Below are positions 1 through 54,282 of a stretch of 54,282 nucleotides of DNA, piece after piece. The notes under the pieces are model-generated. The model worked only from the letters and a program-made list of their open reading frames with translations. It was not told the origin of the DNA and searched no databases. This DNA comes from Methanotrichaceae archaeon (GTDB lineage Archaea; Halobacteriota; Methanosarcinia; Methanotrichales; Methanotrichaceae): contig JAFGMR010000090.1 in NCBI GenBank assembly GCA_016927425.1, positions 1 to 54,282 on the forward strand, given 5' to 3'. Position 1 is the first letter of the stretch, and the number at the start of each line of letters is the position of its first letter. Made by a program: the position numbers and the translations under genes.

Positions 1-1625
1 GCAACCTTGAGGACATCGTCGATGCGACCCTGGATGAAGAAGTAGCCGTCCTTGTCCTTGGTCGCCTTGTCGCCGGCGAGGTATGTGCCGGGCCGAATGT
101 CCCAGTACATGGACCAGTACTCCTTCTTGTAGCGAACCTCGTCCTTGTAGAAGGCCCGGAGCATCGATGGCCAGGGGGTGGCGCTGACGATATTCCCGCC
201 AGATCCCGGCGGAACCGGATTGGCATCCTCGTCGTAGATATCGATATTGAATCCAGGCAAGGGGAATGTGGCCGATCCAGGCTTCAGCGGCGTGATGGGA
301 AGCGGAGATACCAGGAACGTCCCGGTCTCAGTCTGCCACCAGGTGTCCATGATCTGGAGCTTGCCTCCGCCGAAGTGCTCGCGGTACCACATCCAGGCCT
401 CTGGATTTATCGGCTCACCCACTGATCCCAGCAGGCGCAGGCTGGAGAGGTCATACTTCTTGGGCCACTCTGCTCCGGCCTTCATGAACATCCTGACTGC
501 GGTAGGAGCTGTGTAGAAGACGGAGACCTTGTGGTCCTGGATGATCTGGAACCATCTGCCAAAGTCGGGGTAGTCGGGTGATCCCTCGTAGAGGATGCTC
601 GTCGCCCCAAGACAGAGAGGTCCATAGACCACATAGGAGTGACCTGTGATCCATCCTACATCGGCGGTGCACCACCAGACGTCGGAATTTCCGACGTCGA
701 AGACCCAGTTGAGCGTCTGAGCTGGACCCACGCAATACCCGCCGTGGACGTGCTCAATTCCCTTGGGCTTTCCAGTTGTGCCGGAGGTGTACAGAATGAA
801 GAGGCGGTCCTCGGCATCGGTCTTCTCAGTCTCGCACTCCTCGGACTTGTCTGCCACAAGGTCGTTCCAGTAGATATCCCTTCCAGCCGTCATGGGCACA
901 TCTTGACCGGTCCTCTTGACCACAACGACGTTCTTTACACTGGGGGCATCCTTGATCGCCTCATCCACATTGGGCTTCAGAGGCAGTGGCTTTCCGCGCC
1001 TGTAGAACCCGTCGGTTGTCACGACGACTACGGACTCCGCATCCTGCACCCTGCTCGCAAGGCCTCCGGCGGAAAATCCGGAGAATACCACGCTGTGGAT
1101 GGCGCCGATCTTGGCGCAGGCAAGCATGGTCATGGCGGTCTCGGGGATCATGGGCATGTAGACGCTGACCCTGTCGCCCTTCTTCACGCCAAGGCTCCTT
1201 AAGCCGTTCGCGAACTTGTTGACCTCCTTGTAGAGATCTCCATAGGTGATCATCTTTGTAGGTTGGTCGGTGGGCTCGGGCACAAAGATGTAGGCTACCT
1301 TGTCCTTCTTATCGCCCAAAGCATGCCTGTCCACGGCGTTGTAGGCCACGTTGATCTTTCCGCCCACGAACCACTTGGCATAAGGGGGTTTCCACTCCAG
1401 GACCTGGGCATAGGGCTCGAAGAAATCGGCGTAATCATTGGCCATCTCACCCCAGAACTGGATGAAATTCTGACCGGTCCAGGCTCGCATCTCCTTTTCC
1501 GTAGCAAAGCCCTTCTTCTTCATCCACTGCATGACGACGGAGTTCTCCGCCAGTTCCTTGGACGGTGGGAAGACCCTGGTCTCCTCAAGCAAGACCGACG
1601 TAGTTGCTGCTTTCTGCTCAGCCAT
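1..1625 (-). CDS. acs: Acetyl-CoA synthetase (AMP-forming), copy 1, 3' end outside window
   Basis: Activates acetate with ATP and CoA to acetyl-CoA, AMP and PPi, the entry step of aceticlastic methanogenesis in Methanothrix. The frame is open for 541 codons from the ATG at 1623-1625 to the left edge, ending in GRIDDVLKV, so only the C-terminal lid region with the acetylatable lysine is missing. The adenylate-forming core [11 protein letters not shown] lies near residue 278 and [11 protein letters not shown] follows. An AGGAGG sits just upstream of the ATG. The first 20 residues match acs copy 2 (2180-4168) exactly and the DNA there is nearly identical, so these two are a recent pair; copy 3 is more diverged. 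I checked the frame at both ends and in the middle. Confidence 0.95.
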
Positions 1626-1781
1626 ATTGAACCTCCTTTTTAATTCCAGAATGTTCGCCCATCTAGATGGACGGATTCAACTAGAGAGATCTCCCTTCCG
1701 CCTATTCGATCTCTCGACTTTCGACTCCGCCCCACCTTGCAGGAGAACACTGTGGTGAACGATAATTTAGCCGTATTTTCG

Positions 1782-1789
1782 TTTATAAA
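1782..1789 (-). promoter_or_regulatory. Probable TATA box of acs copy 1
   Basis: On the minus strand TTTATAAA sits in the context CGACAACTTTATAAACG, nearly the same as the element at 4319-4326 before acs copy 2. It lies about 160 nt before the acs ATG, which predicts a leader of roughly 130 nt. The leader contains a perfect 12-bp palindrome, CCATCTAGATGG, at 1659-1670. Confidence 0.6.
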
Positions 1790-1902
1790 GTTGTCGCGGT
1801 GAGCTAATTGAATGAAAAAAAATTATCATAAATGATGTTGATATTGCCAATATCTTTGGGCAATATTTTGTGAGTTTGACGAGCAAGCAAAACGCCATGG
1901 CA

Positions 1903-2040
1903 CTCAACCCCGAGTTTCCAATTGATTGGGCACATATTGAGACAAATGAGGCGATTGGCGATGGTTAGGGGAAGCAGGCTATTGTTCACTAATTAGGCAC
2001 AGCAAACCGCTATGCTTCAGCCCTGGGTGCCTAATAGAAT
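1903..2040 (-). repeat. Dispersed structured repeat, copy 1
   Basis: Read on the minus strand, this intergenic stretch aligns along its length with 20268-20405 on the plus strand. The most similar block includes CAATCGCC, CATTTG, AATCAAT and AACTCGGGGT. An internal hairpin pairs ATTAGGCAC with GTGCCTAAT (plus-strand 1992-2000 and 2027-2035). In the other copy the same stem is kept with a G-U wobble, which suggests an RNA structure or a palindromic mobile element. The rest of the gap 1626-2179 holds the acs promoter region and no credible gene. Confidence 0.6.
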
Positions 2041-2158
2041 GGGTGGCTGGGCTCAACTGGCTTTCAGAAGGCAGAAAGATCGGCTATGAGATCGGCAATC
2101 AATGTAGTCTCGCGAGTGATATGGATCTCACGTAGTTATTCCATTTATAAATATTCGG

Positions 2159-2196
2159 AAAAAAAAAATCGATTCCCGCTCACTTGATGAGCGGGA
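2159..2196 (-). terminator. Intrinsic terminator overlapping the acs copy 2 stop codon
   Basis: On the minus strand TCCCGCTCA and TGAGCGGGA form a perfect 9-bp stem around the loop TCAAG. A run of ten T follows 5 nt later (A-run at 2159-2168 on the plus strand). The TGA stop at 2180-2182 lies inside the hairpin. A similar arrangement closes acs copy 3. Confidence 0.75.
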
Positions 2197-4168
2197 TTGC
2201 CTCGACTGCCTCGGGGTTGGCGAGGGCTGAGAGGTCGCCGGTCGGGTTGCCAAGTGCCTTGGCCTTGATCACGCGACGCATGATCTTGCCGGATCTGGTC
2301 TTGGGCACGTCTTTTACGAAGTAGACGGCCTCCGGATAGGCAACCGGCCCGAGGACGGTGCGCACGTGCTTCTTCAGCTCAGCCTTGAGCTCCTCGGTCT
2401 CCTCCTGGCCCGTCCTGAGGATGACGAAGGTCACTATGACCTCGCCCTTGACCTCGTCCGGCTTTCCGATGACAGCCGCCTCGGCCACCTTGGGATGGCT
2501 CACGAGGGCGCTCTCGACCTCGGCGTTGGAGATCCTGTGGCCCGCAACCTTGAGGACATCGTCGATGCGACCCTGGATGAAGAAGTAGCCGTCCTTGTCC
2601 TTGGTCGCCTTGTCGCCGGCCAGGTACGTTCCGGGCCTGATATCCCAGTAGGTGGACCAATATTCCTTGTTGTACCTCTCGGGATCCTTGTAAAAGGCTC
2701 TGAGCATCGACGGCCAAGGAGTGTTGCTGACGATATTGCCGCCTGTGCCGGGCGCAACCGGATTCGCATCCTCATCGAGGATATCGATGTTGAATCCTGG
2801 CAGCGGGAAGGTAGCAGATCCTGGCTTGAGAGGAGTTATCGGCAAGGGCGAGACGAGGAATGTACCGGTCTCGGTCTGCCACCAGGTATCCATGATCTGG
2901 CATTTATCGGCGCCGAAATGCTTCCGGTACCACATCCAGGCCTCTGGATTTATGGGCTCGCCGACGGATCCGAGCAGCCTCAGGCTGGAGATGTCGTAAT
3001 CCTTGGCCCACTTTTCGCCGGCCTTCATGAACATCCTGATGGCTGTCGGAGCAGTATAGAATACGGATACCTTATTATCCTGGATTATCTTGAACCACCT
3101 GCCGAAGTCAGGGAAGTCGGGAGCGCCCTCGTACATGATGCTCGTCGCGCCAAGGACGAGAGGCCCATACACAATGTAGGAGTGGCCTGTGATCCATCCG
3201 ATATCCGCAGTGCACCACCAAACGTCATCTTCATTGATGTCGAAGACCCAGTGCAATGTCTGAGCCGGGGCAACGCAATATCCGCCGTGGACGTGCTCTA
3301 TGCCCTTGGGCTTGCCTGTCGTTCCAGAGGTGTACAGGATGAAGAGCCTGTCCTCAGAGTCCATCTTCTCAGTCTCGCACTCCTCAGACTTGTCGGCAAC
3401 GAGGTCGTGCCAGTATATGTCGCGCCCCTTTTCCATTGGGACATCGATGCCCGTCCTCTTGACGACGACGACTTTCTTGACGCTTGTTGCGTCCTTGACC
3501 GCCTCATCTACGTTGGGCTTCAGGGGCAGCGGCTTGCCGCGCCTGTACAATCCATCTGTGGTCACAACCACTTTGGCCTCGGCATCCAGTATCCTGCTGT
3601 TCAAGCCGCCGGCGGAGAACCCGGAGAAGACGATGGAGTGAATCGCGCCGATCTTGGCGCCCGCGAGCATGGCTATGGGCAGCTGGGGGATCATGGGCAT
3701 GTAGAGGGTTATCCTGTCCCCCTTCTTCACACCAAGGCTCTTCAGCCCATTGGCGAACTTGTTGACCTCTTTGTAAAGCTCGCCATAGGTGATCTTCTGA
3801 GTGGGCTGATCGGTGGGCTCGGGGACGAATATATAGGCGACCTTATCTTTCTTTGCGCCCAACGCATGCCTGTCCACGGAGTTGTAGGTCACATTGCACT
3901 TGCCGCCCACAAACCACCTTGCATACGGCGGCTTCCACTCCAATGTCGAGGCCCACGGCTCGAACCAATCGGCGTAGGTCTGAGCCATCTCGCCCCAGAA
4001 CTTGATGTAGTTACTGGAACACCATAGACGCATCTCCTTCTCTGATGTGAAGCCCTTCTCCTTCATCCACTTCATGACGTTGGAGTTTTCCACCAGATCC
4101 TTTGGCGGTGGGAAGACCCTGGTCTCCTCAAGCAAAACCGATGTAGTTGCTGCTTTCTGCTCAGCCAT
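2180..4168 (-). CDS. acs: Acetyl-CoA synthetase (AMP-forming), copy 2
   Basis: A 662-residue ADP-ligase of the Acs family, full length for the group. Acetate is converted to acetyl-CoA via acetyl-AMP. [11 protein letters not shown] lies near residue 278, [11 protein letters not shown] follows, [19 protein letters not shown] marks the hinge, and [10 protein letters not shown] near 622-631 carries the lysine used in catalysis and in acetylation control. I start at 4168 rather than the upstream in-frame ATG at 4213. The 4168 start has AGGAGG 6 nt upstream and gives the same [10 protein letters not shown] terminus as copy 1. Monocistronic layout: its own TATA box at 4319-4326 and its own terminator at the stop codon. 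Confidence 0.97.
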
Positions 4169-4302
4169 TCCAATCCTCCTTTGAATTATCAGAAGTCCCC
4201 TGCCTCTCGCCAATGCGTCAAGCCTTCGTTCCTACTAGATACAATTCCCGTCATGTATCCTAACCGATATTGGGGGGGCCATAGAAACTCCTGTTAGAAT
4301 CG

Positions 4303-4313
4303 ATGATTATCAT
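4303..4313. promoter_or_regulatory. Operator-like inverted repeat near the acs copy 2 transcription start
   Basis: ATGAT-T-ATCAT is an inverted repeat with 5-bp arms, 6 nt downstream of the TATA box and therefore close to the predicted start of transcription. It shares the TGAT/ATCA half-sites of the palindrome at 4355-4366. A bound repressor here would block initiation; the function is inferred from position only. Confidence 0.4.
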
Positions 4314-4318
4314 TTACG

Positions 4319-4326
4319 TTTATAAA
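4319..4326 (-). promoter_or_regulatory. Probable TATA box of acs copy 2
   Basis: Minus-strand TTTATAAA in the context CGACAACCTTTATAAACG, matching the element upstream of acs copy 1 at nearly the same distance from the start codon (about 155 nt). The predicted leader is about 130 nt. Confidence 0.65.
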
Positions 4327-4354
4327 GGTTGTCGTCCGATAATATTATCATAAT

Positions 4355-4366
4355 TGATAATTATCA
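4355..4366. promoter_or_regulatory. Perfect 12-bp palindrome upstream of acs copy 2
   Basis: TGATAATTATCA is its own reverse complement and lies about 30 nt upstream of the TATA box, in very AT-rich DNA. It is a candidate regulator site. Related AT-rich inverted repeats occur at 4303-4313, at 6592-6605 before acs copy 3, and at 39683-39692 before the acetate transporter. Confidence 0.45.
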
Positions 4367-4447
4367 TTATTAAATGAGACAATAGATTGCGCGAACATAT
4401 AATATAGCCTCACGTGGGGAGAGATAGTAACAAGTAAGCCAATATTT

Positions 4448-4476
4448 AAAAAAAGAATGAGGATAGCAATCCTCAT
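4448..4476 (-). terminator. Intrinsic terminator overlapping the acs copy 3 stop codon
   Basis: On the minus strand ATGAGGAT and ATCCTCAT (4457-4464 and 4469-4476) form an 8-bp stem with a 4-nt loop. A TCTTTTTTT tract follows. The stop codon at 4473-4475 lies in the stem, as for acs copy 2. Confidence 0.7.
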
Positions 4477-6458
4477 ACGATCTTGGGTATGGCATCAACC
4501 GCTTCAGGGTTCGCCAGGGAGGATGTATCCCCCACATCCTTGCCGAGAGCCTTGGACTTGATGATGCGGCGCATGATCTTGCCGGATCTGGTCTTTGGCA
4601 CGTCGTTGACGAAGTGGAGCTCCGACGGGCTAGCAATCCCACCCAGAGTCGACTTCACATGGTTTACAAGGTCCTTCTTCAGCTTATCACTGGGCTCGTT
4701 GCCCGACCGGAGCACACAGAAGGCGATGATGACCTCCCCTTTCACCTCGTCGGGCTTGCCGACGACCGCGGCCTCGGCGCAGCTTGGATGGCTGACCAAG
4801 GCCGACTCCACCTCGGAGTTGCCTATTCTGTGCCCTGCAACGTTCAAGACGTCGTCGATGCGGCCCTGGATGAAGAAGTAGCCGTCCTTATCCCTCCTGG
4901 CCTGGTCTCCCGCCAGATACCAGCCGGGATGGACCTTCCAATAGTAGTTCCAGTAGGTCTTCATGTACCTCTCTGGATCCCGATAGAAGGCCCTGAGCAT
5001 GGACGGATAGGGCTCGGTTATCACGACGTTGCCGCCCTCTCCGTATGGAACGATGTTCCCAGCCTCGTCCATGACCTCGGCATTGTAGCCAGGAAGCGGG
5101 AAGGTACAGGATCCGGGTTTTAGTGGCGTCGTGGGGAGAGGCGAGTTGATGAAGGTCCCAGTCTCCGTCTGCCACCAGGTATCCATGATCTGGAGCTCAT
5201 CTCTTCCGACGTGCTTTCTGTACCACATCCAGGCCTCGGGATTGATGGGCTCGCCAACAGATCCAAGGAGGCGCAGGCTCGTTAGGTCGTACTTGTCGCA
5301 CCACTCAGGTCCAGCCTTCATGAACATCCTGATGGCTGTCGGAGAGGTATACAGCACGCTTACGCCGTAATCCTGTATGATCTTCCACCATCTGCCGAAG
5401 TCAGGGAAATCGGGCGATCCCTCGTACATGACGCCGGTACTACCCAATGAGAGCGGTGCGTAGACGATGTAGGAGTGGCCCGTCACCCAGCCGATGTCCG
5501 CAGCACACCACCATACATCCTCTTCCTTGAGGTCGAATACCCAGTGCAATGTCTGGGGCGGTCCTACGCAGTATCCCCCGACAGCATGCTCTATGCCCTT
5601 GGGCTTTCCTGTTGTTCCAGAGGTGTATAAGATGTACAACCGGTGCTCCGAGTCCACGAAAACAGGATCGCAATGGATCGGCTGATCGGCCACCAGATCA
5701 TGCCACCAGATGTCCTTGCCCTTGTTCCAGGGGACCTCCTGGCCGGTTCTCTTGTAAACGATCTGATGCTTCACGCTGGGGGCGTCAGCTGTCCCCTCGT
5801 CTGCCTGGGTCTTCAAGGGCACTGTCTTGCCACGCCTCCAGAACCCGTCGCAGGTGATGCTCACAACCGACTCGGCGTCCTTCACCCTGTCGCCATAGGC
5901 CTTGGCGCTGAAACCTGAGAAGACCACACTATGTATGGCCCCTATTCTAGTGACGGCGAGCATTGCAATGGACAGCTCGGGAATCATGGGCAGATAGATG
6001 CTTACCCTGTCGCCTTCCTTGACTCCCAGGCTTTTTAGGCCGTTTGCTAGCTTGTTCACCTCCCGATACAGATCCCAGAAGGTAAAGAGCCTCACGTCGC
6101 CCACCGGCTCTCCCACGGCGATGTATGCTACCTTGTTCTTTCTCCATGTCTTAATATGCCTGTCAAGGCAGTTGTAAGACATGCTGATCTCGCCGCCGGG
6201 GAACCACTTAGCATAGGGCGGTTGCCAGTCGAGGACTTTATCGAAGGGCTTATGCCAAGTTGCGTACTTCTTGGCCATCTCCCCCCAGAACTCCACATAA
6301 TTCTTTGAAGTCCACGCCCGCATCTCCATTTCAGTCTTGAATCCCTTCTCCTTCATGTACTGCATAACATTGGAGTTCTCGACGAGCTCCTTCGGGGGCT
6401 CAAAAACCCTCTCCTCCACCATCAGAACAGCAGTCTTTGCTGCCTTTTCCTCTGCCAT
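4473..6458 (-). CDS. acs: Acetyl-CoA synthetase (AMP-forming), copy 3
   Basis: Full-length 661-residue Acs, starting [10 protein letters not shown] with AGGAGG 6 nt upstream of the ATG. It has [35 protein letters not shown] and [10 protein letters not shown], so it should be catalytically competent. It differs from copies 1 and 2 in many positions (for example WRRGK for YRRGK, HAVGGYC for HVHGGYC), so this duplication is older and may have a different affinity or expression. Its upstream palindrome and leader length resemble the other copies, but it has a separate promoter region. Several acs copies in tandem are typical of sequenced Methanothrix genomes. Confidence 0.96.
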
Positions 6459-6591
6459 CTTAATCCTCCTTTTCAGCTTGATGCTACCGGGCCTGGAAGA
6501 GCTAACCGCGAGACACTTATCAACGGCGATTATGGCATCCCGTCAGGGCAAGCTCAACATGTTTAGCTACCGGAGAACATCTTCACGATAG

Positions 6592-6612
6592 ATAATGTTC
6601 ATTATTAATAAG
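6592..6612 (-). promoter_or_regulatory. Promoter region of acs copy 3 with an inverted repeat over the TATA box
   Basis: ATAATG-TT-CATTAT (6592-6605) is a 6-2-6 inverted repeat. On the minus strand it overlaps a TATA-like TTATTAATAATG, about 145 nt before the ATG, the same distance class as the other two acs promoters. The overlap suggests a repressor site; this is inference. Confidence 0.4.
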
Positions 6613-6738
6613 TCTAATGGTTCTCGAATAATTGAAACGCCCCCCACGACGCACCCCTCCCGCGAAGAGGCCTCATCGCTAAAAATCAAATATATCGATG
6701 ATTAGATATGAATTTGCGATTGAAAATAGATCCGATAT

Positions 6739-7965
6739 CTAAGCTATATCTCCAGTCAAGTAGAATGGATTTGTATCGACGATCCTCGCCTTTTGTTGGG
6801 TGCCGAGATCGACCTCCTGCCTTAAGACCAAGCCGAGATAGTTATCCAACCTGGCTTTCATGCTTCCATCACGGCCCCGCTCCGTTACAAGTGCATCGAC
6901 GGTCCGCCCCAAATATCCCTCGTTCCTCTTCGCGGCAAGCTCCAACCATAGCCTTGTCAAGGCCCGCGACCTATCCTTCTTGATCCGCTCTGGCATATCG
7001 TAGAGATGCGCTGCCGATGTATGAGGGCGAGGCGAGTATCTGGTTACGTTTACCTTGTCGGGATCGACCTCTTGGAGTAGCTCCATAGTAGCCTCGTGAT
7101 CCGACTCGGCCTCGCCCGGAAATCCAGCTATACAATCGGTTACGATCGTGATATCGGGAAAGGCCTTGCGAAAAGATGCCACGATCTGACGGAAGTCCTC
7201 TGCAGAGTAGCCTCTGCCCATCGATTCGAGAACTCGGTCAGATCCCGACTGCAAAGGAAGGTGAAGGAATCGGTAGATCCTGGGATCTCTATAGGCCTTC
7301 GTGAGATCGCCGATAATCGGAAGCACGCTGGACGGGTTCATCATCCCCAACCGAAACCTGTAGCGGCCAGGGATATCGATCAATCGCCGAAGAAGCCTTG
7401 GAAGGGTTGAGCCGATGTCTGCCCCATAGGCTGCAACATCTTGTGATGTGAGCTGGACCTCGACTGCGCCAGATTTGACGATACGCGCAACCTTTGCCGC
7501 TATTTTGTCCTCATCCAGGCTGACAAGGCGTCCCCTCGCCCTTTTGACGAGGCAGTAGCTGCATGAGCCTAGACAGCCCTCGGAGATGTTCACAACCCGC
7601 AGTGTCCGCCGCTCCATCCAAGAATTGCAGCCCTCGACCGATGGAGGCCCGATGAGCGCGATCCTCTCCACAGCGGCCCTTCCTAGTATCCCCTCCATCG
7701 TGCGATGCTCTATCCCTCTAAGGGACTCGGGGAGGGCTTTAGAGAGGCATCCAGCGACTACCAAGCGCTCCCCCTGGAGCTGGAGGAGCCTTCTTAGCAT
7801 CTTTCGCTCTGTGCGTGCAGTTACGGCGCAGGTGTTCACTATGATCAAGTCCGCCCGATCCTCAGTTGAGGGGCTGTGTCCGAGCTCGACGAGGCACTCC
7901 TCGGCCTCCTCTGAGTTTCCCTGGTTTGCCGAACAGCCGTAGGTCTCTAAGTAGAACCTCATCAT
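6739..7965 (-). CDS. MiaB-like tRNA (t6A37) methylthiotransferase
   Basis: A radical-SAM methylthiotransferase of 408 residues, probably the archaeal CDKAL1/MtaB-type enzyme that adds a methylthio group to t6A37 of tRNA. The N-terminal UPF0004 domain has the cluster-binding cysteines in YGCSANQ, VNTCAVT and VAGCLSK. The radical-SAM motif is SEGCLGSCSYC, the CxxxCxxC pattern. The C-terminal stretch from about residue 345 (VDALVTERG onward) is a TRAM-like RNA-binding domain. Its ATG overlaps the stop of the upstream permease (ATGA), so the two are probably translated together. Confidence 0.9.
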   Translation of the reverse strand: MMRFYLETYGCSANQGNSEEAEECLVELGHSPSTEDRADLIIVNTCAVTARTERKMLRRLLQLQGERLVVAGCLSKALPESLRGIEHRTMEGILGRAAVERIALIGPPSVEGCNSWMERRTLRVVNISEGCLGSCSYCLVKRARGRLVSLDEDKIAAKVARIVKSGAVEVQLTSQDVAAYGADIGSTLPRLLRRLIDIPGRYRFRLGMMNPSSVLPIIGDLTKAYRDPRIYRFLHLPLQSGSDRVLESMGRGYSAEDFRQIVASFRKAFPDITIVTDCIAGFPGEAESDHEATMELLQEVDPDKVNVTRYSPRPHTSAAHLYDMPERIKKDRSRALTRLWLELAAKRNEGYLGRTVDALVTERGRDGSMKARLDNYLGLVLRQEVDLGTQQKARIVDTNPFYLTGDIA

Positions 7966-8996
7966 CCCCCCCCATCGGGAGGAGGGGATGCAGCGAGATC
8001 CTCCCGGCGCACTTGGTAGACGCCCACCAAGACACCCATAAGAGCCGGGGCCAGGAAGAAGCCTCCGATGCCCGCGACGAGCATGCCGCCCAGAAAGGAG
8101 ACCATTACCAGCAAGGGATGGATGGTGGACCTCGTCGATACCAGATAGGGCCTGATGACGAGTTCAGTTGGCAGATAGATCAGAAGGGATGCCACGATGA
8201 AGAATATGAGTCCATCCCAGGGGCTCATCACGAGGTAACGATAGCCCGCGACTGGGATTATCACCGCCCAGGCGGTGAGCAAGGGAACCATCCCTGCGAT
8301 GAAGACGAAGCTTGCAAGCGCGAAAGGCCGGGGAACGCCGAAGCTGTAGAAGACGATCGCGGAGATAGCACCTCCTACGATAGACGTGTAGATGCTTCCC
8401 ACGAATATGCCGCTCAATATGCGATCGATCCTTGAGAAGTACCTTCGATGCACCTCAATCCTGTCAGGGAAGAGCATGATGATCGACTCGGCGAAACCCT
8501 CTCCGTCGACGAGGAGGAAGTAGCATACGGGCAGGGCGAGTATGAAATTTATGATGCCCAGTGTGAATGCATGGCCGAGGTCGATCACCGGAATGCCAGC
8601 AACGACCGATGTAAGTATCGCGAGGATATTCTGGAGGCTGCCTCGAAGCTCCTCGAATATGCTCGGTGGAATCTCCATCCTAAGCACAAAGTCGATCACA
8701 ATCCCTGCGATATCCGACTGATGCTGGGCCAGCCATACCAGCTGGTTCGCAATCTCAATTGCTCCAAGTCCCATTATGATCGTGATCGGGATGACGATAG
8801 AGATCGTTGCAACAAGGGAGCCAAGCCTTCTCCGAGATCCGCATAGATCCCTTATGGGCCTTCCAACATAAGCGAAGACCATTCCGAGCACTATGCCGTC
8901 GAGGAGGGGATAGGTGAGGTAAGATACCAGAATCGCAATTGCCACAACCAGAAGCATGGCCAATCGAAGCCCATGCATGCGAATCTCGTGGCTCAT
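7962..8996 (-). CDS. AI-2E family (PerM/DUF20) membrane permease
   Basis: An integral membrane protein of 344 residues with about seven hydrophobic segments: two near the N-terminus, a central soluble stretch around residues 75-130, then a block of helices. The layout, and GGAISAIVF plus the glycine-rich C-terminal FLGGMLVAGIGGFFLAPALMG (two adjacent pieces), fit the AI-2E/PerM family. The substrate is unknown; family members include Na+/H+ antiporters and AI-2 exporters. It ends in PPPDGGG. It overlaps the downstream MiaB-like gene by 4 nt. No link between the two functions is obvious. Confidence 0.8.
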   Translation of the reverse strand: MSHEIRMHGLRLAMLLVVAIAILVSYLTYPLLDGIVLGMVFAYVGRPIRDLCGSRRRLGSLVATISIVIPITIIMGLGAIEIANQLVWLAQHQSDIAGIVIDFVLRMEIPPSIFEELRGSLQNILAILTSVVAGIPVIDLGHAFTLGIINFILALPVCYFLLVDGEGFAESIIMLFPDRIEVHRRYFSRIDRILSGIFVGSIYTSIVGGAISAIVFYSFGVPRPFALASFVFIAGMVPLLTAWAVIIPVAGYRYLVMSPWDGLIFFIVASLLIYLPTELVIRPYLVSTRSTIHPLLVMVSFLGGMLVAGIGGFFLAPALMGVLVGVYQVRREDLAASPPPDGGG

Positions 8997-9086
8997 CGAT
9001 CATCACCCAAGCTTCAACCATATATCCAACCTTTCCCCCGCCCAGGATAGATTAACCTTTGGAGAAGCCATGGACAGATCGTTCGA

Positions 9087-10223
9087 TCAGACCAAGGCCA
9101 TCTCCAGCATCCTCGCGAGGCGCCGATCGCCACCGATCGATCCCTGCACGCCAATCCACGCCCTGAGCTTATGAATCGCGCTTCCTCCATCGATTATCTC
9201 CTCTGCGATCCCCACGCCATCGATGAGGCTGGAGGCCCGGCCTGCAAGATAGAGCAAGGCTGCTGCGTTTGCCAAGACTATATCCCTTCGAGATCCCCTC
9301 TCAGCACCAGCGAGCAACCTCAGCATCCGAAGCGCCTCAAGCTCTCGATCTGGACCGCAGAGAAGATCCCTCTCGCATCCATCCTCAAGGCCGAGGTCCC
9401 CCGGGGATATCGAGTACTCACGAATGGAGCCGTCCTCCTCGATCTCGGCAACCTGGGTTACGCCCAGCGTGGAGATCTCGTCCATCCCCCTGCACCCCGA
9501 GCCGTCGAGGCCGTGTACGACCATGGCACACTCGTATCCGATCTCCCTCATCGTCCTCGCGACGGAGAGGACCATATCCCGGGAGTAGACACCCCTCAGG
9601 GCGCGCGAAGGCCGCGCGGGATTGGCGAGGGAGGCTGTGATATTGAGCACCGTTCCAAAACGGATCTGAGAGAGAATTCTGGGAAGCGCGCCCGGATGGA
9701 CGCTCGGGCTCATGCCGTTGAAAAGGCCGATTCCAGCGTCTTCAATGCTCCTCTTCACGAGATATGGGGGGCTTTCCGCGTCCAATCCCAAGAGCTCCAA
9801 GAGATCGACCGTCCCGCACCTGGAGGTGATCGCCCTAGATCCGTGCCTTGCCATGTAAACGCCGCCGCCTGCAGCAACGATTGCCGCTGCAGTGCTTATG
9901 TTGAAGGTCTTTATGGCATCCATTCCAGTACCACAGTTCTCCACGAGGGGGGAAACGCATGGCTTGACCTTGGCAGTATCCAGCTCATATACCGCCTCCC
10001 ACCCCCCCGCGATCTCCTCCGGCGTGGCCCCCTTGGCAGTCAGGGCAGCAAGAAACGCCCCCTCCTGCATCTCTGGCTGCCCTCCAGCCATCAGCTCCGC
10101 AAACATCTCCCTTGCCTCCCGGCGGCCCATATCCTCGCCACGAATCAAGGAGCCTACGCGATCCCCGAAGCATCTCATCCGCTCCTCCAACGCAAGCCCT
10201 TCCGTTGTGCGCCCTTCCTTCAT
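9087..10223 (-). CDS. TrpD-like phosphoribosyltransferase (glycosyltransferase family 3 fold)
   Basis: A 378-residue homologue of anthranilate phosphoribosyltransferase. TrpD motifs are recognisable but altered. The PRPP loop reads CGTGMDAIKTFNIST where TrpD has GTGGD...TFNIST. The next motif reads ARHGSRAITSRCGTVDLLE where TrpD has KHGNR...SSxxGSADVLE. With no other trp gene in the window and a neighbouring CobT-like protein, it may transfer phosphoribose to, or from, a different acceptor. It is separated by 7 nt from the upstream zinc dehydrogenase and is clearly co-transcribed with it. Annotating it as trpD would be premature. Confidence 0.75.
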   Translation of the reverse strand: MKEGRTTEGLALEERMRCFGDRVGSLIRGEDMGRREAREMFAELMAGGQPEMQEGAFLAALTAKGATPEEIAGGWEAVYELDTAKVKPCVSPLVENCGTGMDAIKTFNISTAAAIVAAGGGVYMARHGSRAITSRCGTVDLLELLGLDAESPPYLVKRSIEDAGIGLFNGMSPSVHPGALPRILSQIRFGTVLNITASLANPARPSRALRGVYSRDMVLSVARTMREIGYECAMVVHGLDGSGCRGMDEISTLGVTQVAEIEEDGSIREYSISPGDLGLEDGCERDLLCGPDRELEALRMLRLLAGAERGSRRDIVLANAAALLYLAGRASSLIDGVGIAEEIIDGGSAIHKLRAWIGVQGSIGGDRRLARMLEMALV

Positions 10224-10230
10224 GCGTATA

Positions 10231-11250
10231 TCAACCTCCTACGATGACAGCCCTCAGCCCGTGCCTCTCCCTCGCGTGGAGGAATGCCTGGCAAACCCCC
10301 TCGATCGACGACCGAAAGGTGATGAGCCATTCGAGATCGATGCCACCCTTCGCGATCATCTCCACAGCCATGCGGTTCTGCTGGCTCGAACAACCATGCG
10401 ACCCGATCACAGTCAGATCGCGATAATGAACGGGGCCTAGCGGCAGAGACACCTCGCCCGGCCCTGAGAACACGCAGAGCCTTCCCCCTGGAGATAGCAT
10501 ATCCAGATGAGATCTATCGAGCTCGATCCCGGGCGCTGCTATTATCATCACGTCAACGCCCTCGCCGTCGGTCTCCTCCTCGACTGATCCTGCGAGCGAC
10601 TCCACGCTTGAATCGATCAGCCTGAAGTTCGATCGACCGGCGAGTTGGCGGATCCTTCGCCCGTCCCTCTCAGCCAGAAGGACAAGATCCGCGCCAAGCC
10701 TTCGGGCGAGAATCGAATGCAGTACTCCAAGCGGGCCGCCTCCCAGTATGAGGACGCAGTCCCCGGGCGAGACCCCTGCCATCCACTGAGCGTTGATGCA
10801 GCAGGCAAGGGGCTCTGCGAGGGTGAAGATGACGGGATCGGCCCCTGGGGGGAGGCGGTTGAGCCCGCGGTCCAGGCCCTCCGGGGGTAGCGCGAGCAGC
10901 TCTGAGAGCCCGCCATCCCGGCTGAATCCCAGAATCTCCATCTCCCGGCATTGATTGTCCCGTCCCCTGAGGCAAGGCCCGCACCTGCCGCAGGCAATGC
11001 CAGGCCAGACCTGGACAAGGTCGCCCACATCCACGCCTCCACCCTCGCCCTCCACTATGCGGCCCGTGACCTCATGGCCGGGGATGCGAGGATATGTAAG
11101 ATCGCTATGTCCTCGCGCAACCATTCTAGCGTCGGTCCCACAGATAGAGCAGGCCAGGACCTCCAGCAGTATCCCACCCGGAGGAGGTGTCGGCGGAGCG
11201 ATATCCTCGATCTCCAGCAGACCAGGGCCCCGTAAGACTGCCGCCCTCAT
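10231..11250 (-). CDS. Zinc-dependent alcohol dehydrogenase (MDR family)
   Basis: A 339-residue medium-chain dehydrogenase/reductase. Catalytic zinc ligands are visible in CSICGTD (Cys near 37) and PGHEVTG. The structural zinc lobe is CGRCGPCLRGRDNQC, and the nucleotide-binding loop is LILGGGPLGV. Family members oxidise polyols, threonine or sugar alcohols with NAD(P); the substrate cannot be read from the sequence. It sits between the CobT-like and TrpD-like genes with gaps of 8 and 7 nt, so the three form one transcription unit and presumably one pathway. Confidence 0.88.
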   Translation of the reverse strand: MRAAVLRGPGLLEIEDIAPPTPPPGGILLEVLACSICGTDARMVARGHSDLTYPRIPGHEVTGRIVEGEGGGVDVGDLVQVWPGIACGRCGPCLRGRDNQCREMEILGFSRDGGLSELLALPPEGLDRGLNRLPPGADPVIFTLAEPLACCINAQWMAGVSPGDCVLILGGGPLGVLHSILARRLGADLVLLAERDGRRIRQLAGRSNFRLIDSSVESLAGSVEEETDGEGVDVMIIAAPGIELDRSHLDMLSPGGRLCVFSGPGEVSLPLGPVHYRDLTVIGSHGCSSQQNRMAVEMIAKGGIDLEWLITFRSSIEGVCQAFLHARERHGLRAVIVGG

Positions 11251-11258
11251 AGCGCCCC

Positions 11259-12335
11259 CTACCGCGGGAGCTCCACGGTCATGAGCACGCGATCGGTCGC
11301 CTCCACTATCTCCTTTTGAGTTACGCCGTAGAGGCTTGCCGCGAGGACCGCTCCGCCTGCGCCGACCCCTTCCTTGACGTAGCCCTCGGCAAAGGTGCGT
11401 ATGGCTGGAATGCTCGATTTCTCAAGCCCGGGGTCGACTATGTAGCAGGGTCGGCCCAGGTCCTCGACGATCTCGACGAAGTTGGCGCTCTTGTCCCCAG
11501 CGATGTACTTCGTCGTCGCTATGGAGAAGTCCCCGTCGATCCCTAAGGATCTGGCAAGCGCGAGGACCGCCGCAAGCTGGGTTCCGCCGCATAGGATCAC
11601 CTTTGTGGTGGAGAGGCCGCGGAGGAGCCCCAAGACCGCGGGCATCATGGGATCGCCAAGTTCCACGATCGCTCTCAATGGATCGTTTGCGAGATCACCG
11701 GGCGCGATGCCTATGCGCTTCATGGCCGCGTCAACAATCCCTTCCTTCAGCTCGATCGGATTCTCGGCAAAGCTGCTGCTCACATTGCCGTAACAACCCA
11801 ATGCACGGAGCACCGCAAGAGCAGTCGTGGTCCCTCCTGCGATCGACTCACCGATGAATAGGGCGTCGGACAAGCGATCGAGCTTTCGTCCGAAGATCGC
11901 CGCCCTCTCGATTATTGCTGCCGCATCACAAACTGCAGGGCCTTTTCTGATATCGGAGCCTGGAAGGCCCCCCATCTCAGCGTAAGGCACCGCAGGCTTC
12001 TTCTCGAGGCCGCTTGCGACGAATAGCGCCTGAATGCCGGATAGCGAGAGCGCCGCCCGCGTCAATATCGCAGGCGTGGGCGAGCCACCGGGGGTCTCTG
12101 GAAGCTCGGGCATTGTGACTATCCGATTCATCTCCACGAGCTCGGCATCCGCCCCCGGAGTGTAGTAGGTCAGATCTGGAGAGGTCCCTGCAGCGCTTAC
12201 CCCCGGAATCCTCCCGGTTGCCGTGTTCGAGATCACGCATAGGAAGAGGGGCCTCTTTGGGCTCAGATCCATATGGGGATATATCCAAGACATGTGCCAT
12301 GGCGAGGATTCATTCCTATAAGAATCCAACGCCAT
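11259..12335 (-). CDS. Archaeal CobT-like phosphoribosyltransferase (UPF0284/TIGR00303 type)
   Basis: A 358-residue member of the archaeal family related to nicotinate-nucleotide-dimethylbenzimidazole phosphoribosyltransferase. Recognisable stretches are FLCVISNTATGRIPGVSAAG, the glycine-rich GESIAGGTTTAL, and ILCGGTQLAAVLAL. In archaea this family is assigned to the lower-ligand step of cobamide synthesis. The start is uncertain: homologues usually begin shortly before the FLCVIxNT motif, so an internal ATG near 12272 is possible. An inverted repeat (AATTTG / CAAATT, 12338-12357) lies just upstream and could be an operator. First gene of the CobT-like / dehydrogenase / TrpD-like cluster. Confidence 0.82.
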   Translation of the reverse strand: MALDSYRNESSPWHMSWIYPHMDLSPKRPLFLCVISNTATGRIPGVSAAGTSPDLTYYTPGADAELVEMNRIVTMPELPETPGGSPTPAILTRAALSLSGIQALFVASGLEKKPAVPYAEMGGLPGSDIRKGPAVCDAAAIIERAAIFGRKLDRLSDALFIGESIAGGTTTALAVLRALGCYGNVSSSFAENPIELKEGIVDAAMKRIGIAPGDLANDPLRAIVELGDPMMPAVLGLLRGLSTTKVILCGGTQLAAVLALARSLGIDGDFSIATTKYIAGDKSANFVEIVEDLGRPCYIVDPGLEKSSIPAIRTFAEGYVKEGVGAGGAVLAASLYGVTQKEIVEATDRVLMTVELPR

Positions 12336-12390
12336 GTAATTTGAATTAATACAAATTTAGTTGATTGGCGGGCAATCGGCGTTTCCCCCA

Positions 12391-13542
12391 TCATTCGAAC
12401 AGATGAACCTCCACAGCCCCCCCCGCATCGAGCCCTTCCAGATCCTCGGGCACGAGAACGAATCCATCAGCATGGGCAGCTGAGCTGAGGATTCCCGCGC
12501 CTGTCGACATGATAGGATGGGCCAAGCCCCCATCGAGCGAGACACGGGAGAAGGTGGTGTATCCTGGTCGCGAGGCGATCTTTCGAGATAGGGTCGCTTT
12601 AATCGTTGGAGTGCCACCCTGGAGATGGGCAAGCCTCTTGACCGCCGGACGCACGAGCAGATAGAGGGCAACAAGGGCTGCAACCGGGTAGCCAGGAAGG
12701 CAGACAACAGGCCGGTCTGCAAAGGTCCCTATCGCAGTCGGCTTTCCAGGCGTAAGAAGCAGGCCATGGTAGAGCAGACGATCGAGCGCGCCCGGTGCAT
12801 AGTCCTTATCCCCGATCGATGTTCCCCCCGAGAGGAGTATGAGATCGCAGCCTGCGCTCGCCTCAAGTGCTGATCGGATCAGCTCGGGGTCGTCGGGGAC
12901 TATACCCTCGAGCCGCGCCTCGCCACCCCACATCTCTACGTAGAGGCGCGCCATCAGCCCGTTTACCTCGCGGGCCTGGCCGGGAAGCGGCGAGGCACCG
13001 TCGAGCGGCACGAGTTCGCCGCCGGTGGGGATGATGGCCACCCTGGGAAGCCTGAATACATTGAACCTAATTATGCCAAGAGCCCCCAATAGGGCGATAT
13101 CCGCTGGCCGCATCCTGTGTCCCTTTGAAAGAACGGTCGATCCGATTGAGACGTCCTCGCCCGCCCTGGCCACGTTTCGAGATGGGTGGACATGGGCAAA
13201 GGCCTCGACGAGATCCTCTCGCATGAGGGAGTCCTCCTTCATCAACACAGCATCGAATCCCACAGGGATTGGCGCTCCAGTCCTGATCGGGAGGGCTTGT
13301 CGTCCAAGCTCCAGATAGGCTGGGGAGAGGGGGTTTCCTCCCACGGTCTCGGCCGAGCGCACGGCATAGCCGTCCATTGCCGCTCGATCAAAGGATGGAA
13401 GGTCTATTGGAGAGATGATATCCCGGGATAGAACGCGGCCGATCGACCGGTCGAGGTCGACCTCCTCCTCAATAGTCACCGGCCGACAGAATTCAAGGAG
13501 AGCCCTCTCGGCCTCATATACACTCGATAGCTCTCGAAACAT
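12391..13542 (-). CDS. moeA: Molybdopterin molybdenumtransferase MoeA
   Basis: Inserts molybdate or tungstate into adenylylated molybdopterin, the last step of cofactor synthesis. It is needed in a methanogen for formylmethanofuran dehydrogenase. The protein is 383 residues, usual for archaeal MoeA without a PBP domain. Motifs in order: FDRAAMDGYAVRS near 50, TGAPIP near 92, IIPTGGELV near 170, LLSGGTSIGDKDY near 235, TPGKPTAIG and CLPGYPVAAL. It ends 55 nt before the CobT-like gene on the same strand and may be part of that unit. A TATA-like GTATATGTTTATTT lies about 55 nt upstream on the minus strand. Confidence 0.93.
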   Translation of the reverse strand: MFRELSSVYEAERALLEFCRPVTIEEEVDLDRSIGRVLSRDIISPIDLPSFDRAAMDGYAVRSAETVGGNPLSPAYLELGRQALPIRTGAPIPVGFDAVLMKEDSLMREDLVEAFAHVHPSRNVARAGEDVSIGSTVLSKGHRMRPADIALLGALGIIRFNVFRLPRVAIIPTGGELVPLDGASPLPGQAREVNGLMARLYVEMWGGEARLEGIVPDDPELIRSALEASAGCDLILLSGGTSIGDKDYAPGALDRLLYHGLLLTPGKPTAIGTFADRPVVCLPGYPVAALVALYLLVRPAVKRLAHLQGGTPTIKATLSRKIASRPGYTTFSRVSLDGGLAHPIMSTGAGILSSAAHADGFVLVPEDLEGLDAGGAVEVHLFE

Positions 13543-13689
13543 CGAGCCATCCTACGGTCAACTCGAATATAATCCCTCGGTTCTATCTCACAGTCCAAAT
13601 AAACATATACCACCACCGGCGTCCAAATGGGATAAGGCTAATAAACGGTGCGATAGATGGATGGATCAGCGGATCCTTGCTGGTTTGAG

Positions 13690-13727
13690 ATGACGAAGAG
13701 ATGTTGATATGATGAAGAGATGCTGAT
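13690..13727 (+). repeat. Tandem 19-nt repeat in the ppsA leader
   Basis: Two adjacent copies, ATGACGAAGAGATGTTGAT and ATGATGAAGAGATGCTGAT, 17 of 19 identical, sit just before the ppsA start codon. Each carries GAAGAGATG, so the repeat could offer duplicated ribosome-binding or regulator sites, or be a simple slippage product. Confidence 0.6.
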
Positions 13728-13743
13728 AGAGAGATGATTTAAG

Positions 13744-16020
13744 ATGTCTACTGTTGTTTGGCTTGAAGAGGTGGGCAAGGAGGACGTTCCCGTGGTCGGC
13801 GGCAAGGGAGCAAGCCTTGGTGAGATGATCAACATAGGCGTTCCCGTCCCCGGAGGCTTCGCGGTGACCGCCCAAGGATACCATGACTTTCTGGATAGGT
13901 CGGGGATCGAAAAGGAGCTCTTCGATGTGCTGAAGGTGAACGTGAACAATAACGAGGAGCTCGAGAGGGCATCGGCTCGGGCCAAAGAGCTGATCCTGAA
14001 GGCCGATGTCCCCGAGGCTATCGAGAAGGCCATAAAGGAGAGATACCAGGAACTCTGCGAGAGGGAGGGAGAGGAGGTCTTCGTGGCAGTGAGGTCGAGC
14101 GCCACCGCCGAGGACTTACCGGATGCCAGCTTCGCGGGACAACAGGAGACCTTTCTCAACGTGAGGGGCGCGGATCATGTATACGAGGCCGTCAAGAAGT
14201 GCTGGGCCTCCCTCTATGGGGCGAGGGCGATCTTCTACAGGGTAGAGCAGGGCTTTGACCACGAGAAGGTCTACCTATCCGCAATCGTCCAGAAGATGAT
14301 AGACTCGGAGAAGTCTGGTGTCATGTTCAGCTCCGACCCCGTAAGCGGAGATCCCCGCGTGATCATCGAGAGCGCTTGGGGGCTCGGGGAGACCGTTGTG
14401 AGCGGAAGCGTCTCTCCTGATAACTATGTGGTGGATCGATTGAGCAAGAAGATCATCGGGAGAACGATCGCGAAGAAGGAGATCATGACCGTGCGGGACC
14501 ACAAGACCGGCGAGACGGTGACGCTTCCAGTGCCGACGGAGAAGAAGGAGGCGGTCGTTCTTTCCGACGGAGAGATCATGGATCTCGTCAAGCACGCCGA
14601 GGTCTTGGAGCGGCACTACGGAATTCCTCAGGATATCGAGTTCGGAGTGGAGGAGGGAAAGATCTTCATTTTGCAGTCGAGGCCGATTACCACCATCCAT
14701 GCGAAGGCTGCCTCAACCGAGCCCAAGCCAGCAGAGCAAGAGCAGAAGGTGCTCGTAAGAGGACTTGGGGCATCTCCAGGATTGGTCTCTGGGACGGTCA
14801 AGATCGTGACCGGCTCAGGCGACCTGGACAAGGTCTTGCAGGGCGATATAATGGTCACCGAGATGACCATGCCGGATATGGTCCCTGCCATGAAGCGGGC
14901 CGCGGCAATCATCACCGACGAGGGCGGCATGACCTGCCACGCGGCCATTGTGAGCAGAGAGCTTGGATGTCCCGCCGTCGTTGGAACGAAGACGGGAACG
15001 AAGATCCTGAACGACGGCATGATCGTGACCGTCAACGGCAGGAAGGGCAGGGTATACGAGGGAGCCGTTGCCAAGGCCGAGAAGCCTGCAGCGGCTCCGG
15101 CTGCGACGGTATCATACAAGCCCGTTACAGCAACCGAGATCAAGGTCAACGTATCCATGCCGGAGGCCGCAGAACAGGCCGCAGCAACCCTGGCCGACGG
15201 CGTGGGCCTCCTTCGGGTCGAGCACGTCATACTGGGGCTTGGAAAGACCCCGAGGTACTTCATCAAGCACGGACGAAGCGATGAGTACGTCGACGAGCTC
15301 GTCAAGGGCATAAAGTTGGTAGCCGATGCATTCTACCCTAAGCCGGTCTGGGTCCGCACGCTCGATGCTCCCACCGACGAGTTCAGGGCGATGGAAGGAG
15401 GAGAGAACGAGCCGGAGGAGCATAACCCGATGCTCGGTTGGCGCGGCATAAGGAGAGACCTCACCGACACAGACCATTTCCGCCTCGAGATGGCAGCCTT
15501 CAAGAAGCTTCACGAACAGGGAGACGACAACGTCGGCATAATGCTACCGATGGTCCAGGAGGCAAGCGAGCTTCGTCGCGCAAAGCAGATCATGCGCGAG
15601 GAAGGGCTCGACCTCGATAAAATCGACGTCGGAATCATGGTCGAGACGCCGGCAGCCGCCCTTACGATAGAGGAGTTCATAGAGGAGGGGCTCGACTTCA
15701 TCTCCTTTGGCACAAACGATCTTACGCAGTACACGCTCGCCGTCGACAGGAACAACGAGAACGTTGCAAATCTCTACAACGAGTTCCATCCAGCTGTGAT
15801 CAAGCTGATCGAGTACGTCGTCGAGAGGTGCAACAAGGCAGGCGTCAAGACATCCATCTGCGGCCAGGCTGGATCCTACCCGGAGATGGCAAAGAGGCTC
15901 GTTGAGATCGGCATCACCAGCATCTCATCGAATATAGACGCCGTAGCTACGGTCAGGGAGACCGTGGCCAGGGCAGAGCTAATAATGATGCTCAAGGCCC
16001 TAAGGGAGAGAAAAGATTGA
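13744..16020 (+). CDS. ppsA: Phosphoenolpyruvate synthase
   Basis: Converts pyruvate, ATP and water to PEP, AMP and phosphate, the first step of gluconeogenesis from acetyl-CoA-derived pyruvate. Full length at 758 residues. The N-terminal ATP-grasp-like domain occupies about 1-330 (GGKGASLGEM, AVRSSATAEDLPDASFAGQ). The swivelling phosphohistidine domain has GGMTCHAAIVSRELGCPAV with His399. The C-terminal PEP/pyruvate TIM-barrel has FGTNDLTQYTL and SICGQAGS with catalytic Cys706. It overlaps mfnA (TTGA), so the two are co-transcribed. A 19-nt tandem repeat precedes the start. Confidence 0.97.
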   Translation: MSTVVWLEEVGKEDVPVVGGKGASLGEMINIGVPVPGGFAVTAQGYHDFLDRSGIEKELFDVLKVNVNNNEELERASARAKELILKADVPEAIEKAIKERYQELCEREGEEVFVAVRSSATAEDLPDASFAGQQETFLNVRGADHVYEAVKKCWASLYGARAIFYRVEQGFDHEKVYLSAIVQKMIDSEKSGVMFSSDPVSGDPRVIIESAWGLGETVVSGSVSPDNYVVDRLSKKIIGRTIAKKEIMTVRDHKTGETVTLPVPTEKKEAVVLSDGEIMDLVKHAEVLERHYGIPQDIEFGVEEGKIFILQSRPITTIHAKAASTEPKPAEQEQKVLVRGLGASPGLVSGTVKIVTGSGDLDKVLQGDIMVTEMTMPDMVPAMKRAAAIITDEGGMTCHAAIVSRELGCPAVVGTKTGTKILNDGMIVTVNGRKGRVYEGAVAKAEKPAAAPAATVSYKPVTATEIKVNVSMPEAAEQAAATLADGVGLLRVEHVILGLGKTPRYFIKHGRSDEYVDELVKGIKLVADAFYPKPVWVRTLDAPTDEFRAMEGGENEPEEHNPMLGWRGIRRDLTDTDHFRLEMAAFKKLHEQGDDNVGIMLPMVQEASELRRAKQIMREEGLDLDKIDVGIMVETPAAALTIEEFIEEGLDFISFGTNDLTQYTLAVDRNNENVANLYNEFHPAVIKLIEYVVERCNKAGVKTSICGQAGSYPEMAKRLVEIGITSISSNIDAVATVRETVARAELIMMLKALRERKD

Positions 16021-17168
16021 AGGAGGAAGGCATATCCACCGAGGAGGTCAGGCGGATACTGGCCGGGATGCGCGAAAAGGACTACCGCTACGACCGGTTC
16101 CTGTCAACCATGTGCACAGTGCCGCATCCAATCGCCGTGGAGGCCCACGACCTCTTCATGGAGACCAACCTGGGCGACCCAGGCCTCTTTCCCGGTGCAT
16201 CCGAGATCGAGAGGCTTGTAATCGAGATGATGGGGGAGATGCTGGGATCTCCCAATGCTGTGGGCTACGTATCCACAGGCGGGACCGAGTCCAACATCCA
16301 GGCAATCCACGCGGCCAGGAACGCCTTTCGCCGGAAATCCCCGAAAGGGGGAAACATCGTCGTCCCCCAGTCGGCCCACTTCTCCTTCGATAAGATCGGC
16401 GACCTGCTCAACCTCGAGGTCAGGAAGGCGAGGATGGACGCTGATCTGAAGGTGGATTTGGATCACGTGGAGGATCTGGTCGACCGGGAGACGGTCGCCC
16501 TCGTAGGGATAGCCGGGACGACCGAGTTCGGGCAGGTGGACCCAATCCTAGAGCTCTCCGAGATGGCGCTTGATAGAGGGATCTACCTTCATGTCGACGC
16601 CGCATTCGGGGGCTTCGTGCTGCCTTTTCTGGGTAGTCGCAACCGCTGGAACTTCGAGGTCGAGGGCGTCAAATCGATCACCATCGATCCCCATAAGATG
16701 GGCATGAGCACGATTCCAGCAGGCGGCCTCCTATTTCGAGAGGCTGAGTTCCTCAACTTGCTCGCAACCGACACCCATTACCTCACCGTCGCAAAGCAAG
16801 CCTCCCTGACCGGCACGAGAAGCGGGGCTTCCGCTGCTGCTACATATGCGGTGATGATGAGGCTCGGCCGCTCAGGCTTCGTCGATATCGTCAACCGGTG
16901 CATGGATCTTACGAGACATCTCGTAACCCAGGCGAGGAAGATGGGGATCGAGCCCGTGATCGAGCCGGTAATGAACGTCGTCTGCTTGAATGTCGACGAT
17001 TTGCCGGGTGTCAGATCTAGGCTGATGGCGCGAGGCTGGCATGTATCCGTCTCCAGGGAGCCACAGGCCTTGCGCATAATAATCATGCCTCACATCACCC
17101 GTCCAAATCTGGACCTGTTCCTTGAGGACCTCTCAACGGCAACAGGGGCTGCGACTTCCGCCCGGTGA
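16017..17168 (+). CDS. mfnA: L-tyrosine/L-aspartate decarboxylase MfnA
   Basis: A PLP enzyme of 383 residues. In methanogens MfnA makes tyramine for methanofuran, and some homologues make beta-alanine from aspartate for CoA. The PLP lysine is K227 in SITIDPHKMGMS; STGGTESN and HVDAAFGGF are typical group-II decarboxylase motifs. The start is TTG at 16017, which overlaps the ppsA TGA. No in-frame ATG occurs before residue 18, and the N-terminal sequence fits the family. Which substrate is used cannot be decided from the sequence. Confidence 0.92.
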   Translation: MKEEGISTEEVRRILAGMREKDYRYDRFLSTMCTVPHPIAVEAHDLFMETNLGDPGLFPGASEIERLVIEMMGEMLGSPNAVGYVSTGGTESNIQAIHAARNAFRRKSPKGGNIVVPQSAHFSFDKIGDLLNLEVRKARMDADLKVDLDHVEDLVDRETVALVGIAGTTEFGQVDPILELSEMALDRGIYLHVDAAFGGFVLPFLGSRNRWNFEVEGVKSITIDPHKMGMSTIPAGGLLFREAEFLNLLATDTHYLTVAKQASLTGTRSGASAAATYAVMMRLGRSGFVDIVNRCMDLTRHLVTQARKMGIEPVIEPVMNVVCLNVDDLPGVRSRLMARGWHVSVSREPQALRIIIMPHITRPNLDLFLEDLSTATGAATSAR

Positions 17169-17169
17169 A

Positions 17170-17309
17170 TACTCCCCCGCCCTAAAGGACGGAGCCTTCT
17201 CGCTCCGTCCTCTCCGCTCCTGCGAAGTAACGCAAGCCTTCCGAACGCCGCTTAATTTTTCATATTATTTATCAAATACGTCTATATATTCCCGGCGTGA
17301 AGGCCGGCT
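17170..17309. mobile_element. Possible IS200/IS605-type palindromic remnant between mfnA and amt
   Basis: The intergenic stretch starts with CCCCCGCCCTAAAGGACGG and a perfect 9-bp hairpin (AGGACGGAG / CTCCGTCCT, 17186-17211). It ends with a second palindrome, CCGGCGTGAAGGCCGG. Such hairpins, with a CCTAAAGG or GTGAAGG core, are typical of IS200/IS605 ends. No tnpA or tnpB is present, so this would be a non-autonomous remnant. The simpler reading is an mfnA terminator (9-bp stem, later T-rich tract) followed by the amt promoter: TCTATATATT at 17281-17290 is a good TATA candidate. Confidence 0.4.
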
Positions 17310-17357
17310 AATGATTTGGACGACCGATCAAGAGAGGATTCGTCCAATCGGTTGGTG

Positions 17358-18572
17358 ATGATCATGACACTGGATAGCGGAGACACCGCATGGATATTGG
17401 CCTGTACGGCCCTCGTGATGCTGATGACCCCTGGAGTGGGCCTCTTCTATGGAGGCCTTGTGAGGAGCAAGACGGTCGTATCCATGATCTCCCTCTCCTT
17501 CATCGCCTTTGCCGTGGCGAGCATCCAGTGGGTACTCTTCGGCTACAGCCTCTCGTTTGGGACGGACATTGGAGGCCTCGTGGGCGGCCTGGACTACCTC
17601 GGGCTTCGAGGCGTTGGAATGGATGGCGCACCTTTTGCGGGGAACATACCGCATCTGCTCTACATGGCGTTCCAGCTGGTATTTGCCGCGGTGACGCTCG
17701 CCATACTGACATCGGCCATGGCGGAGAGGATCAAGCTCTCCTCCTTCATCGTCTTCGGACTCCTCTGGACGACGCTCGTCTACGATCCCCTGGCCCACTG
17801 GGTCTGGGGCGGGGGATGGATTGCCAGGCTTGGAGCCCTCGACTTCGCGGGGGGCACGGTAGTACATATAAGCTCGGGCTTCTCGGCTCTCGCCCTGGCG
17901 CTCGTGATAGGCAAGAGGATAGGATTTGGTGAGAACACAATAGAGCCCCATAACGTTCCAATGGCTTTGATAGGAACAGGCCTTCTCTGGTTCGGCTGGT
18001 TTGGATTCAACGCAGGCTCAGCCCTTGCCGCAGATGGCCTTGCCGCAAACGCGCTCGTCGTCACGAACACGTCCGCTGCAGCTGGAGCGCTTGCCTGGCT
18101 AATTGCCAGCTGGATCAAGGGCAAGCCCTCGTCGCTTGGGATGGCAAGCGGCGCAATAGCAGGCCTCGTTGCCATAACCCCGGCTGCAGGATACGTGGAT
18201 GCGCCTTCGGCCATCGTCATCGGGGGCCTTGCCGGCGTGATCTGCTACGGCGCGCTCCTCTTTCGGCTGGGGAGGGGATGGGACGAGAGCCTCGATGCCT
18301 GGGCGGTCCATGGCATGGGCGGCCTCTGGGGCGCTCTTGCGACAGGAATTTTCGCAAGCCCCCTCATCAACGACTACACAGGCCTGCTCTATGGGAACTA
18401 TAACCAGTTCATAGCACAGATATTGGCGGCTGCTGCATCGGTGGCCTATGCCTTTGTAATGACAATCGTGCTAGCAAAGATAGTGGACTCGGCGATGGGG
18501 CTTAGGGTCTCCGAGGAAGAGGAGTACGTGGGTCTCGACATCGCCCAGCTCGGCGAGAGGGCCTACGCCTAA
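17358..18572 (+). CDS. amt: Ammonium transporter
   Basis: An Amt/Mep/Rh channel of about 404 residues with some 11 membrane segments. The pore twin-histidine positions are visible in [18 protein letters not shown] and [14 protein letters not shown], and the family signature in [16 protein letters not shown]. The frame stays open to an ATG at 17316, but 17358 (MIMTLDSGD) brings the start close to the first helix as in homologues. It is followed 12 nt later by glnK, the usual amt-glnK pair. An acidic tail ([20 protein letters not shown]) is the cytoplasmic end. Confidence 0.95.
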
Positions 18573-18914
<342 letters not shown>

Positions 18915-18956
18915 TTCTCGCCTCCTTCTTTGCCTTGCGCATGGATTCTATCCTGA

Positions 18957-18994
18957 GATTAACCACGAATGAACACTAATGAACACGAATAATG
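18957..18994 (-). repeat. GTTCATT dispersed repeat, copy 1 (inverted)
   Basis: On the minus strand this reads ATTCGTGTTCATTAGTGTTC and continues ATTCGTGGTTAAT. It is nearly the reverse complement of 20518-20551, so the two copies flank the geranylgeranyl reductase gene in opposite orientation. The unit G-x-GTTCATT-x is itself repeated. Confidence 0.7.
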
Positions 18995-19015
18995 ACCAGC
19001 CAATCTTTTCGATCC

Positions 19016-20191
19016 TCATCCCCATAACGCCTTTCGAAAGATCCCCGCCATCTTAAGTCCGTCAAATCCAAATGCTGGGAGCATTCGAGCAAGAAGTTGG
19101 CTTGGCCGGTCGATATCGCCAACCTCCTCGATCATGCGGAGCAGATCTTCTCTCTTGGAGATGTATTCGACGAGGTAATCGAGCTCCTCAGGGCAAAGAG
19201 CCTCGACCATTCTGTTCAGCCTCATCCCCACGAAGAGCTCCCGACCGATCGCGCGCCGCCACTCTCGATCGTAGGATGAGAGCCTCTTCAATGAGGGATC
19301 GCCCTCGATTGCGGCTTCTGCAGCTACCTTTCCCGCGATCTTCGCGCAGACGAGGCCCGGATAGATCCCGCCACCGCTCGTCGGCTTGACCTGGCCTGCG
19401 GAGTCTCCGACCGCCAGCAGGCCCGAAACAGCCGTGGAATGAGATGGACCAAGGGGCAGGCCGCCTGCCATGATCCCCAAGGGAGATCCACGAAGCCGGG
19501 GCCTGATCTCATCGGAACGAAGAAAGGCCCGGAGGTATTCGCAGGCACTCTTCCGGCAGCAGAGGCCTATCCGGGCGTAATTTTCGCCCGCAGGGATGAC
19601 CCAGGCGAAGAAACCAGGAGCTGCATCCAGATAGAGCTCCACAGAATCGAGATCCTCTGCCTCGAACGGCACCTCCACCTGGGCCCCGGAGAGGATCTTC
19701 TCGGGAGGTGGAATCCCCGCCGCCCTTGCGAGGCGGCCGCCTACCCCCTCGGCCGATATCACTACCCGGGCGGATATCTCCTCGCCGCCTGCAAGCTCTA
19801 AAGAGGCCATATCAGGCGCGAACGCGACCTTTCTCACATGGGCACCCAATTCAAGATCTGCCCCTGCCGCAAGCGCTGAAAGCGCCATCGAACGATCGAA
19901 GAGACGGCGGTCCACTGCCCAGGCGCGAGGGGTTGAGGCTCTGAAAGATATGGAAGCCCCCCCTGGAGAATGGATCTTTGCGCCAAAAAAGGGCAAAAGG
20001 CGAAAGGATGACTCCCCGAGACAGGCCTCCTCCAAGGCTTTCAGTCCCAGAAGTCCAGCGCATTGGACCGGAGAGCCCACGGCCTTATGCTCCTCGATGA
20101 TCAATGTGCGGGCACCTGCCATGGCCGAGCATCTGGCGGCCATGGATCCTGCGGGCCCCGCCCCCACCACAGCCACGTCGTAGCGCTCCAT
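19016..20191 (-). CDS. Geranylgeranyl reductase family FAD-dependent oxidoreductase
   Basis: A 391-residue flavoprotein of the family that saturates the isoprenoid chains of archaeal membrane lipids. FAD binding is seen in VAVVGAGPAGSMAA near the N-terminus and in LAVGDSAGQVKPTSGGGIYP near 280. VQCAGLLG around 48 is the conserved cysteine region. The frame is open to 20284, but MERYDVAVVGAG at 20191 is the natural start because the dinucleotide fold should begin within a few residues. It stands alone on the minus strand, flanked by dispersed repeats on both sides. A related enzyme acting on quinone or chlorophyll-type chains is possible but unlikely here. Confidence 0.87.
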   Translation of the reverse strand: MERYDVAVVGAGPAGSMAARCSAMAGARTLIIEEHKAVGSPVQCAGLLGLKALEEACLGESSFRLLPFFGAKIHSPGGASISFRASTPRAWAVDRRLFDRSMALSALAAGADLELGAHVRKVAFAPDMASLELAGGEEISARVVISAEGVGGRLARAAGIPPPEKILSGAQVEVPFEAEDLDSVELYLDAAPGFFAWVIPAGENYARIGLCCRKSACEYLRAFLRSDEIRPRLRGSPLGIMAGGLPLGPSHSTAVSGLLAVGDSAGQVKPTSGGGIYPGLVCAKIAGKVAAEAAIEGDPSLKRLSSYDREWRRAIGRELFVGMRLNRMVEALCPEELDYLVEYISKREDLLRMIEEVGDIDRPSQLLARMLPAFGFDGLKMAGIFRKALWG

Positions 20192-20204
20192 CCTTTGCAG
20201 GATG

Positions 20205-20233
20205 GGATCCTCGCATTGAAATAGCCTTTTACC
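20205..20233 (+). repeat. 29-nt direct repeat, copy 1
   Basis: GGATCCTCGCA, TGAAA and CTTTT are shared in register with 20665-20693; 25 of 29 positions match. Both copies sit immediately upstream of genes: the minus-strand reductase here and alanine dehydrogenase at the other copy. They bracket the intergenic region that holds several other repeats. Confidence 0.65.
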
Positions 20234-20267
20234 GGACCTTCGCGGAATTGTATGGAACCTGACCTCC

Positions 20268-20405
20268 CACTCATTTAGGCACATAAGACCGGAGCATAGC
20301 GATCTGTTGTGTCTAATAAGACGCAGGAGCTATTAGCGATAACCAGCATCAATCGCCCCATTTGCCCCCACTTGTGCCTAATCAATGGGGAACTCGGGGT
20401 GGAAA
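20268..20405 (+). repeat. Dispersed structured repeat, copy 2
   Basis: Aligns with the reverse complement of 1903-2040 over the full length, about 70 per cent by eye and higher in the last 60 nt. The hairpin TTAGGCAC / GTGTCTAA is preserved with a G-U pair in place of G-C. A third GTGCCTAAT occurs near 20385. No open reading frame is shared between the copies, which favours a structured RNA or a mobile palindromic element. Confidence 0.6.
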
Positions 20406-20517
20406 GGGCATCATCGTTCAACTTGGACATACTATCAACTTAAACTCTCCAGAACGTCGATTAAAACGTTAAATATCAGCTAATATGTACCCCAAATGCA
20501 TGGTATTTAAAGAAAAT

Positions 20518-20551
20518 ATTAGTGTTCATTCGCGTTCATTAGCGGTTGAAT
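20518..20551 (+). repeat. GTTCATT dispersed repeat, copy 2
   Basis: Reads ATTAGTGTTCATTCGCGTTC then ATTAGCGGTTGAAT, the inverted partner of 18957-18994. It lies directly before an (AG)10 tract. Confidence 0.7.
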
Positions 20552-20552
20552 T

Positions 20553-20572
20553 AGAGAGAGAGAGAGAGAGAG
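20553..20572 (+). repeat. (AG)10 microsatellite
   Basis: Ten uninterrupted AG units in the intergenic region upstream of alanine dehydrogenase. It could vary in length by slippage. The gap 20192-20743 holds this tract and the repeats listed separately, and no gene I can support. Confidence 0.9.
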
Positions 20573-20664
20573 ATGTTCACCCACATAAATTCACGAGGAG
20601 ACCATTTGCATTACGCCTTGGGATACTCGTAATATTATCCTGCCCGGCACCGCTGTATCGAAGA

Positions 20665-20693
20665 GGATCCTCGCAATGAAACAGGCTTTTGCC
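20665..20693 (+). repeat. 29-nt direct repeat, copy 2
   Basis: Second copy of the element at 20205-20233, same orientation, 460 nt downstream and about 50 nt before the alanine dehydrogenase start. Differences are single substitutions (T/A, T/C, C/G, A/G). Confidence 0.65.
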
Positions 20694-20743
20694 TGCCAAA
20701 GGCTTTACTTCCATGAGGCCGCATTGAGAGAAGGGTGTTGTAA

Positions 20744-21718
20744 TTGGACGTGATCTGGTTATCCGAGGAGGATGTCAGGTCCCTCCTAACGATGGAGGTG
20801 GCCTTGGAAGCTGTTGAAGATGCTTTTTTCGAGCACGGGCTTGGACGAACGCAGATGCCGCCGAAGTCCTACCTTTACTTCGCATCCCACAATGGCGACC
20901 TGAGAACGATGCCTGCCTACCTTGAGAGAGCCGACGTAGCCGGGGTCAAGATTGTCAACGTTCACACTGGAAACGCGATGAAGGGACTTCCAACGGTGAT
21001 GGCGCTCATGGTTTTGAACTCTACCGAGACCGGCGCGCCCAAGGCCGTCATGGGAGCAACCCACCTGACCGGCATGAGGACGGGGGCGGCCGGTGGAATT
21101 GCGGCCAAGCACCTCGCCCGGCCGGGCTCGGAGACGGTGGGCCTCATTGGAGCGGGCGCTCAGGCAAGGACACAGCTTCTTGCCCTCTCCCACCTCTTCT
21201 CGATCCGGGAGGTCTTCGTCGCAGACATGAGCATGGAGAGATGCCTTGCCCTGGAGAAGGACTGCCGCGCCTTCCTCGACTGCAACTACAACCTCACAAC
21301 GGATCCTCGAGAGGTCTCGGAGTGCGATATCCTTGTCACCACCACCCCGTCGCGAAAGCCGATCGTCAAGGACGACTGGATCCTTCCGGGCACCCATATC
21401 AACGCGATAGGGGCGGATGCCAAAGGAAAGCAAGAGCTCGAGCCCGCGATATTGCGCCGCTCCAAGGTCGTCGTCGATGACTTAGCCCAGGCCACCCATT
21501 CAGGCGAGGTGAACGTGTCCCTCAGCTTAGGGGAGATGACAGCCAAGGATATCTACGCCCAGATAGGAGATATCGTCGCCGGAAAGGTCCCCGGACGTGT
21601 GGACGATGAGGAGATAACGATCTTCGACTCAACCGGCCTTGCGATCCAAGATGTCGCCGCTGCCGAGAGGGTATATTCCCTTGCCAAGGGCAAGGGGATT
21701 GCCGTGAAGTTCATCTGA
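20744..21718 (+). CDS. ala: Alanine dehydrogenase (ornithine cyclodeaminase/mu-crystallin family)
   Basis: A 324-residue NAD-dependent enzyme of the archaeal alanine dehydrogenase type, interconverting pyruvate plus ammonia and alanine. Active-site region: GVKIVNVHTGN. Rossmann loop: GLIGAGAQARTQL. Family signatures: GATHLTGMRTGAAGG and DILVTTTPSRKP. The start is TTG at 20744, after GAAGGGTG; there is no ATG before the conserved N-terminus. Ornithine cyclodeaminase or an imino-acid reductase are alternatives within the family. The DUF1638 gene follows at once, so it heads a three-gene operon ending in thioredoxin. Confidence 0.85.
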   Translation: MDVIWLSEEDVRSLLTMEVALEAVEDAFFEHGLGRTQMPPKSYLYFASHNGDLRTMPAYLERADVAGVKIVNVHTGNAMKGLPTVMALMVLNSTETGAPKAVMGATHLTGMRTGAAGGIAAKHLARPGSETVGLIGAGAQARTQLLALSHLFSIREVFVADMSMERCLALEKDCRAFLDCNYNLTTDPREVSECDILVTTTPSRKPIVKDDWILPGTHINAIGADAKGKQELEPAILRRSKVVVDDLAQATHSGEVNVSLSLGEMTAKDIYAQIGDIVAGKVPGRVDDEEITIFDSTGLAIQDVAAAERVYSLAKGKGIAVKFI

Positions 21719-21739
21719 ATGGGACGATGGAGATATAAT

Positions 21740-22330
21740 ATGGGAGAGGGATCTGTGAATCGGATGTACTCGGCAATCGCCTGCGGAGTCTTCGAAGAGG
21801 AGATAGAGAGGCTGATCCCTAGCATACCATCCCCCAACAGCATCCGCTACATAGATCCCGGATTACATGTCGACTTCGATCAATTAGAAGAGGCATTGAG
21901 AGAGGCCCTCGATGAGTGCCAGGAGAGATGCGTCGTAGCGTTTGGCGCATGCCATCCGCGGATGGATGAGATCCTCGCCCCCTACGGAGCAGTGGCCTTG
22001 TCCTGCCAGAACTGCATAGATGCCCTGATCGGAAGGGAGGAGATGGAGAGGAGGGCTGAATTGGGCCTCTACTTCTACCTATCCCCCGGCTGGCTGAAGT
22101 GCTGGCGGGACATGTTTCGGCGGCTGGGATGGGGAATGGAGGAGGCAAGGATGGAGCTTGGGCCTTTCAAAGGAGCGATCTATCTCGATACACTGGGCGA
22201 TGCCGAGGATCGCAAGAGCGATCTATTGGAGTTCTTCGATTACACATTGCTCTGCTTCGAGGTTGTTGAGGTGGACCTAGGCCACTTCAGATCGCTCATC
22301 CTCGATGCAAGGGATCGACTGGAGGTTTGA
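21740..22330 (+). CDS. DUF1638 domain protein
   Basis: About 196 residues. The opening ACGVFEEEIERLI, the central VVAFGACHPRMDEIL and the following SCQNCIDALIG fit DUF1638, whose members in methanogens often accompany methyltransferase or corrinoid genes. Several cysteines and histidines in this core could bind a metal or cofactor; that is inference. ATG 21740 has GGAG 8 nt upstream; the frame is open from 21719, directly after the alanine dehydrogenase stop. It overlaps the leader of the thioredoxin gene. Biochemical function unknown. Confidence 0.7.
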   Translation: MGEGSVNRMYSAIACGVFEEEIERLIPSIPSPNSIRYIDPGLHVDFDQLEEALREALDECQERCVVAFGACHPRMDEILAPYGAVALSCQNCIDALIGREEMERRAELGLYFYLSPGWLKCWRDMFRRLGWGMEEARMELGPFKGAIYLDTLGDAEDRKSDLLEFFDYTLLCFEVVEVDLGHFRSLILDARDRLEV

Positions 22331-22332
22331 TT

Positions 22333-22743
22333 ATGGACGAGCTGGAGGATATTAGGAGGAAGAAGATGGAGAAGATGATGAGGGATCTATCGGAGGAGAA
22401 TTCTGGCCCCGAGGTGGAGTATCCAGAGAAGCCTGTCGTCTTGACCGATGGCACAATCGCTGCGGCTGTCGCCCAGTACCCCTTGCTGGTGGTGGATTGC
22501 TGGGCTGAATGGTGCGGTCCATGCAGATCAATAGCTCCGGTCATCGAGGAGCTGGCCCGCGAGCTGAAGGGAAAGGCGGTCTTCGCAAAGCTGAACGTGG
22601 ATCAGAACATGCAGACTGCAACCAGATACAACGTCTCGGCAATTCCCACGCTCCTGATATTCAAAGGGGGAAGGCCGGTTGACCGCCTGGTGGGAGCATA
22701 CCCTAAACCTGCGCTGATGAAAGGCATACAGAAGCACCTTTGA
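22333..22743 (+). CDS. trx: Thioredoxin
   Basis: A 136-residue thioredoxin with the active site WCGPC at residues 60-64 and the cis-proline motif SAIPTLLIF. An N-terminal extension of about 30 residues is rich in charge (MDELEDIRRKKMEKMM). The ATG at 22333 has GGAGG 7 nt upstream, inside the end of the DUF1638 gene, so translation is coupled. A hairpin at 22760-22787 ends the operon. Confidence 0.95.
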   Translation: MDELEDIRRKKMEKMMRDLSEENSGPEVEYPEKPVVLTDGTIAAAVAQYPLLVVDCWAEWCGPCRSIAPVIEELARELKGKAVFAKLNVDQNMQTATRYNVSAIPTLLIFKGGRPVDRLVGAYPKPALMKGIQKHL

Positions 22744-22759
22744 GGAGAGACAAAAGCAC

Positions 22760-22787
22760 TCTGAGGCTGGAAGAGATCAGCCTCAGA
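22760..22787. terminator. Bidirectional hairpin between convergent genes
   Basis: TCTGAGGCTG and CAGCCTCAGA form a perfect 10-bp stem with an 8-nt loop, between the thioredoxin stop and the stop of the secreted repeat protein. Confidence 0.6.
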
Positions 22788-22808
22788 ATATATCCTCATG
22801 ACCGCTCT

Positions 22809-23222
22809 TCAGACAGCGGACGTGGCAACGGTGTCGAACGGTGGGCCTGCCTGATAGGCTCCTACATTATATAGATCCCTGAACCGATAGCCTTGCTCGA
22901 GGTCGTACGTGGGCTTGATCCTGCTGTACTGGCCTACATCGTAGACCGATGAGGCGGCACTGCCCATCTCGTAAAGCGCCTTGAAACGGAAACCCTGCTC
23001 GAGGTCGTATGTGGGCTTGATCCGGCTGTACAAGCCAACATCGTACACAGCCGGGCCGGCACTGCCCATCTCGTAAAGCGCCTTGAAACGGAAACCCTGC
23101 TCGAGGTCGTATGTGGGCTTCACGATCGCTCCAAGGCTTGTTTGGGCAGAGGCGCAAGGCAGCAGATATGCTGCCAGCAATAAGGCCAGAAGACAGGCCA
23201 GATAACGGATATCCATTCTCAT
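22809..23222 (-). CDS. Secreted protein made of 34-residue aromatic repeats
   Basis: A 137-residue protein with an N-terminal signal sequence (hydrophobic residues 8-22, likely cleavage after CASA). After it come three tandem units at 35-68, 69-102 and 103-137. Each begins KPTYDLEQG(F/Y)RF and the first two continue KALYEMGSA, then VYDVG and YSRI. The DNA repeats too, with a 102-nt period. Expression signals are strong: TATATA at 23259-23264 and GGAGGGAGGG before the ATG. I recognise no family. The regular Tyr/Phe spacing suggests a beta-structured surface or sheath component; that is inference. Confidence 0.8.
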   Translation of the reverse strand: MRMDIRYLACLLALLLAAYLLPCASAQTSLGAIVKPTYDLEQGFRFKALYEMGSAGPAVYDVGLYSRIKPTYDLEQGFRFKALYEMGSAASSVYDVGQYSRIKPTYDLEQGYRFRDLYNVGAYQAGPPFDTVATSAV

Positions 23223-23257
23223 GTGATCCCTCCCTCCGATTGTATGATGCTCCGGGC

Positions 23258-23265
23258 ATATATAA
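23258..23265 (-). promoter_or_regulatory. TATA box of the secreted repeat protein
   Basis: GTTATATATG on the minus strand, about 38 nt before the ATG, predicting a leader of some 12 nt that holds the GGAGGGAGGG ribosome site. Confidence 0.55.
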
Positions 23266-23281
23266 CTTAGCTGAAGGAGAG

Positions 23282-24340
23282 TTACCTCCGCCGCCGAACT
23301 GCGAGGAACAGAGCTGATCCCAGCATTGTGAGCGCGGCGATGGTCGTGAAGCCGGGGCTCTTCTCCGGTTCCGAAAGTGTGAGATTGACGGGGCTTGCCA
23401 GGACCTCTGCCTCGATGACGCTCTCCCTCATGTCGAGGACATCGCCATCGTTTCCTAGTAACAGCACCTTGAGCCGATATATCCCGGGATCGAGCGTCTC
23501 ATTCCAGGAGACCTCGACCGTCTCGTCGTCCCCTACCAGGAGGACGGGCGTAAGCTTCTCTATGTTCTCGATTGCGCCCTCGTCACTGTAGAGGATGAAC
23601 CTGAGGCTGCCTCGAAATGGGACGCGGGAGTTGCCCATGACCGTTGCGCTTGCCCCCATCTCGTCCTCGTAGGTCTCCGTGATGGACGCGTCCTCCATAG
23701 CCCGGAACCCCATCATGAATGCCCTTGTTTGATCGTGGTTCAGCTCGCTTATCTTGACCCGCCCAAAATAATCCTCACCACTATCCAGGAGCTGCTTCCA
23801 CTCCCAGTCAAGCTGCAGAGCCGAATAGCGTCCTCCACCGATGGAGACGCCCCTCTCACGGGAGACGTAGAGGACCTTATTGCCAGATATGAGCATGTAA
23901 TCTATATCGACGATTGTTGGATCGTCGGAGAAGAGGGAGAGATGGATTCCGCGCGAGTCTGCCAAAAAGTCCCTAACATCGAAGCGTACAGGCACGCGTC
24001 CCCCATAATAGAAGCTGTAGCAGCGCCGGGACTCCGTAATATCCCCGTCTAAGAGCTCAGCACACGCCTCGAAGGCGCCCTCCTCGAATGATCGCTCATC
24101 CCATCTCACGATCCATGTCCCCGGACCGTCGATGGACAGGCTCCTGCTCTGCAGCCGCTCTCCTGACTGGATCAGGTCGACCCTGAGCAAGGATCCGCCA
24201 ACGTCACCGGAGATCGTAACGTCGGCGGAGTTGATGTTTGAGAATAGGTCGGTTATCTCCGGGCGATCGGTTATCTCCTGGCATTGGGCAGGCCACGCAA
24301 GCACGGCAATAAGTACCAATAGGGGGATCGAGAGCCTCAT
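23282..24340 (-). CDS. PGF-CTERM-anchored surface protein
   Basis: A 352-residue exported protein. The N-terminal signal peptide covers about 1-20 (LLVLIAVLAWPAQCQ). The C-terminus is a tripartite sorting signal: SPGF, a hydrophobic segment (TTIAALTMLGSALFLAV) and RRRR. This is the PGF-CTERM pattern processed by archaeosortase A in other archaea. The body is beta-rich and acidic with no recognised enzyme motif. It diverges from an ABC exporter by only 59 nt, so the two may be functionally linked. Confidence 0.8.
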   Translation of the reverse strand: MRLSIPLLVLIAVLAWPAQCQEITDRPEITDLFSNINSADVTISGDVGGSLLRVDLIQSGERLQSRSLSIDGPGTWIVRWDERSFEEGAFEACAELLDGDITESRRCYSFYYGGRVPVRFDVRDFLADSRGIHLSLFSDDPTIVDIDYMLISGNKVLYVSRERGVSIGGGRYSALQLDWEWKQLLDSGEDYFGRVKISELNHDQTRAFMMGFRAMEDASITETYEDEMGASATVMGNSRVPFRGSLRFILYSDEGAIENIEKLTPVLLVGDDETVEVSWNETLDPGIYRLKVLLLGNDGDVLDMRESVIEAEVLASPVNLTLSEPEKSPGFTTIAALTMLGSALFLAVRRRR

Positions 24341-24399
24341 GAAACCTCACCTCTCGTTAGGGGACAAACATTTAAGCTTAACCCATATACGCCGAAGGG

Positions 24400-25554
24400 A
24401 TGCTCCCATTCGAGCTCTTCATCGCACTCAAGTACATCACGGCGAGGAAGCGTCAGACCGCCCTCGCCATGGGAGCTGTGGGCCTTGCTGTCGCAATCTC
24501 TTGCATCTTCGTCGCCCTTCAAAACGGCTTCGAATCCTTCCTCATAGAGATCGTCGTCAAGAACATCGCCCATATAACCGTCTCCCCGAAGGATGGTGAT
24601 ATGTACCTCCACCTCTACCGAACGCTTGTCGAGAGGGCATGGGAGCTACCGGGCCTCGTCGCGGTCTCCCCGAGCCTGACCGCGGGCGCCATATTGGCGC
24701 ATGATGATAACGTGGAGAACGTCGCCCTCTCGGGAGTTATACCATGGGAGGCTGACGAGATATCTGGACTTGGGGAGAATTTCATCCAGGGCGAATTCAA
24801 CTCCGTCCTGGGGGGAAGGCGCGTTGTAATGGGAAAAGCGCTCGCCGATAAGCTTGATGTGAAGATGGGGGATACGCTTGAAGCGAGCTACCCCGATTCC
24901 AGGACGCTCAACCTGGTCTTGAGCGGTATATACCACACCGGATATGCTCAGGTGGACGAGGGAATGGCCTTCGTCTCCCTGGAGACTGCGCAGAGGTTCG
25001 TCGACGAGGGGGACGTTGTGAGCAGCGTGGGCATAAAGATGGTGGATATATATGAGGCCCCGCGGGCTGCAGAGGAGATCGAGGCCATGGGATACAACGC
25101 CAAGAGCTGGCAGGAGCTATACCCAAACATCCTCGAGGTGCTGGCATTCCAGAAAGCCCAGAACAAGATCAACCTCCTGTTGCTGCTGGTGATTGCAGCT
25201 TTCGGCATCGCAAATGTGATGAACATGCTAGTACTCGAGAAGACGAGACAGATCGGCATGCTCATGGCGATGGGGGCAAGGCCTGCATCGATATGGAGAA
25301 TCTTCATCCTTGAGAGCGGGATCCTCGGACTTGCCGGTGGCGTCGGAGGCTCCATCCTGGGAGCGGCAGTCTCCCTATACCTCGGAGGAATCGAGATGGG
25401 ACCGCCCGGCCAGTCCATCACCCTCTATTTCATCATCAATCCCATGGACATAATAACTTTCAACCTGGCAGCCATTCTTCTCGCAATCGTCGCAGGCCTC
25501 TTTGCCGCCAGAAAGGCTTCACGGCTCGACCCTGTCGAAGCGCTGAGGGGATGA
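24400..25554 (+). CDS. ABC transporter permease, FtsX/MacB-like (first subunit)
   Basis: 384 residues with an N-terminal membrane helix (about 22-42), a large extracytoplasmic MacB-type domain (about 45-255) and three C-terminal helices in an FtsX domain. EKTRQIGMLMAMGARPASI is the conserved coupling region, and ARKASRLDPVEALRG is the standard C-terminus of LolC/MacB permeases. It pairs with the next permease and the ATPase. In bacteria such systems extract lipoproteins or export peptides; the archaeal substrate is unknown. It overlaps the next gene by ATGA. Confidence 0.88.
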   Translation: MLPFELFIALKYITARKRQTALAMGAVGLAVAISCIFVALQNGFESFLIEIVVKNIAHITVSPKDGDMYLHLYRTLVERAWELPGLVAVSPSLTAGAILAHDDNVENVALSGVIPWEADEISGLGENFIQGEFNSVLGGRRVVMGKALADKLDVKMGDTLEASYPDSRTLNLVLSGIYHTGYAQVDEGMAFVSLETAQRFVDEGDVVSSVGIKMVDIYEAPRAAEEIEAMGYNAKSWQELYPNILEVLAFQKAQNKINLLLLLVIAAFGIANVMNMLVLEKTRQIGMLMAMGARPASIWRIFILESGILGLAGGVGGSILGAAVSLYLGGIEMGPPGQSITLYFIINPMDIITFNLAAILLAIVAGLFAARKASRLDPVEALRG

Positions 25555-26720
25555 GCCCTATGTTCGAGTGGATCTTGGCAAAGAGGCATCTCATGTCCAA
25601 TCCCAGGGGAGTGCTATTCACCGTGGCCTCCGTCGCCCTCGCGGTGGGCTTCATCGTGGTTACGATGGGAATAATGGAGAGCAACAATGAGATCATGCTC
25701 TCCCGCATGGTGGAGGAAAATCCCCACCTCATCGTCAACCCCAAGGAGGAGGAGAAGTTCATCCACCTCCATCGCACGTTGGACCTTCTGATATGGAGCT
25801 ATCCCGGCGTCATATCGGTATCCCCGAGGCTTCAGGTACAGGCTGCAGCGAAGTACAAGGACAACGTCAAAGGCGTGCAGATCCTAGGCGTATATCCCGA
25901 GGATGAAGAGGGCATGATGGGCGTGCGCGAGAAGATGGTCAGAGGGGATTTCTATGACCTCCTATTCAAGAAGCACGCAGTAGTTGTGGGGACCAAGCTT
26001 GCCGAGGATCTGGAGCTCAACTTCGGGGAGAAGATCAGATTGAGCCGCAGGAACGAGAGCATGGACCTCGAGGTGATAGGCCTCGTTGAGATGGGAACGG
26101 GCTCCGACAGCACCCTCGTCTATATGCCTCTTGAGACTGCACAGGAGTTCCTCAGGGAAGGCGATATCGTATCCCAGGTTGGGGTGAAGCTGGGGGACTA
26201 CAATGCAGCCTCCGATGTGGCGGCTGCCCTGCGGAGCGCGACTGCATACGATGCGCGTAGCTGGCAGGACCAAAACCAGGATCTCTTGAATATGATGGAA
26301 TCTCGAGACCTCACAAACACGGTGTTCTTCATACTGATACTGGCAATAGCGGGGCTAGGTGTTGCGAACACCATGATCATGATAGTGACGCGAAGGACGA
26401 AGGAGATAGGGATACTTGCCGCCATGGGGGCGAGCCGCCGATCCATTATGAAGATATTCGTGATCGAGAGCATGCTCCAAGCCCCCCTGGCTGCCATCCT
26501 CGGCATAGGGCTTGCCTTCTCGGTCTCCAAGCTCCTTCTGATGTATCCCGTGGCAATCCCAGCCCCAGGCATGGCAGAAAACCAGCTCGTGGTCACGCTG
26601 ACCCCCGAGCTTCTTGCCTATGCCATGATCTTTCCGGTGGCCGTTAACTTCCTGGCAGGGATCTACCCCGCCTATAAGGCTGCCCGTCTGGACCCAGTGG
26701 AGGCGATTGATAGTGAGTAA
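25551..26720 (+). CDS. ABC transporter permease, FtsX/MacB-like (second subunit)
   Basis: 389 residues, same architecture as the previous gene, with TRRTKEIGILAAMGASRRSI and AYKAARLDPVEAI at the C-terminus. ENPHLIVNPKEEEKFIHLHR and SVSPRLQVQAAAK parallel the corresponding parts of the first permease, so the pair arose by duplication. ATG 25551 overlaps the preceding stop; ATG 25560 (MFEWIL) has a better-spaced GAGGGG and may be the true start. The pair should form the membrane heterodimer of a LolCDE-like exporter. Confidence 0.88.
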   Translation: MSPMFEWILAKRHLMSNPRGVLFTVASVALAVGFIVVTMGIMESNNEIMLSRMVEENPHLIVNPKEEEKFIHLHRTLDLLIWSYPGVISVSPRLQVQAAAKYKDNVKGVQILGVYPEDEEGMMGVREKMVRGDFYDLLFKKHAVVVGTKLAEDLELNFGEKIRLSRRNESMDLEVIGLVEMGTGSDSTLVYMPLETAQEFLREGDIVSQVGVKLGDYNAASDVAAALRSATAYDARSWQDQNQDLLNMMESRDLTNTVFFILILAIAGLGVANTMIMIVTRRTKEIGILAAMGASRRSIMKIFVIESMLQAPLAAILGIGLAFSVSKLLLMYPVAIPAPGMAENQLVVTLTPELLAYAMIFPVAVNFLAGIYPAYKAARLDPVEAIDSE

Positions 26721-27441
26721 GTTGATTGAGCTTAGAGACCTCAGAAAGGTCTACGGTGACGGCGTGGAGGTAATCGCCCTCAACGGTGTAACCTTCACAA
26801 TAGATGAAGGGGAGTTCCTCTCGATTGTCGGCCCCTCTGGAAGCGGCAAGAGCACCCTCTTGAACATGCTAGGCCTCCTCGACAGCCCGACCTCGGGGTC
26901 CATCATCCTTAGGGGCGTGGATGTCACAACGGCAAGCCACTCCGAGAGGGCAAGGCTTCGGAACAAGGAGCTCGGATTCGTATTCCAGTACCACCATCTG
27001 CTGCCGGAGTTCAGCGCTCTCGAGAACGTCATGATGCCGCTTCTCATAGCTGGCAAGAGGGACAAGGCCGCAAGGGAGAGAGCACGCCAGCTCCTGGAGG
27101 AGGTGGGGCTCGGCGACCGCATGGACCATCGACCAACCGAGCTCTCAGGCGGCCAGAACCAGAGGGTAGCAATCGCGAGGGCTCTAGCCAACCACCCGGC
27201 AATCGTCATCGGCGACGAGCTCACCGGGAACCTCGACACCAAGAGCTCTGAGATGATCTATGAGACCCTCAGGGAGCTCAACAGGTCCATGGATCAAACG
27301 TTCATCCTCGTCACCCACGATATGGACATGGCCGAGAAGACCGACCGCATCCTCAGGATCGTTGACGGGAAGCTCGTCTGTGAGATGAGGAGGGTGGGAG
27401 GGGAGTTCACTTCCAAGGATATCTGCCAGATGCGAGAGTGA
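26713..27441 (+). CDS. ABC transporter ATP-binding protein (LolD/MacB type)
   Basis: 242 residues with Walker A GPSGSGKST, Q-loop FVFQYHHLLPEFSA, signature LSGGQNQRVAIARAL, Walker B IVIGDELTGNLD and the H-loop LVTHD. Energises the two permeases upstream. GTG at 26713 has GGAGG at good spacing; TTG at 26707 is an in-frame alternative. It overlaps the permease by 8 nt. Its last codons (GGATATCTG-CAGATGCGA) recur in degenerate form about 73 nt downstream. Confidence 0.93.
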   Translation: MSKLIELRDLRKVYGDGVEVIALNGVTFTIDEGEFLSIVGPSGSGKSTLLNMLGLLDSPTSGSIILRGVDVTTASHSERARLRNKELGFVFQYHHLLPEFSALENVMMPLLIAGKRDKAARERARQLLEEVGLGDRMDHRPTELSGGQNQRVAIARALANHPAIVIGDELTGNLDTKSSEMIYETLRELNRSMDQTFILVTHDMDMAEKTDRILRIVDGKLVCEMRRVGGEFTSKDICQMRE

Positions 27442-27483
27442 ACGCTTATAGGATATCAGGAGGCTTCAGCCCCAAGGCTTAGC

Positions 27484-27512
27484 TTCAAGGGATATCTGTC
27501 AGATGCGAAGGG
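27484..27512 (+). repeat. Degenerate duplicate of the ABC ATPase 3' end
   Basis: TTCAAGGGATATCTG-CAGATGCGAAG here matches TTCCAAGGATATCTG-CAGATGCGAGAG at 27411-27437, the last codons of the ATPase. The spacing is about 73 nt. It looks like an old tandem duplication that left a copy outside the gene. Confidence 0.55.
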
Positions 27513-27580
27513 CAAATGCGGTCAATGCCCAATACGAGAGAGGGTGCCGTGGACAAAGGGGATTCTCGGGATAGAAATAG

Positions 27581-29026
27581 ATGAGCGGATACAGGATCTT
27601 CGCCCAGCGCGTGGGCCTGGTGGGAGTAACCAACCTCTTGGTGAGCTTGAGCGGCATGGTCTTTTTGCCCATACTCACCAAAGGATTGCCCATCGAGGAT
27701 TATGGGCTATGGGTGCAGATCAACGTCACGCTCGCATTGGTTCCAGGGATCATCAACCTGGGGCTTCCTAACTCGATGGTTCGCTTCCTTGCCGCGACTA
27801 CTGATAAAGGGGAGATCAAAGAGGGGTTCTACTCAATTTTTGCGATAATCCTCTTCATGGGCGGGATCTTTGCCCTGATACTCTATCTGCTCGCAAAGCC
27901 TGTGGCAGAGATCCTGTTCGATGGCAGATCCGATATCATCAAGCTGCTCTCCCCACTTCTATTCCTTGAATGCCTCTATGGATTACTTGTAAACTATCTG
28001 AGGACATTTCAAAAGATCAAGATGTACTCCGTCTTCGTATCCCTAAGGACGATATTGAACATGCTGCTCGTCTCCTGCTTTGTCCTGGCAGGTTACGGCC
28101 TCGAAGGAGCGGTGTTGGGCCTGTTAGCCTCATCGACCTCGGTCTCGGCAGCATTAATCGTCCAGGTAGTCCGCGAGATAGGCATCCATTTGCCTAATTT
28201 CACCCATACCAGGGAGCATCTGGCCTTCGGCCTTCCAACCGTTCCAAGCACCCTCTCGAGCTGGATGGTCGAGTCGAGCGATCGATACATCATCGGAATA
28301 CTTCTAGGCAGCGCCTTCGTAGGATATTACTCACCCGGATACGTCCTTGGAAACCTGATATTCGCGCTCATGTCGCCCCTCTTCTTCATGTTGCCCATGG
28401 TCCTCTACCAGCAGTACGACCAATCCAGCTATGAGGGCGTAACCTCCATCATCAAGGACTCCTTGCGCTGCCTGCTGGGACTCGCCATTCCCGCGGCCGC
28501 CGGAGTATCCTTGCTCTCTTGGCCCATCCTCGATCTCCTGACGACCCCGGAGATCGCCTCCCGGGGATACCTGATCACCCCATTTGTGGCCATAAGCGCC
28601 ATCTTCTTTGGCTGCTATGCCATTGCAGGTCAGGTCCTCGTGCTCGAGAAGAGGACCGGCGTCATCGGGGCGATCTGGACGGTGGCCGCTGCGGCAAACG
28701 TCGGACTGAACCTCCTCCTCATACCCAGTATGGGGATCATAGGGGCGGCATTCTCCACGACAATGGCCTACATCGGGGCCTTTGCCTTGACCGCCCACTA
28801 CTCCAACAGATACATCAAGCTCGAGGTGGAGGCAACGTTTCTCGCAAAGTGCCTGGCCTCCTCAGCCCTGATGGGCCTATTGATCCTGCTGCTCAAGCCG
28901 GAAGGGGCTTTCGCCCTCGCCTCTGCCGTGATCATCGGCGCGGGGACATATCTGGCCGCGATGCTGCTCTTGAAGGGCATTTGCAAGAACGATCTGGCAT
29001 CTCTTATCGGGATACTGAGACCATAG
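27581..29026 (+). CDS. Wzx-type polysaccharide flippase (MOP superfamily)
   Basis: A 481-residue integral membrane protein with about 14 hydrophobic segments, typical of O-antigen/oligosaccharide flippases that move lipid-linked glycans across the membrane. Family-like features are LPILTKGLPIEDYGLWVQ near the N-terminus, the central SSDRYIIGILLGSAFVGYYS and the helical C-terminal block with FALTAHYSNRYIKL. It is divergent in function but adjacent to the minus-strand glycan cluster at 29054-39329, so it probably exports that glycan. Confidence 0.88.
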   Translation: MSGYRIFAQRVGLVGVTNLLVSLSGMVFLPILTKGLPIEDYGLWVQINVTLALVPGIINLGLPNSMVRFLAATTDKGEIKEGFYSIFAIILFMGGIFALILYLLAKPVAEILFDGRSDIIKLLSPLLFLECLYGLLVNYLRTFQKIKMYSVFVSLRTILNMLLVSCFVLAGYGLEGAVLGLLASSTSVSAALIVQVVREIGIHLPNFTHTREHLAFGLPTVPSTLSSWMVESSDRYIIGILLGSAFVGYYSPGYVLGNLIFALMSPLFFMLPMVLYQQYDQSSYEGVTSIIKDSLRCLLGLAIPAAAGVSLLSWPILDLLTTPEIASRGYLITPFVAISAIFFGCYAIAGQVLVLEKRTGVIGAIWTVAAAANVGLNLLLIPSMGIIGAAFSTTMAYIGAFALTAHYSNRYIKLEVEATFLAKCLASSALMGLLILLLKPEGAFALASAVIIGAGTYLAAMLLLKGICKNDLASLIGILRP

Positions 29027-29053
29027 AAGGCAATGCCCAAAGGGAGAAGATCA

Positions 29054-30079
29054 TCATGGCAGATTCAGTCGATGTAGCATAACTTTTATCTCCTCGCGGC
29101 TGAGAAGAGCAGCATCCTGGGATGAGTAGGATTCCATTTCGGTCTTGCGGAAATTGGCCGGCATTGACGGCTCCTGCGATTGATGATCTAGATAGCCCCT
29201 TTGATGAGGCAATACCACGATCATATCCTCGCTCTCATAGGCGTTAGTGGCCTCTAACTCGGTCATGAGCTCCTCGTACATCTTCTCTCCGGGCCGCCTG
29301 CCAATGTTCTTGGATTCTATCTTCATCCCCTCTGGGCTTAGTTCCTCTATCATCACCTGAGTCAGGTCGCTGATCTTCATAACCGGCATCTTGAGGATAA
29401 ATATCTCCCCCCCGGTGGCAATCTCTGCGGCCTTCAGTATCAATTCGACGGCCTTTGGGATATCCATTATGAACCGTGTCATCTCGACATCGGTGATTGT
29501 GAGGGGATCTCCCCTCTCGATCTGCTTCTTAAAAAGGGGAACGACCGAGCCTCTTGAGCCGAGAACGTTTCCAAACCTGACGCAAGACAAGACAGTACGC
29601 CTGGATCCTCGATAGGAGTTGGCAGAGATGGTCAATCGCTCGGCCAGAAGCTTTGTAGCCCCCATGACGTTTGTGGGGTTTACAGCCTTATCCGTGCTGA
29701 TCATAATGACCTTCTCCACCTCTTCGTCCAATGCCGCATCCAAGACATTTTGAGTTCCCAAGACGTTCGTCTTGACCGCGTCAAACGGATTGAACTCGCA
29801 GATGGGCACATGCTTGAGCGCTGCAGCATGAAATACCAGATCGACTCCCTCGAATGCACGCCTGAGCCGGTCCAGATCGCGGACATCTCCTACAAGAGGA
29901 CGAATGAGATCCGATTTCAGCTCCTGTTCTAGATCGAATAGCCCGGTCTCGTTGTTATCCAGAATTCGCACAGATTGAGGGTGATATTGGATGAGCCCCC
30001 TAACCAATTGGCTGCCAATCGATCCGACCCCCCCAGTAACCAAGACGGTCTTTCCCCGGTAATACGACTCCCTATCCAC
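29054..30079 (-). CDS. UDP/GDP-GlcNAc 4,6-dehydratase (LegB/PseB/CapD-like)
   Basis: An extended short-chain dehydrogenase of 341 residues. NAD loop: TVLVTGGVGSIGSQL. Other motifs: FHAAALKHVPICE (family-typical), MISTDKAVNPTNVMGATK with the catalytic region, and GRRPGEKMYEELM. It should convert the nucleotide-activated GlcNAc to a 4-keto-6-deoxy sugar, the first committed step of the nonulosonic acid route here. It overlaps the upstream aminotransferase by 8 nt and is the last gene of the cluster. Confidence 0.88.
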   Translation of the reverse strand: MDRESYYRGKTVLVTGGVGSIGSQLVRGLIQYHPQSVRILDNNETGLFDLEQELKSDLIRPLVGDVRDLDRLRRAFEGVDLVFHAAALKHVPICEFNPFDAVKTNVLGTQNVLDAALDEEVEKVIMISTDKAVNPTNVMGATKLLAERLTISANSYRGSRRTVLSCVRFGNVLGSRGSVVPLFKKQIERGDPLTITDVEMTRFIMDIPKAVELILKAAEIATGGEIFILKMPVMKISDLTQVMIEELSPEGMKIESKNIGRRPGEKMYEELMTELEATNAYESEDMIVVLPHQRGYLDHQSQEPSMPANFRKTEMESYSSQDAALLSREEIKVMLHRLNLP

Positions 30080-31205
30080 GAGAGCTCACCTCCAAAAATT
30101 CCTCGATGCCCCGGACGATCAGGTTCAGCTCCTCCTGAGAGAGATGAGGGTACATCGGCAGCGTTAAAACTCGATTTGAAACCCTCTCCGTTACCGGAAG
30201 ATGGCAACGATACTTCAGTTCATCTCTATAGAATGTTGTCATGTGAACCGGGCTGAAATATATCTTGGTCATAACCCCCATGCGAGCAATATGATCCATG
30301 AGCTGATCCCTATTATCGATTGAGATGGTATACATCTGGTAGACATGATTGTAACCTGCAGGAGGAATAGGCAGATCGATCTCCTTGAAGGCCCCGATCA
30401 TCTTGTTGAGATAGGCTGCATTTTTCCGGCGCATGGCTATGATCGTCTCCGCCTTCTTCAACTGGGATCTGCCAAGCGTAGCTATGAGATTGGACATTCT
30501 GAAGTTGAAGCCTAGAGCCACATAATCGAGGATCTCCCCGGAGGAAAAATAGTCGCTTGTCTCAAGCCTGCCGTGTGAGCGCAGCATCCTCATGCGCCCA
30601 TAGAGCTCCTCGGAATAGGTGACGACGGCCCCTCCCTCCCCGGTAGTTATGACCTTGTTTTGGCAGAAGCTCAGCATCGCCGAGTCCCCAAAGGTGCCGA
30701 CCTTCCGCCCGTCTATATCCGCTCCAAACGACTCCGCGGCGTCCTCGATTAGAATCAGATGGTGGTCCTCCGCTAACTCCTTGAGCTCCCTTATCCTGCA
30801 AGGACAGCCTCCGTAGTGAATTGGTATTATCGCCTTCGTCCGAGAATTTATGCGCTCCGCCACATCCTCAGGATCCAGGCCGAAAGTCTGCTCCTCGATA
30901 TCTCCAAAGACAGGCCTTGCACCGACGAAGATCGGAGCATTGGCCGTTGATATAAAGGTAAATGAGGGGACTATGACCTCATCCCCAGCGCCTATGCCGT
31001 GAGCTAGAAGGGCTGAATGCAAGGCTGAGGTCCCGGAGTTGAAGGTTAGACAATATGGGGAGCCGATAAATCGGCTGATCTCACCTTCCAGTGCATCTAC
31101 TTCCGGTCCCACTGCCCAGTTCATCCCAGAGCTAATGGCTTTTGACATCCCTTGAATGTCATCTTCGTCCCAGTAGATCTTGAATAGAGGCACTCGCCAG
31201 CTCAT
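30072..31205 (-). CDS. DegT/DnrJ/EryC1 sugar aminotransferase (LegC/PseC-like)
   Basis: A PLP sugar aminotransferase of 377 residues. The PLP lysine is in CQNKVITTGEGGAVV; NSGTSALHSALLAHG and IEDAAESFGA are family motifs. It adds the 4-amino group to the 4-keto sugar made by the neighbouring dehydratase. It overlaps its neighbours on both sides (ATGA with the acetyltransferase upstream, 8 nt with the dehydratase downstream). Legionaminic- rather than pseudaminic-type chemistry is inferred from the NeuC homologue in the cluster. Confidence 0.88.
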   Translation of the reverse strand: MSWRVPLFKIYWDEDDIQGMSKAISSGMNWAVGPEVDALEGEISRFIGSPYCLTFNSGTSALHSALLAHGIGAGDEVIVPSFTFISTANAPIFVGARPVFGDIEEQTFGLDPEDVAERINSRTKAIIPIHYGGCPCRIRELKELAEDHHLILIEDAAESFGADIDGRKVGTFGDSAMLSFCQNKVITTGEGGAVVTYSEELYGRMRMLRSHGRLETSDYFSSGEILDYVALGFNFRMSNLIATLGRSQLKKAETIIAMRRKNAAYLNKMIGAFKEIDLPIPPAGYNHVYQMYTISIDNRDQLMDHIARMGVMTKIYFSPVHMTTFYRDELKYRCHLPVTERVSNRVLTLPMYPHLSQEELNLIVRGIEEFLEVSSRG

Positions 31206-31630
31206 AATTTCTCCTTCCCAGTTGAATCCGGTCCAGCCAGAGGCTTGACGATCTTGAGCGGTATGCCCAAGGCTAAATAGCCATCGGGAACATCCTTATT
31301 GACAAGGCTGAAGGCGCCCACAAGGGCATTCCTGCCAACAGTCACCCCAGGCATGATTATGCTGTGACTACCTATGCGACATCCACTCTTGAGCATGACC
31401 TGGCCCTGTTTGTCATCGATAGTGGATATGGAATATATTGAGCAGTGCGAGCCGATCTGCACATTCTCCTCAATAATAACCCCGTTGAGGGCGTTGATAT
31501 ATGTGAAGGCACCAATATCGGTACCGAACCCCAGATCCAAGCCTTTTACATTCTTGACCACCCAACCATACTCCGTAGGCTTTCCATCCTCAATGCAGGG
31601 ATATTTCCAAGCTTTGAACCTATCGGCCAT
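31202..31630 (-). CDS. Left-handed beta-helix acetyltransferase (probable LegH role)
   Basis: 142 residues of hexapeptide-repeat acyltransferase. Repeats are visible as GFGTDIGAFTYI, VIIEENVQIGSHCSI, CRIGSHSIIMPGVTVGRNA and LVGAFSLVNKDVPDG. By position it should N-acetylate the 4-amino sugar, giving the diacetylated intermediate. It ends with the usual GIPLKIVKPL. The start MADRFKAWK lies 5 nt downstream of the NeuC-like gene's stop. Confidence 0.82.
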   Translation of the reverse strand: MADRFKAWKYPCIEDGKPTEYGWVVKNVKGLDLGFGTDIGAFTYINALNGVIIEENVQIGSHCSIYSISTIDDKQGQVMLKSGCRIGSHSIIMPGVTVGRNALVGAFSLVNKDVPDGYLALGIPLKIVKPLAGPDSTGKEKL

Positions 31631-31635
31631 CTATG

Positions 31636-32781
31636 TCATTCCCGCCTCGGACGCTTTTGTAGAAGATCATGATCTATCTCGATTTTTTTAAGGATTTTCA
31701 CCACACGATGGGCTGTCCTGCCATCGCCGTAAGGGTTTTTCCCCAGACGGACCTTTTCCCTGAACGCCTCATCGAATAGGGCTCGCCCTACAGCCGCCCT
31801 GATCGCCCCTCTATCATGGCTTACATCTATGACGTTTATGCCTCTCTCGCGCCCTTCCTGCCGATCACCTATGTTTATCGCGGGAAGGCCAAAGGATGGA
31901 GCCTCGATGATACCGCTGCTGGAGTTGCCAACGATAGCATCTGCCATCCTCATCAAGCCCAGGAAATCCCTCCTGGGCAAGCTCTTATAGGCCTTGATAA
32001 AAGGCAGGCTACTGTATCTCCTTATCGCCTCTATCATTTTGCCACTGCCTGCGTCTGCATTAGGATAAACCACCATCGTTTGGCAGCTAAGGCAGGAGAC
32101 TGCGGCCAGAGTCTCCTCCATCTGGGCTCCAGCCTCCTCAGCCTCCAGCGTTACCGGATGCTGAATTAATATTATCAAAGGTCGGTCCAGGTCCAGGCCA
32201 TATCTCGCACCCAGTTCCTCCAGCGCCGATATCTCCTCTAGAAGCAGGCTGTCGAGCCCGGGAGCTCCCACTACGAAGATCCGAGAGGGGTCCTCCCCCA
32301 TCCGGGCAATCCTCTCTGCACTTTTATAGGTGGCCGGCATATGAATGTGAGCCAGTTTGGTTATGGCGTTCCTAGCGAGATCGTCGACTGTGGATGTCGT
32401 CTCCCCACCATGAAGATGGGCAACCGGCAAAGAGAGATAGGCCCCCACCACAGCCCCGGCGAGCATCTCCCCTCGATCGCCGAGGAGGAGCAGCATGTCG
32501 GCCTGGAGCTGTTGCAGCATTTCCGGAAGACGCTGGATCACTTCTCCTATAAACTTGGCCATCGACGCCTTGTCATCGCCATCGAATATGGCTTCCAGTA
32601 TGCGCGGCCTAAACCCATCTGCGGCTATATGATCAACTGTCCGGCCGAATTCGTCCATCAGATGCATGCCAGTGGCTACTATCTCCAGTTCAAGCTCAGG
32701 GTCTTCGGATATGGCTTGCAGGACCGTTCGCATGAGCCCGTAATCTGCCCTGGTCCCACTAATGTATACGATCCTCCTCAC
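31636..32781 (-). CDS. neuC: Hydrolysing UDP-sugar 2-epimerase (NeuC/LegG-like)
   Basis: 381 residues, opening MRRIVYISGTRADYGLM, which is characteristic of NeuC. Family motifs include LLLLGDRGEMLAGAVVG, VAHLHGGETTSTVDD and VGNSSSGIIEAPSFGLPAIN. In the sialic acid route it makes ManNAc from UDP-GlcNAc. In the legionaminic route the homologue LegG makes the 2,4-diacetamido mannose derivative. The upstream 4,6-dehydratase, aminotransferase and acetyltransferase favour the second role. It ends in a basic KRPRRE. Confidence 0.92.
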   Translation of the reverse strand: MRRIVYISGTRADYGLMRTVLQAISEDPELELEIVATGMHLMDEFGRTVDHIAADGFRPRILEAIFDGDDKASMAKFIGEVIQRLPEMLQQLQADMLLLLGDRGEMLAGAVVGAYLSLPVAHLHGGETTSTVDDLARNAITKLAHIHMPATYKSAERIARMGEDPSRIFVVGAPGLDSLLLEEISALEELGARYGLDLDRPLIILIQHPVTLEAEEAGAQMEETLAAVSCLSCQTMVVYPNADAGSGKMIEAIRRYSSLPFIKAYKSLPRRDFLGLMRMADAIVGNSSSGIIEAPSFGLPAINIGDRQEGRERGINVIDVSHDRGAIRAAVGRALFDEAFREKVRLGKNPYGDGRTAHRVVKILKKIEIDHDLLQKRPRRE

Positions 32782-32800
32782 GCGAAAGCCCCTTTTCAGC

Positions 32801-33850
32801 CTAATCCACCATCTCCCAACTCAACAATTCGTCCTTCTGGATCTTCCTGCGGGCCTTGCGACCCACCAACGTCGATAGATCTGCGGGCGGAATCCCGCAG
32901 CCAGGCCTCTTGCAATCCAGCATATCCTCAGTTATCTTCGTGCCCTGTGGAATAATCTGCCGAGCTACAACGCTTCTGCGCACTAGTCCTCGAATGGAGG
33001 ACTCCTCCAAGCTTGGCTCTTTCACCTCACGCCCAAGCGCGACCTCAACTTCTCTAACCGATTTTACAAGTGCAGCCAATTCATCAGGCTCTAGGGACGC
33101 CCGATGGTCCGGTCCAGATAGGTTTCTATCTATTGTAAAATGCTTCTCTATCACGCATGCACCTAGAGCAACCGCGGCCACAGAGGCATTAATGCCCATT
33201 GTGTGATCGGAAAATCCGACGGGAAGATGAAAAGTCTTCTCCAAGAATAGCATGGCCTTGAGGTTGACATCCTCCATTCTAGGTGGATAACCAGTGACGC
33301 AATGGAGGAGGGCGACCTCACATCTCTCGCCCTGCTTCAATGCTGCCAATGCATCCCTTATCTCCTCTATTGTGGACATCCCCGTTGAGAGTATGACAGG
33401 CTTTCCCGTTTGCCCAATGTGCTTCAACAAAGGCAGGTTAGTGATCTCTCCAGAGGCCACCTTGAAACAAGGAACGCCAATTCGATTGAGGAGATCTACG
33501 CCTTTAATGCTGAATGGTGTGGAAAGGAACAGGATGCCCCTGGAATGAGCATAGGTTGCAAGATCGGTGAACTCCACCTCGGAGAGCTCGAGCCGCTTCA
33601 ACATATGGTATTGAGATTCTTCCAGAGGCGATGTCTCCTTCTGATAATCGGCCTTCTCTGCCTTTGTAGTTGCCACATCCTCGGCCCGAAATGTTTGAAA
33701 TTTTACTGCGTCCGCACCGGCAGATTTGGCCACGTCGATCAGCCGCTTGGCTAAATTCATCTGCCCGTTATGATTTACCCCTGCCTCGGCAACGATGAAG
33801 CATGGCTCACCTGGCCCCACCATCCGATCTCCGATCATCAATAGTGCCAT
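32801..33850 (-). CDS. neuB: Nonulosonic acid synthase (NeuB/LegI-like)
   Basis: 349 residues, condensing PEP with the six-carbon amino sugar to a nine-carbon acid. Features: FIVAEAGVNHNGQMNLAKRL at the N-terminus, VKFQTFRAED, FKVASGEITNLPLL, GFSDHTMGINASVAAVALGA and IEKHFTIDRNLSGPDH. A C-terminal SAF (antifreeze-like) domain follows, with RSVVARQIIPQGTKI. The frame is open to 33943, but MALLMIGDRMVG at 33850 gives a normal N-terminus and avoids overlap with neuA. PEP links this step to central metabolism. Confidence 0.93.
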   Translation of the reverse strand: MALLMIGDRMVGPGEPCFIVAEAGVNHNGQMNLAKRLIDVAKSAGADAVKFQTFRAEDVATTKAEKADYQKETSPLEESQYHMLKRLELSEVEFTDLATYAHSRGILFLSTPFSIKGVDLLNRIGVPCFKVASGEITNLPLLKHIGQTGKPVILSTGMSTIEEIRDALAALKQGERCEVALLHCVTGYPPRMEDVNLKAMLFLEKTFHLPVGFSDHTMGINASVAAVALGACVIEKHFTIDRNLSGPDHRASLEPDELAALVKSVREVEVALGREVKEPSLEESSIRGLVRRSVVARQIIPQGTKITEDMLDCKRPGCGIPPADLSTLVGRKARRKIQKDELLSWEMVD

Positions 33851-33875
33851 ACCACGAGCACCGCCTTGTATAATA

Positions 33876-34589
33876 TCATGGCCTATCTGTATCTCCTCGA
33901 GCCTCACAGGATCGCATAAGCAGCTCGACCAAGAGCAGATCAAATTCGCAATCTATATCTACGCTTCTCTCCCTTGGCATGATATAGGGCGCGGTGCGTA
34001 ATGAATAGAATCCTCCATCCCTTCGAATGACCTCGGGTCGGGAGATGAAGATTGCTCCATTTGGAAGGTATGTCTTTGGAAGCTCCTGACGTCTCAAATT
34101 CAAGCAGGCTTGCCCGAAGATGGGCTGCAGGAGGCCGCCCTCGATCTTAAGGCTCCAATAGGGACTATGATCCATCTCGCTTACGCTAACCAGGGAGTCT
34201 GAGTTGCAATGCAGGAAGGTGGCCAAGGCTTCATCTATATCGCAGGCAGACCTCAAAGGCGATGTCGGCTGCAGCAGTACGACGATATCTGGGAGATAGG
34301 AATCTGCACCCATCTGGTCCAGGACATGCATCAAGACCGAGACAGTTGGGGTCTCATCTCCAGCTAGATGGCTAGGACGCATTAAAACTTCGGCGCCATG
34401 GTCACGGGAAGCCTCCCCAATCTTGACATCGTCGGTGGATACGACAATCCTGCTCACATATCGAGACGCAAATGCTGCCTCTATGGTATACGCTATGAGA
34501 GGGCGGCCTTTGAGAAGGGCGATATTCTTTCCAGGAAGGCCCTTGCTCCCACCTCTGGCGGGAATTACAGCTAAAATATCATTTTTCAT
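33876..34589 (-). CDS. neuA: CMP-nonulosonate cytidylyltransferase (NeuA/LegF-like)
   Basis: 237 residues. Activates the nine-carbon acid with CTP. Motifs: IPARGGSKGLPGKNI at the N-terminus, VVSTDDVKIGEASR, LLQPTSPLRS and the C-terminal VDIDCEFDLLLVE. The ATG at 34589 appears originally to have been overlapped by the upstream glycosyltransferase; a 71-nt duplication has moved that stop to 34626 (see the repeats at 34597 and 34668). Confidence 0.92.
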   Translation of the reverse strand: MKNDILAVIPARGGSKGLPGKNIALLKGRPLIAYTIEAAFASRYVSRIVVSTDDVKIGEASRDHGAEVLMRPSHLAGDETPTVSVLMHVLDQMGADSYLPDIVVLLQPTSPLRSACDIDEALATFLHCNSDSLVSVSEMDHSPYWSLKIEGGLLQPIFGQACLNLRRQELPKTYLPNGAIFISRPEVIRRDGGFYSLRTAPYIMPRERSVDIDCEFDLLLVELLMRSCEARGDTDRP

Positions 34590-34596
34590 GATCCCT

Positions 34597-34634
34597 CTTC
34601 GAATGCAGGCATCTTTGGATTATGTTCACCACTC
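34597..34634 (-). repeat. 38-nt repeat unit, copy 1 of a 71-nt tandem duplication
   Basis: 37 of 38 positions match 34668-34705, offset 71 nt. It begins CTTCGAATGCAGGCATC on the plus strand. Because 71 is not a multiple of three, reading into this copy from the upstream gene gives an early stop at 34626-34628. Confidence 0.9.
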
Positions 34635-36158
34635 AGAGGCATCCGGAGCATCATCCGATGTGGCAGACTTCGAATGCAGGCATCCTTGGATTATGTTCAC
34701 CACTCGTTGCGTGGCACCTCCATCGATCCTGTGAAGGTGCTTTTCCACATATGCCTGCCTATGCGTTGCAAGAACGCTGTCATCCTCCAGCAATCGCTGA
34801 ATTGCCGGGCGAAGCCTTTCCTCGCTATAGACACCAAGGGCAACTCCAGCCTCCACGTAGTCAACAGGATCCGGATTCCCGCTCAGGTTGAGGATGATTA
34901 TAGGTTTATTCAAAGCCACCGCTTCCATGGCAGTCGTCGAGTGCCTGGTGATCATAAGGTCGCAGACGGTCACGAGCTCAATAATATCGAAGTCTTTGGG
35001 AACGATCAACGCGCTTATGGGATGCATATCTAGGTGATGATGGATCATCACCGTATGCTCCTCGCCCTCGGCCGGATGCTGCTTGATGATCAGAGTGGCT
35101 CCGTTCAAGCCCTCAATGGCCCCGAAGACCGCCTCCAAGTTCATCAAGTTCTCCTCCTTGCTCAGCCCATGGGTCTGAGTGGCCCATAAGACAATTTTAT
35201 TGCCTGGATCGATGCCATGCTCATTAAGGAAACTTGTCTTTGAGTATAGATATTTAGATTTATATAATAGATCATATCTGGGAAGTCCAACGACTTTAAT
35301 CCGCTTGGCCATGTTATGCTTCTCTTTAATCTCTGCATACATCTTCCCCGATGCTAAGAAATATTGGGGCATTAACGAGGAATCCTGAAATATGATTGAG
35401 CGACATTCATCCACAGAATCCAATACATTAGCTGATTGAAGCACTATGGACCAAGCATGCGAGTCCACAAGCTTGGTGTAGATGCAGTCGTCGTTCGAGA
35501 TAATTACAGTGGGGCGGATATGCTCAAGCAGATTCCTAATGCTATATCCCAAGAGAGCATTATTGAGTAACTGCCTGGGATTATAAAAGGATGAAATACA
35601 TTGCGACAGATTTTCCCACTCATCACAGGGAAGCTGCTCCAAGATGCGATTGCGATGCATCCTCCATTGTACCGACCTGCAGAGGCTGAAACTTAGGCTG
35701 CGAATTAGATCAAAAGGAGAGGCATGCTTGAACTTCTCGTAGCCGTCATCGAGGAAGAACATATGATAATTGATGTCAGGATTATGCCTTTTCAAGTGGT
35801 CCTCGATGCTGTAAAACATGTAATCCCCAGCGATTAAGCCATCCGGCGAGCGAACCTCAACCTTTCGATCCCTGGATATAAATAGCAGCTCAGCGGGATG
35901 AATTGAAGATCTAACGAATATATCGCGCATTAGTCTCATGAGGCAATGTATATCGATGCTTTCTTGTGATGAAATACCAATATTTGCTGGATTTGATGCC
36001 CGGCTTACAAGTAAATTTGAATAATTATTAATAAATAGATACCTAACACTGAATACGCCTACGTCTCCTTGAAGCATCCTTTCAAGGGCTGGAATTCGCA
36101 AGATGTCCTCTAAAGCCATGGCCTGGATGGATTGATTACCAATTTTCGGAGATTTCAT
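34626..36158 (-). CDS. Glycosyltransferase, GT-B-like (CDP-glycerophosphotransferase/capsule type), C-terminus altered
   Basis: 510 residues. No confident family, but the C-terminal half has LVVWATQTH-like and TLIIKQHPAEGEEHTV motifs. It continues DLMITRHSTTAMEAVALNKPIIILN, read as two adjacent pieces. This is the arrangement of CDP-glycerol transferases and capsule glycosyltransferases. By position, just before neuA, it could transfer the nonulosonic acid. The region is visibly more A+T-rich than the neighbours, which suggests transfer. A 71-nt tandem duplication at the 3' end replaces the original tail. It overlaps the downstream end of the GT4 gene by ATGA. Confidence 0.75.
   Translation of the reverse strand: MKSPKIGNQSIQAMALEDILRIPALERMLQGDVGVFSVRYLFINNYSNLLVSRASNPANIGISSQESIDIHCLMRLMRDIFVRSSIHPAELLFISRDRKVEVRSPDGLIAGDYMFYSIEDHLKRHNPDINYHMFFLDDGYEKFKHASPFDLIRSLSFSLCRSVQWRMHRNRILEQLPCDEWENLSQCISSFYNPRQLLNNALLGYSIRNLLEHIRPTVIISNDDCIYTKLVDSHAWSIVLQSANVLDSVDECRSIIFQDSSLMPQYFLASGKMYAEIKEKHNMAKRIKVVGLPRYDLLYKSKYLYSKTSFLNEHGIDPGNKIVLWATQTHGLSKEENLMNLEAVFGAIEGLNGATLIIKQHPAEGEEHTVMIHHHLDMHPISALIVPKDFDIIELVTVCDLMITRHSTTAMEAVALNKPIIILNLSGNPDPVDYVEAGVALGVYSEERLRPAIQRLLEDDSVLATHRQAYVEKHLHRIDGGATQRVVNIIQGCLHSKSATSDDAPDASEW
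34668..34705 (-). repeat. 38-nt repeat unit, copy 2 of a 71-nt tandem duplication
   Basis: This copy is the in-gene one: it encodes VVNIIQGCLHSK at the end of the glycosyltransferase. The partner copy at 34597-34634 encodes the same residues (VVNIIQRCLHSK) in the ancestral frame. Confidence 0.9.
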
Positions 36159-37318
36159 CCGATTATCTCCTCATAAATGCCTGAGAAGATCATTCCTATC
36201 TTCTTCTCATCGAACCGATCCCGGGCTCGCTTTTTGATCGTCTCAGGATCGTAAGCCTGGAAATTATCGAGCATAAAATCGATAGCCCCCACCAAGCCTT
36301 CATAGTCCCCTGGATCCAACAAAATCCCGCATGATTCATCGACAAACTCCTCCGGCCCGCCGCATTTGGTCACTATGACGGGCTTTCCTTCTGCCAAAGC
36401 CTCGGCAGTCACCACAGAAAACGTCTCAAAGTTGCTATTCATAATGAAAAAGTGGCATCTGGAGAAGAAAAGGGCAATCTCCTCATCGCTTGCCCTTCCG
36501 TGGAAGAAAACCTTGTCGTTGAGAAGGCTCAGATTTGCGGCAAGGGCCTCAAGATTCCATCGATCCGGTCCTTCACCTACGATGTCCAGCCTAAAGTCGT
36601 CCCTTCTATCGGCCAGAACCTTAAGGGCTTTCAGTATTCCAGAGACGTTCTTCTGCCGATCGTCCAGAAGAGAGATATGAATAATCCTCTTCCTTATATC
36701 TCCCCCTTCGTCAATGCTGCTACGACGAATTGAGATGGGCGATGCGATATATATTACATTGGGAACGATCGAATAGCGATTTTTTATCCCTGCGTCGACC
36801 ATAGCATCCCTTAACTTTCGGCTAACGGTAGTGATCCGTTTGGCCCTATTGCCCGCCCATCTTATCGCAGCCTTCATCAATATGGATCTTCTGCCGAAGC
36901 TTCCATCCTCAATCAGATAGCCGGTAGAGTGTTCAGTGATGATATATGGATAGCCCTTCAGGAATGAGAGTAGAAGGGCTATCAGCCCTGCCGGATAGAT
37001 CACATTAACGTGAAGAATATCCGGCCTACCTCGACGGGCTTCGACGATCTCTAGTCCGTCCCTTATGCCCTGTAGATAGGCAAGAATTAGATCACACGTT
37101 TTATGCCGCATACCAGATCCAATCTTCTTAAAGATACCGATCTCAAGGAGGCCCTCATCCTCCGATACTATCACTTTATCTTCGGCTCCTCTTGTGTCAA
37201 TATATAATACTGAGACATCACAGTACCGCGATACCGCAAGTGCATGCCTCCTTATGAACAATCCCTCTACAGGATTGTCTGGATTGGGATACCAGCTTGC
37301 CAAGAATAGCACTTTCAC
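36155..37318 (-). CDS. GT4 family glycosyltransferase
   Basis: About 387 residues from a GTG at 37318 that begins VKVLFLASWYPNPDNPVEG, a typical GT4 N-terminus. The frame is open to 37507, but that would overlap asnB and add an unconserved tail. Donor-binding motifs are in the C-terminal domain: VGEGPDRWNLEALA, FFHGRASDEEIALFFSRCHF and NSNFETFSVVTAEALAEGKP with the E-x7-E pattern. GYPYIITEHSTGYL is also characteristic. It probably adds a sugar to the lipid-linked glycan. Donor unknown. Confidence 0.85.
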   Translation of the reverse strand: MKVLFLASWYPNPDNPVEGLFIRRHALAVSRYCDVSVLYIDTRGAEDKVIVSEDEGLLEIGIFKKIGSGMRHKTCDLILAYLQGIRDGLEIVEARRGRPDILHVNVIYPAGLIALLLSFLKGYPYIITEHSTGYLIEDGSFGRRSILMKAAIRWAGNRAKRITTVSRKLRDAMVDAGIKNRYSIVPNVIYIASPISIRRSSIDEGGDIRKRIIHISLLDDRQKNVSGILKALKVLADRRDDFRLDIVGEGPDRWNLEALAANLSLLNDKVFFHGRASDEEIALFFSRCHFFIMNSNFETFSVVTAEALAEGKPVIVTKCGGPEEFVDESCGILLDPGDYEGLVGAIDFMLDNFQAYDPETIKKRARDRFDEKKIGMIFSGIYEEIIG

Positions 37319-37478
37319 CGAATGGTGGCCAGCCCCAATGGCCCAATCGACTTTAGGTTTGCACATTGCATCGTTAGAGACGCTTGGGAGGCCAAGAGAA
37401 TCGGGGGCTTCAAGCACTTGGGCCTTATCGAGGCTGACCCGATGGCGTTGCATGAATATATGTTTGAAGTACCCTTTT

Positions 37479-39329
37479 TCATTCAGTCGGTCGCTGCATC
37501 TGCTCATCCACGAACTCCCTAAGCCACATCTCCAGGTTCAATACCCGCCAGAGCTCCTCGCTCCAGTTGCGAATGCCCTTCCTGTGCTCGTCCACCATCG
37601 ATGAAACCACTGGGGGCTTCCAGTACTTTCGGGAACGGAACTCCTCTGACTCCACAACCTCCCCCATCATGCTGGCCAAAGCCGGATTTGCGAGCCAGTC
37701 CTTGTCCGGGGTGGCAAAGCCGATCTTGTCCTTGCGTCCGAGTATGCGCGAGGAGACCAGGTCCTTCATTGCCCTGCGAAATACGTACTTGGTCGTTCCA
37801 TCCCTGATCTTGTAGTTGGAGGGAAGGGAGAGCGCAAGCTCCACGAGCCGATAGTCCAGGAATGGAACGCGAGACTCGATCGACCAGCGCATGGAGTTCT
37901 TGTCCTCGTATCGGAGGAGCTGAGGGATGCTGTATTTGACCAGGTTATTGAGGAGCGCGGAGTTTAGATCAAAGCCCCTCTCCACGAATGGGTTGGAGAC
38001 CGGCCCGCTGTAGAAGCGCTGCAGATAGCCCTGCTTCCGTTGCCATATCCTCTCCATGATCCCCTGGACGATCTCGAATCTGCCGCCAAGGACCGCAAGG
38101 GGAAAGATCACAAGGTCATCGAAGCGACGGCTCAAGAGCGCGGCGGCCGCTTCTGCCTCCTTCAATCGCCCTTTTTTTAGCGATTCAAATATATAATATT
38201 TAAAATAGATAAAATAGCCAGCCAATATCTCATCTGCCCCCTGCCCGTCCAAGAGCACCTTCATGCCACTTTGATGGGCAAGCTGCATCACCCTATACTG
38301 GCCGTATATGGATAATGTGGCAAAGGGCTCTTCCTGGGTGCGGACGAGGTCGGAGAGATCCCTCATCAGATCCTCGGGCGTCGGGGTCATCCGATATGTC
38401 TCGACGTCCGTATCCCCAACCACCTCATCGATATAGGAGGACTCGTCCACATCTGCATCTGGAAAAACCATTGAGAAAGCCTTTATGCGGTTTTCCTTAA
38501 GAAGCCGCCGCATCATGTAGACGATTGAAGAAGAGTCGATGCCCCCGCTCAGACAAGAGCCTACCGGGACGTCAGCAATCAGCCTCAATCGAACGCTATC
38601 CTGGAATAATTCCCTAATGCACACCTCGGCATCCTCCAAGGAGAGGGAGGAGCTCTCGATGCCATTAGTCAGATCGTACCACTTGAACCTCTCAACCTGC
38701 CCGCCGGATAGGCGATATATCAGGCACTCTCCAGGCATCAGCCGATATATGTCGGAGAAGAAGGTCTCCCTGCAGTGATCGTGAAATCCATAGGCAAGAT
38801 ACTCGTAGACCATCCGGTCGTTGGGCAGCCTAGGCATGGGATGCTCCAGAATGCATCTGATCTCGGAAGAGAAGATCAGGCCGTCGCCATCCAGATGGTA
38901 GTATAGGGGCTTGATCCCAAAGCGATCCCTGCTCAGGAAGAGCTCTCCCTTCCTCTTATCAAAGATCGCAAACGCCCACATGCCGTTGAACCGTTGGCAG
39001 CATGCGCTCCCCCACTCCTCATATGAGTGGATTATAACCTCCGTATCGGTCCTCGATCTGAAACGATGACCTAATCCCTCCAGCTCCCCCCTGATGGAGG
39101 AGAAGTTATAGATCTCCCCGTTGAAGACGATCCAGATATTTCCGTCCTCATTGGACATCGGCTGCTTGCCTAGCGGGGATAGGTCGATGATTGAGAGCCG
39201 TCGATGGCCCAAGGATACCCTACCGTCTGAGTACGACCCCCCGTCATCCGGACCGCGATGGCTCAGATCCCGGTTCATACGTGCGATCAGCGATTCGTCC
39301 TTCCAGGTGAAGCCATTGATGCCGCACAA
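37479..39329 (-). CDS. asnB: Asparagine synthase (glutamine-hydrolysing)
   Basis: 616 residues. Class-II glutaminase domain with the nucleophile Cys2 in MCGINGF, then HRGPDDGG and FNGEIYNF. The C-terminal PP-loop synthetase domain has CLSGGIDSSSIVY near 257 and LLDGQGADEILAGY. Homologues inside glycan clusters often amidate sugar acids instead of making asparagine for protein synthesis. As the first gene of the minus-strand cluster it may act on the nonulosonic acid or another uronic acid. Either role is possible. Confidence 0.9.
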   Translation of the reverse strand: MCGINGFTWKDESLIARMNRDLSHRGPDDGGSYSDGRVSLGHRRLSIIDLSPLGKQPMSNEDGNIWIVFNGEIYNFSSIRGELEGLGHRFRSRTDTEVIIHSYEEWGSACCQRFNGMWAFAIFDKRKGELFLSRDRFGIKPLYYHLDGDGLIFSSEIRCILEHPMPRLPNDRMVYEYLAYGFHDHCRETFFSDIYRLMPGECLIYRLSGGQVERFKWYDLTNGIESSSLSLEDAEVCIRELFQDSVRLRLIADVPVGSCLSGGIDSSSIVYMMRRLLKENRIKAFSMVFPDADVDESSYIDEVVGDTDVETYRMTPTPEDLMRDLSDLVRTQEEPFATLSIYGQYRVMQLAHQSGMKVLLDGQGADEILAGYFIYFKYYIFESLKKGRLKEAEAAAALLSRRFDDLVIFPLAVLGGRFEIVQGIMERIWQRKQGYLQRFYSGPVSNPFVERGFDLNSALLNNLVKYSIPQLLRYEDKNSMRWSIESRVPFLDYRLVELALSLPSNYKIRDGTTKYVFRRAMKDLVSSRILGRKDKIGFATPDKDWLANPALASMMGEVVESEEFRSRKYWKPPVVSSMVDEHRKGIRNWSEELWRVLNLEMWLREFVDEQMQRPTE

Positions 39330-39634
39330 CCTTTTAGGCCTCCCGCATGATATCGCTTCATCGAGGGTGAATGATAAACTTCACGGGATGGTAGCGAGGA
39401 AAGCCCGCCCGCGCAGAGGCACGACAAAGTCCAAGGACTCCGCGAGAAGGTCGCGATTCCAGCCTCAGCCGACGGGCTTGCTCACACCAGAAGCGCGAGC
39501 CAGTCCAAGGGCTCCTGGAGATTTGGGCGAATAGTGGACGATTCCGTCGCCCTCCGGTGCGCGGACGGTTTCCATGTGCGGCAGCTCCCGCGCCCCTTTG
39601 AACGGCCCAACGCTCTTTTCCAGACAGCTAATTG

Positions 39635-39652
39635 ATCGAAATTCCTTTCGAT
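39635..39652. promoter_or_regulatory. Inverted repeat upstream of the acetate transporter
   Basis: ATCGAAA-TTCC-TTTCGAT, 7-bp arms, about 105 nt before the satP start. Candidate regulator site by position. Confidence 0.4.
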
Positions 39653-39682
39653 GATTCATTTCATTGTAATTGATTTACATTA

Positions 39683-39692
39683 TTATCGATAA
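39683..39692. promoter_or_regulatory. 10-bp palindrome upstream of the acetate transporter
   Basis: TTATCGATAA in the context ACATTATTATCGATAAC. Its TTATC/GATAA half-sites resemble those of the acs copy 2 palindrome (TGATAATTATCA), so a shared regulator is possible. Confidence 0.35.
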
Positions 39693-39758
39693 CATTTCGT
39701 AGGGGAAGCGATTAATACGAATAATTTACCATATCATTTAGTTAAGGAGGGAAATGCC

Positions 39759-40364
39759 TTGAAAGATCTCAAGACTGCAACAGAATCGGCGTTCAAGATC
39801 AAGGACACAACGGCCAACCCAGCCCCGCTGGGACTGATGGGCTTTGGAATGACTACCGTTCTCCTGAACCTTCATAACGCCGGGTACTTCGAGCTTGGAG
39901 GGATGATATTGGCAATGGGGATCTTCTACGGAGGGATTGCTCAGATCATAGCAGGCATTATGGAGTGGAAGAAGAACAACACCTTCGGCACAACAGCCTT
40001 CACGTCCTATGGGCTCTTTTGGCTCTCATTGGTGGCCCTCATATTGATGCCGGGCCTAGGGCTTGGGACGGCAACATCCAAGACGGCCCTCGTCGCTTAC
40101 TTCATAATGTGGGGAATATTCACGGGTGTTCTCTTCATTGGGACGTTGAGGCTCAACCGGGCCCTGCAGTTCGTCTTCCTGAGCCTGACGGTCCTCTTCT
40201 TCCTGCTTGCCATCCGAGACGCGACAGGCAACGCCTTTATCGGCACGCTGGCTGGCTACGAGGGGATAATCTGCGGAGCATCCGCGATTTATGCCGGACT
40301 CGCCCAAGTGCTCAACGAGGTCTACGGCAAAGTCGTTGCCCCATTGGGCCCGGTGAAGCGATAG
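39759..40364 (+). CDS. satP: Acetate uptake transporter, AceTr (SatP/GPR1/FUN34/YaaH) family
   Basis: 201 residues with six membrane helices. The family signature NPAPLGL is at residues 20-26, before the first helix. [16 protein letters not shown] and [19 protein letters not shown] are typical conserved blocks. It imports acetate or acetic acid, the sole energy substrate if this is Methanothrix. The start is TTG at 39759 with AAGGAGGG 7 nt upstream; the nearby ATG is out of frame. It is monocistronic, and its AT-rich upstream region has palindromes resembling those before the acs genes. Confidence 0.93.
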
Positions 40365-40644
40365 GCAACTCTCCAGCAGGAGGGGAACCCCCCCCATTCA
40401 TTTCTCCGAGATGTGATCTTCGCGATTATTATCGGCCTTCACCTCAATCGCCGATCCATAACGGTCAATCGCAGATATCTATAAGTAGTAGATTTGAGGT
40501 AATACATTGGAGAAATATCGCGGGGGTGTTGGAGGACAGACAAGAATAACCGGCATTTGACCCAGATATGGGACTCTGGGGTCCCTTGCAACGCAATGGA
40601 GATATAACGGATTTAATTTAAATTTCTTAGATGGACTGATTATA

Positions 40645-41562
40645 ATGTATGGAATATTTAAGAATGCGGTCTCCCCGACTACAGGAGAGATCTTCGGAAC
40701 CGGATGGCTTCCACCCATGCCGGATCTGAGGGACATGTCGGACCAGGATCCCCAGATCGTCGCGATGAGCGCGAAGCTTGGACTGCCCAAGGAGAAACCA
40801 GGAAAGGCCATTCCTGCCAGCGTCGACCTGAGGCCTTGGTTCTCTCCTGTCGAGGACCAGAAGAACCTGGGTTCGTGCACCGCACACGCTGCGGTGGGGG
40901 TTGTGGAGTATTTCCAGCGTCGCGGATTTGGAAAACATATAGACGGATCCCGTCTGTTCATTTACAAGACCACGCGGAACCTGATGGGAGTTACCGGCGA
41001 CACCGGGGCATGGCTGAGGAATACCATGGGCGCCCTGGTCCTATGCGGAGTCCCTCCTGAGAGGTACTGGCCCTACAAGGTGGAGGACTTCGAACTCGAG
41101 CCCAGCAACTTCGTCTACGCAGTCGCCGACAACTACGAGGCATTGAGATACTTCTGCCACGATCCCCTGGGATCGAACATCCCGAAGGATAAGGTGCTAA
41201 CCAGGATCAAGGCCTACCTGGCCTGCGGCATACCCTCGATGTTCGGCTTCTTCGGATTCCCATCCTTCGATAGCGCAGACATCCCAGGCGGCATCCCCTT
41301 CCCCTGCCCACGCGAGAGTGCCGAGTGGGGCCATGCGATAGTTGCCGCAGGATACGACGACAAGAAGAAGATCAAGAACAAGAAGTGCGACAAGACGACG
41401 ACAGGCGCCCTTCTCATCAGGAACTCCTGGGGCACGGATTGGGGCGACAAGGGCTATGGCTGGCTGCCCTATGAGTACGTCCTTCAGGGGCTTGCGCTCG
41501 ACTTCTGGTCCCTGATGAGCATGGAATGGGTGGATACGGATAAGTTCGGCCTGGAAGAATAG
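40645..41562 (+). CDS. Papain-like (C1A) cysteine peptidase
   Basis: 305 residues with a complete papain catalytic set: oxyanion Gln72 (EDQKNLGSC), nucleophile Cys78 in LGSCTAHA, His230 in EWGHAIVAAGYDD and Asn260 in LIRNSWGTDWGDKGYGWLP. There is no signal peptide and only a short N-terminal region (about 58 residues) where a propeptide would be. It may therefore work in the cytoplasm or be controlled differently. The TATA-like AATTTAAATT palindrome at 40615-40624 lies about 25 nt before the ATG, so the mRNA is probably leaderless. Substrate unknown. Confidence 0.88.
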   Translation: MYGIFKNAVSPTTGEIFGTGWLPPMPDLRDMSDQDPQIVAMSAKLGLPKEKPGKAIPASVDLRPWFSPVEDQKNLGSCTAHAAVGVVEYFQRRGFGKHIDGSRLFIYKTTRNLMGVTGDTGAWLRNTMGALVLCGVPPERYWPYKVEDFELEPSNFVYAVADNYEALRYFCHDPLGSNIPKDKVLTRIKAYLACGIPSMFGFFGFPSFDSADIPGGIPFPCPRESAEWGHAIVAAGYDDKKKIKNKKCDKTTTGALLIRNSWGTDWGDKGYGWLPYEYVLQGLALDFWSLMSMEWVDTDKFGLEE

Positions 41563-41574
41563 GCCGCCATAAAC

Positions 41575-41581
41575 TTTTTTT
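41575..41581 (+). terminator. Oligo-T terminator after the cysteine peptidase
   Basis: A run of seven T, 12 nt after the stop codon and before the next ribosome site; archaeal RNA polymerase stops at such tracts without a hairpin. Confidence 0.5.
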
Positions 41582-41596
41582 ATCCCCGGAGGGTCG

Positions 41597-43585
41597 ATGA
41601 ACGATCTCGCAGGGGAGCTGAGCCCCTATCTGCTTCAGCATGCCAATGATCCCGTCGACTGGCACCCCTGGGGAGAGGAGGCCTTCGAGAAGGCCAGGCG
41701 GGAGGATAAGCCGATCTTCCTCTCCATTGGCTACTCAGCATGCCACTGGTGCCACGTAATGGCCCGTGAGTCGTTCCAGAATCCGGATGTAGCCAGACTG
41801 CTCAACGGGGAGTTCGTCTCCATAAAGGTGGATCGCGAGGAGCGGCCGGACATCGACGGGATCTACATGTCGGCCTGCCAGGAGATGACAGGCCAAGGAG
41901 GCTGGCCTCTCTCAATCTTTATGACGCCTGAAGGAAGGCCCTTTCTTGCCACAACATACATCCCGGGGCCGCCCGGCCGCGGCAGCCTGCTGGGACTCCT
42001 TCCACAGATAACCGAGATGTGGAAGGGGAGGAGAGGCGACCTCTATGCATATGCAGAGGCGTTGATGGCCCGCATGACCGAAGGTCCTGCCGACCGAGGG
42101 GAGATGGATCTGGAGATGATGCACCAGGCATTTGGAGGCATAGCTCGCAGCTTCGATTGGATACACGGCGGATTTGGAAAGGCGCCCAAGTTTCCAAATC
42201 CCAATAACATCCTATTCTTGCTTCGCTACTGGAAGCGATATAAAGATGCAACAGCGCTCGATATGGCCGAGACAGCCCTCGATGCCATGCGCAGGGGCGG
42301 CATCTTTGACCAGGTTGGATTCGGATTCCACCGCTACTCCACCGACGCGGAGTGGTCGCTTCCTCACTTCGAGAAGATGCTCTGCGACCAGGCCTTGCTT
42401 GAGATCGCCTACCTGGAGGCCTACCAGGCAACGGGACTCGATGCGTATGCCCGGACCGCCCGGGAGATACTGGAGTATGTAAAAAGGGAGATGACCTCTC
42501 CAGAAGGAGGATTCTACTCAGCAGAGGATGCGGACAGCGATGGGGAGGAAGGGGCCTTCTATATCTGGTCACCCGAGGAGTTCGAGGAAGCCCTTGGACC
42601 GCAGGCCAAGCCCATGATGAGTCTTTATGGAATCTCTTGCGATGGAAACGTCGGCTCCGAGGGCAGGATTAAACGAGGAAGGAACGTTCCAAGAGTTGCC
42701 TTAGATCCAAAAGAGGTCCCGGAGGACTTCGATCCGGAGTATTGTCGAAGGACCCTCCTCAGAGCAAGGGATGCTAGAGTCCACCCCCCCAAGGACGATA
42801 AGATCCTGACCGACGGAAACGGCCTGATGATCGCAGCCCTTGCGAGGGCGGCCTGGACGCTGAACGATAGGGGCTATGAAGAGATGGCCGAGAGGGCAGC
42901 CGAATTTCTGATGAGGGAGATGTACAAAAACGGAGCCCTCCTGCACCGCTACCGCTTGGGCGTTTCAGGGATCGAAGGAAAGCTGGACGACTACGCGTTC
43001 CTCATATGGGGGCTAATCGAGCTCTATCTTGCAACGTTCAAGGGAGGACACCTGGAGATGGCCCTGGACCTCTCCTCTGCAATGGTCGACCTCTTCTGGG
43101 ACGGGAGGCGAGGAGGGTTTTTCTTCACAGCCGAGGGCGACAAATCCCTGATAATCAGAGAGAAGGTCCTCTCCGACGGTTCCAACCCTTCCGGAAACGC
43201 TGTTGCCGCATGGAACCTGCTTCGCCTTTCCAAGCTGACGGGCCGCCTCGATCTGGAGGCGCTCGGAAGAGAGGCATTGCAGACCTCGCTCGGAAAGGCA
43301 AACCTAGCGGCATCTGCCCAAGCGATGATCGCCCTGGACTTTGCCATGGGACCTAACGAGGAGATCGTCATTGCCGGCCCGCGCAAAGAGGCCATTCATA
43401 TGGCCGGGATCTTGCGAAGCCGGTATCTCCCAAGAAGCGTTATTTCGCTCGCCGACGAAGGGGCAACCGAGATCGCGGAGGATATCCACCACATCCCAGG
43501 AGAAGCGACCGCCCATATCTGCTCAAATCGAACCTGCCAGCCACCAACCACCGATCGAGAGGAGCTGCTTCGGCGGCTGGGCTGA
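41597..43585 (+). CDS. DUF255 thioredoxin-domain protein (YyaL/SPATA20 family)
   Basis: 662 residues. The N-terminal thioredoxin-fold domain (DUF255) has SACHWCHVM with Cys49 and Cys52. The long C-terminal part is an alpha/alpha six-barrel related to N-acylglucosamine 2-epimerases, with [20 protein letters not shown] and [19 protein letters not shown]. The family is widespread and its function is still unclear. Length and domain order are normal. GGAGG precedes the ATG at 41597. Confidence 0.88.
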
Positions 43586-44081
43586 AGGGGAGATGAGAGG
43601 CCAAGGGCGAAGGGCCCTATCGCGAATCGACAAGCTGGAAGGGCGGCGCCCCCATCACGCATAAGACGCATCCATTGAGGCATTCGACGAGAGCAATCCG
43701 GCACAATGCTTGCGTTCTGGCTTCATGGCGGGCTCGTGGCGATCATTGCCCGGGGCCTGTCCGAGGATTTGCTCCAAGGGACCGCGCGATGAGATTGCAA
43801 AGAGACAGGGGTGAGATTGCCAGGTCCCGCCTGACCAATCGATTAAGAGGCATCAATCCGGGATGAGGCGACGGCAAGATCTAAATACAACAACACCCCA
43901 ACTTTTAGTTTGGAGATTCGGCATCTTATGCCGAGGATTCGCTCATGGGATTTGACCAAAGCCTGATGAGGCATCATTGGAAGGAGCATCCTAGAGGAGA
44001 GTCCCGTTCTGCCACCGCCCCCATTACCCTGAGGTTGAGGGAGGCCTGTTTTGGACGGTAGGGCCGTCGGTGATGATTTGA
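43586..44081. other. Intergenic region before the amidoligase operon
   Basis: 496 nt with no supported gene. It contains a perfect small hairpin CGGCAT-CTT-ATGCCG at 43919-43933 and a TATA-like AACTTTTAGTTTGG nearby. A GGTGATG near 44069 serves the next gene. I found no tRNA or obvious box C/D or H/ACA RNA. Confidence 0.5.
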
Positions 44082-44729
44082 ATGAACAAACGTAAGAGAG
44101 ACCATATTCCCAAAAAGGATATAATGTATACGCTGAATAATCATGACAGTGTATATATTATTAATGAGAGTTATTTTTACAAGACCGAGCCTTACTACAC
44201 CATAGTGAGGAACGAACATGAGGGGATCGCGACAGTTCCGAGCAGCAGCGACGTCCTCGATGCCTATATCGTGCCCATCTGCATGGAGAAGGCAAGGATG
44301 AACGAGATCCCCGCGTGCGACTGGAACATATCGTACTCCCATGTGGACCTTCCTGCGGTGATCTACGGGTTGAACTACTTCTCGACCCCATCGGATCACT
44401 TCGTGGTCCGAGACCCCGGCGGAGCCAAGAAGGTGATAAAGCACGTGACCAACCACGGCAAGTATCCCTTCTGCTACCAGAGGATGGGGGAGGAGGCCTC
44501 GGTTGCCTGCTGCACCTCCATATTCGGAAAGACCATCGACTGCTGCCAAGAGGCAGCCTCCCTCGCAGAGAGGGTCTACGAGGTATTCCGCATACCCCTC
44601 GTGGAGATGGTGCTCTTAAGGGAGGAAGGGTATCGACTCTCTGCCCTGGCTCCTGTGAAGTACTCCCAGTTGACGGAGGAGGAGATGGCGATGTTGCAGA
44701 GCCTCCTGGAGATGGGGGTGGGCCAATGA
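44082..44729 (+). CDS. RLAN-like protein (free-standing N-terminal domain of RimK-like ATP-grasp)
   Basis: 215 residues. The C-terminal third, AERVYEVFRIPLVEMVLLRE then GYRLSALAPVKYSQLTEEE, resembles the end of the RLAN domain. In bacteria RLAN is fused in front of a RimK-like ATP-grasp ligase. VIYGLNYFSTPSDHFVVR and a cysteine-rich CYQRMGEEASVACCTSIFG occupy the middle. Here the domain is a separate protein whose stop overlaps the ATP-grasp start (ATGA), so the two should form a complex. Role: probably recognition of the substrate or carrier. The family match is by eye and moderate. Confidence 0.65.
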   Translation: MNKRKRDHIPKKDIMYTLNNHDSVYIINESYFYKTEPYYTIVRNEHEGIATVPSSSDVLDAYIVPICMEKARMNEIPACDWNISYSHVDLPAVIYGLNYFSTPSDHFVVRDPGGAKKVIKHVTNHGKYPFCYQRMGEEASVACCTSIFGKTIDCCQEAASLAERVYEVFRIPLVEMVLLREEGYRLSALAPVKYSQLTEEEMAMLQSLLEMGVGQ

Positions 44730-45733
44730 GCCGGCTTGGCATCTTCGTAAACAGGCAGACATTGAGCAGCTCTGAGCAGCTCACAGCACTCATCAGGTGC
44801 AGGGACGTTGCCGAGAGCATGGGCCACACTGCGGAGTTCATCTTCCCAGTGGACATCAAGAAGATCCCTAAGCTCGATGCCCTCTTCATCAGGGCGAACA
44901 CCGACCCCATGAATGCCACTTATGTCGCTTCGAAGATCGCGAGCATGTATGGAATACCTGTGATAGACGACCCCCGCTCGATCCAGATCTGCGCAGACAA
45001 GGTGAATATGTACATGCACCTCATGAAGAGGGGCATTCCAATGCCGCGGACGGTCTTTCCAAGTAAGAGGGATATTGCGCCCGAGTATGTGCAAAGTTTG
45101 CTCGAAGATCTGGGATCCCCCCTGGTGCTCAAGGAGCCCTCGACATCCTTCTCAGCCCGCGTCGAGAAGGCCTCGTCGGTGCAGGAGTTCCTGAAGGTTG
45201 CCCGAAGGTTCCTCAAGCTGTCGGACTGGATAGTGGCCCAGGAGTATATCGAGTCGAGATATGACTGGAGAGTGGGAGTGCTCGATGGGGAGTTCCTTTA
45301 CGCCTGCCGCTACGTCATCCCGCCAAAGACGTTCAAGATCCAGGCGAACGTGGACGGGCACCTGGTCTATTGCGGCGTGGAGAGCGTGGCCCAGGAAGAC
45401 GTTCCAGAAGCGATCACTGATCTAGGCATACGGGCAGCTGAGGCCATAGGCCGCGGCCTCTACGGCGTGGATATCAAGGAGAGCCAGGGCCGCCTCTGGG
45501 TGATCGAGGTCAACGATAACCCCTCCCTTGACGGGGGAGAGGACGATCAATATCCCGACGTCTATCGGGAGATAGTCACCTATCTGCTGGGCGGAGAGGA
45601 GAGGGATTTCATCCCCGGGGTTGTATACGATCCCTTTGATGTGAGAGTGAGCGCCCGCTACCAGGCACCTTTTCTCGATGGAATGCTTACGGGAAATAGC
45701 CTGCCATTTTACAAGATGGACCTGAAGCGATAG
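44726..45733 (+). CDS. RimK-like ATP-grasp ligase
   Basis: 335 residues. ATP-grasp enzymes couple a carboxylate to an amine or thiol through an acyl-phosphate. Visible motifs: CADKVNMYMHLMKRGIPMP, SPLVLKEPSTSFSARVEK, WIVAQEYIESRYDWRVGVLD and the Mg-binding LWVIEVNDNPSLDGGEDD. I start at ATG 44726, which overlaps the RLAN-like stop and follows GGGGGTG. The frame is open far upstream, but that part is out-of-phase sequence of the previous gene. With the GCS2 gene it forms a two-ligase operon. Substrate unknown: peptide, polyamine or protein tail. Confidence 0.88.
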   Translation: MSRLGIFVNRQTLSSSEQLTALIRCRDVAESMGHTAEFIFPVDIKKIPKLDALFIRANTDPMNATYVASKIASMYGIPVIDDPRSIQICADKVNMYMHLMKRGIPMPRTVFPSKRDIAPEYVQSLLEDLGSPLVLKEPSTSFSARVEKASSVQEFLKVARRFLKLSDWIVAQEYIESRYDWRVGVLDGEFLYACRYVIPPKTFKIQANVDGHLVYCGVESVAQEDVPEAITDLGIRAAEAIGRGLYGVDIKESQGRLWVIEVNDNPSLDGGEDDQYPDVYREIVTYLLGGEERDFIPGVVYDPFDVRVSARYQAPFLDGMLTGNSLPFYKMDLKR

Positions 45734-45747
45734 TCTGTCAGCTTTTA

Positions 45748-45770
45748 GGGAGCCGGCCCAACGCCGGCCC
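45748..45770 (+). other. Hairpin within the amidoligase operon
   Basis: GCCGGC-CCAAC-GCCGGC (45752-45768) plus flanking GGG/CCC with a bulge, between the ATP-grasp stop and the next gene. It could cap or process the mRNA and set different levels for the two halves; the T-run expected of a terminator is missing. Confidence 0.4.
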
Positions 45771-45780
45771 CTCATTTGAG

Positions 45781-46302
45781 GTGATAGTCATTAGTTCAAC
45801 TAACAGTTATGATAAGTTCAGCCGGATATGCATGAGCTGCGGGCTTGGAGGCGGATGCTGCAAGGATGCACACCCGCCCCTCACGCAGCATAGGATAGAT
45901 GCCTTGCTCGAATGCGGGGCAAGCCCCGATGATATCGAGCACATTGGGTATCATCGGTTGAAGACGAAGGAGGACGGGTTCTGCGTCCTCTTCGAGAATG
46001 GCATATGCAGTGTGCATGAGGCAAAGCCCGAGACTTGCATTGCAGGCCCATTCACATTCGATATCTCAGGAGATCTCCTGGAGATATACCTGAAGAAGGA
46101 GTCTATCTGCCCCATGGCTGGAACCCTTCTCGAGGACGAGGAGGCCTACAGGGAACAGTACTGCCGCGCGGTGGAGGAGATCCTCCGTCTTGTGAGGGAT
46201 CTTCCAGAAAATGAACTCTCCGTGATCTTGAAGATAGAGGAGCCGGAGACCGTGAAGGTTGGCGAGGTCCGGCTGAAGGAGCGCAATGACCGTCGGAACT
46301 GA
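45781..46302 (+). CDS. YkgJ-like CxxCxxxxxCC zinc/iron-binding protein
   Basis: 173 residues. CMSCGLGGGCCKD at the N-terminus, then GFCVLFENGICSVHE and ETCIAGPFTFD, match the YkgJ/PF03692 cysteine cluster, which probably binds a metal or iron-sulfur cluster. The start is either GTG at 45781 or, less usual, ATT at 45790. GAGGTGA lies 5 nt before that ATT, the same spacing as before the glnK ATG. It overlaps the GCS2 gene by 17 nt. Its role may be a redox or metal-dependent modification of the ligase product; that is inference. Confidence 0.75.
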   Translation: MIVISSTNSYDKFSRICMSCGLGGGCCKDAHPPLTQHRIDALLECGASPDDIEHIGYHRLKTKEDGFCVLFENGICSVHEAKPETCIAGPFTFDISGDLLEIYLKKESICPMAGTLLEDEEAYREQYCRAVEEILRLVRDLPENELSVILKIEEPETVKVGEVRLKERNDRRN

Positions 46303-47389
46303 GCACGAACTCTCAATCAACGACTCCTCGTTCCATCCCCTGCCAATCGCAGACAGGCTGATAGAGAGAGTTGCAGGGGAGATGGTATCTGAGGTTCCCT
46401 TCGGAGACCTATTCCTCTCAAAGGAGCTCCAGAAGCACGCGATAGAGCTGATCCCAAGAAAGCCTGCCGAGAGCCTGGCCTCCCTCGAGCGATCGCTTTT
46501 TTTGGGAGTGGAGCGGTTATATAGGGAATTTTCGGACTGCAAGTTCCTTGGATTGGGCATGCACCCACTGCTAACGCTTCACGAGACCGCACCCTGGGAC
46601 CATCAAGAAGGGGAGTACTACAAGGTCTACGACCGCATATTCAACATCTGGCAGCACGGCTGGCTGAACATCCAGGCCATACAGATAAACTTCCCCTATC
46701 GGGGCGAGGAGGACCTCGTTCGCAAGTTCAACAGGGTTCGATCCCTCACCCCCTACCTCGTCGCGGTATCTGCCGCATCCCCATTCGTCGAGGGAGGGAT
46801 GAACGGGTACATGGACAATCGGCTCAGATTCTACAGGGAGAACCAGAGGAGGATCCCGCTGATATGCAATGACATCCTGCCGGAGAGGCTCGATCGAACG
46901 AGGGATTACGTGGAGATCAATCGAAGGATCTACAAGGACCTAAAGGAGCTCGACGGAGGGATCCTCTGCCGAGAGTGGGTCAACTCCCGCGGCGTGATCG
47001 TGCGTTTCTCCAGAAGCTGTCTGGAGGTAAAAGCGATAGACGAGCAGGAGTCGATACGCTCAGACATGGCTCAGACGGCCTTTCTGCTCTGCCTCCTGCG
47101 GTCCGACCTCAAACTGGAGGAGGAAGAGGATGCTTTGAGGGATGCGCTGGAGAAGGCCATAAGATCGGGCACCTCCGACCTCAAGCCCGAGCTTTTGGCC
47201 CTCTACAATGAAGCTTACAAGGTTGCCGGACCGGACGAGCGCCGCTACCTGCCCTTGATAAAAGAGAGGGTGGAGAAGGGAAGCCTCGCAGAGGTGATGG
47301 CTGAGATCTACCGGGACTCTGGCGAATTAGGCGCAGCCCTCGCCTCCGCAGAGGAGGCCTTGAGGACAAACCGACCCCTGGTGGGATGA
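46286..47389 (+). CDS. Carboxylate-amine ligase, GCS2 (glutamate-cysteine ligase 2/YbdK) family
   Basis: 367 residues, full length for the family. VGTEHELSINDSSFHPLPI at the N-terminus carries the metal/ATP-binding acidic residues, and FGDLFLSKELQKHAIELIP is the matching strand. GMHPLLT and QAIQINFPY follow. Members join the side chain or alpha carboxylate of an amino acid to an amine; YbdK has weak gamma-glutamylcysteine activity. Its ATG lies inside the end of the YkgJ-like gene, so it is co-translated. Together with the ATP-grasp enzyme it implies a product with two amide bonds. Confidence 0.85.
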   Translation: MTVGTEHELSINDSSFHPLPIADRLIERVAGEMVSEVPFGDLFLSKELQKHAIELIPRKPAESLASLERSLFLGVERLYREFSDCKFLGLGMHPLLTLHETAPWDHQEGEYYKVYDRIFNIWQHGWLNIQAIQINFPYRGEEDLVRKFNRVRSLTPYLVAVSAASPFVEGGMNGYMDNRLRFYRENQRRIPLICNDILPERLDRTRDYVEINRRIYKDLKELDGGILCREWVNSRGVIVRFSRSCLEVKAIDEQESIRSDMAQTAFLLCLLRSDLKLEEEEDALRDALEKAIRSGTSDLKPELLALYNEAYKVAGPDERRYLPLIKERVEKGSLAEVMAEIYRDSGELGAALASAEEALRTNRPLVG

Positions 47390-47554
47390 GGAGCTCCCAT
47401 CGCCCAATTTTCTTATCCTCCTGGGAGTCCCCAACCCACTGGGATGGTCGAAGCCGATATGGCGGTGCTACCTCGCCTCGACGAATGACGCCCTCGTAGG
47501 CGAGCTTGATGGTCAAGAGGCGCCATCGCGAGGGGGGGAGGCTTACAGCAACCC

Positions 47555-49423
47555 CTAGACGAAACGGGGGCGCAGCGTTAGGCGTTCGTTCAAGGGAAGG
47601 CGCCTCCAGGGCTTTCCCCGCGTCTCCCCCTCGATGCGAGAGCTTAGATCCTCCACGCTCATGCGGACCTTCTTGGGCTTTGAAGGCTGGGACTCGGCCC
47701 TTATCGTCACCGTCATCTCGCCTGACTCCAGCTCCTCGTCGCCGATGACCGCGACGTAGGGTATCCACTCCCTGCCTGCGTCGCGAATCTTCTTTCCAAC
47801 CGTCTCGTCGCGATCGTCGACGTCGACGCGGAAGGGTAAGAGGTGCACAAGCTCCATTGCTCGGGGCTGGTGGCGCTCAGCAATGGGGATGATCCGAAGC
47901 TGCGTCGGCGAGAGCCAGACTGGGAACATGGGCACCTTTCCAGAAGCTGTATCCATTGCCCCCTTCTCCAGAAGGGCATACATCAGCCGCTCGATTGCGC
48001 CGCTTGGAGAGCAGTGAAGCAGGATTGGAAGCTGCTTCTCCCCGGATGCGTCCACGTAGGTGATGCCGTAGCGTTCAGCGTTCTCCACGTCTATCTGGAC
48101 GGTAGAGAGGGCGCTTGCCTTGTCGAGGGCGTCAACGAAGTTGAACTCGAACTTGAGGACGAAGTAGAAGAATCGCTCGTCCCACATCTCGATCAAGACC
48201 GGCTTTTCGACTATATCCACAAGGCCCTCCACGAACTCCTTGTTGGACTCGTAGAAGTCCTTTGTAAACCGAATGGCAACCTCGTAGTCATCGAGGTCAA
48301 GGCCAGCCTCCTTCAGGACAGAGATGCTTGCCTGGTACTGCTCCCGAAACTCCTCGACGGCGGAATTCATGTCAAGGCAAAGGGTATGCATATCCGGCAT
48401 CGTGAATGCCCGGAGCCGCCTTATCCCAACGAGCTCGCCGCGCTGCTCTCGCCGGAAGCTGTACCTTGTGATCTCGAATATCTTCAAAGGCAGGTTTCTG
48501 TAAGACATAACCATCTCGCTTGCCATGAGGAACTGGCCGAAGCATGCGGCAAAGCGCAGGAAGAGATGCTTCTTCTCGGCATCGATGGTGTACTGCCTTG
48601 CAGGGAAGCGGTCCAGGTAGTTCTTGAGCGTTGGGTGGTCCATATCGTACATGATAGGGGTCTCAACCTCCATCGCCCCGAGATCGGAGGCCCTGTCGAG
48701 GACATAAGACTCGAGAAGGCCTTTGATCAGGCGGCCCTTCGGGTAGAACCGCATATTGCCCGAGTCCGAGCCTGGCTCGTAGTCGACGAGCTCGAGCCGA
48801 CGCATCAGCTCGACGTGAGGCGGGACCTTGTCGACTGCTCGCGACTTCTCGATCTCGTAGCGGGCGAACTTATCGAGCTTCTTGTGATCAGCGAAATCGA
48901 ACTCCTCGACGGGGACCATTCTTTCGCCGCCGGGCGCCAATATGCGCCAGTAGGAGACCGCCTTCTCCTCGGACTTGAGGGCCTTTGAGACGACCTCGCC
49001 CCCCCCCATGCGAATGGATCGCGAGAGCTCGGAGAGAGGATGGCCTTTGCAGCTAAGCTTGAATGCCTTGTACCAGCCAAATGGAGCCTTGACCACTTGG
49101 AAATCCGTTGAAAGGGACTCCTGCAGTCCTTTGAGAACGGTTATGGCCGTATCCGGATCGGAGAGCTCGCTGCTTAGATGGGCGTAAGGATAGAGCATGA
49201 TGCGATCGGCCTTAACCTTCAGCGCAACATCCGCGATCTCTTCTGCGGCCCTGGCCACCACCGCCTCAGGGTCATCCTGGTCGAACTTCTCCACGGCAAT
49301 GAAGGCTGTCAGGGCCTCCTCAAGACGGCCGGACCGGGCATCCTCGCCCACCTCCTCGGCCATCTTCGTAGGCCTCTGGGCCTCGAACTCGATGTAGTCG
49401 GAGTGAATCAGAAGCAACTGCAA
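47555..49423 (-). CDS. thrS: Threonyl-tRNA synthetase, archaeal type
   Basis: 622 residues. The N-terminal domain (about 1-140, [18 protein letters not shown]) is the archaeal editing module related to D-aminoacyl-tRNA deacylase, not the bacterial TGS/SAD pair. Class-II core: motif 2 [12 protein letters not shown] and motif 3 [17 protein letters not shown], with zinc ligands from the Cys/His core (AACFGQF, PDMHTL). The anticodon-binding domain ends at the C-terminus. It converges with the GCS2 gene across a 165-nt gap that shows nothing recognisable. Confidence 0.95.
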
Positions 49424-49544
49424 GCAGCATCACCTGATGGGCCGAAATTGATGGAGGAGTAGGTAAAGGTTGCGGAGGTCCGCCCCGGGACGAGCACGGG
49501 GTATTCTAAATGCATGCGAAGCGCTGCAACGAATGGAGGGGAGA

Positions 49545-50306
49545 TCAAAGGCCGATCTTGGTCTTTATCTGGTCGATATCGCCCCCAACTCGGTCCAGCC
49601 TCTCCTCCATGCTCAACTTCTGCTCCGATATGACGTCTCTCGTCTCCTTGACATCTTCGACGATGGAATGGGCGGACTCGCGAATCTCCTCGGCCAGATC
49701 CTGCTTTGCCCTGTGGATCTTGCAGACGATGGATTGTGCTGACCCGCGAACCACCCCGGCGAGGTACTGCTTCGTCTCCGGGATCTCGCCGGCCAGGTAT
49801 TGCTTTGTGGCCTTCAGCTCGTCGACGATATCATGCCCCGTCTTCTCGATCGATTCGCGAGTCATATCTTGTTTTTCGAGCATCTCGCACTGCTTCTTCA
49901 GCATCTCGCCTTGCATTAACAGCATCTGATCCTGCTTATGCAGCATCTGACCCTGCATTGTCTCAATTCGAATTATCGAGCTAATCCCCTTTCTTAGCTG
50001 CCTTGCGCTGAACTTTCTGCCGAAGGCATCGATCCCTCCAACGGTGCCACGGTATTCCGCGATGATGATCTCGCGCACCTCAGCCTTTGGAGGATGCTCT
50101 ATCTCCACAATCCGCCGAAATTGATCCATTGTATCAAGATCGCCCTCTGCCAAACCGAGGACCAGCTGCTCGTCGTCCTCCAGCATGTTTCTCGCAGAGA
50201 AGCCGATCAAATCCAGGTCCTCGGCCATCTCCAGAAGAAAGGCTCGATAGCCTATGTCGTGAACCAAGGGGCCAATGACCCTGATCTTGAGCTTCATGTC
50301 ATGCAA
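49545..50306 (-). CDS. Acylphosphatase-like domain fused to a coiled coil
   Basis: 253 residues. Residues 4-95 follow the acylphosphatase fold: RVIGPLVHDIGYRAFLLEMA keeps the catalytic arginine (GYR), and IGFSARNML keeps the asparagine; PPKAEVREIIIAEY is the last strand. From about 115 on, the chain is long heptad-rich helix with repeats such as MLHKQDQMLLMQGEMLKKQ and TKQYLAGEIPETKQYLAG. It probably oligomerises. Whether the domain hydrolyses acyl phosphates is uncertain because the phosphate loop differs from GxVQGVG. MKLK at 50297 is an alternative start. Confidence 0.7.
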   Translation of the reverse strand: MHDMKLKIRVIGPLVHDIGYRAFLLEMAEDLDLIGFSARNMLEDDEQLVLGLAEGDLDTMDQFRRIVEIEHPPKAEVREIIIAEYRGTVGGIDAFGRKFSARQLRKGISSIIRIETMQGQMLHKQDQMLLMQGEMLKKQCEMLEKQDMTRESIEKTGHDIVDELKATKQYLAGEIPETKQYLAGVVRGSAQSIVCKIHRAKQDLAEEIRESAHSIVEDVKETRDVISEQKLSMEERLDRVGGDIDQIKTKIGL

Positions 50307-50417
50307 CCATAAGCGTCGATCCTTGATAAGATCTTCAATGACATCGAGGGATCGGATCCACCAGATTGATATATCCTCGGCCTCATAAAAGAAACCATGT
50401 TCGGCCGGAGACTGTGA

Positions 50418-50996
50418 ATGAAACTGAAGCTATTCATCCTGGTGGGGATGGTAGCCATCGTGGGACTAGGCGAATTCGCGGTCGCGAACCAGGATGGCTC
50501 CAGCCAGGGCGCAACAATCGAGATGAAGGATTGGAAGAGCCCCGACCAGGGAGCCACAATCAATAGGCAGACCTGGATCAAGAATACTCGGACGGGTACT
50601 GCAACGTGGTTTGAGCTCGACCAGGCTCGCCTCCTATCCGGTGGCCTGGAGCTATTCGGGATGGAAAGCTCGATCTTCTCGGAAGAGGGTGAGAGGTCCG
50701 AGACCAGCGTGATCGAGATGAAGGTGGACCAGCAGGTCGAGCAAGGCCGGATCACGATGGGGATTTTGCAGGGCGGAAGCGACCCCTGGAAGGATCCCCA
50801 GATGGAGATGGAGGAGGATTACTGGGGCTCATTTAACATAAGCAGGAAGATGACGATCACGACGACTGATGGACATAAGGAGCAATGGCCGGACTGGCTG
50901 GATTGCTGCAATTATTCGGGCGGGTGGGGAAAGAACTCGAGCACCCGGACGATGGAGATATTCGATTGCACGGTTCCGGCCAAGGTCGCAGCCTAA
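50418..50996 (+). CDS. Secreted hypothetical protein
   Basis: 192 residues with a signal peptide (KLFILVGMVAIVGLGEFAVA) and a polar, tryptophan-rich body that contains an N-glycosylation sequon (NYSGG, NISRK). Two cysteine sites (CC near 174, C near 186) could form a disulfide. I do not recognise a family. It diverges from the acylphosphatase-like gene. Confidence 0.6.
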   Translation: MKLKLFILVGMVAIVGLGEFAVANQDGSSQGATIEMKDWKSPDQGATINRQTWIKNTRTGTATWFELDQARLLSGGLELFGMESSIFSEEGERSETSVIEMKVDQQVEQGRITMGILQGGSDPWKDPQMEMEEDYWGSFNISRKMTITTTDGHKEQWPDWLDCCNYSGGWGKNSSTRTMEIFDCTVPAKVAA

Positions 50997-51064
50997 GGCA
51001 TGCCCCATGCGAGGGGGATAATCGCAAACGGTCTATTTTTCCCGCCAATTGATGCTCATAAGCC

Positions 51065-51310
51065 CTAAATGGCATCCATGATCGACTGGAGGCGGTCCCT
51101 CAAGGCTATGCCCTCCTCTGTCGTCATATATACGGTGCTTGAGGAGTCTTCCATCGCCACGAAGCCTTTCTCGACCAGCCTATCCAGATAGGCTTTGATG
51201 GTAGCGTAGTTGGTATTGGCGCGGTGGACTATTCCGGTGATATTTTGGCCATCTTGGCATATGCATAGGATCTCCAGTATGATCACCTCCCTGCTCCTTC
51301 TGGTCCTCAT
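51065..51310 (-). CDS. Winged-helix DNA-binding protein (archaeal HTH_45-like)
   Basis: 81 residues from MRTRRSREVIIL. The pattern RRSxxVIILEILCICQ, then ITGIVHRANTNYATIKAYLD and LVEKGFVAMED, then VYMTTEEGIALRDRL, fits the small archaeal winged-helix regulators of PF14947 type. A TATA box (CTTATATGTAA, minus strand near 51352-51360) puts transcription start about 51330. The in-frame ATG at 51337 is therefore unlikely and 51310, with GGAG upstream, is preferred. Confidence 0.75.
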   Translation of the reverse strand: MRTRRSREVIILEILCICQDGQNITGIVHRANTNYATIKAYLDRLVEKGFVAMEDSSSTVYMTTEEGIALRDRLQSIMDAI

Positions 51311-51351
51311 ATATCCGGCTCCAATTGGAAAGTGCACTTATGTTGAGTATT

Positions 51352-51360
51352 ACATATAAG
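51352..51360 (-). promoter_or_regulatory. TATA box of the winged-helix gene
   Basis: CTTATATGTAA on the minus strand, about 45 nt upstream of the preferred ATG, giving a leader of about 20 nt. The rest of 51361-51746 holds no supported gene; CCTGCCC (51491-51497) and GGGCAGG (51538-51544) could pair at long range. Confidence 0.5.
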
Positions 51361-51746
51361 GGTTCCTTGCGCGGATTGGATCTAGTAAGGGATATGGAAT
51401 AGAGATCAGTATCTCAGTTCCCAAAATCTTTTTACACCTTCTGAGAGGTTCAATTGAAAGATATTAGAAGCGTAGGGTAATTATTTAGGCCTGCCCGAGG
51501 GGGAGGGAATATCCAGAGGTCAACCTGGGCAGGAGGGACAAAGCAAGAGGTCGGCCGCTGAATTGATGGGGTGATAAGAGGCGCCTGCCACTACAAGCGA
51601 AGCGCATTCGCCATGCTGGTCATACTATTGCTCGAAGCTATTCTTCATGGACGGATGCAATCGACGAAGACAATGGAATATGGCCTCCAGCAGGGTGTAT
51701 CCTTCCGGCGCTCGGATTGAGATGGGTGACAATCGCCTAATATTGC

Positions 51747-52168
51747 ATGATATTAAATATGCTCAAACGAATCCAGGAGAAGATTGAAGTCCTCCTCGAT
51801 CGATTGGAGTTCATGGAATACCATATAGATGATGACTGGTCAGGAGATCGGATGTTGAGGAAGGCCATGTACAAGGAGTTCCAGGAGGCAGCCGAGGCGG
51901 CATCCAACATATCTGCAATGTTGAGGCGATGCATGAACTCCTCGGCCAAAGACGACTACAGCAATATCGACTTTCTGATTCAGAAGGGGATCGTGAGCTG
52001 GGCAGACGGATGAAAGAGGCGAGTGGCCTTTGAAATCGTCTTGTGCATGAATACTAGGATCTGGACGATGAGAGAGCCTGCCATGCCATCCAAAGCCTTG
52101 TGAAGCATTTAACTTCATTCACAGAGGTGGTCTTATGCTCGAGGATGGGCGAAGAGATGAGCTACTGA
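51747..52168 (+). pseudogene. Degraded HepT-like toxin (HEPN/DUF86)
   Basis: Frame 1 gives 88 residues up to LIQKGIVSWADG, with the HepT-like YKEFQEAAEAASNISAML and KDDYSNIDFLI. Near 51993 the homology shifts frame: from 51995 it reads ELGRRMKEASGL, TGA, NRLVHEY, TAG, DLDDERACHAIQSLVKHL. In active HepT this is GLRNRLVHEYD, the RX4HXY motif of the HEPN RNase. The catalytic Arg codon (CGA) therefore seems to have become TGA, followed by a second stop. One frameshift and two nonsense codons mark it as dead. Confidence 0.75.
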
Positions 52169-52621
52169 GGCATCTAAAACCCCTTCTGTCATACTCCAGG
52201 GGGATACTGGCCTTATGGATACCTGGGTTAAAGGTTATGCAGATGGCCAGTCTGATATCGACATCTACGTCATACCACACGTTCATGATCCCTGCGGGCT
52301 CATGCACAAAGAATGAAAAACCAGCATGCTTCGCGATTTTTTCATGCGAAAGGCGGGTATAGATCTTCACGATATATATAGAGAGATCCTTCGCTTGTCA
52401 GAGGATCAGCGATACGATATTATCATCTATTCAGATGCTCCCTGGTACATTAAGGGAGAGATTCTGGAGAGGTGCCTTGTGATCTATACATTGTGGACGA
52501 GGACGAGCTTGACTTCTGGATGCATAGGCAGCGAAAGATCTGGAACGATATGAAGATCAGGCAGATCCCGGCTTCAAGAGAGGATCTATTGGGGCGGGCG
52601 AAAGGCCAGGGCAGCTCTTAA
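52135..52621 (+). pseudogene. Degraded MntA-like nucleotidyltransferase antitoxin
   Basis: Pieces of one MNT-fold protein lie in three frames: LLSYSRGILALW in the first, KGYADGQSDIDIYV (from about 52230) in the second, and VDEDELDFWMHRQRKIWNDM (from 52490) in the third. An in-frame TGA at 52314 interrupts frame two, before FMRKAGIDLHDIYREILRLS and YDIIIYSDAPWYIKGEI. The SDID triad of the nucleotidyltransferase is intact but the preceding GS motif is lost. It overlaps the hepT remnant by 34 nt, as expected of a former hepT-mntA operon. Confidence 0.75.
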
Positions 52622-52653
52622 GTAACACCATCGATCAGAAGGCATAATCACCC

Positions 52654-53724
52654 ATGACAATCGCCATAATCCTTGGAACCCGGCCGGAGATCATCAAGAT
52701 GGCCCCCGTGATCCGCGAATGCAAGAGAAGGGATCTCGACTACGACGTCATCCACACAGGCCAGCACTACTCATACGAGATGGACAGGATCTTCTTCGAG
52801 CAGCTGGAGCTTCCACTGCCGGAGTACAACCTCGACGTGGGCTCAGGCAATCACGGCCTCCAGACGGGAAGGATCTTGGTTGAGGCAGAGAAGGTGCTGA
52901 TGGCCGAGCGACCGGATGTAGTCCTGGTGCAGGGGGACACCAACACGGTGATGGCAGGGGCCCTCGCGGCCTCCAAGCTGCATATAAAGGTGGGTCATGT
53001 GGAGGCCGGTCTTCGAAGCTTGGATCGCCGGATGCCTGAGGAGATCAACCGAATCGTAGCGGATCATGTCTCGGATTATCTCTTTCCCCCTACGGAGATC
53101 TCAAAGCAGAATCTGCTTAAAGAGGGAATTTCCGAGGCAAAGATCAACGTCGTCGGCAATACGATCGTGGACTCGGTCTACCAGAACAGGGCGATTGCCA
53201 GCCGGAAGGTAAACATGTTAAAAGAGCTCGGGCTCGATCCGAAGGGGTACTTCCTGGTGACCGCTCACAGGGCGGAGAACGTGGATGATCGAAGCAGGCT
53301 TGGAGAGATCATCAGGGGCCTCGAGCTCGTCGGATCCGAGTTCTCAGCTCCGGTGGTATTTCCCATGCACCCCCGGACCCGGAAGATGGTACAGGAGTTC
53401 GGATTGCATCTCGACGGCATTCGGGCGATAGAACCCCTGGGCTTCCTGGAGTTTCTGCAGCTGGAGGCAGAATCCCGGCTGATCTTGACCGACTCCGGAG
53501 GGGTGCAAGAGGAGGCCTGCATCCTCGGCGTTCCATGCGTGACTCTGCGGGATAACACGGAGAGGCCGGAGACCGTCGAAGTTGGGGCTAATCTGCTGGT
53601 TGGGGCCCTGAGCGGGAGGATTCTAGAAGGGGTGCGGGGGATGATGGATGCGGAGAACGGGTGGAGGAATCCCTTTGGGGAAGGAAGGGCTGGGGAGATG
53701 ATCGTGGAGCTGGTGGGGTCGTGA
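52654..53724 (+). CDS. wecB: UDP-N-acetylglucosamine 2-epimerase (non-hydrolysing)
   Basis: 356 residues. Interconverts UDP-GlcNAc and UDP-ManNAc. N-terminal IILGTRPEIIKMAPVI, then HTGQHYSYEMDRIFFEQL, VQGDTNTVMAGALAA, GHVEAGLRS and LTDSGGVQEEA are all present. It is intact and separate from the NeuC-like enzyme of the glycan cluster, so it supports a ManNAc-containing glycan independent of the nonulosonic acid. It is followed by a damaged glycosyltransferase. Confidence 0.95.
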   Translation: MTIAIILGTRPEIIKMAPVIRECKRRDLDYDVIHTGQHYSYEMDRIFFEQLELPLPEYNLDVGSGNHGLQTGRILVEAEKVLMAERPDVVLVQGDTNTVMAGALAASKLHIKVGHVEAGLRSLDRRMPEEINRIVADHVSDYLFPPTEISKQNLLKEGISEAKINVVGNTIVDSVYQNRAIASRKVNMLKELGLDPKGYFLVTAHRAENVDDRSRLGEIIRGLELVGSEFSAPVVFPMHPRTRKMVQEFGLHLDGIRAIEPLGFLEFLQLEAESRLILTDSGGVQEEACILGVPCVTLRDNTERPETVEVGANLLVGALSGRILEGVRGMMDAENGWRNPFGEGRAGEMIVELVGS

Positions 53725-53872
53725 AGGGGCTCCATGCGTCGTCTTCTGTCATTTGAATGAAGGCTTTGAAACCCTTTGGCTGGATCGTGGCCTTGGAGGA
53801 TTCGTAGTCTTCAGGATTCCAACACGTATCAGAGATTCAGGATCATGGTTTCGCATTACAGGAGAGGTTGAG

Positions 53873-54282
53873 ATGAGCCTTATCACCGCAATCCTCCCCG
53901 CCTACAACGAGCGGCTCCGGGGGAGCGTCGTCCTCCGGGCCCGAAAGCCACGCCAGCTGGCGCCCTGACGACGGCAGCTCGGACCGCACAGCGGAGGTTG
54001 CGGCCCTCGCGGACGCGGAGGTGCTGCGCCGGGGGGGGAGCAAGGAGGCGGCGCTGCGGACGGGGTTTGCGGCGGTTGATGGGGCTGACGTGATTGTGAC
54101 GATCGACACGGATGGGCAGCACTCGCTTACTGATGTAAGCTCGAGCTGTGCCCCTCTCGGCGCACAGCACGATCCATCGGACATCCCGAAGCTTGTGGCG
54201 CCGATTCTCGCGGGCGAGGCGGAGATGGTGAACGGCAGCCGCTACCTGAACGGGAACAAGAAGGACACGCCGCTGTACCGCC
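53873..54282 (+). pseudogene. Family-2 glycosyltransferase, frameshifted, right end outside window
   Basis: From ATG 53873 the chain reads MSLITAILPAYNE then RGSVVLRAR, the start of a dolichol-phosphate-mannose-synthase-like GT2, and stops at 53966. The homology resumes in another frame at PDDGSSDRTAEVAA, then AALRTGF, VIVTIDTDGQH, and after a 48-nt insertion DPSDIPKLVAPI and VNGSRYLNG. About 22 nt separate the blocks where about 27 are expected. A 12-bp palindrome (CGCCAGCTGGCG, 53951-53962) sits at the break. Pseudogene unless the base-calls are wrong. Confidence 0.65.
54123..54170 (+). repeat. 48-nt in-frame insertion with two hairpins
   Basis: Separates DTDGQH from DPSDIPKLV in the GT2 gene; these are adjacent in normal family members. 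It contains GCTTAC-TGAT-GTAAGC (54125-54140) and GCTGTGC / GCACAGC (54145-54151 and 54162-54168). CAGCAC occurs directly before it (54117-54122) and again at its end (54165-54170), like a target-site duplication. It encodes 16 residues without a stop. Confidence 0.7.

Follow-up and report, generated by a model that had tools for sequence, protein, structure and literature searches.

The ATP-grasp ligase RimK modifies the ribosomal protein S6, LysX and ArgX modify the carrier LysW, and in glutathione synthesis a GCS2-type ligase and then an ATP-grasp ligase act in turn (GshA and GshB). Systems of the general kind presented here, in which a RimK-like ATP-grasp ligase is accompanied by a GCS2 peptide ligase, have been predicted before: peptide pathways with both ligases were reportedly proposed by Iyer et al. 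2009, and the RLAN domain is said to have been defined in the same study. In the literature searched, a set without Iyer et al. 2009, no mention of the RLAN domain or of its profile PF14401 was found.

The window, i.e. the whole stretch of 54,282 nucleotides that was analysed from a Methanotrichaceae archaeon, contains four genes in a row that can be compared with these systems:

44069-44074, + strand: GGTGAT ribosome-binding-type site of the RLAN gene (from the upstream alignment of 17 relatives)
44082-44729, + strand: RLAN gene, 215 aa (open reading frame call)
44726-45733, + strand: RimK-like ATP-grasp ligase gene, 335 aa, ATGA overlap with the RLAN gene
45747-45772, + strand: hairpin between genes 2 and 3, without a T-run, outside the conserved unit
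45781-46302, + strand: CxxCxxCC/YkgJ gene, 173 aa, GTG start
46286-47389, + strand: GCS2 carboxylate-amine ligase gene, 367 aa, 17-nt overlap with the YkgJ gene

The positions of the four genes (44082-47389) and both overlaps had been given exactly to the base in the preliminary description, and the HMM search that it suggested agreed with its assignments, as the RLAN, RimK-like, CxxCxxCC and GCS2 proteins all passed the curated Pfam cut-offs (25 bits for PF14401, 21 for PF08443, 23 for PF03692 and 21 for PF04107). The start of the RLAN gene is supported by the GGTGAT-type site, which is kept 5' of it in the 17 relatives aligned; the GTG start of the YkgJ gene is less sure. The hairpin between the ATP-grasp and YkgJ genes is real (folding z-score of -4.25 at 45725-45800). 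A role as terminator was rejected, since no terminator-like site was found at this hairpin on the + strand, and it is considered to lie outside the conserved unit because in the locus comparison genes 2 and 3 overlap or almost touch in most loci of the archaeal family f15. The window gave no match to Rfam, so that a riboswitch or other RNA element was rejected, and so was a defence system because none of the four proteins matched the known and candidate anti-phage defence proteins of PADLOC.

With RimK, LysX, ArgX, MptN and CofF the product of the second gene has in common the ATP-grasp fold, the DWR (DxR-type) and D...ExN motifs and an expected amide-bond chemistry. It matched PF08443 (RimK) with 46.7 bits, and K136, DWR 180-182, D249, E261 and N263 were invariant in an alignment with 29 relatives, bacteria included. 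However, it differs from these enzymes in falling below all their cut-offs and in having, in the archaea examined, a separate RLAN protein as its obligate partner. Its score against TIGR00768 (RimK-family alpha-L-glutamate ligase) was 88.9 bits with a cut-off of 143.4, and the NCBIfam equivalogs gave 74 bits for MptN (cut-off 350), 37 for CofF (300) and 75 for LysX (276), so that MptN, CofF, LysX and the RimK S6 ligase were all discarded as its identity. Its sequence relates it distantly to LysX, MptN and CofF. Actually, a separate MptN-like ligase is encoded on another contig of the same genome (G000:C78:2490-3338), with 322 bits, just below the cut-off of 350. Among solved structures, RimK, LysX and ArgX come closest to the RLAN/ATP-grasp ligase in both sequence and fold.

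The product of the fourth gene matched PF04107 with 142.5 bits and is the only GCS2 copy found in a search of its own genome. It had been called a YbdK-type GCS2 protein, which is right for the family and not for the subfamily, since TIGR02050 (YbdK-type carboxylate-amine ligase) gave 37.1 bits with a cut-off of 176.4. The NCBIfam models of glutamate-cysteine ligases were likewise all below their cut-offs, so neither these nor YbdK provide its identity. Plant glutamate-cysteine ligases matched it weakly, with a GTEHE motif (G-x-E-x-E) common to both that is conserved in the GCS2 protein, which appears as a distant relative of YbdK and of the glutamate-cysteine ligases. Like glutathione synthesis, the locus combines a single GCS2 ligase with a single ATP-grasp ligase (GshB in that pathway), possibly serial, but here neither ligase reaches a pathway cut-off and RLAN and YkgJ are extra. 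The earlier claim that no gene for a known cofactor fits this set is supported for the two ligases, both being far below every curated cut-off for cofactor ligases.

That the protein at 44082 resembles RLAN was confirmed by profile search (PF14401, 34.9 bits), the aligned part being its C-terminal half (residues 138-206) and only positions 81-148 of the 150 in the profile. The AlphaFold2 model (pLDDT 70) is confident from about residue 58, the first 57 residues being unmodelled. When this model was compared with the PDB by Foldseek, the best 50 matches were all ATP-grasp ligases (best E-value 9.4e-7, probability 1.00, TM-score about 0.48 on this pLDDT 70 model), with ArgX, RimK and D-Ala-D-Ala ligase at the top. 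Among the conserved columns of RLAN there is neither a lysine nor an E-x-N pair, whereas the ATP-grasp partner has kept them all. At the profile level, hhalign gave a weak match between RLAN and the ATP-grasp protein (P 0.013, probability 3.5%), the controls with GCS2 (P 0.15) and YkgJ (P 0.61) being both worse, and a search of the RLAN profile against PDB sequences produced no relevant match. On its predicted structure, RLAN is probably a degenerate, catalytically dead ATP-grasp-like domain and not an unrelated N-terminal domain. Because the model is ATP-grasp-like and the conserved catalytic residues are missing, RLAN and the ATP-grasp protein look like a pseudoenzyme/enzyme pair. If true, this would account for a domain hitherto unassigned.

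The YkgJ protein matched PF03692 with 32.8 bits. Its motif is C-x2-C-x5-CC, with a shorter spacing in many relatives, and cysteines 17, 20, 26, 27, 68, 76, 86 and 110 were invariant in 26 of 26 aligned sequences. Neither its model (pLDDT 57, without a useful fold match) nor the search of its profile against PDB sequences gave a relevant relative. The flagellin lysine methylase FliB has a CX4CX3CC motif that has been likened to PF03692; eight of its cysteines are conserved, and lysine methylation depends on the one [4Fe-4S] cluster that it binds (PMC8598068). The related cysteine motif and the eight conserved cysteines are common to both, whereas the YkgJ proteins are short and stand-alone (156-175 aa) and have no flagellin context. 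By this analogy YkgJ is probably an Fe-S or metal protein, and it could possibly carry out a methyl transfer. The C-termini of YkgJ and RLAN vary across families, so that neither of them looks like a LysW-like carrier.

The comparison of gene neighbourhoods showed that the four genes remain together in related genomes. Searching with RLAN retrieved 16 named loci (14 records of Methanothrix/Methanotrichaceae and two of Methanosarcinales), and in 14 of them all four genes are complete and in the same order; in the other two the contig ends inside GCS2 (L035) or before YkgJ (L047). Within the family, GCS2 is present in 39 of 50 genomes and missing only from the genera g7 and g11. In two g7 genomes there is no RLAN or YkgJ-subfamily gene either, and neither of the g11 genomes has a YkgJ of this subfamily.

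When the phyletic distribution was followed through 394 genomes drawn from the phylum, wide profiles detected RLAN in 57 and the YkgJ subfamily in 48, GCS2 was present in 51 (those above a weak match of 34 bits in G069), and all three occurred together in 48. The YkgJ subfamily was never seen without RLAN and GCS2. GCS2 without RLAN appeared in a single, incomplete genome, and in two genomes RLAN and GCS2 are present but YkgJ is not. RLAN is less than 4 kb away from YkgJ in 48/48 genomes and from GCS2 in 46/50. The Fisher p-values for co-occurrence (<1e-50) are overstated since the genomes are related. Evidence independent of this kinship comes from the changed gene order, the departure of GCS2 in family f8 and the transfer of GCS2 in G481. 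The order is RLAN-ATPgrasp-YkgJ-GCS2 in families f1, f15 and f24, while in f8 it is RLAN-ATPgrasp-GCS2-YkgJ, or RLAN-ATPgrasp facing YkgJ-GCS2. Furthermore, three f8 genomes carry GCS2 on another contig, with YkgJ still beside RLAN-ATPgrasp. In G481, where the YkgJ subfamily is absent, RLAN clusters with f4, the family to which this genome belongs, and the adjoining GCS2 with f15, indicating that a transferred GCS2 sits at a native RLAN/ATP-grasp pair. An arrangement that recurs in four archaeal families is far beyond chance, and the presence of RLAN and GCS2 in all 48 genomes with YkgJ agrees with the suggestion that the co-occurrence reflects one conserved functional unit. Although its genes have been reordered, the unit persists in the greater part of a major methanogen family and in three further archaeal families, and the cells therefore probably need what it makes. 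RLAN/ATP-grasp occurs alone, with neither GCS2 nor YkgJ, in 7 of the 57 genomes with RLAN (f13, two f4 and one f24), and there the pair must have its own function or other partners.

Some loci deviate individually. L100 (G110, f24) has only RLAN/ATP-grasp, while all four genes are present in the two other f24 genomes in which RLAN was found. At L089 (G097, 5823-7813) YkgJ is absent and the ATP-grasp gene is followed directly by GCS2; G115 has no YkgJ match either. At L107 (G370, 4740-6429) RLAN and ATP-grasp are fragmented, with YkgJ intact and GCS2 almost complete, by operon decay or sequencing error.

The preliminary description had also taken the separate RLAN and ATP-grasp genes for a fusion split in this archaeon. 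They are indeed separate here, but this is not peculiar to it, since in all the archaeal loci examined RLAN adjoins ATP-grasp as a separate gene; the fused form was found by the ATP-grasp search only in four bacterial records, from Legionella, Azospirillum, Pseudomonas and Aeromonas. In Legionella adelaidensis (NZ_LR134436) the fused RLAN-RimK gene is followed by GCS2 and then by an N-formylglutamate amidohydrolase gene. RLAN, a RimK-like ATP-grasp and GCS2 are thus found in one gene row as in the archaea, with the differences that the first two are fused, that the FGase hydrolase takes the place of YkgJ and that the GCS2 proteins are 28-34% identical. This was the only match of GCS2 among 72,556 plasmid records, and no GCS2 was found near the fused genes in the Azospirillum, Pseudomonas and Aeromonas records. 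The link between RLAN-RimK and GCS2 spans Archaea and Bacteria, and YkgJ is, in the data seen, an archaeal addition to it. The Legionella replicon named 'plasmid 27' (L132), on which fur, bamE and a gene for RnfH are present, may be a misassembled piece of chromosome.

The conserved linkage of the four genes in many related archaea makes it very probable that they have a single product, a small molecule or a molecular tag. Both ligases keep their catalytic signature residues, so the simplest interpretation is that two amide bonds are formed at the expense of ATP. We give about an even chance to a four-protein amide-bond-forming system in which the two ligases, in series, make a small isopeptide-type metabolite or a cofactor tail. 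RLAN, as the non-catalytic ATP-grasp-like subunit that its model suggests, would pair with the RimK-like ATP-grasp protein in one ligase, which would convert a carboxylate to an acyl phosphate with ATP and then join it to an amine. GCS2 would be a second, independent ATP-dependent carboxylate-amine ligase, and by analogy with GshA/GshB both would act serially towards a small-molecule product. The eight-cysteine YkgJ, by analogy probably an Fe-S protein, would act on this product or its precursor. A broader proposal, which we make tentatively and at somewhat under even chances, is an archaeal pathway so far undescribed, in which GCS2 would work together with a heterodimer of ATP-grasp pseudoenzyme and enzyme. 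Its product would be a new thiol, protein tag or peptide cofactor, which a small Fe-S protein would then modify, and RLAN would be across the tree of life an overlooked degenerate ATP-grasp duplicate that serves as regulatory or substrate-binding half. With two ligases, their partner and a metal protein named, the set can be co-expressed with mass spectrometry as readout, and the metabolite or tag is directly testable.

The unit might instead modify a protein, with RLAN/ATP-grasp adding amino acids to a terminus or side chain and GCS2 editing, branching or supplying the tag. The nearest solved relatives, RimK, LysX and ArgX, all act on proteins, and ATP-grasp ligases are widely predicted to be protein-peptide ligases (PMC4431377). 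We nevertheless find this rather unlikely: no conserved gene for a small carrier or target adjoins the unit, whose flanks vary between families, nor does a conserved gene for a dedicated peptidase, and YkgJ and RLAN have variable C-termini, unlike a C-terminally modified carrier of the LysW type. Clearly improbable is a lineage-specific amino-acid tail for a known coenzyme (variants of methanofuran, tetrahydromethanopterin or F420), in spite of the occurrence of the unit in methanogens and of the distant relationship of the ATP-grasp protein to MptN and CofF. It is far below the cut-offs of both, the same genome has the separate MptN-like gene, no GCS2 match was obtained in g7 and g11, two genera of this family, and the related bacterial set is found in Legionella, which is not known to have coenzymes of the methanofuran, tetrahydromethanopterin or F420 type.

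Two independent pairs, RLAN/ATP-grasp and GCS2/YkgJ, that are merely adjacent would explain why the former occurs alone in f13, two f4 genomes and one f24 genome and why GCS2 is on another contig in three f8 genomes. Yet in those f8 genomes it is YkgJ that stays beside RLAN/ATP-grasp and GCS2 that has gone, a GCS2 of another clade has come to lie at the native pair of G481, and GCS2 adjoins RLAN-RimK in Legionella as well, all of which makes this reading highly improbable.

Just upstream of the RLAN gene the window contains a DUF255 gene (thioredoxin-fold, PF03190; 41597-43585), which among the operon-bearing families is a conserved neighbour in Methanotrichaceae only. A further conserved partner such as DUF255 was rejected because the flanking genes vary between families. 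In addition, a gene for a papain-family (PF00112) cysteine protease, unusual for a methanogen, is located at 40645-41562.
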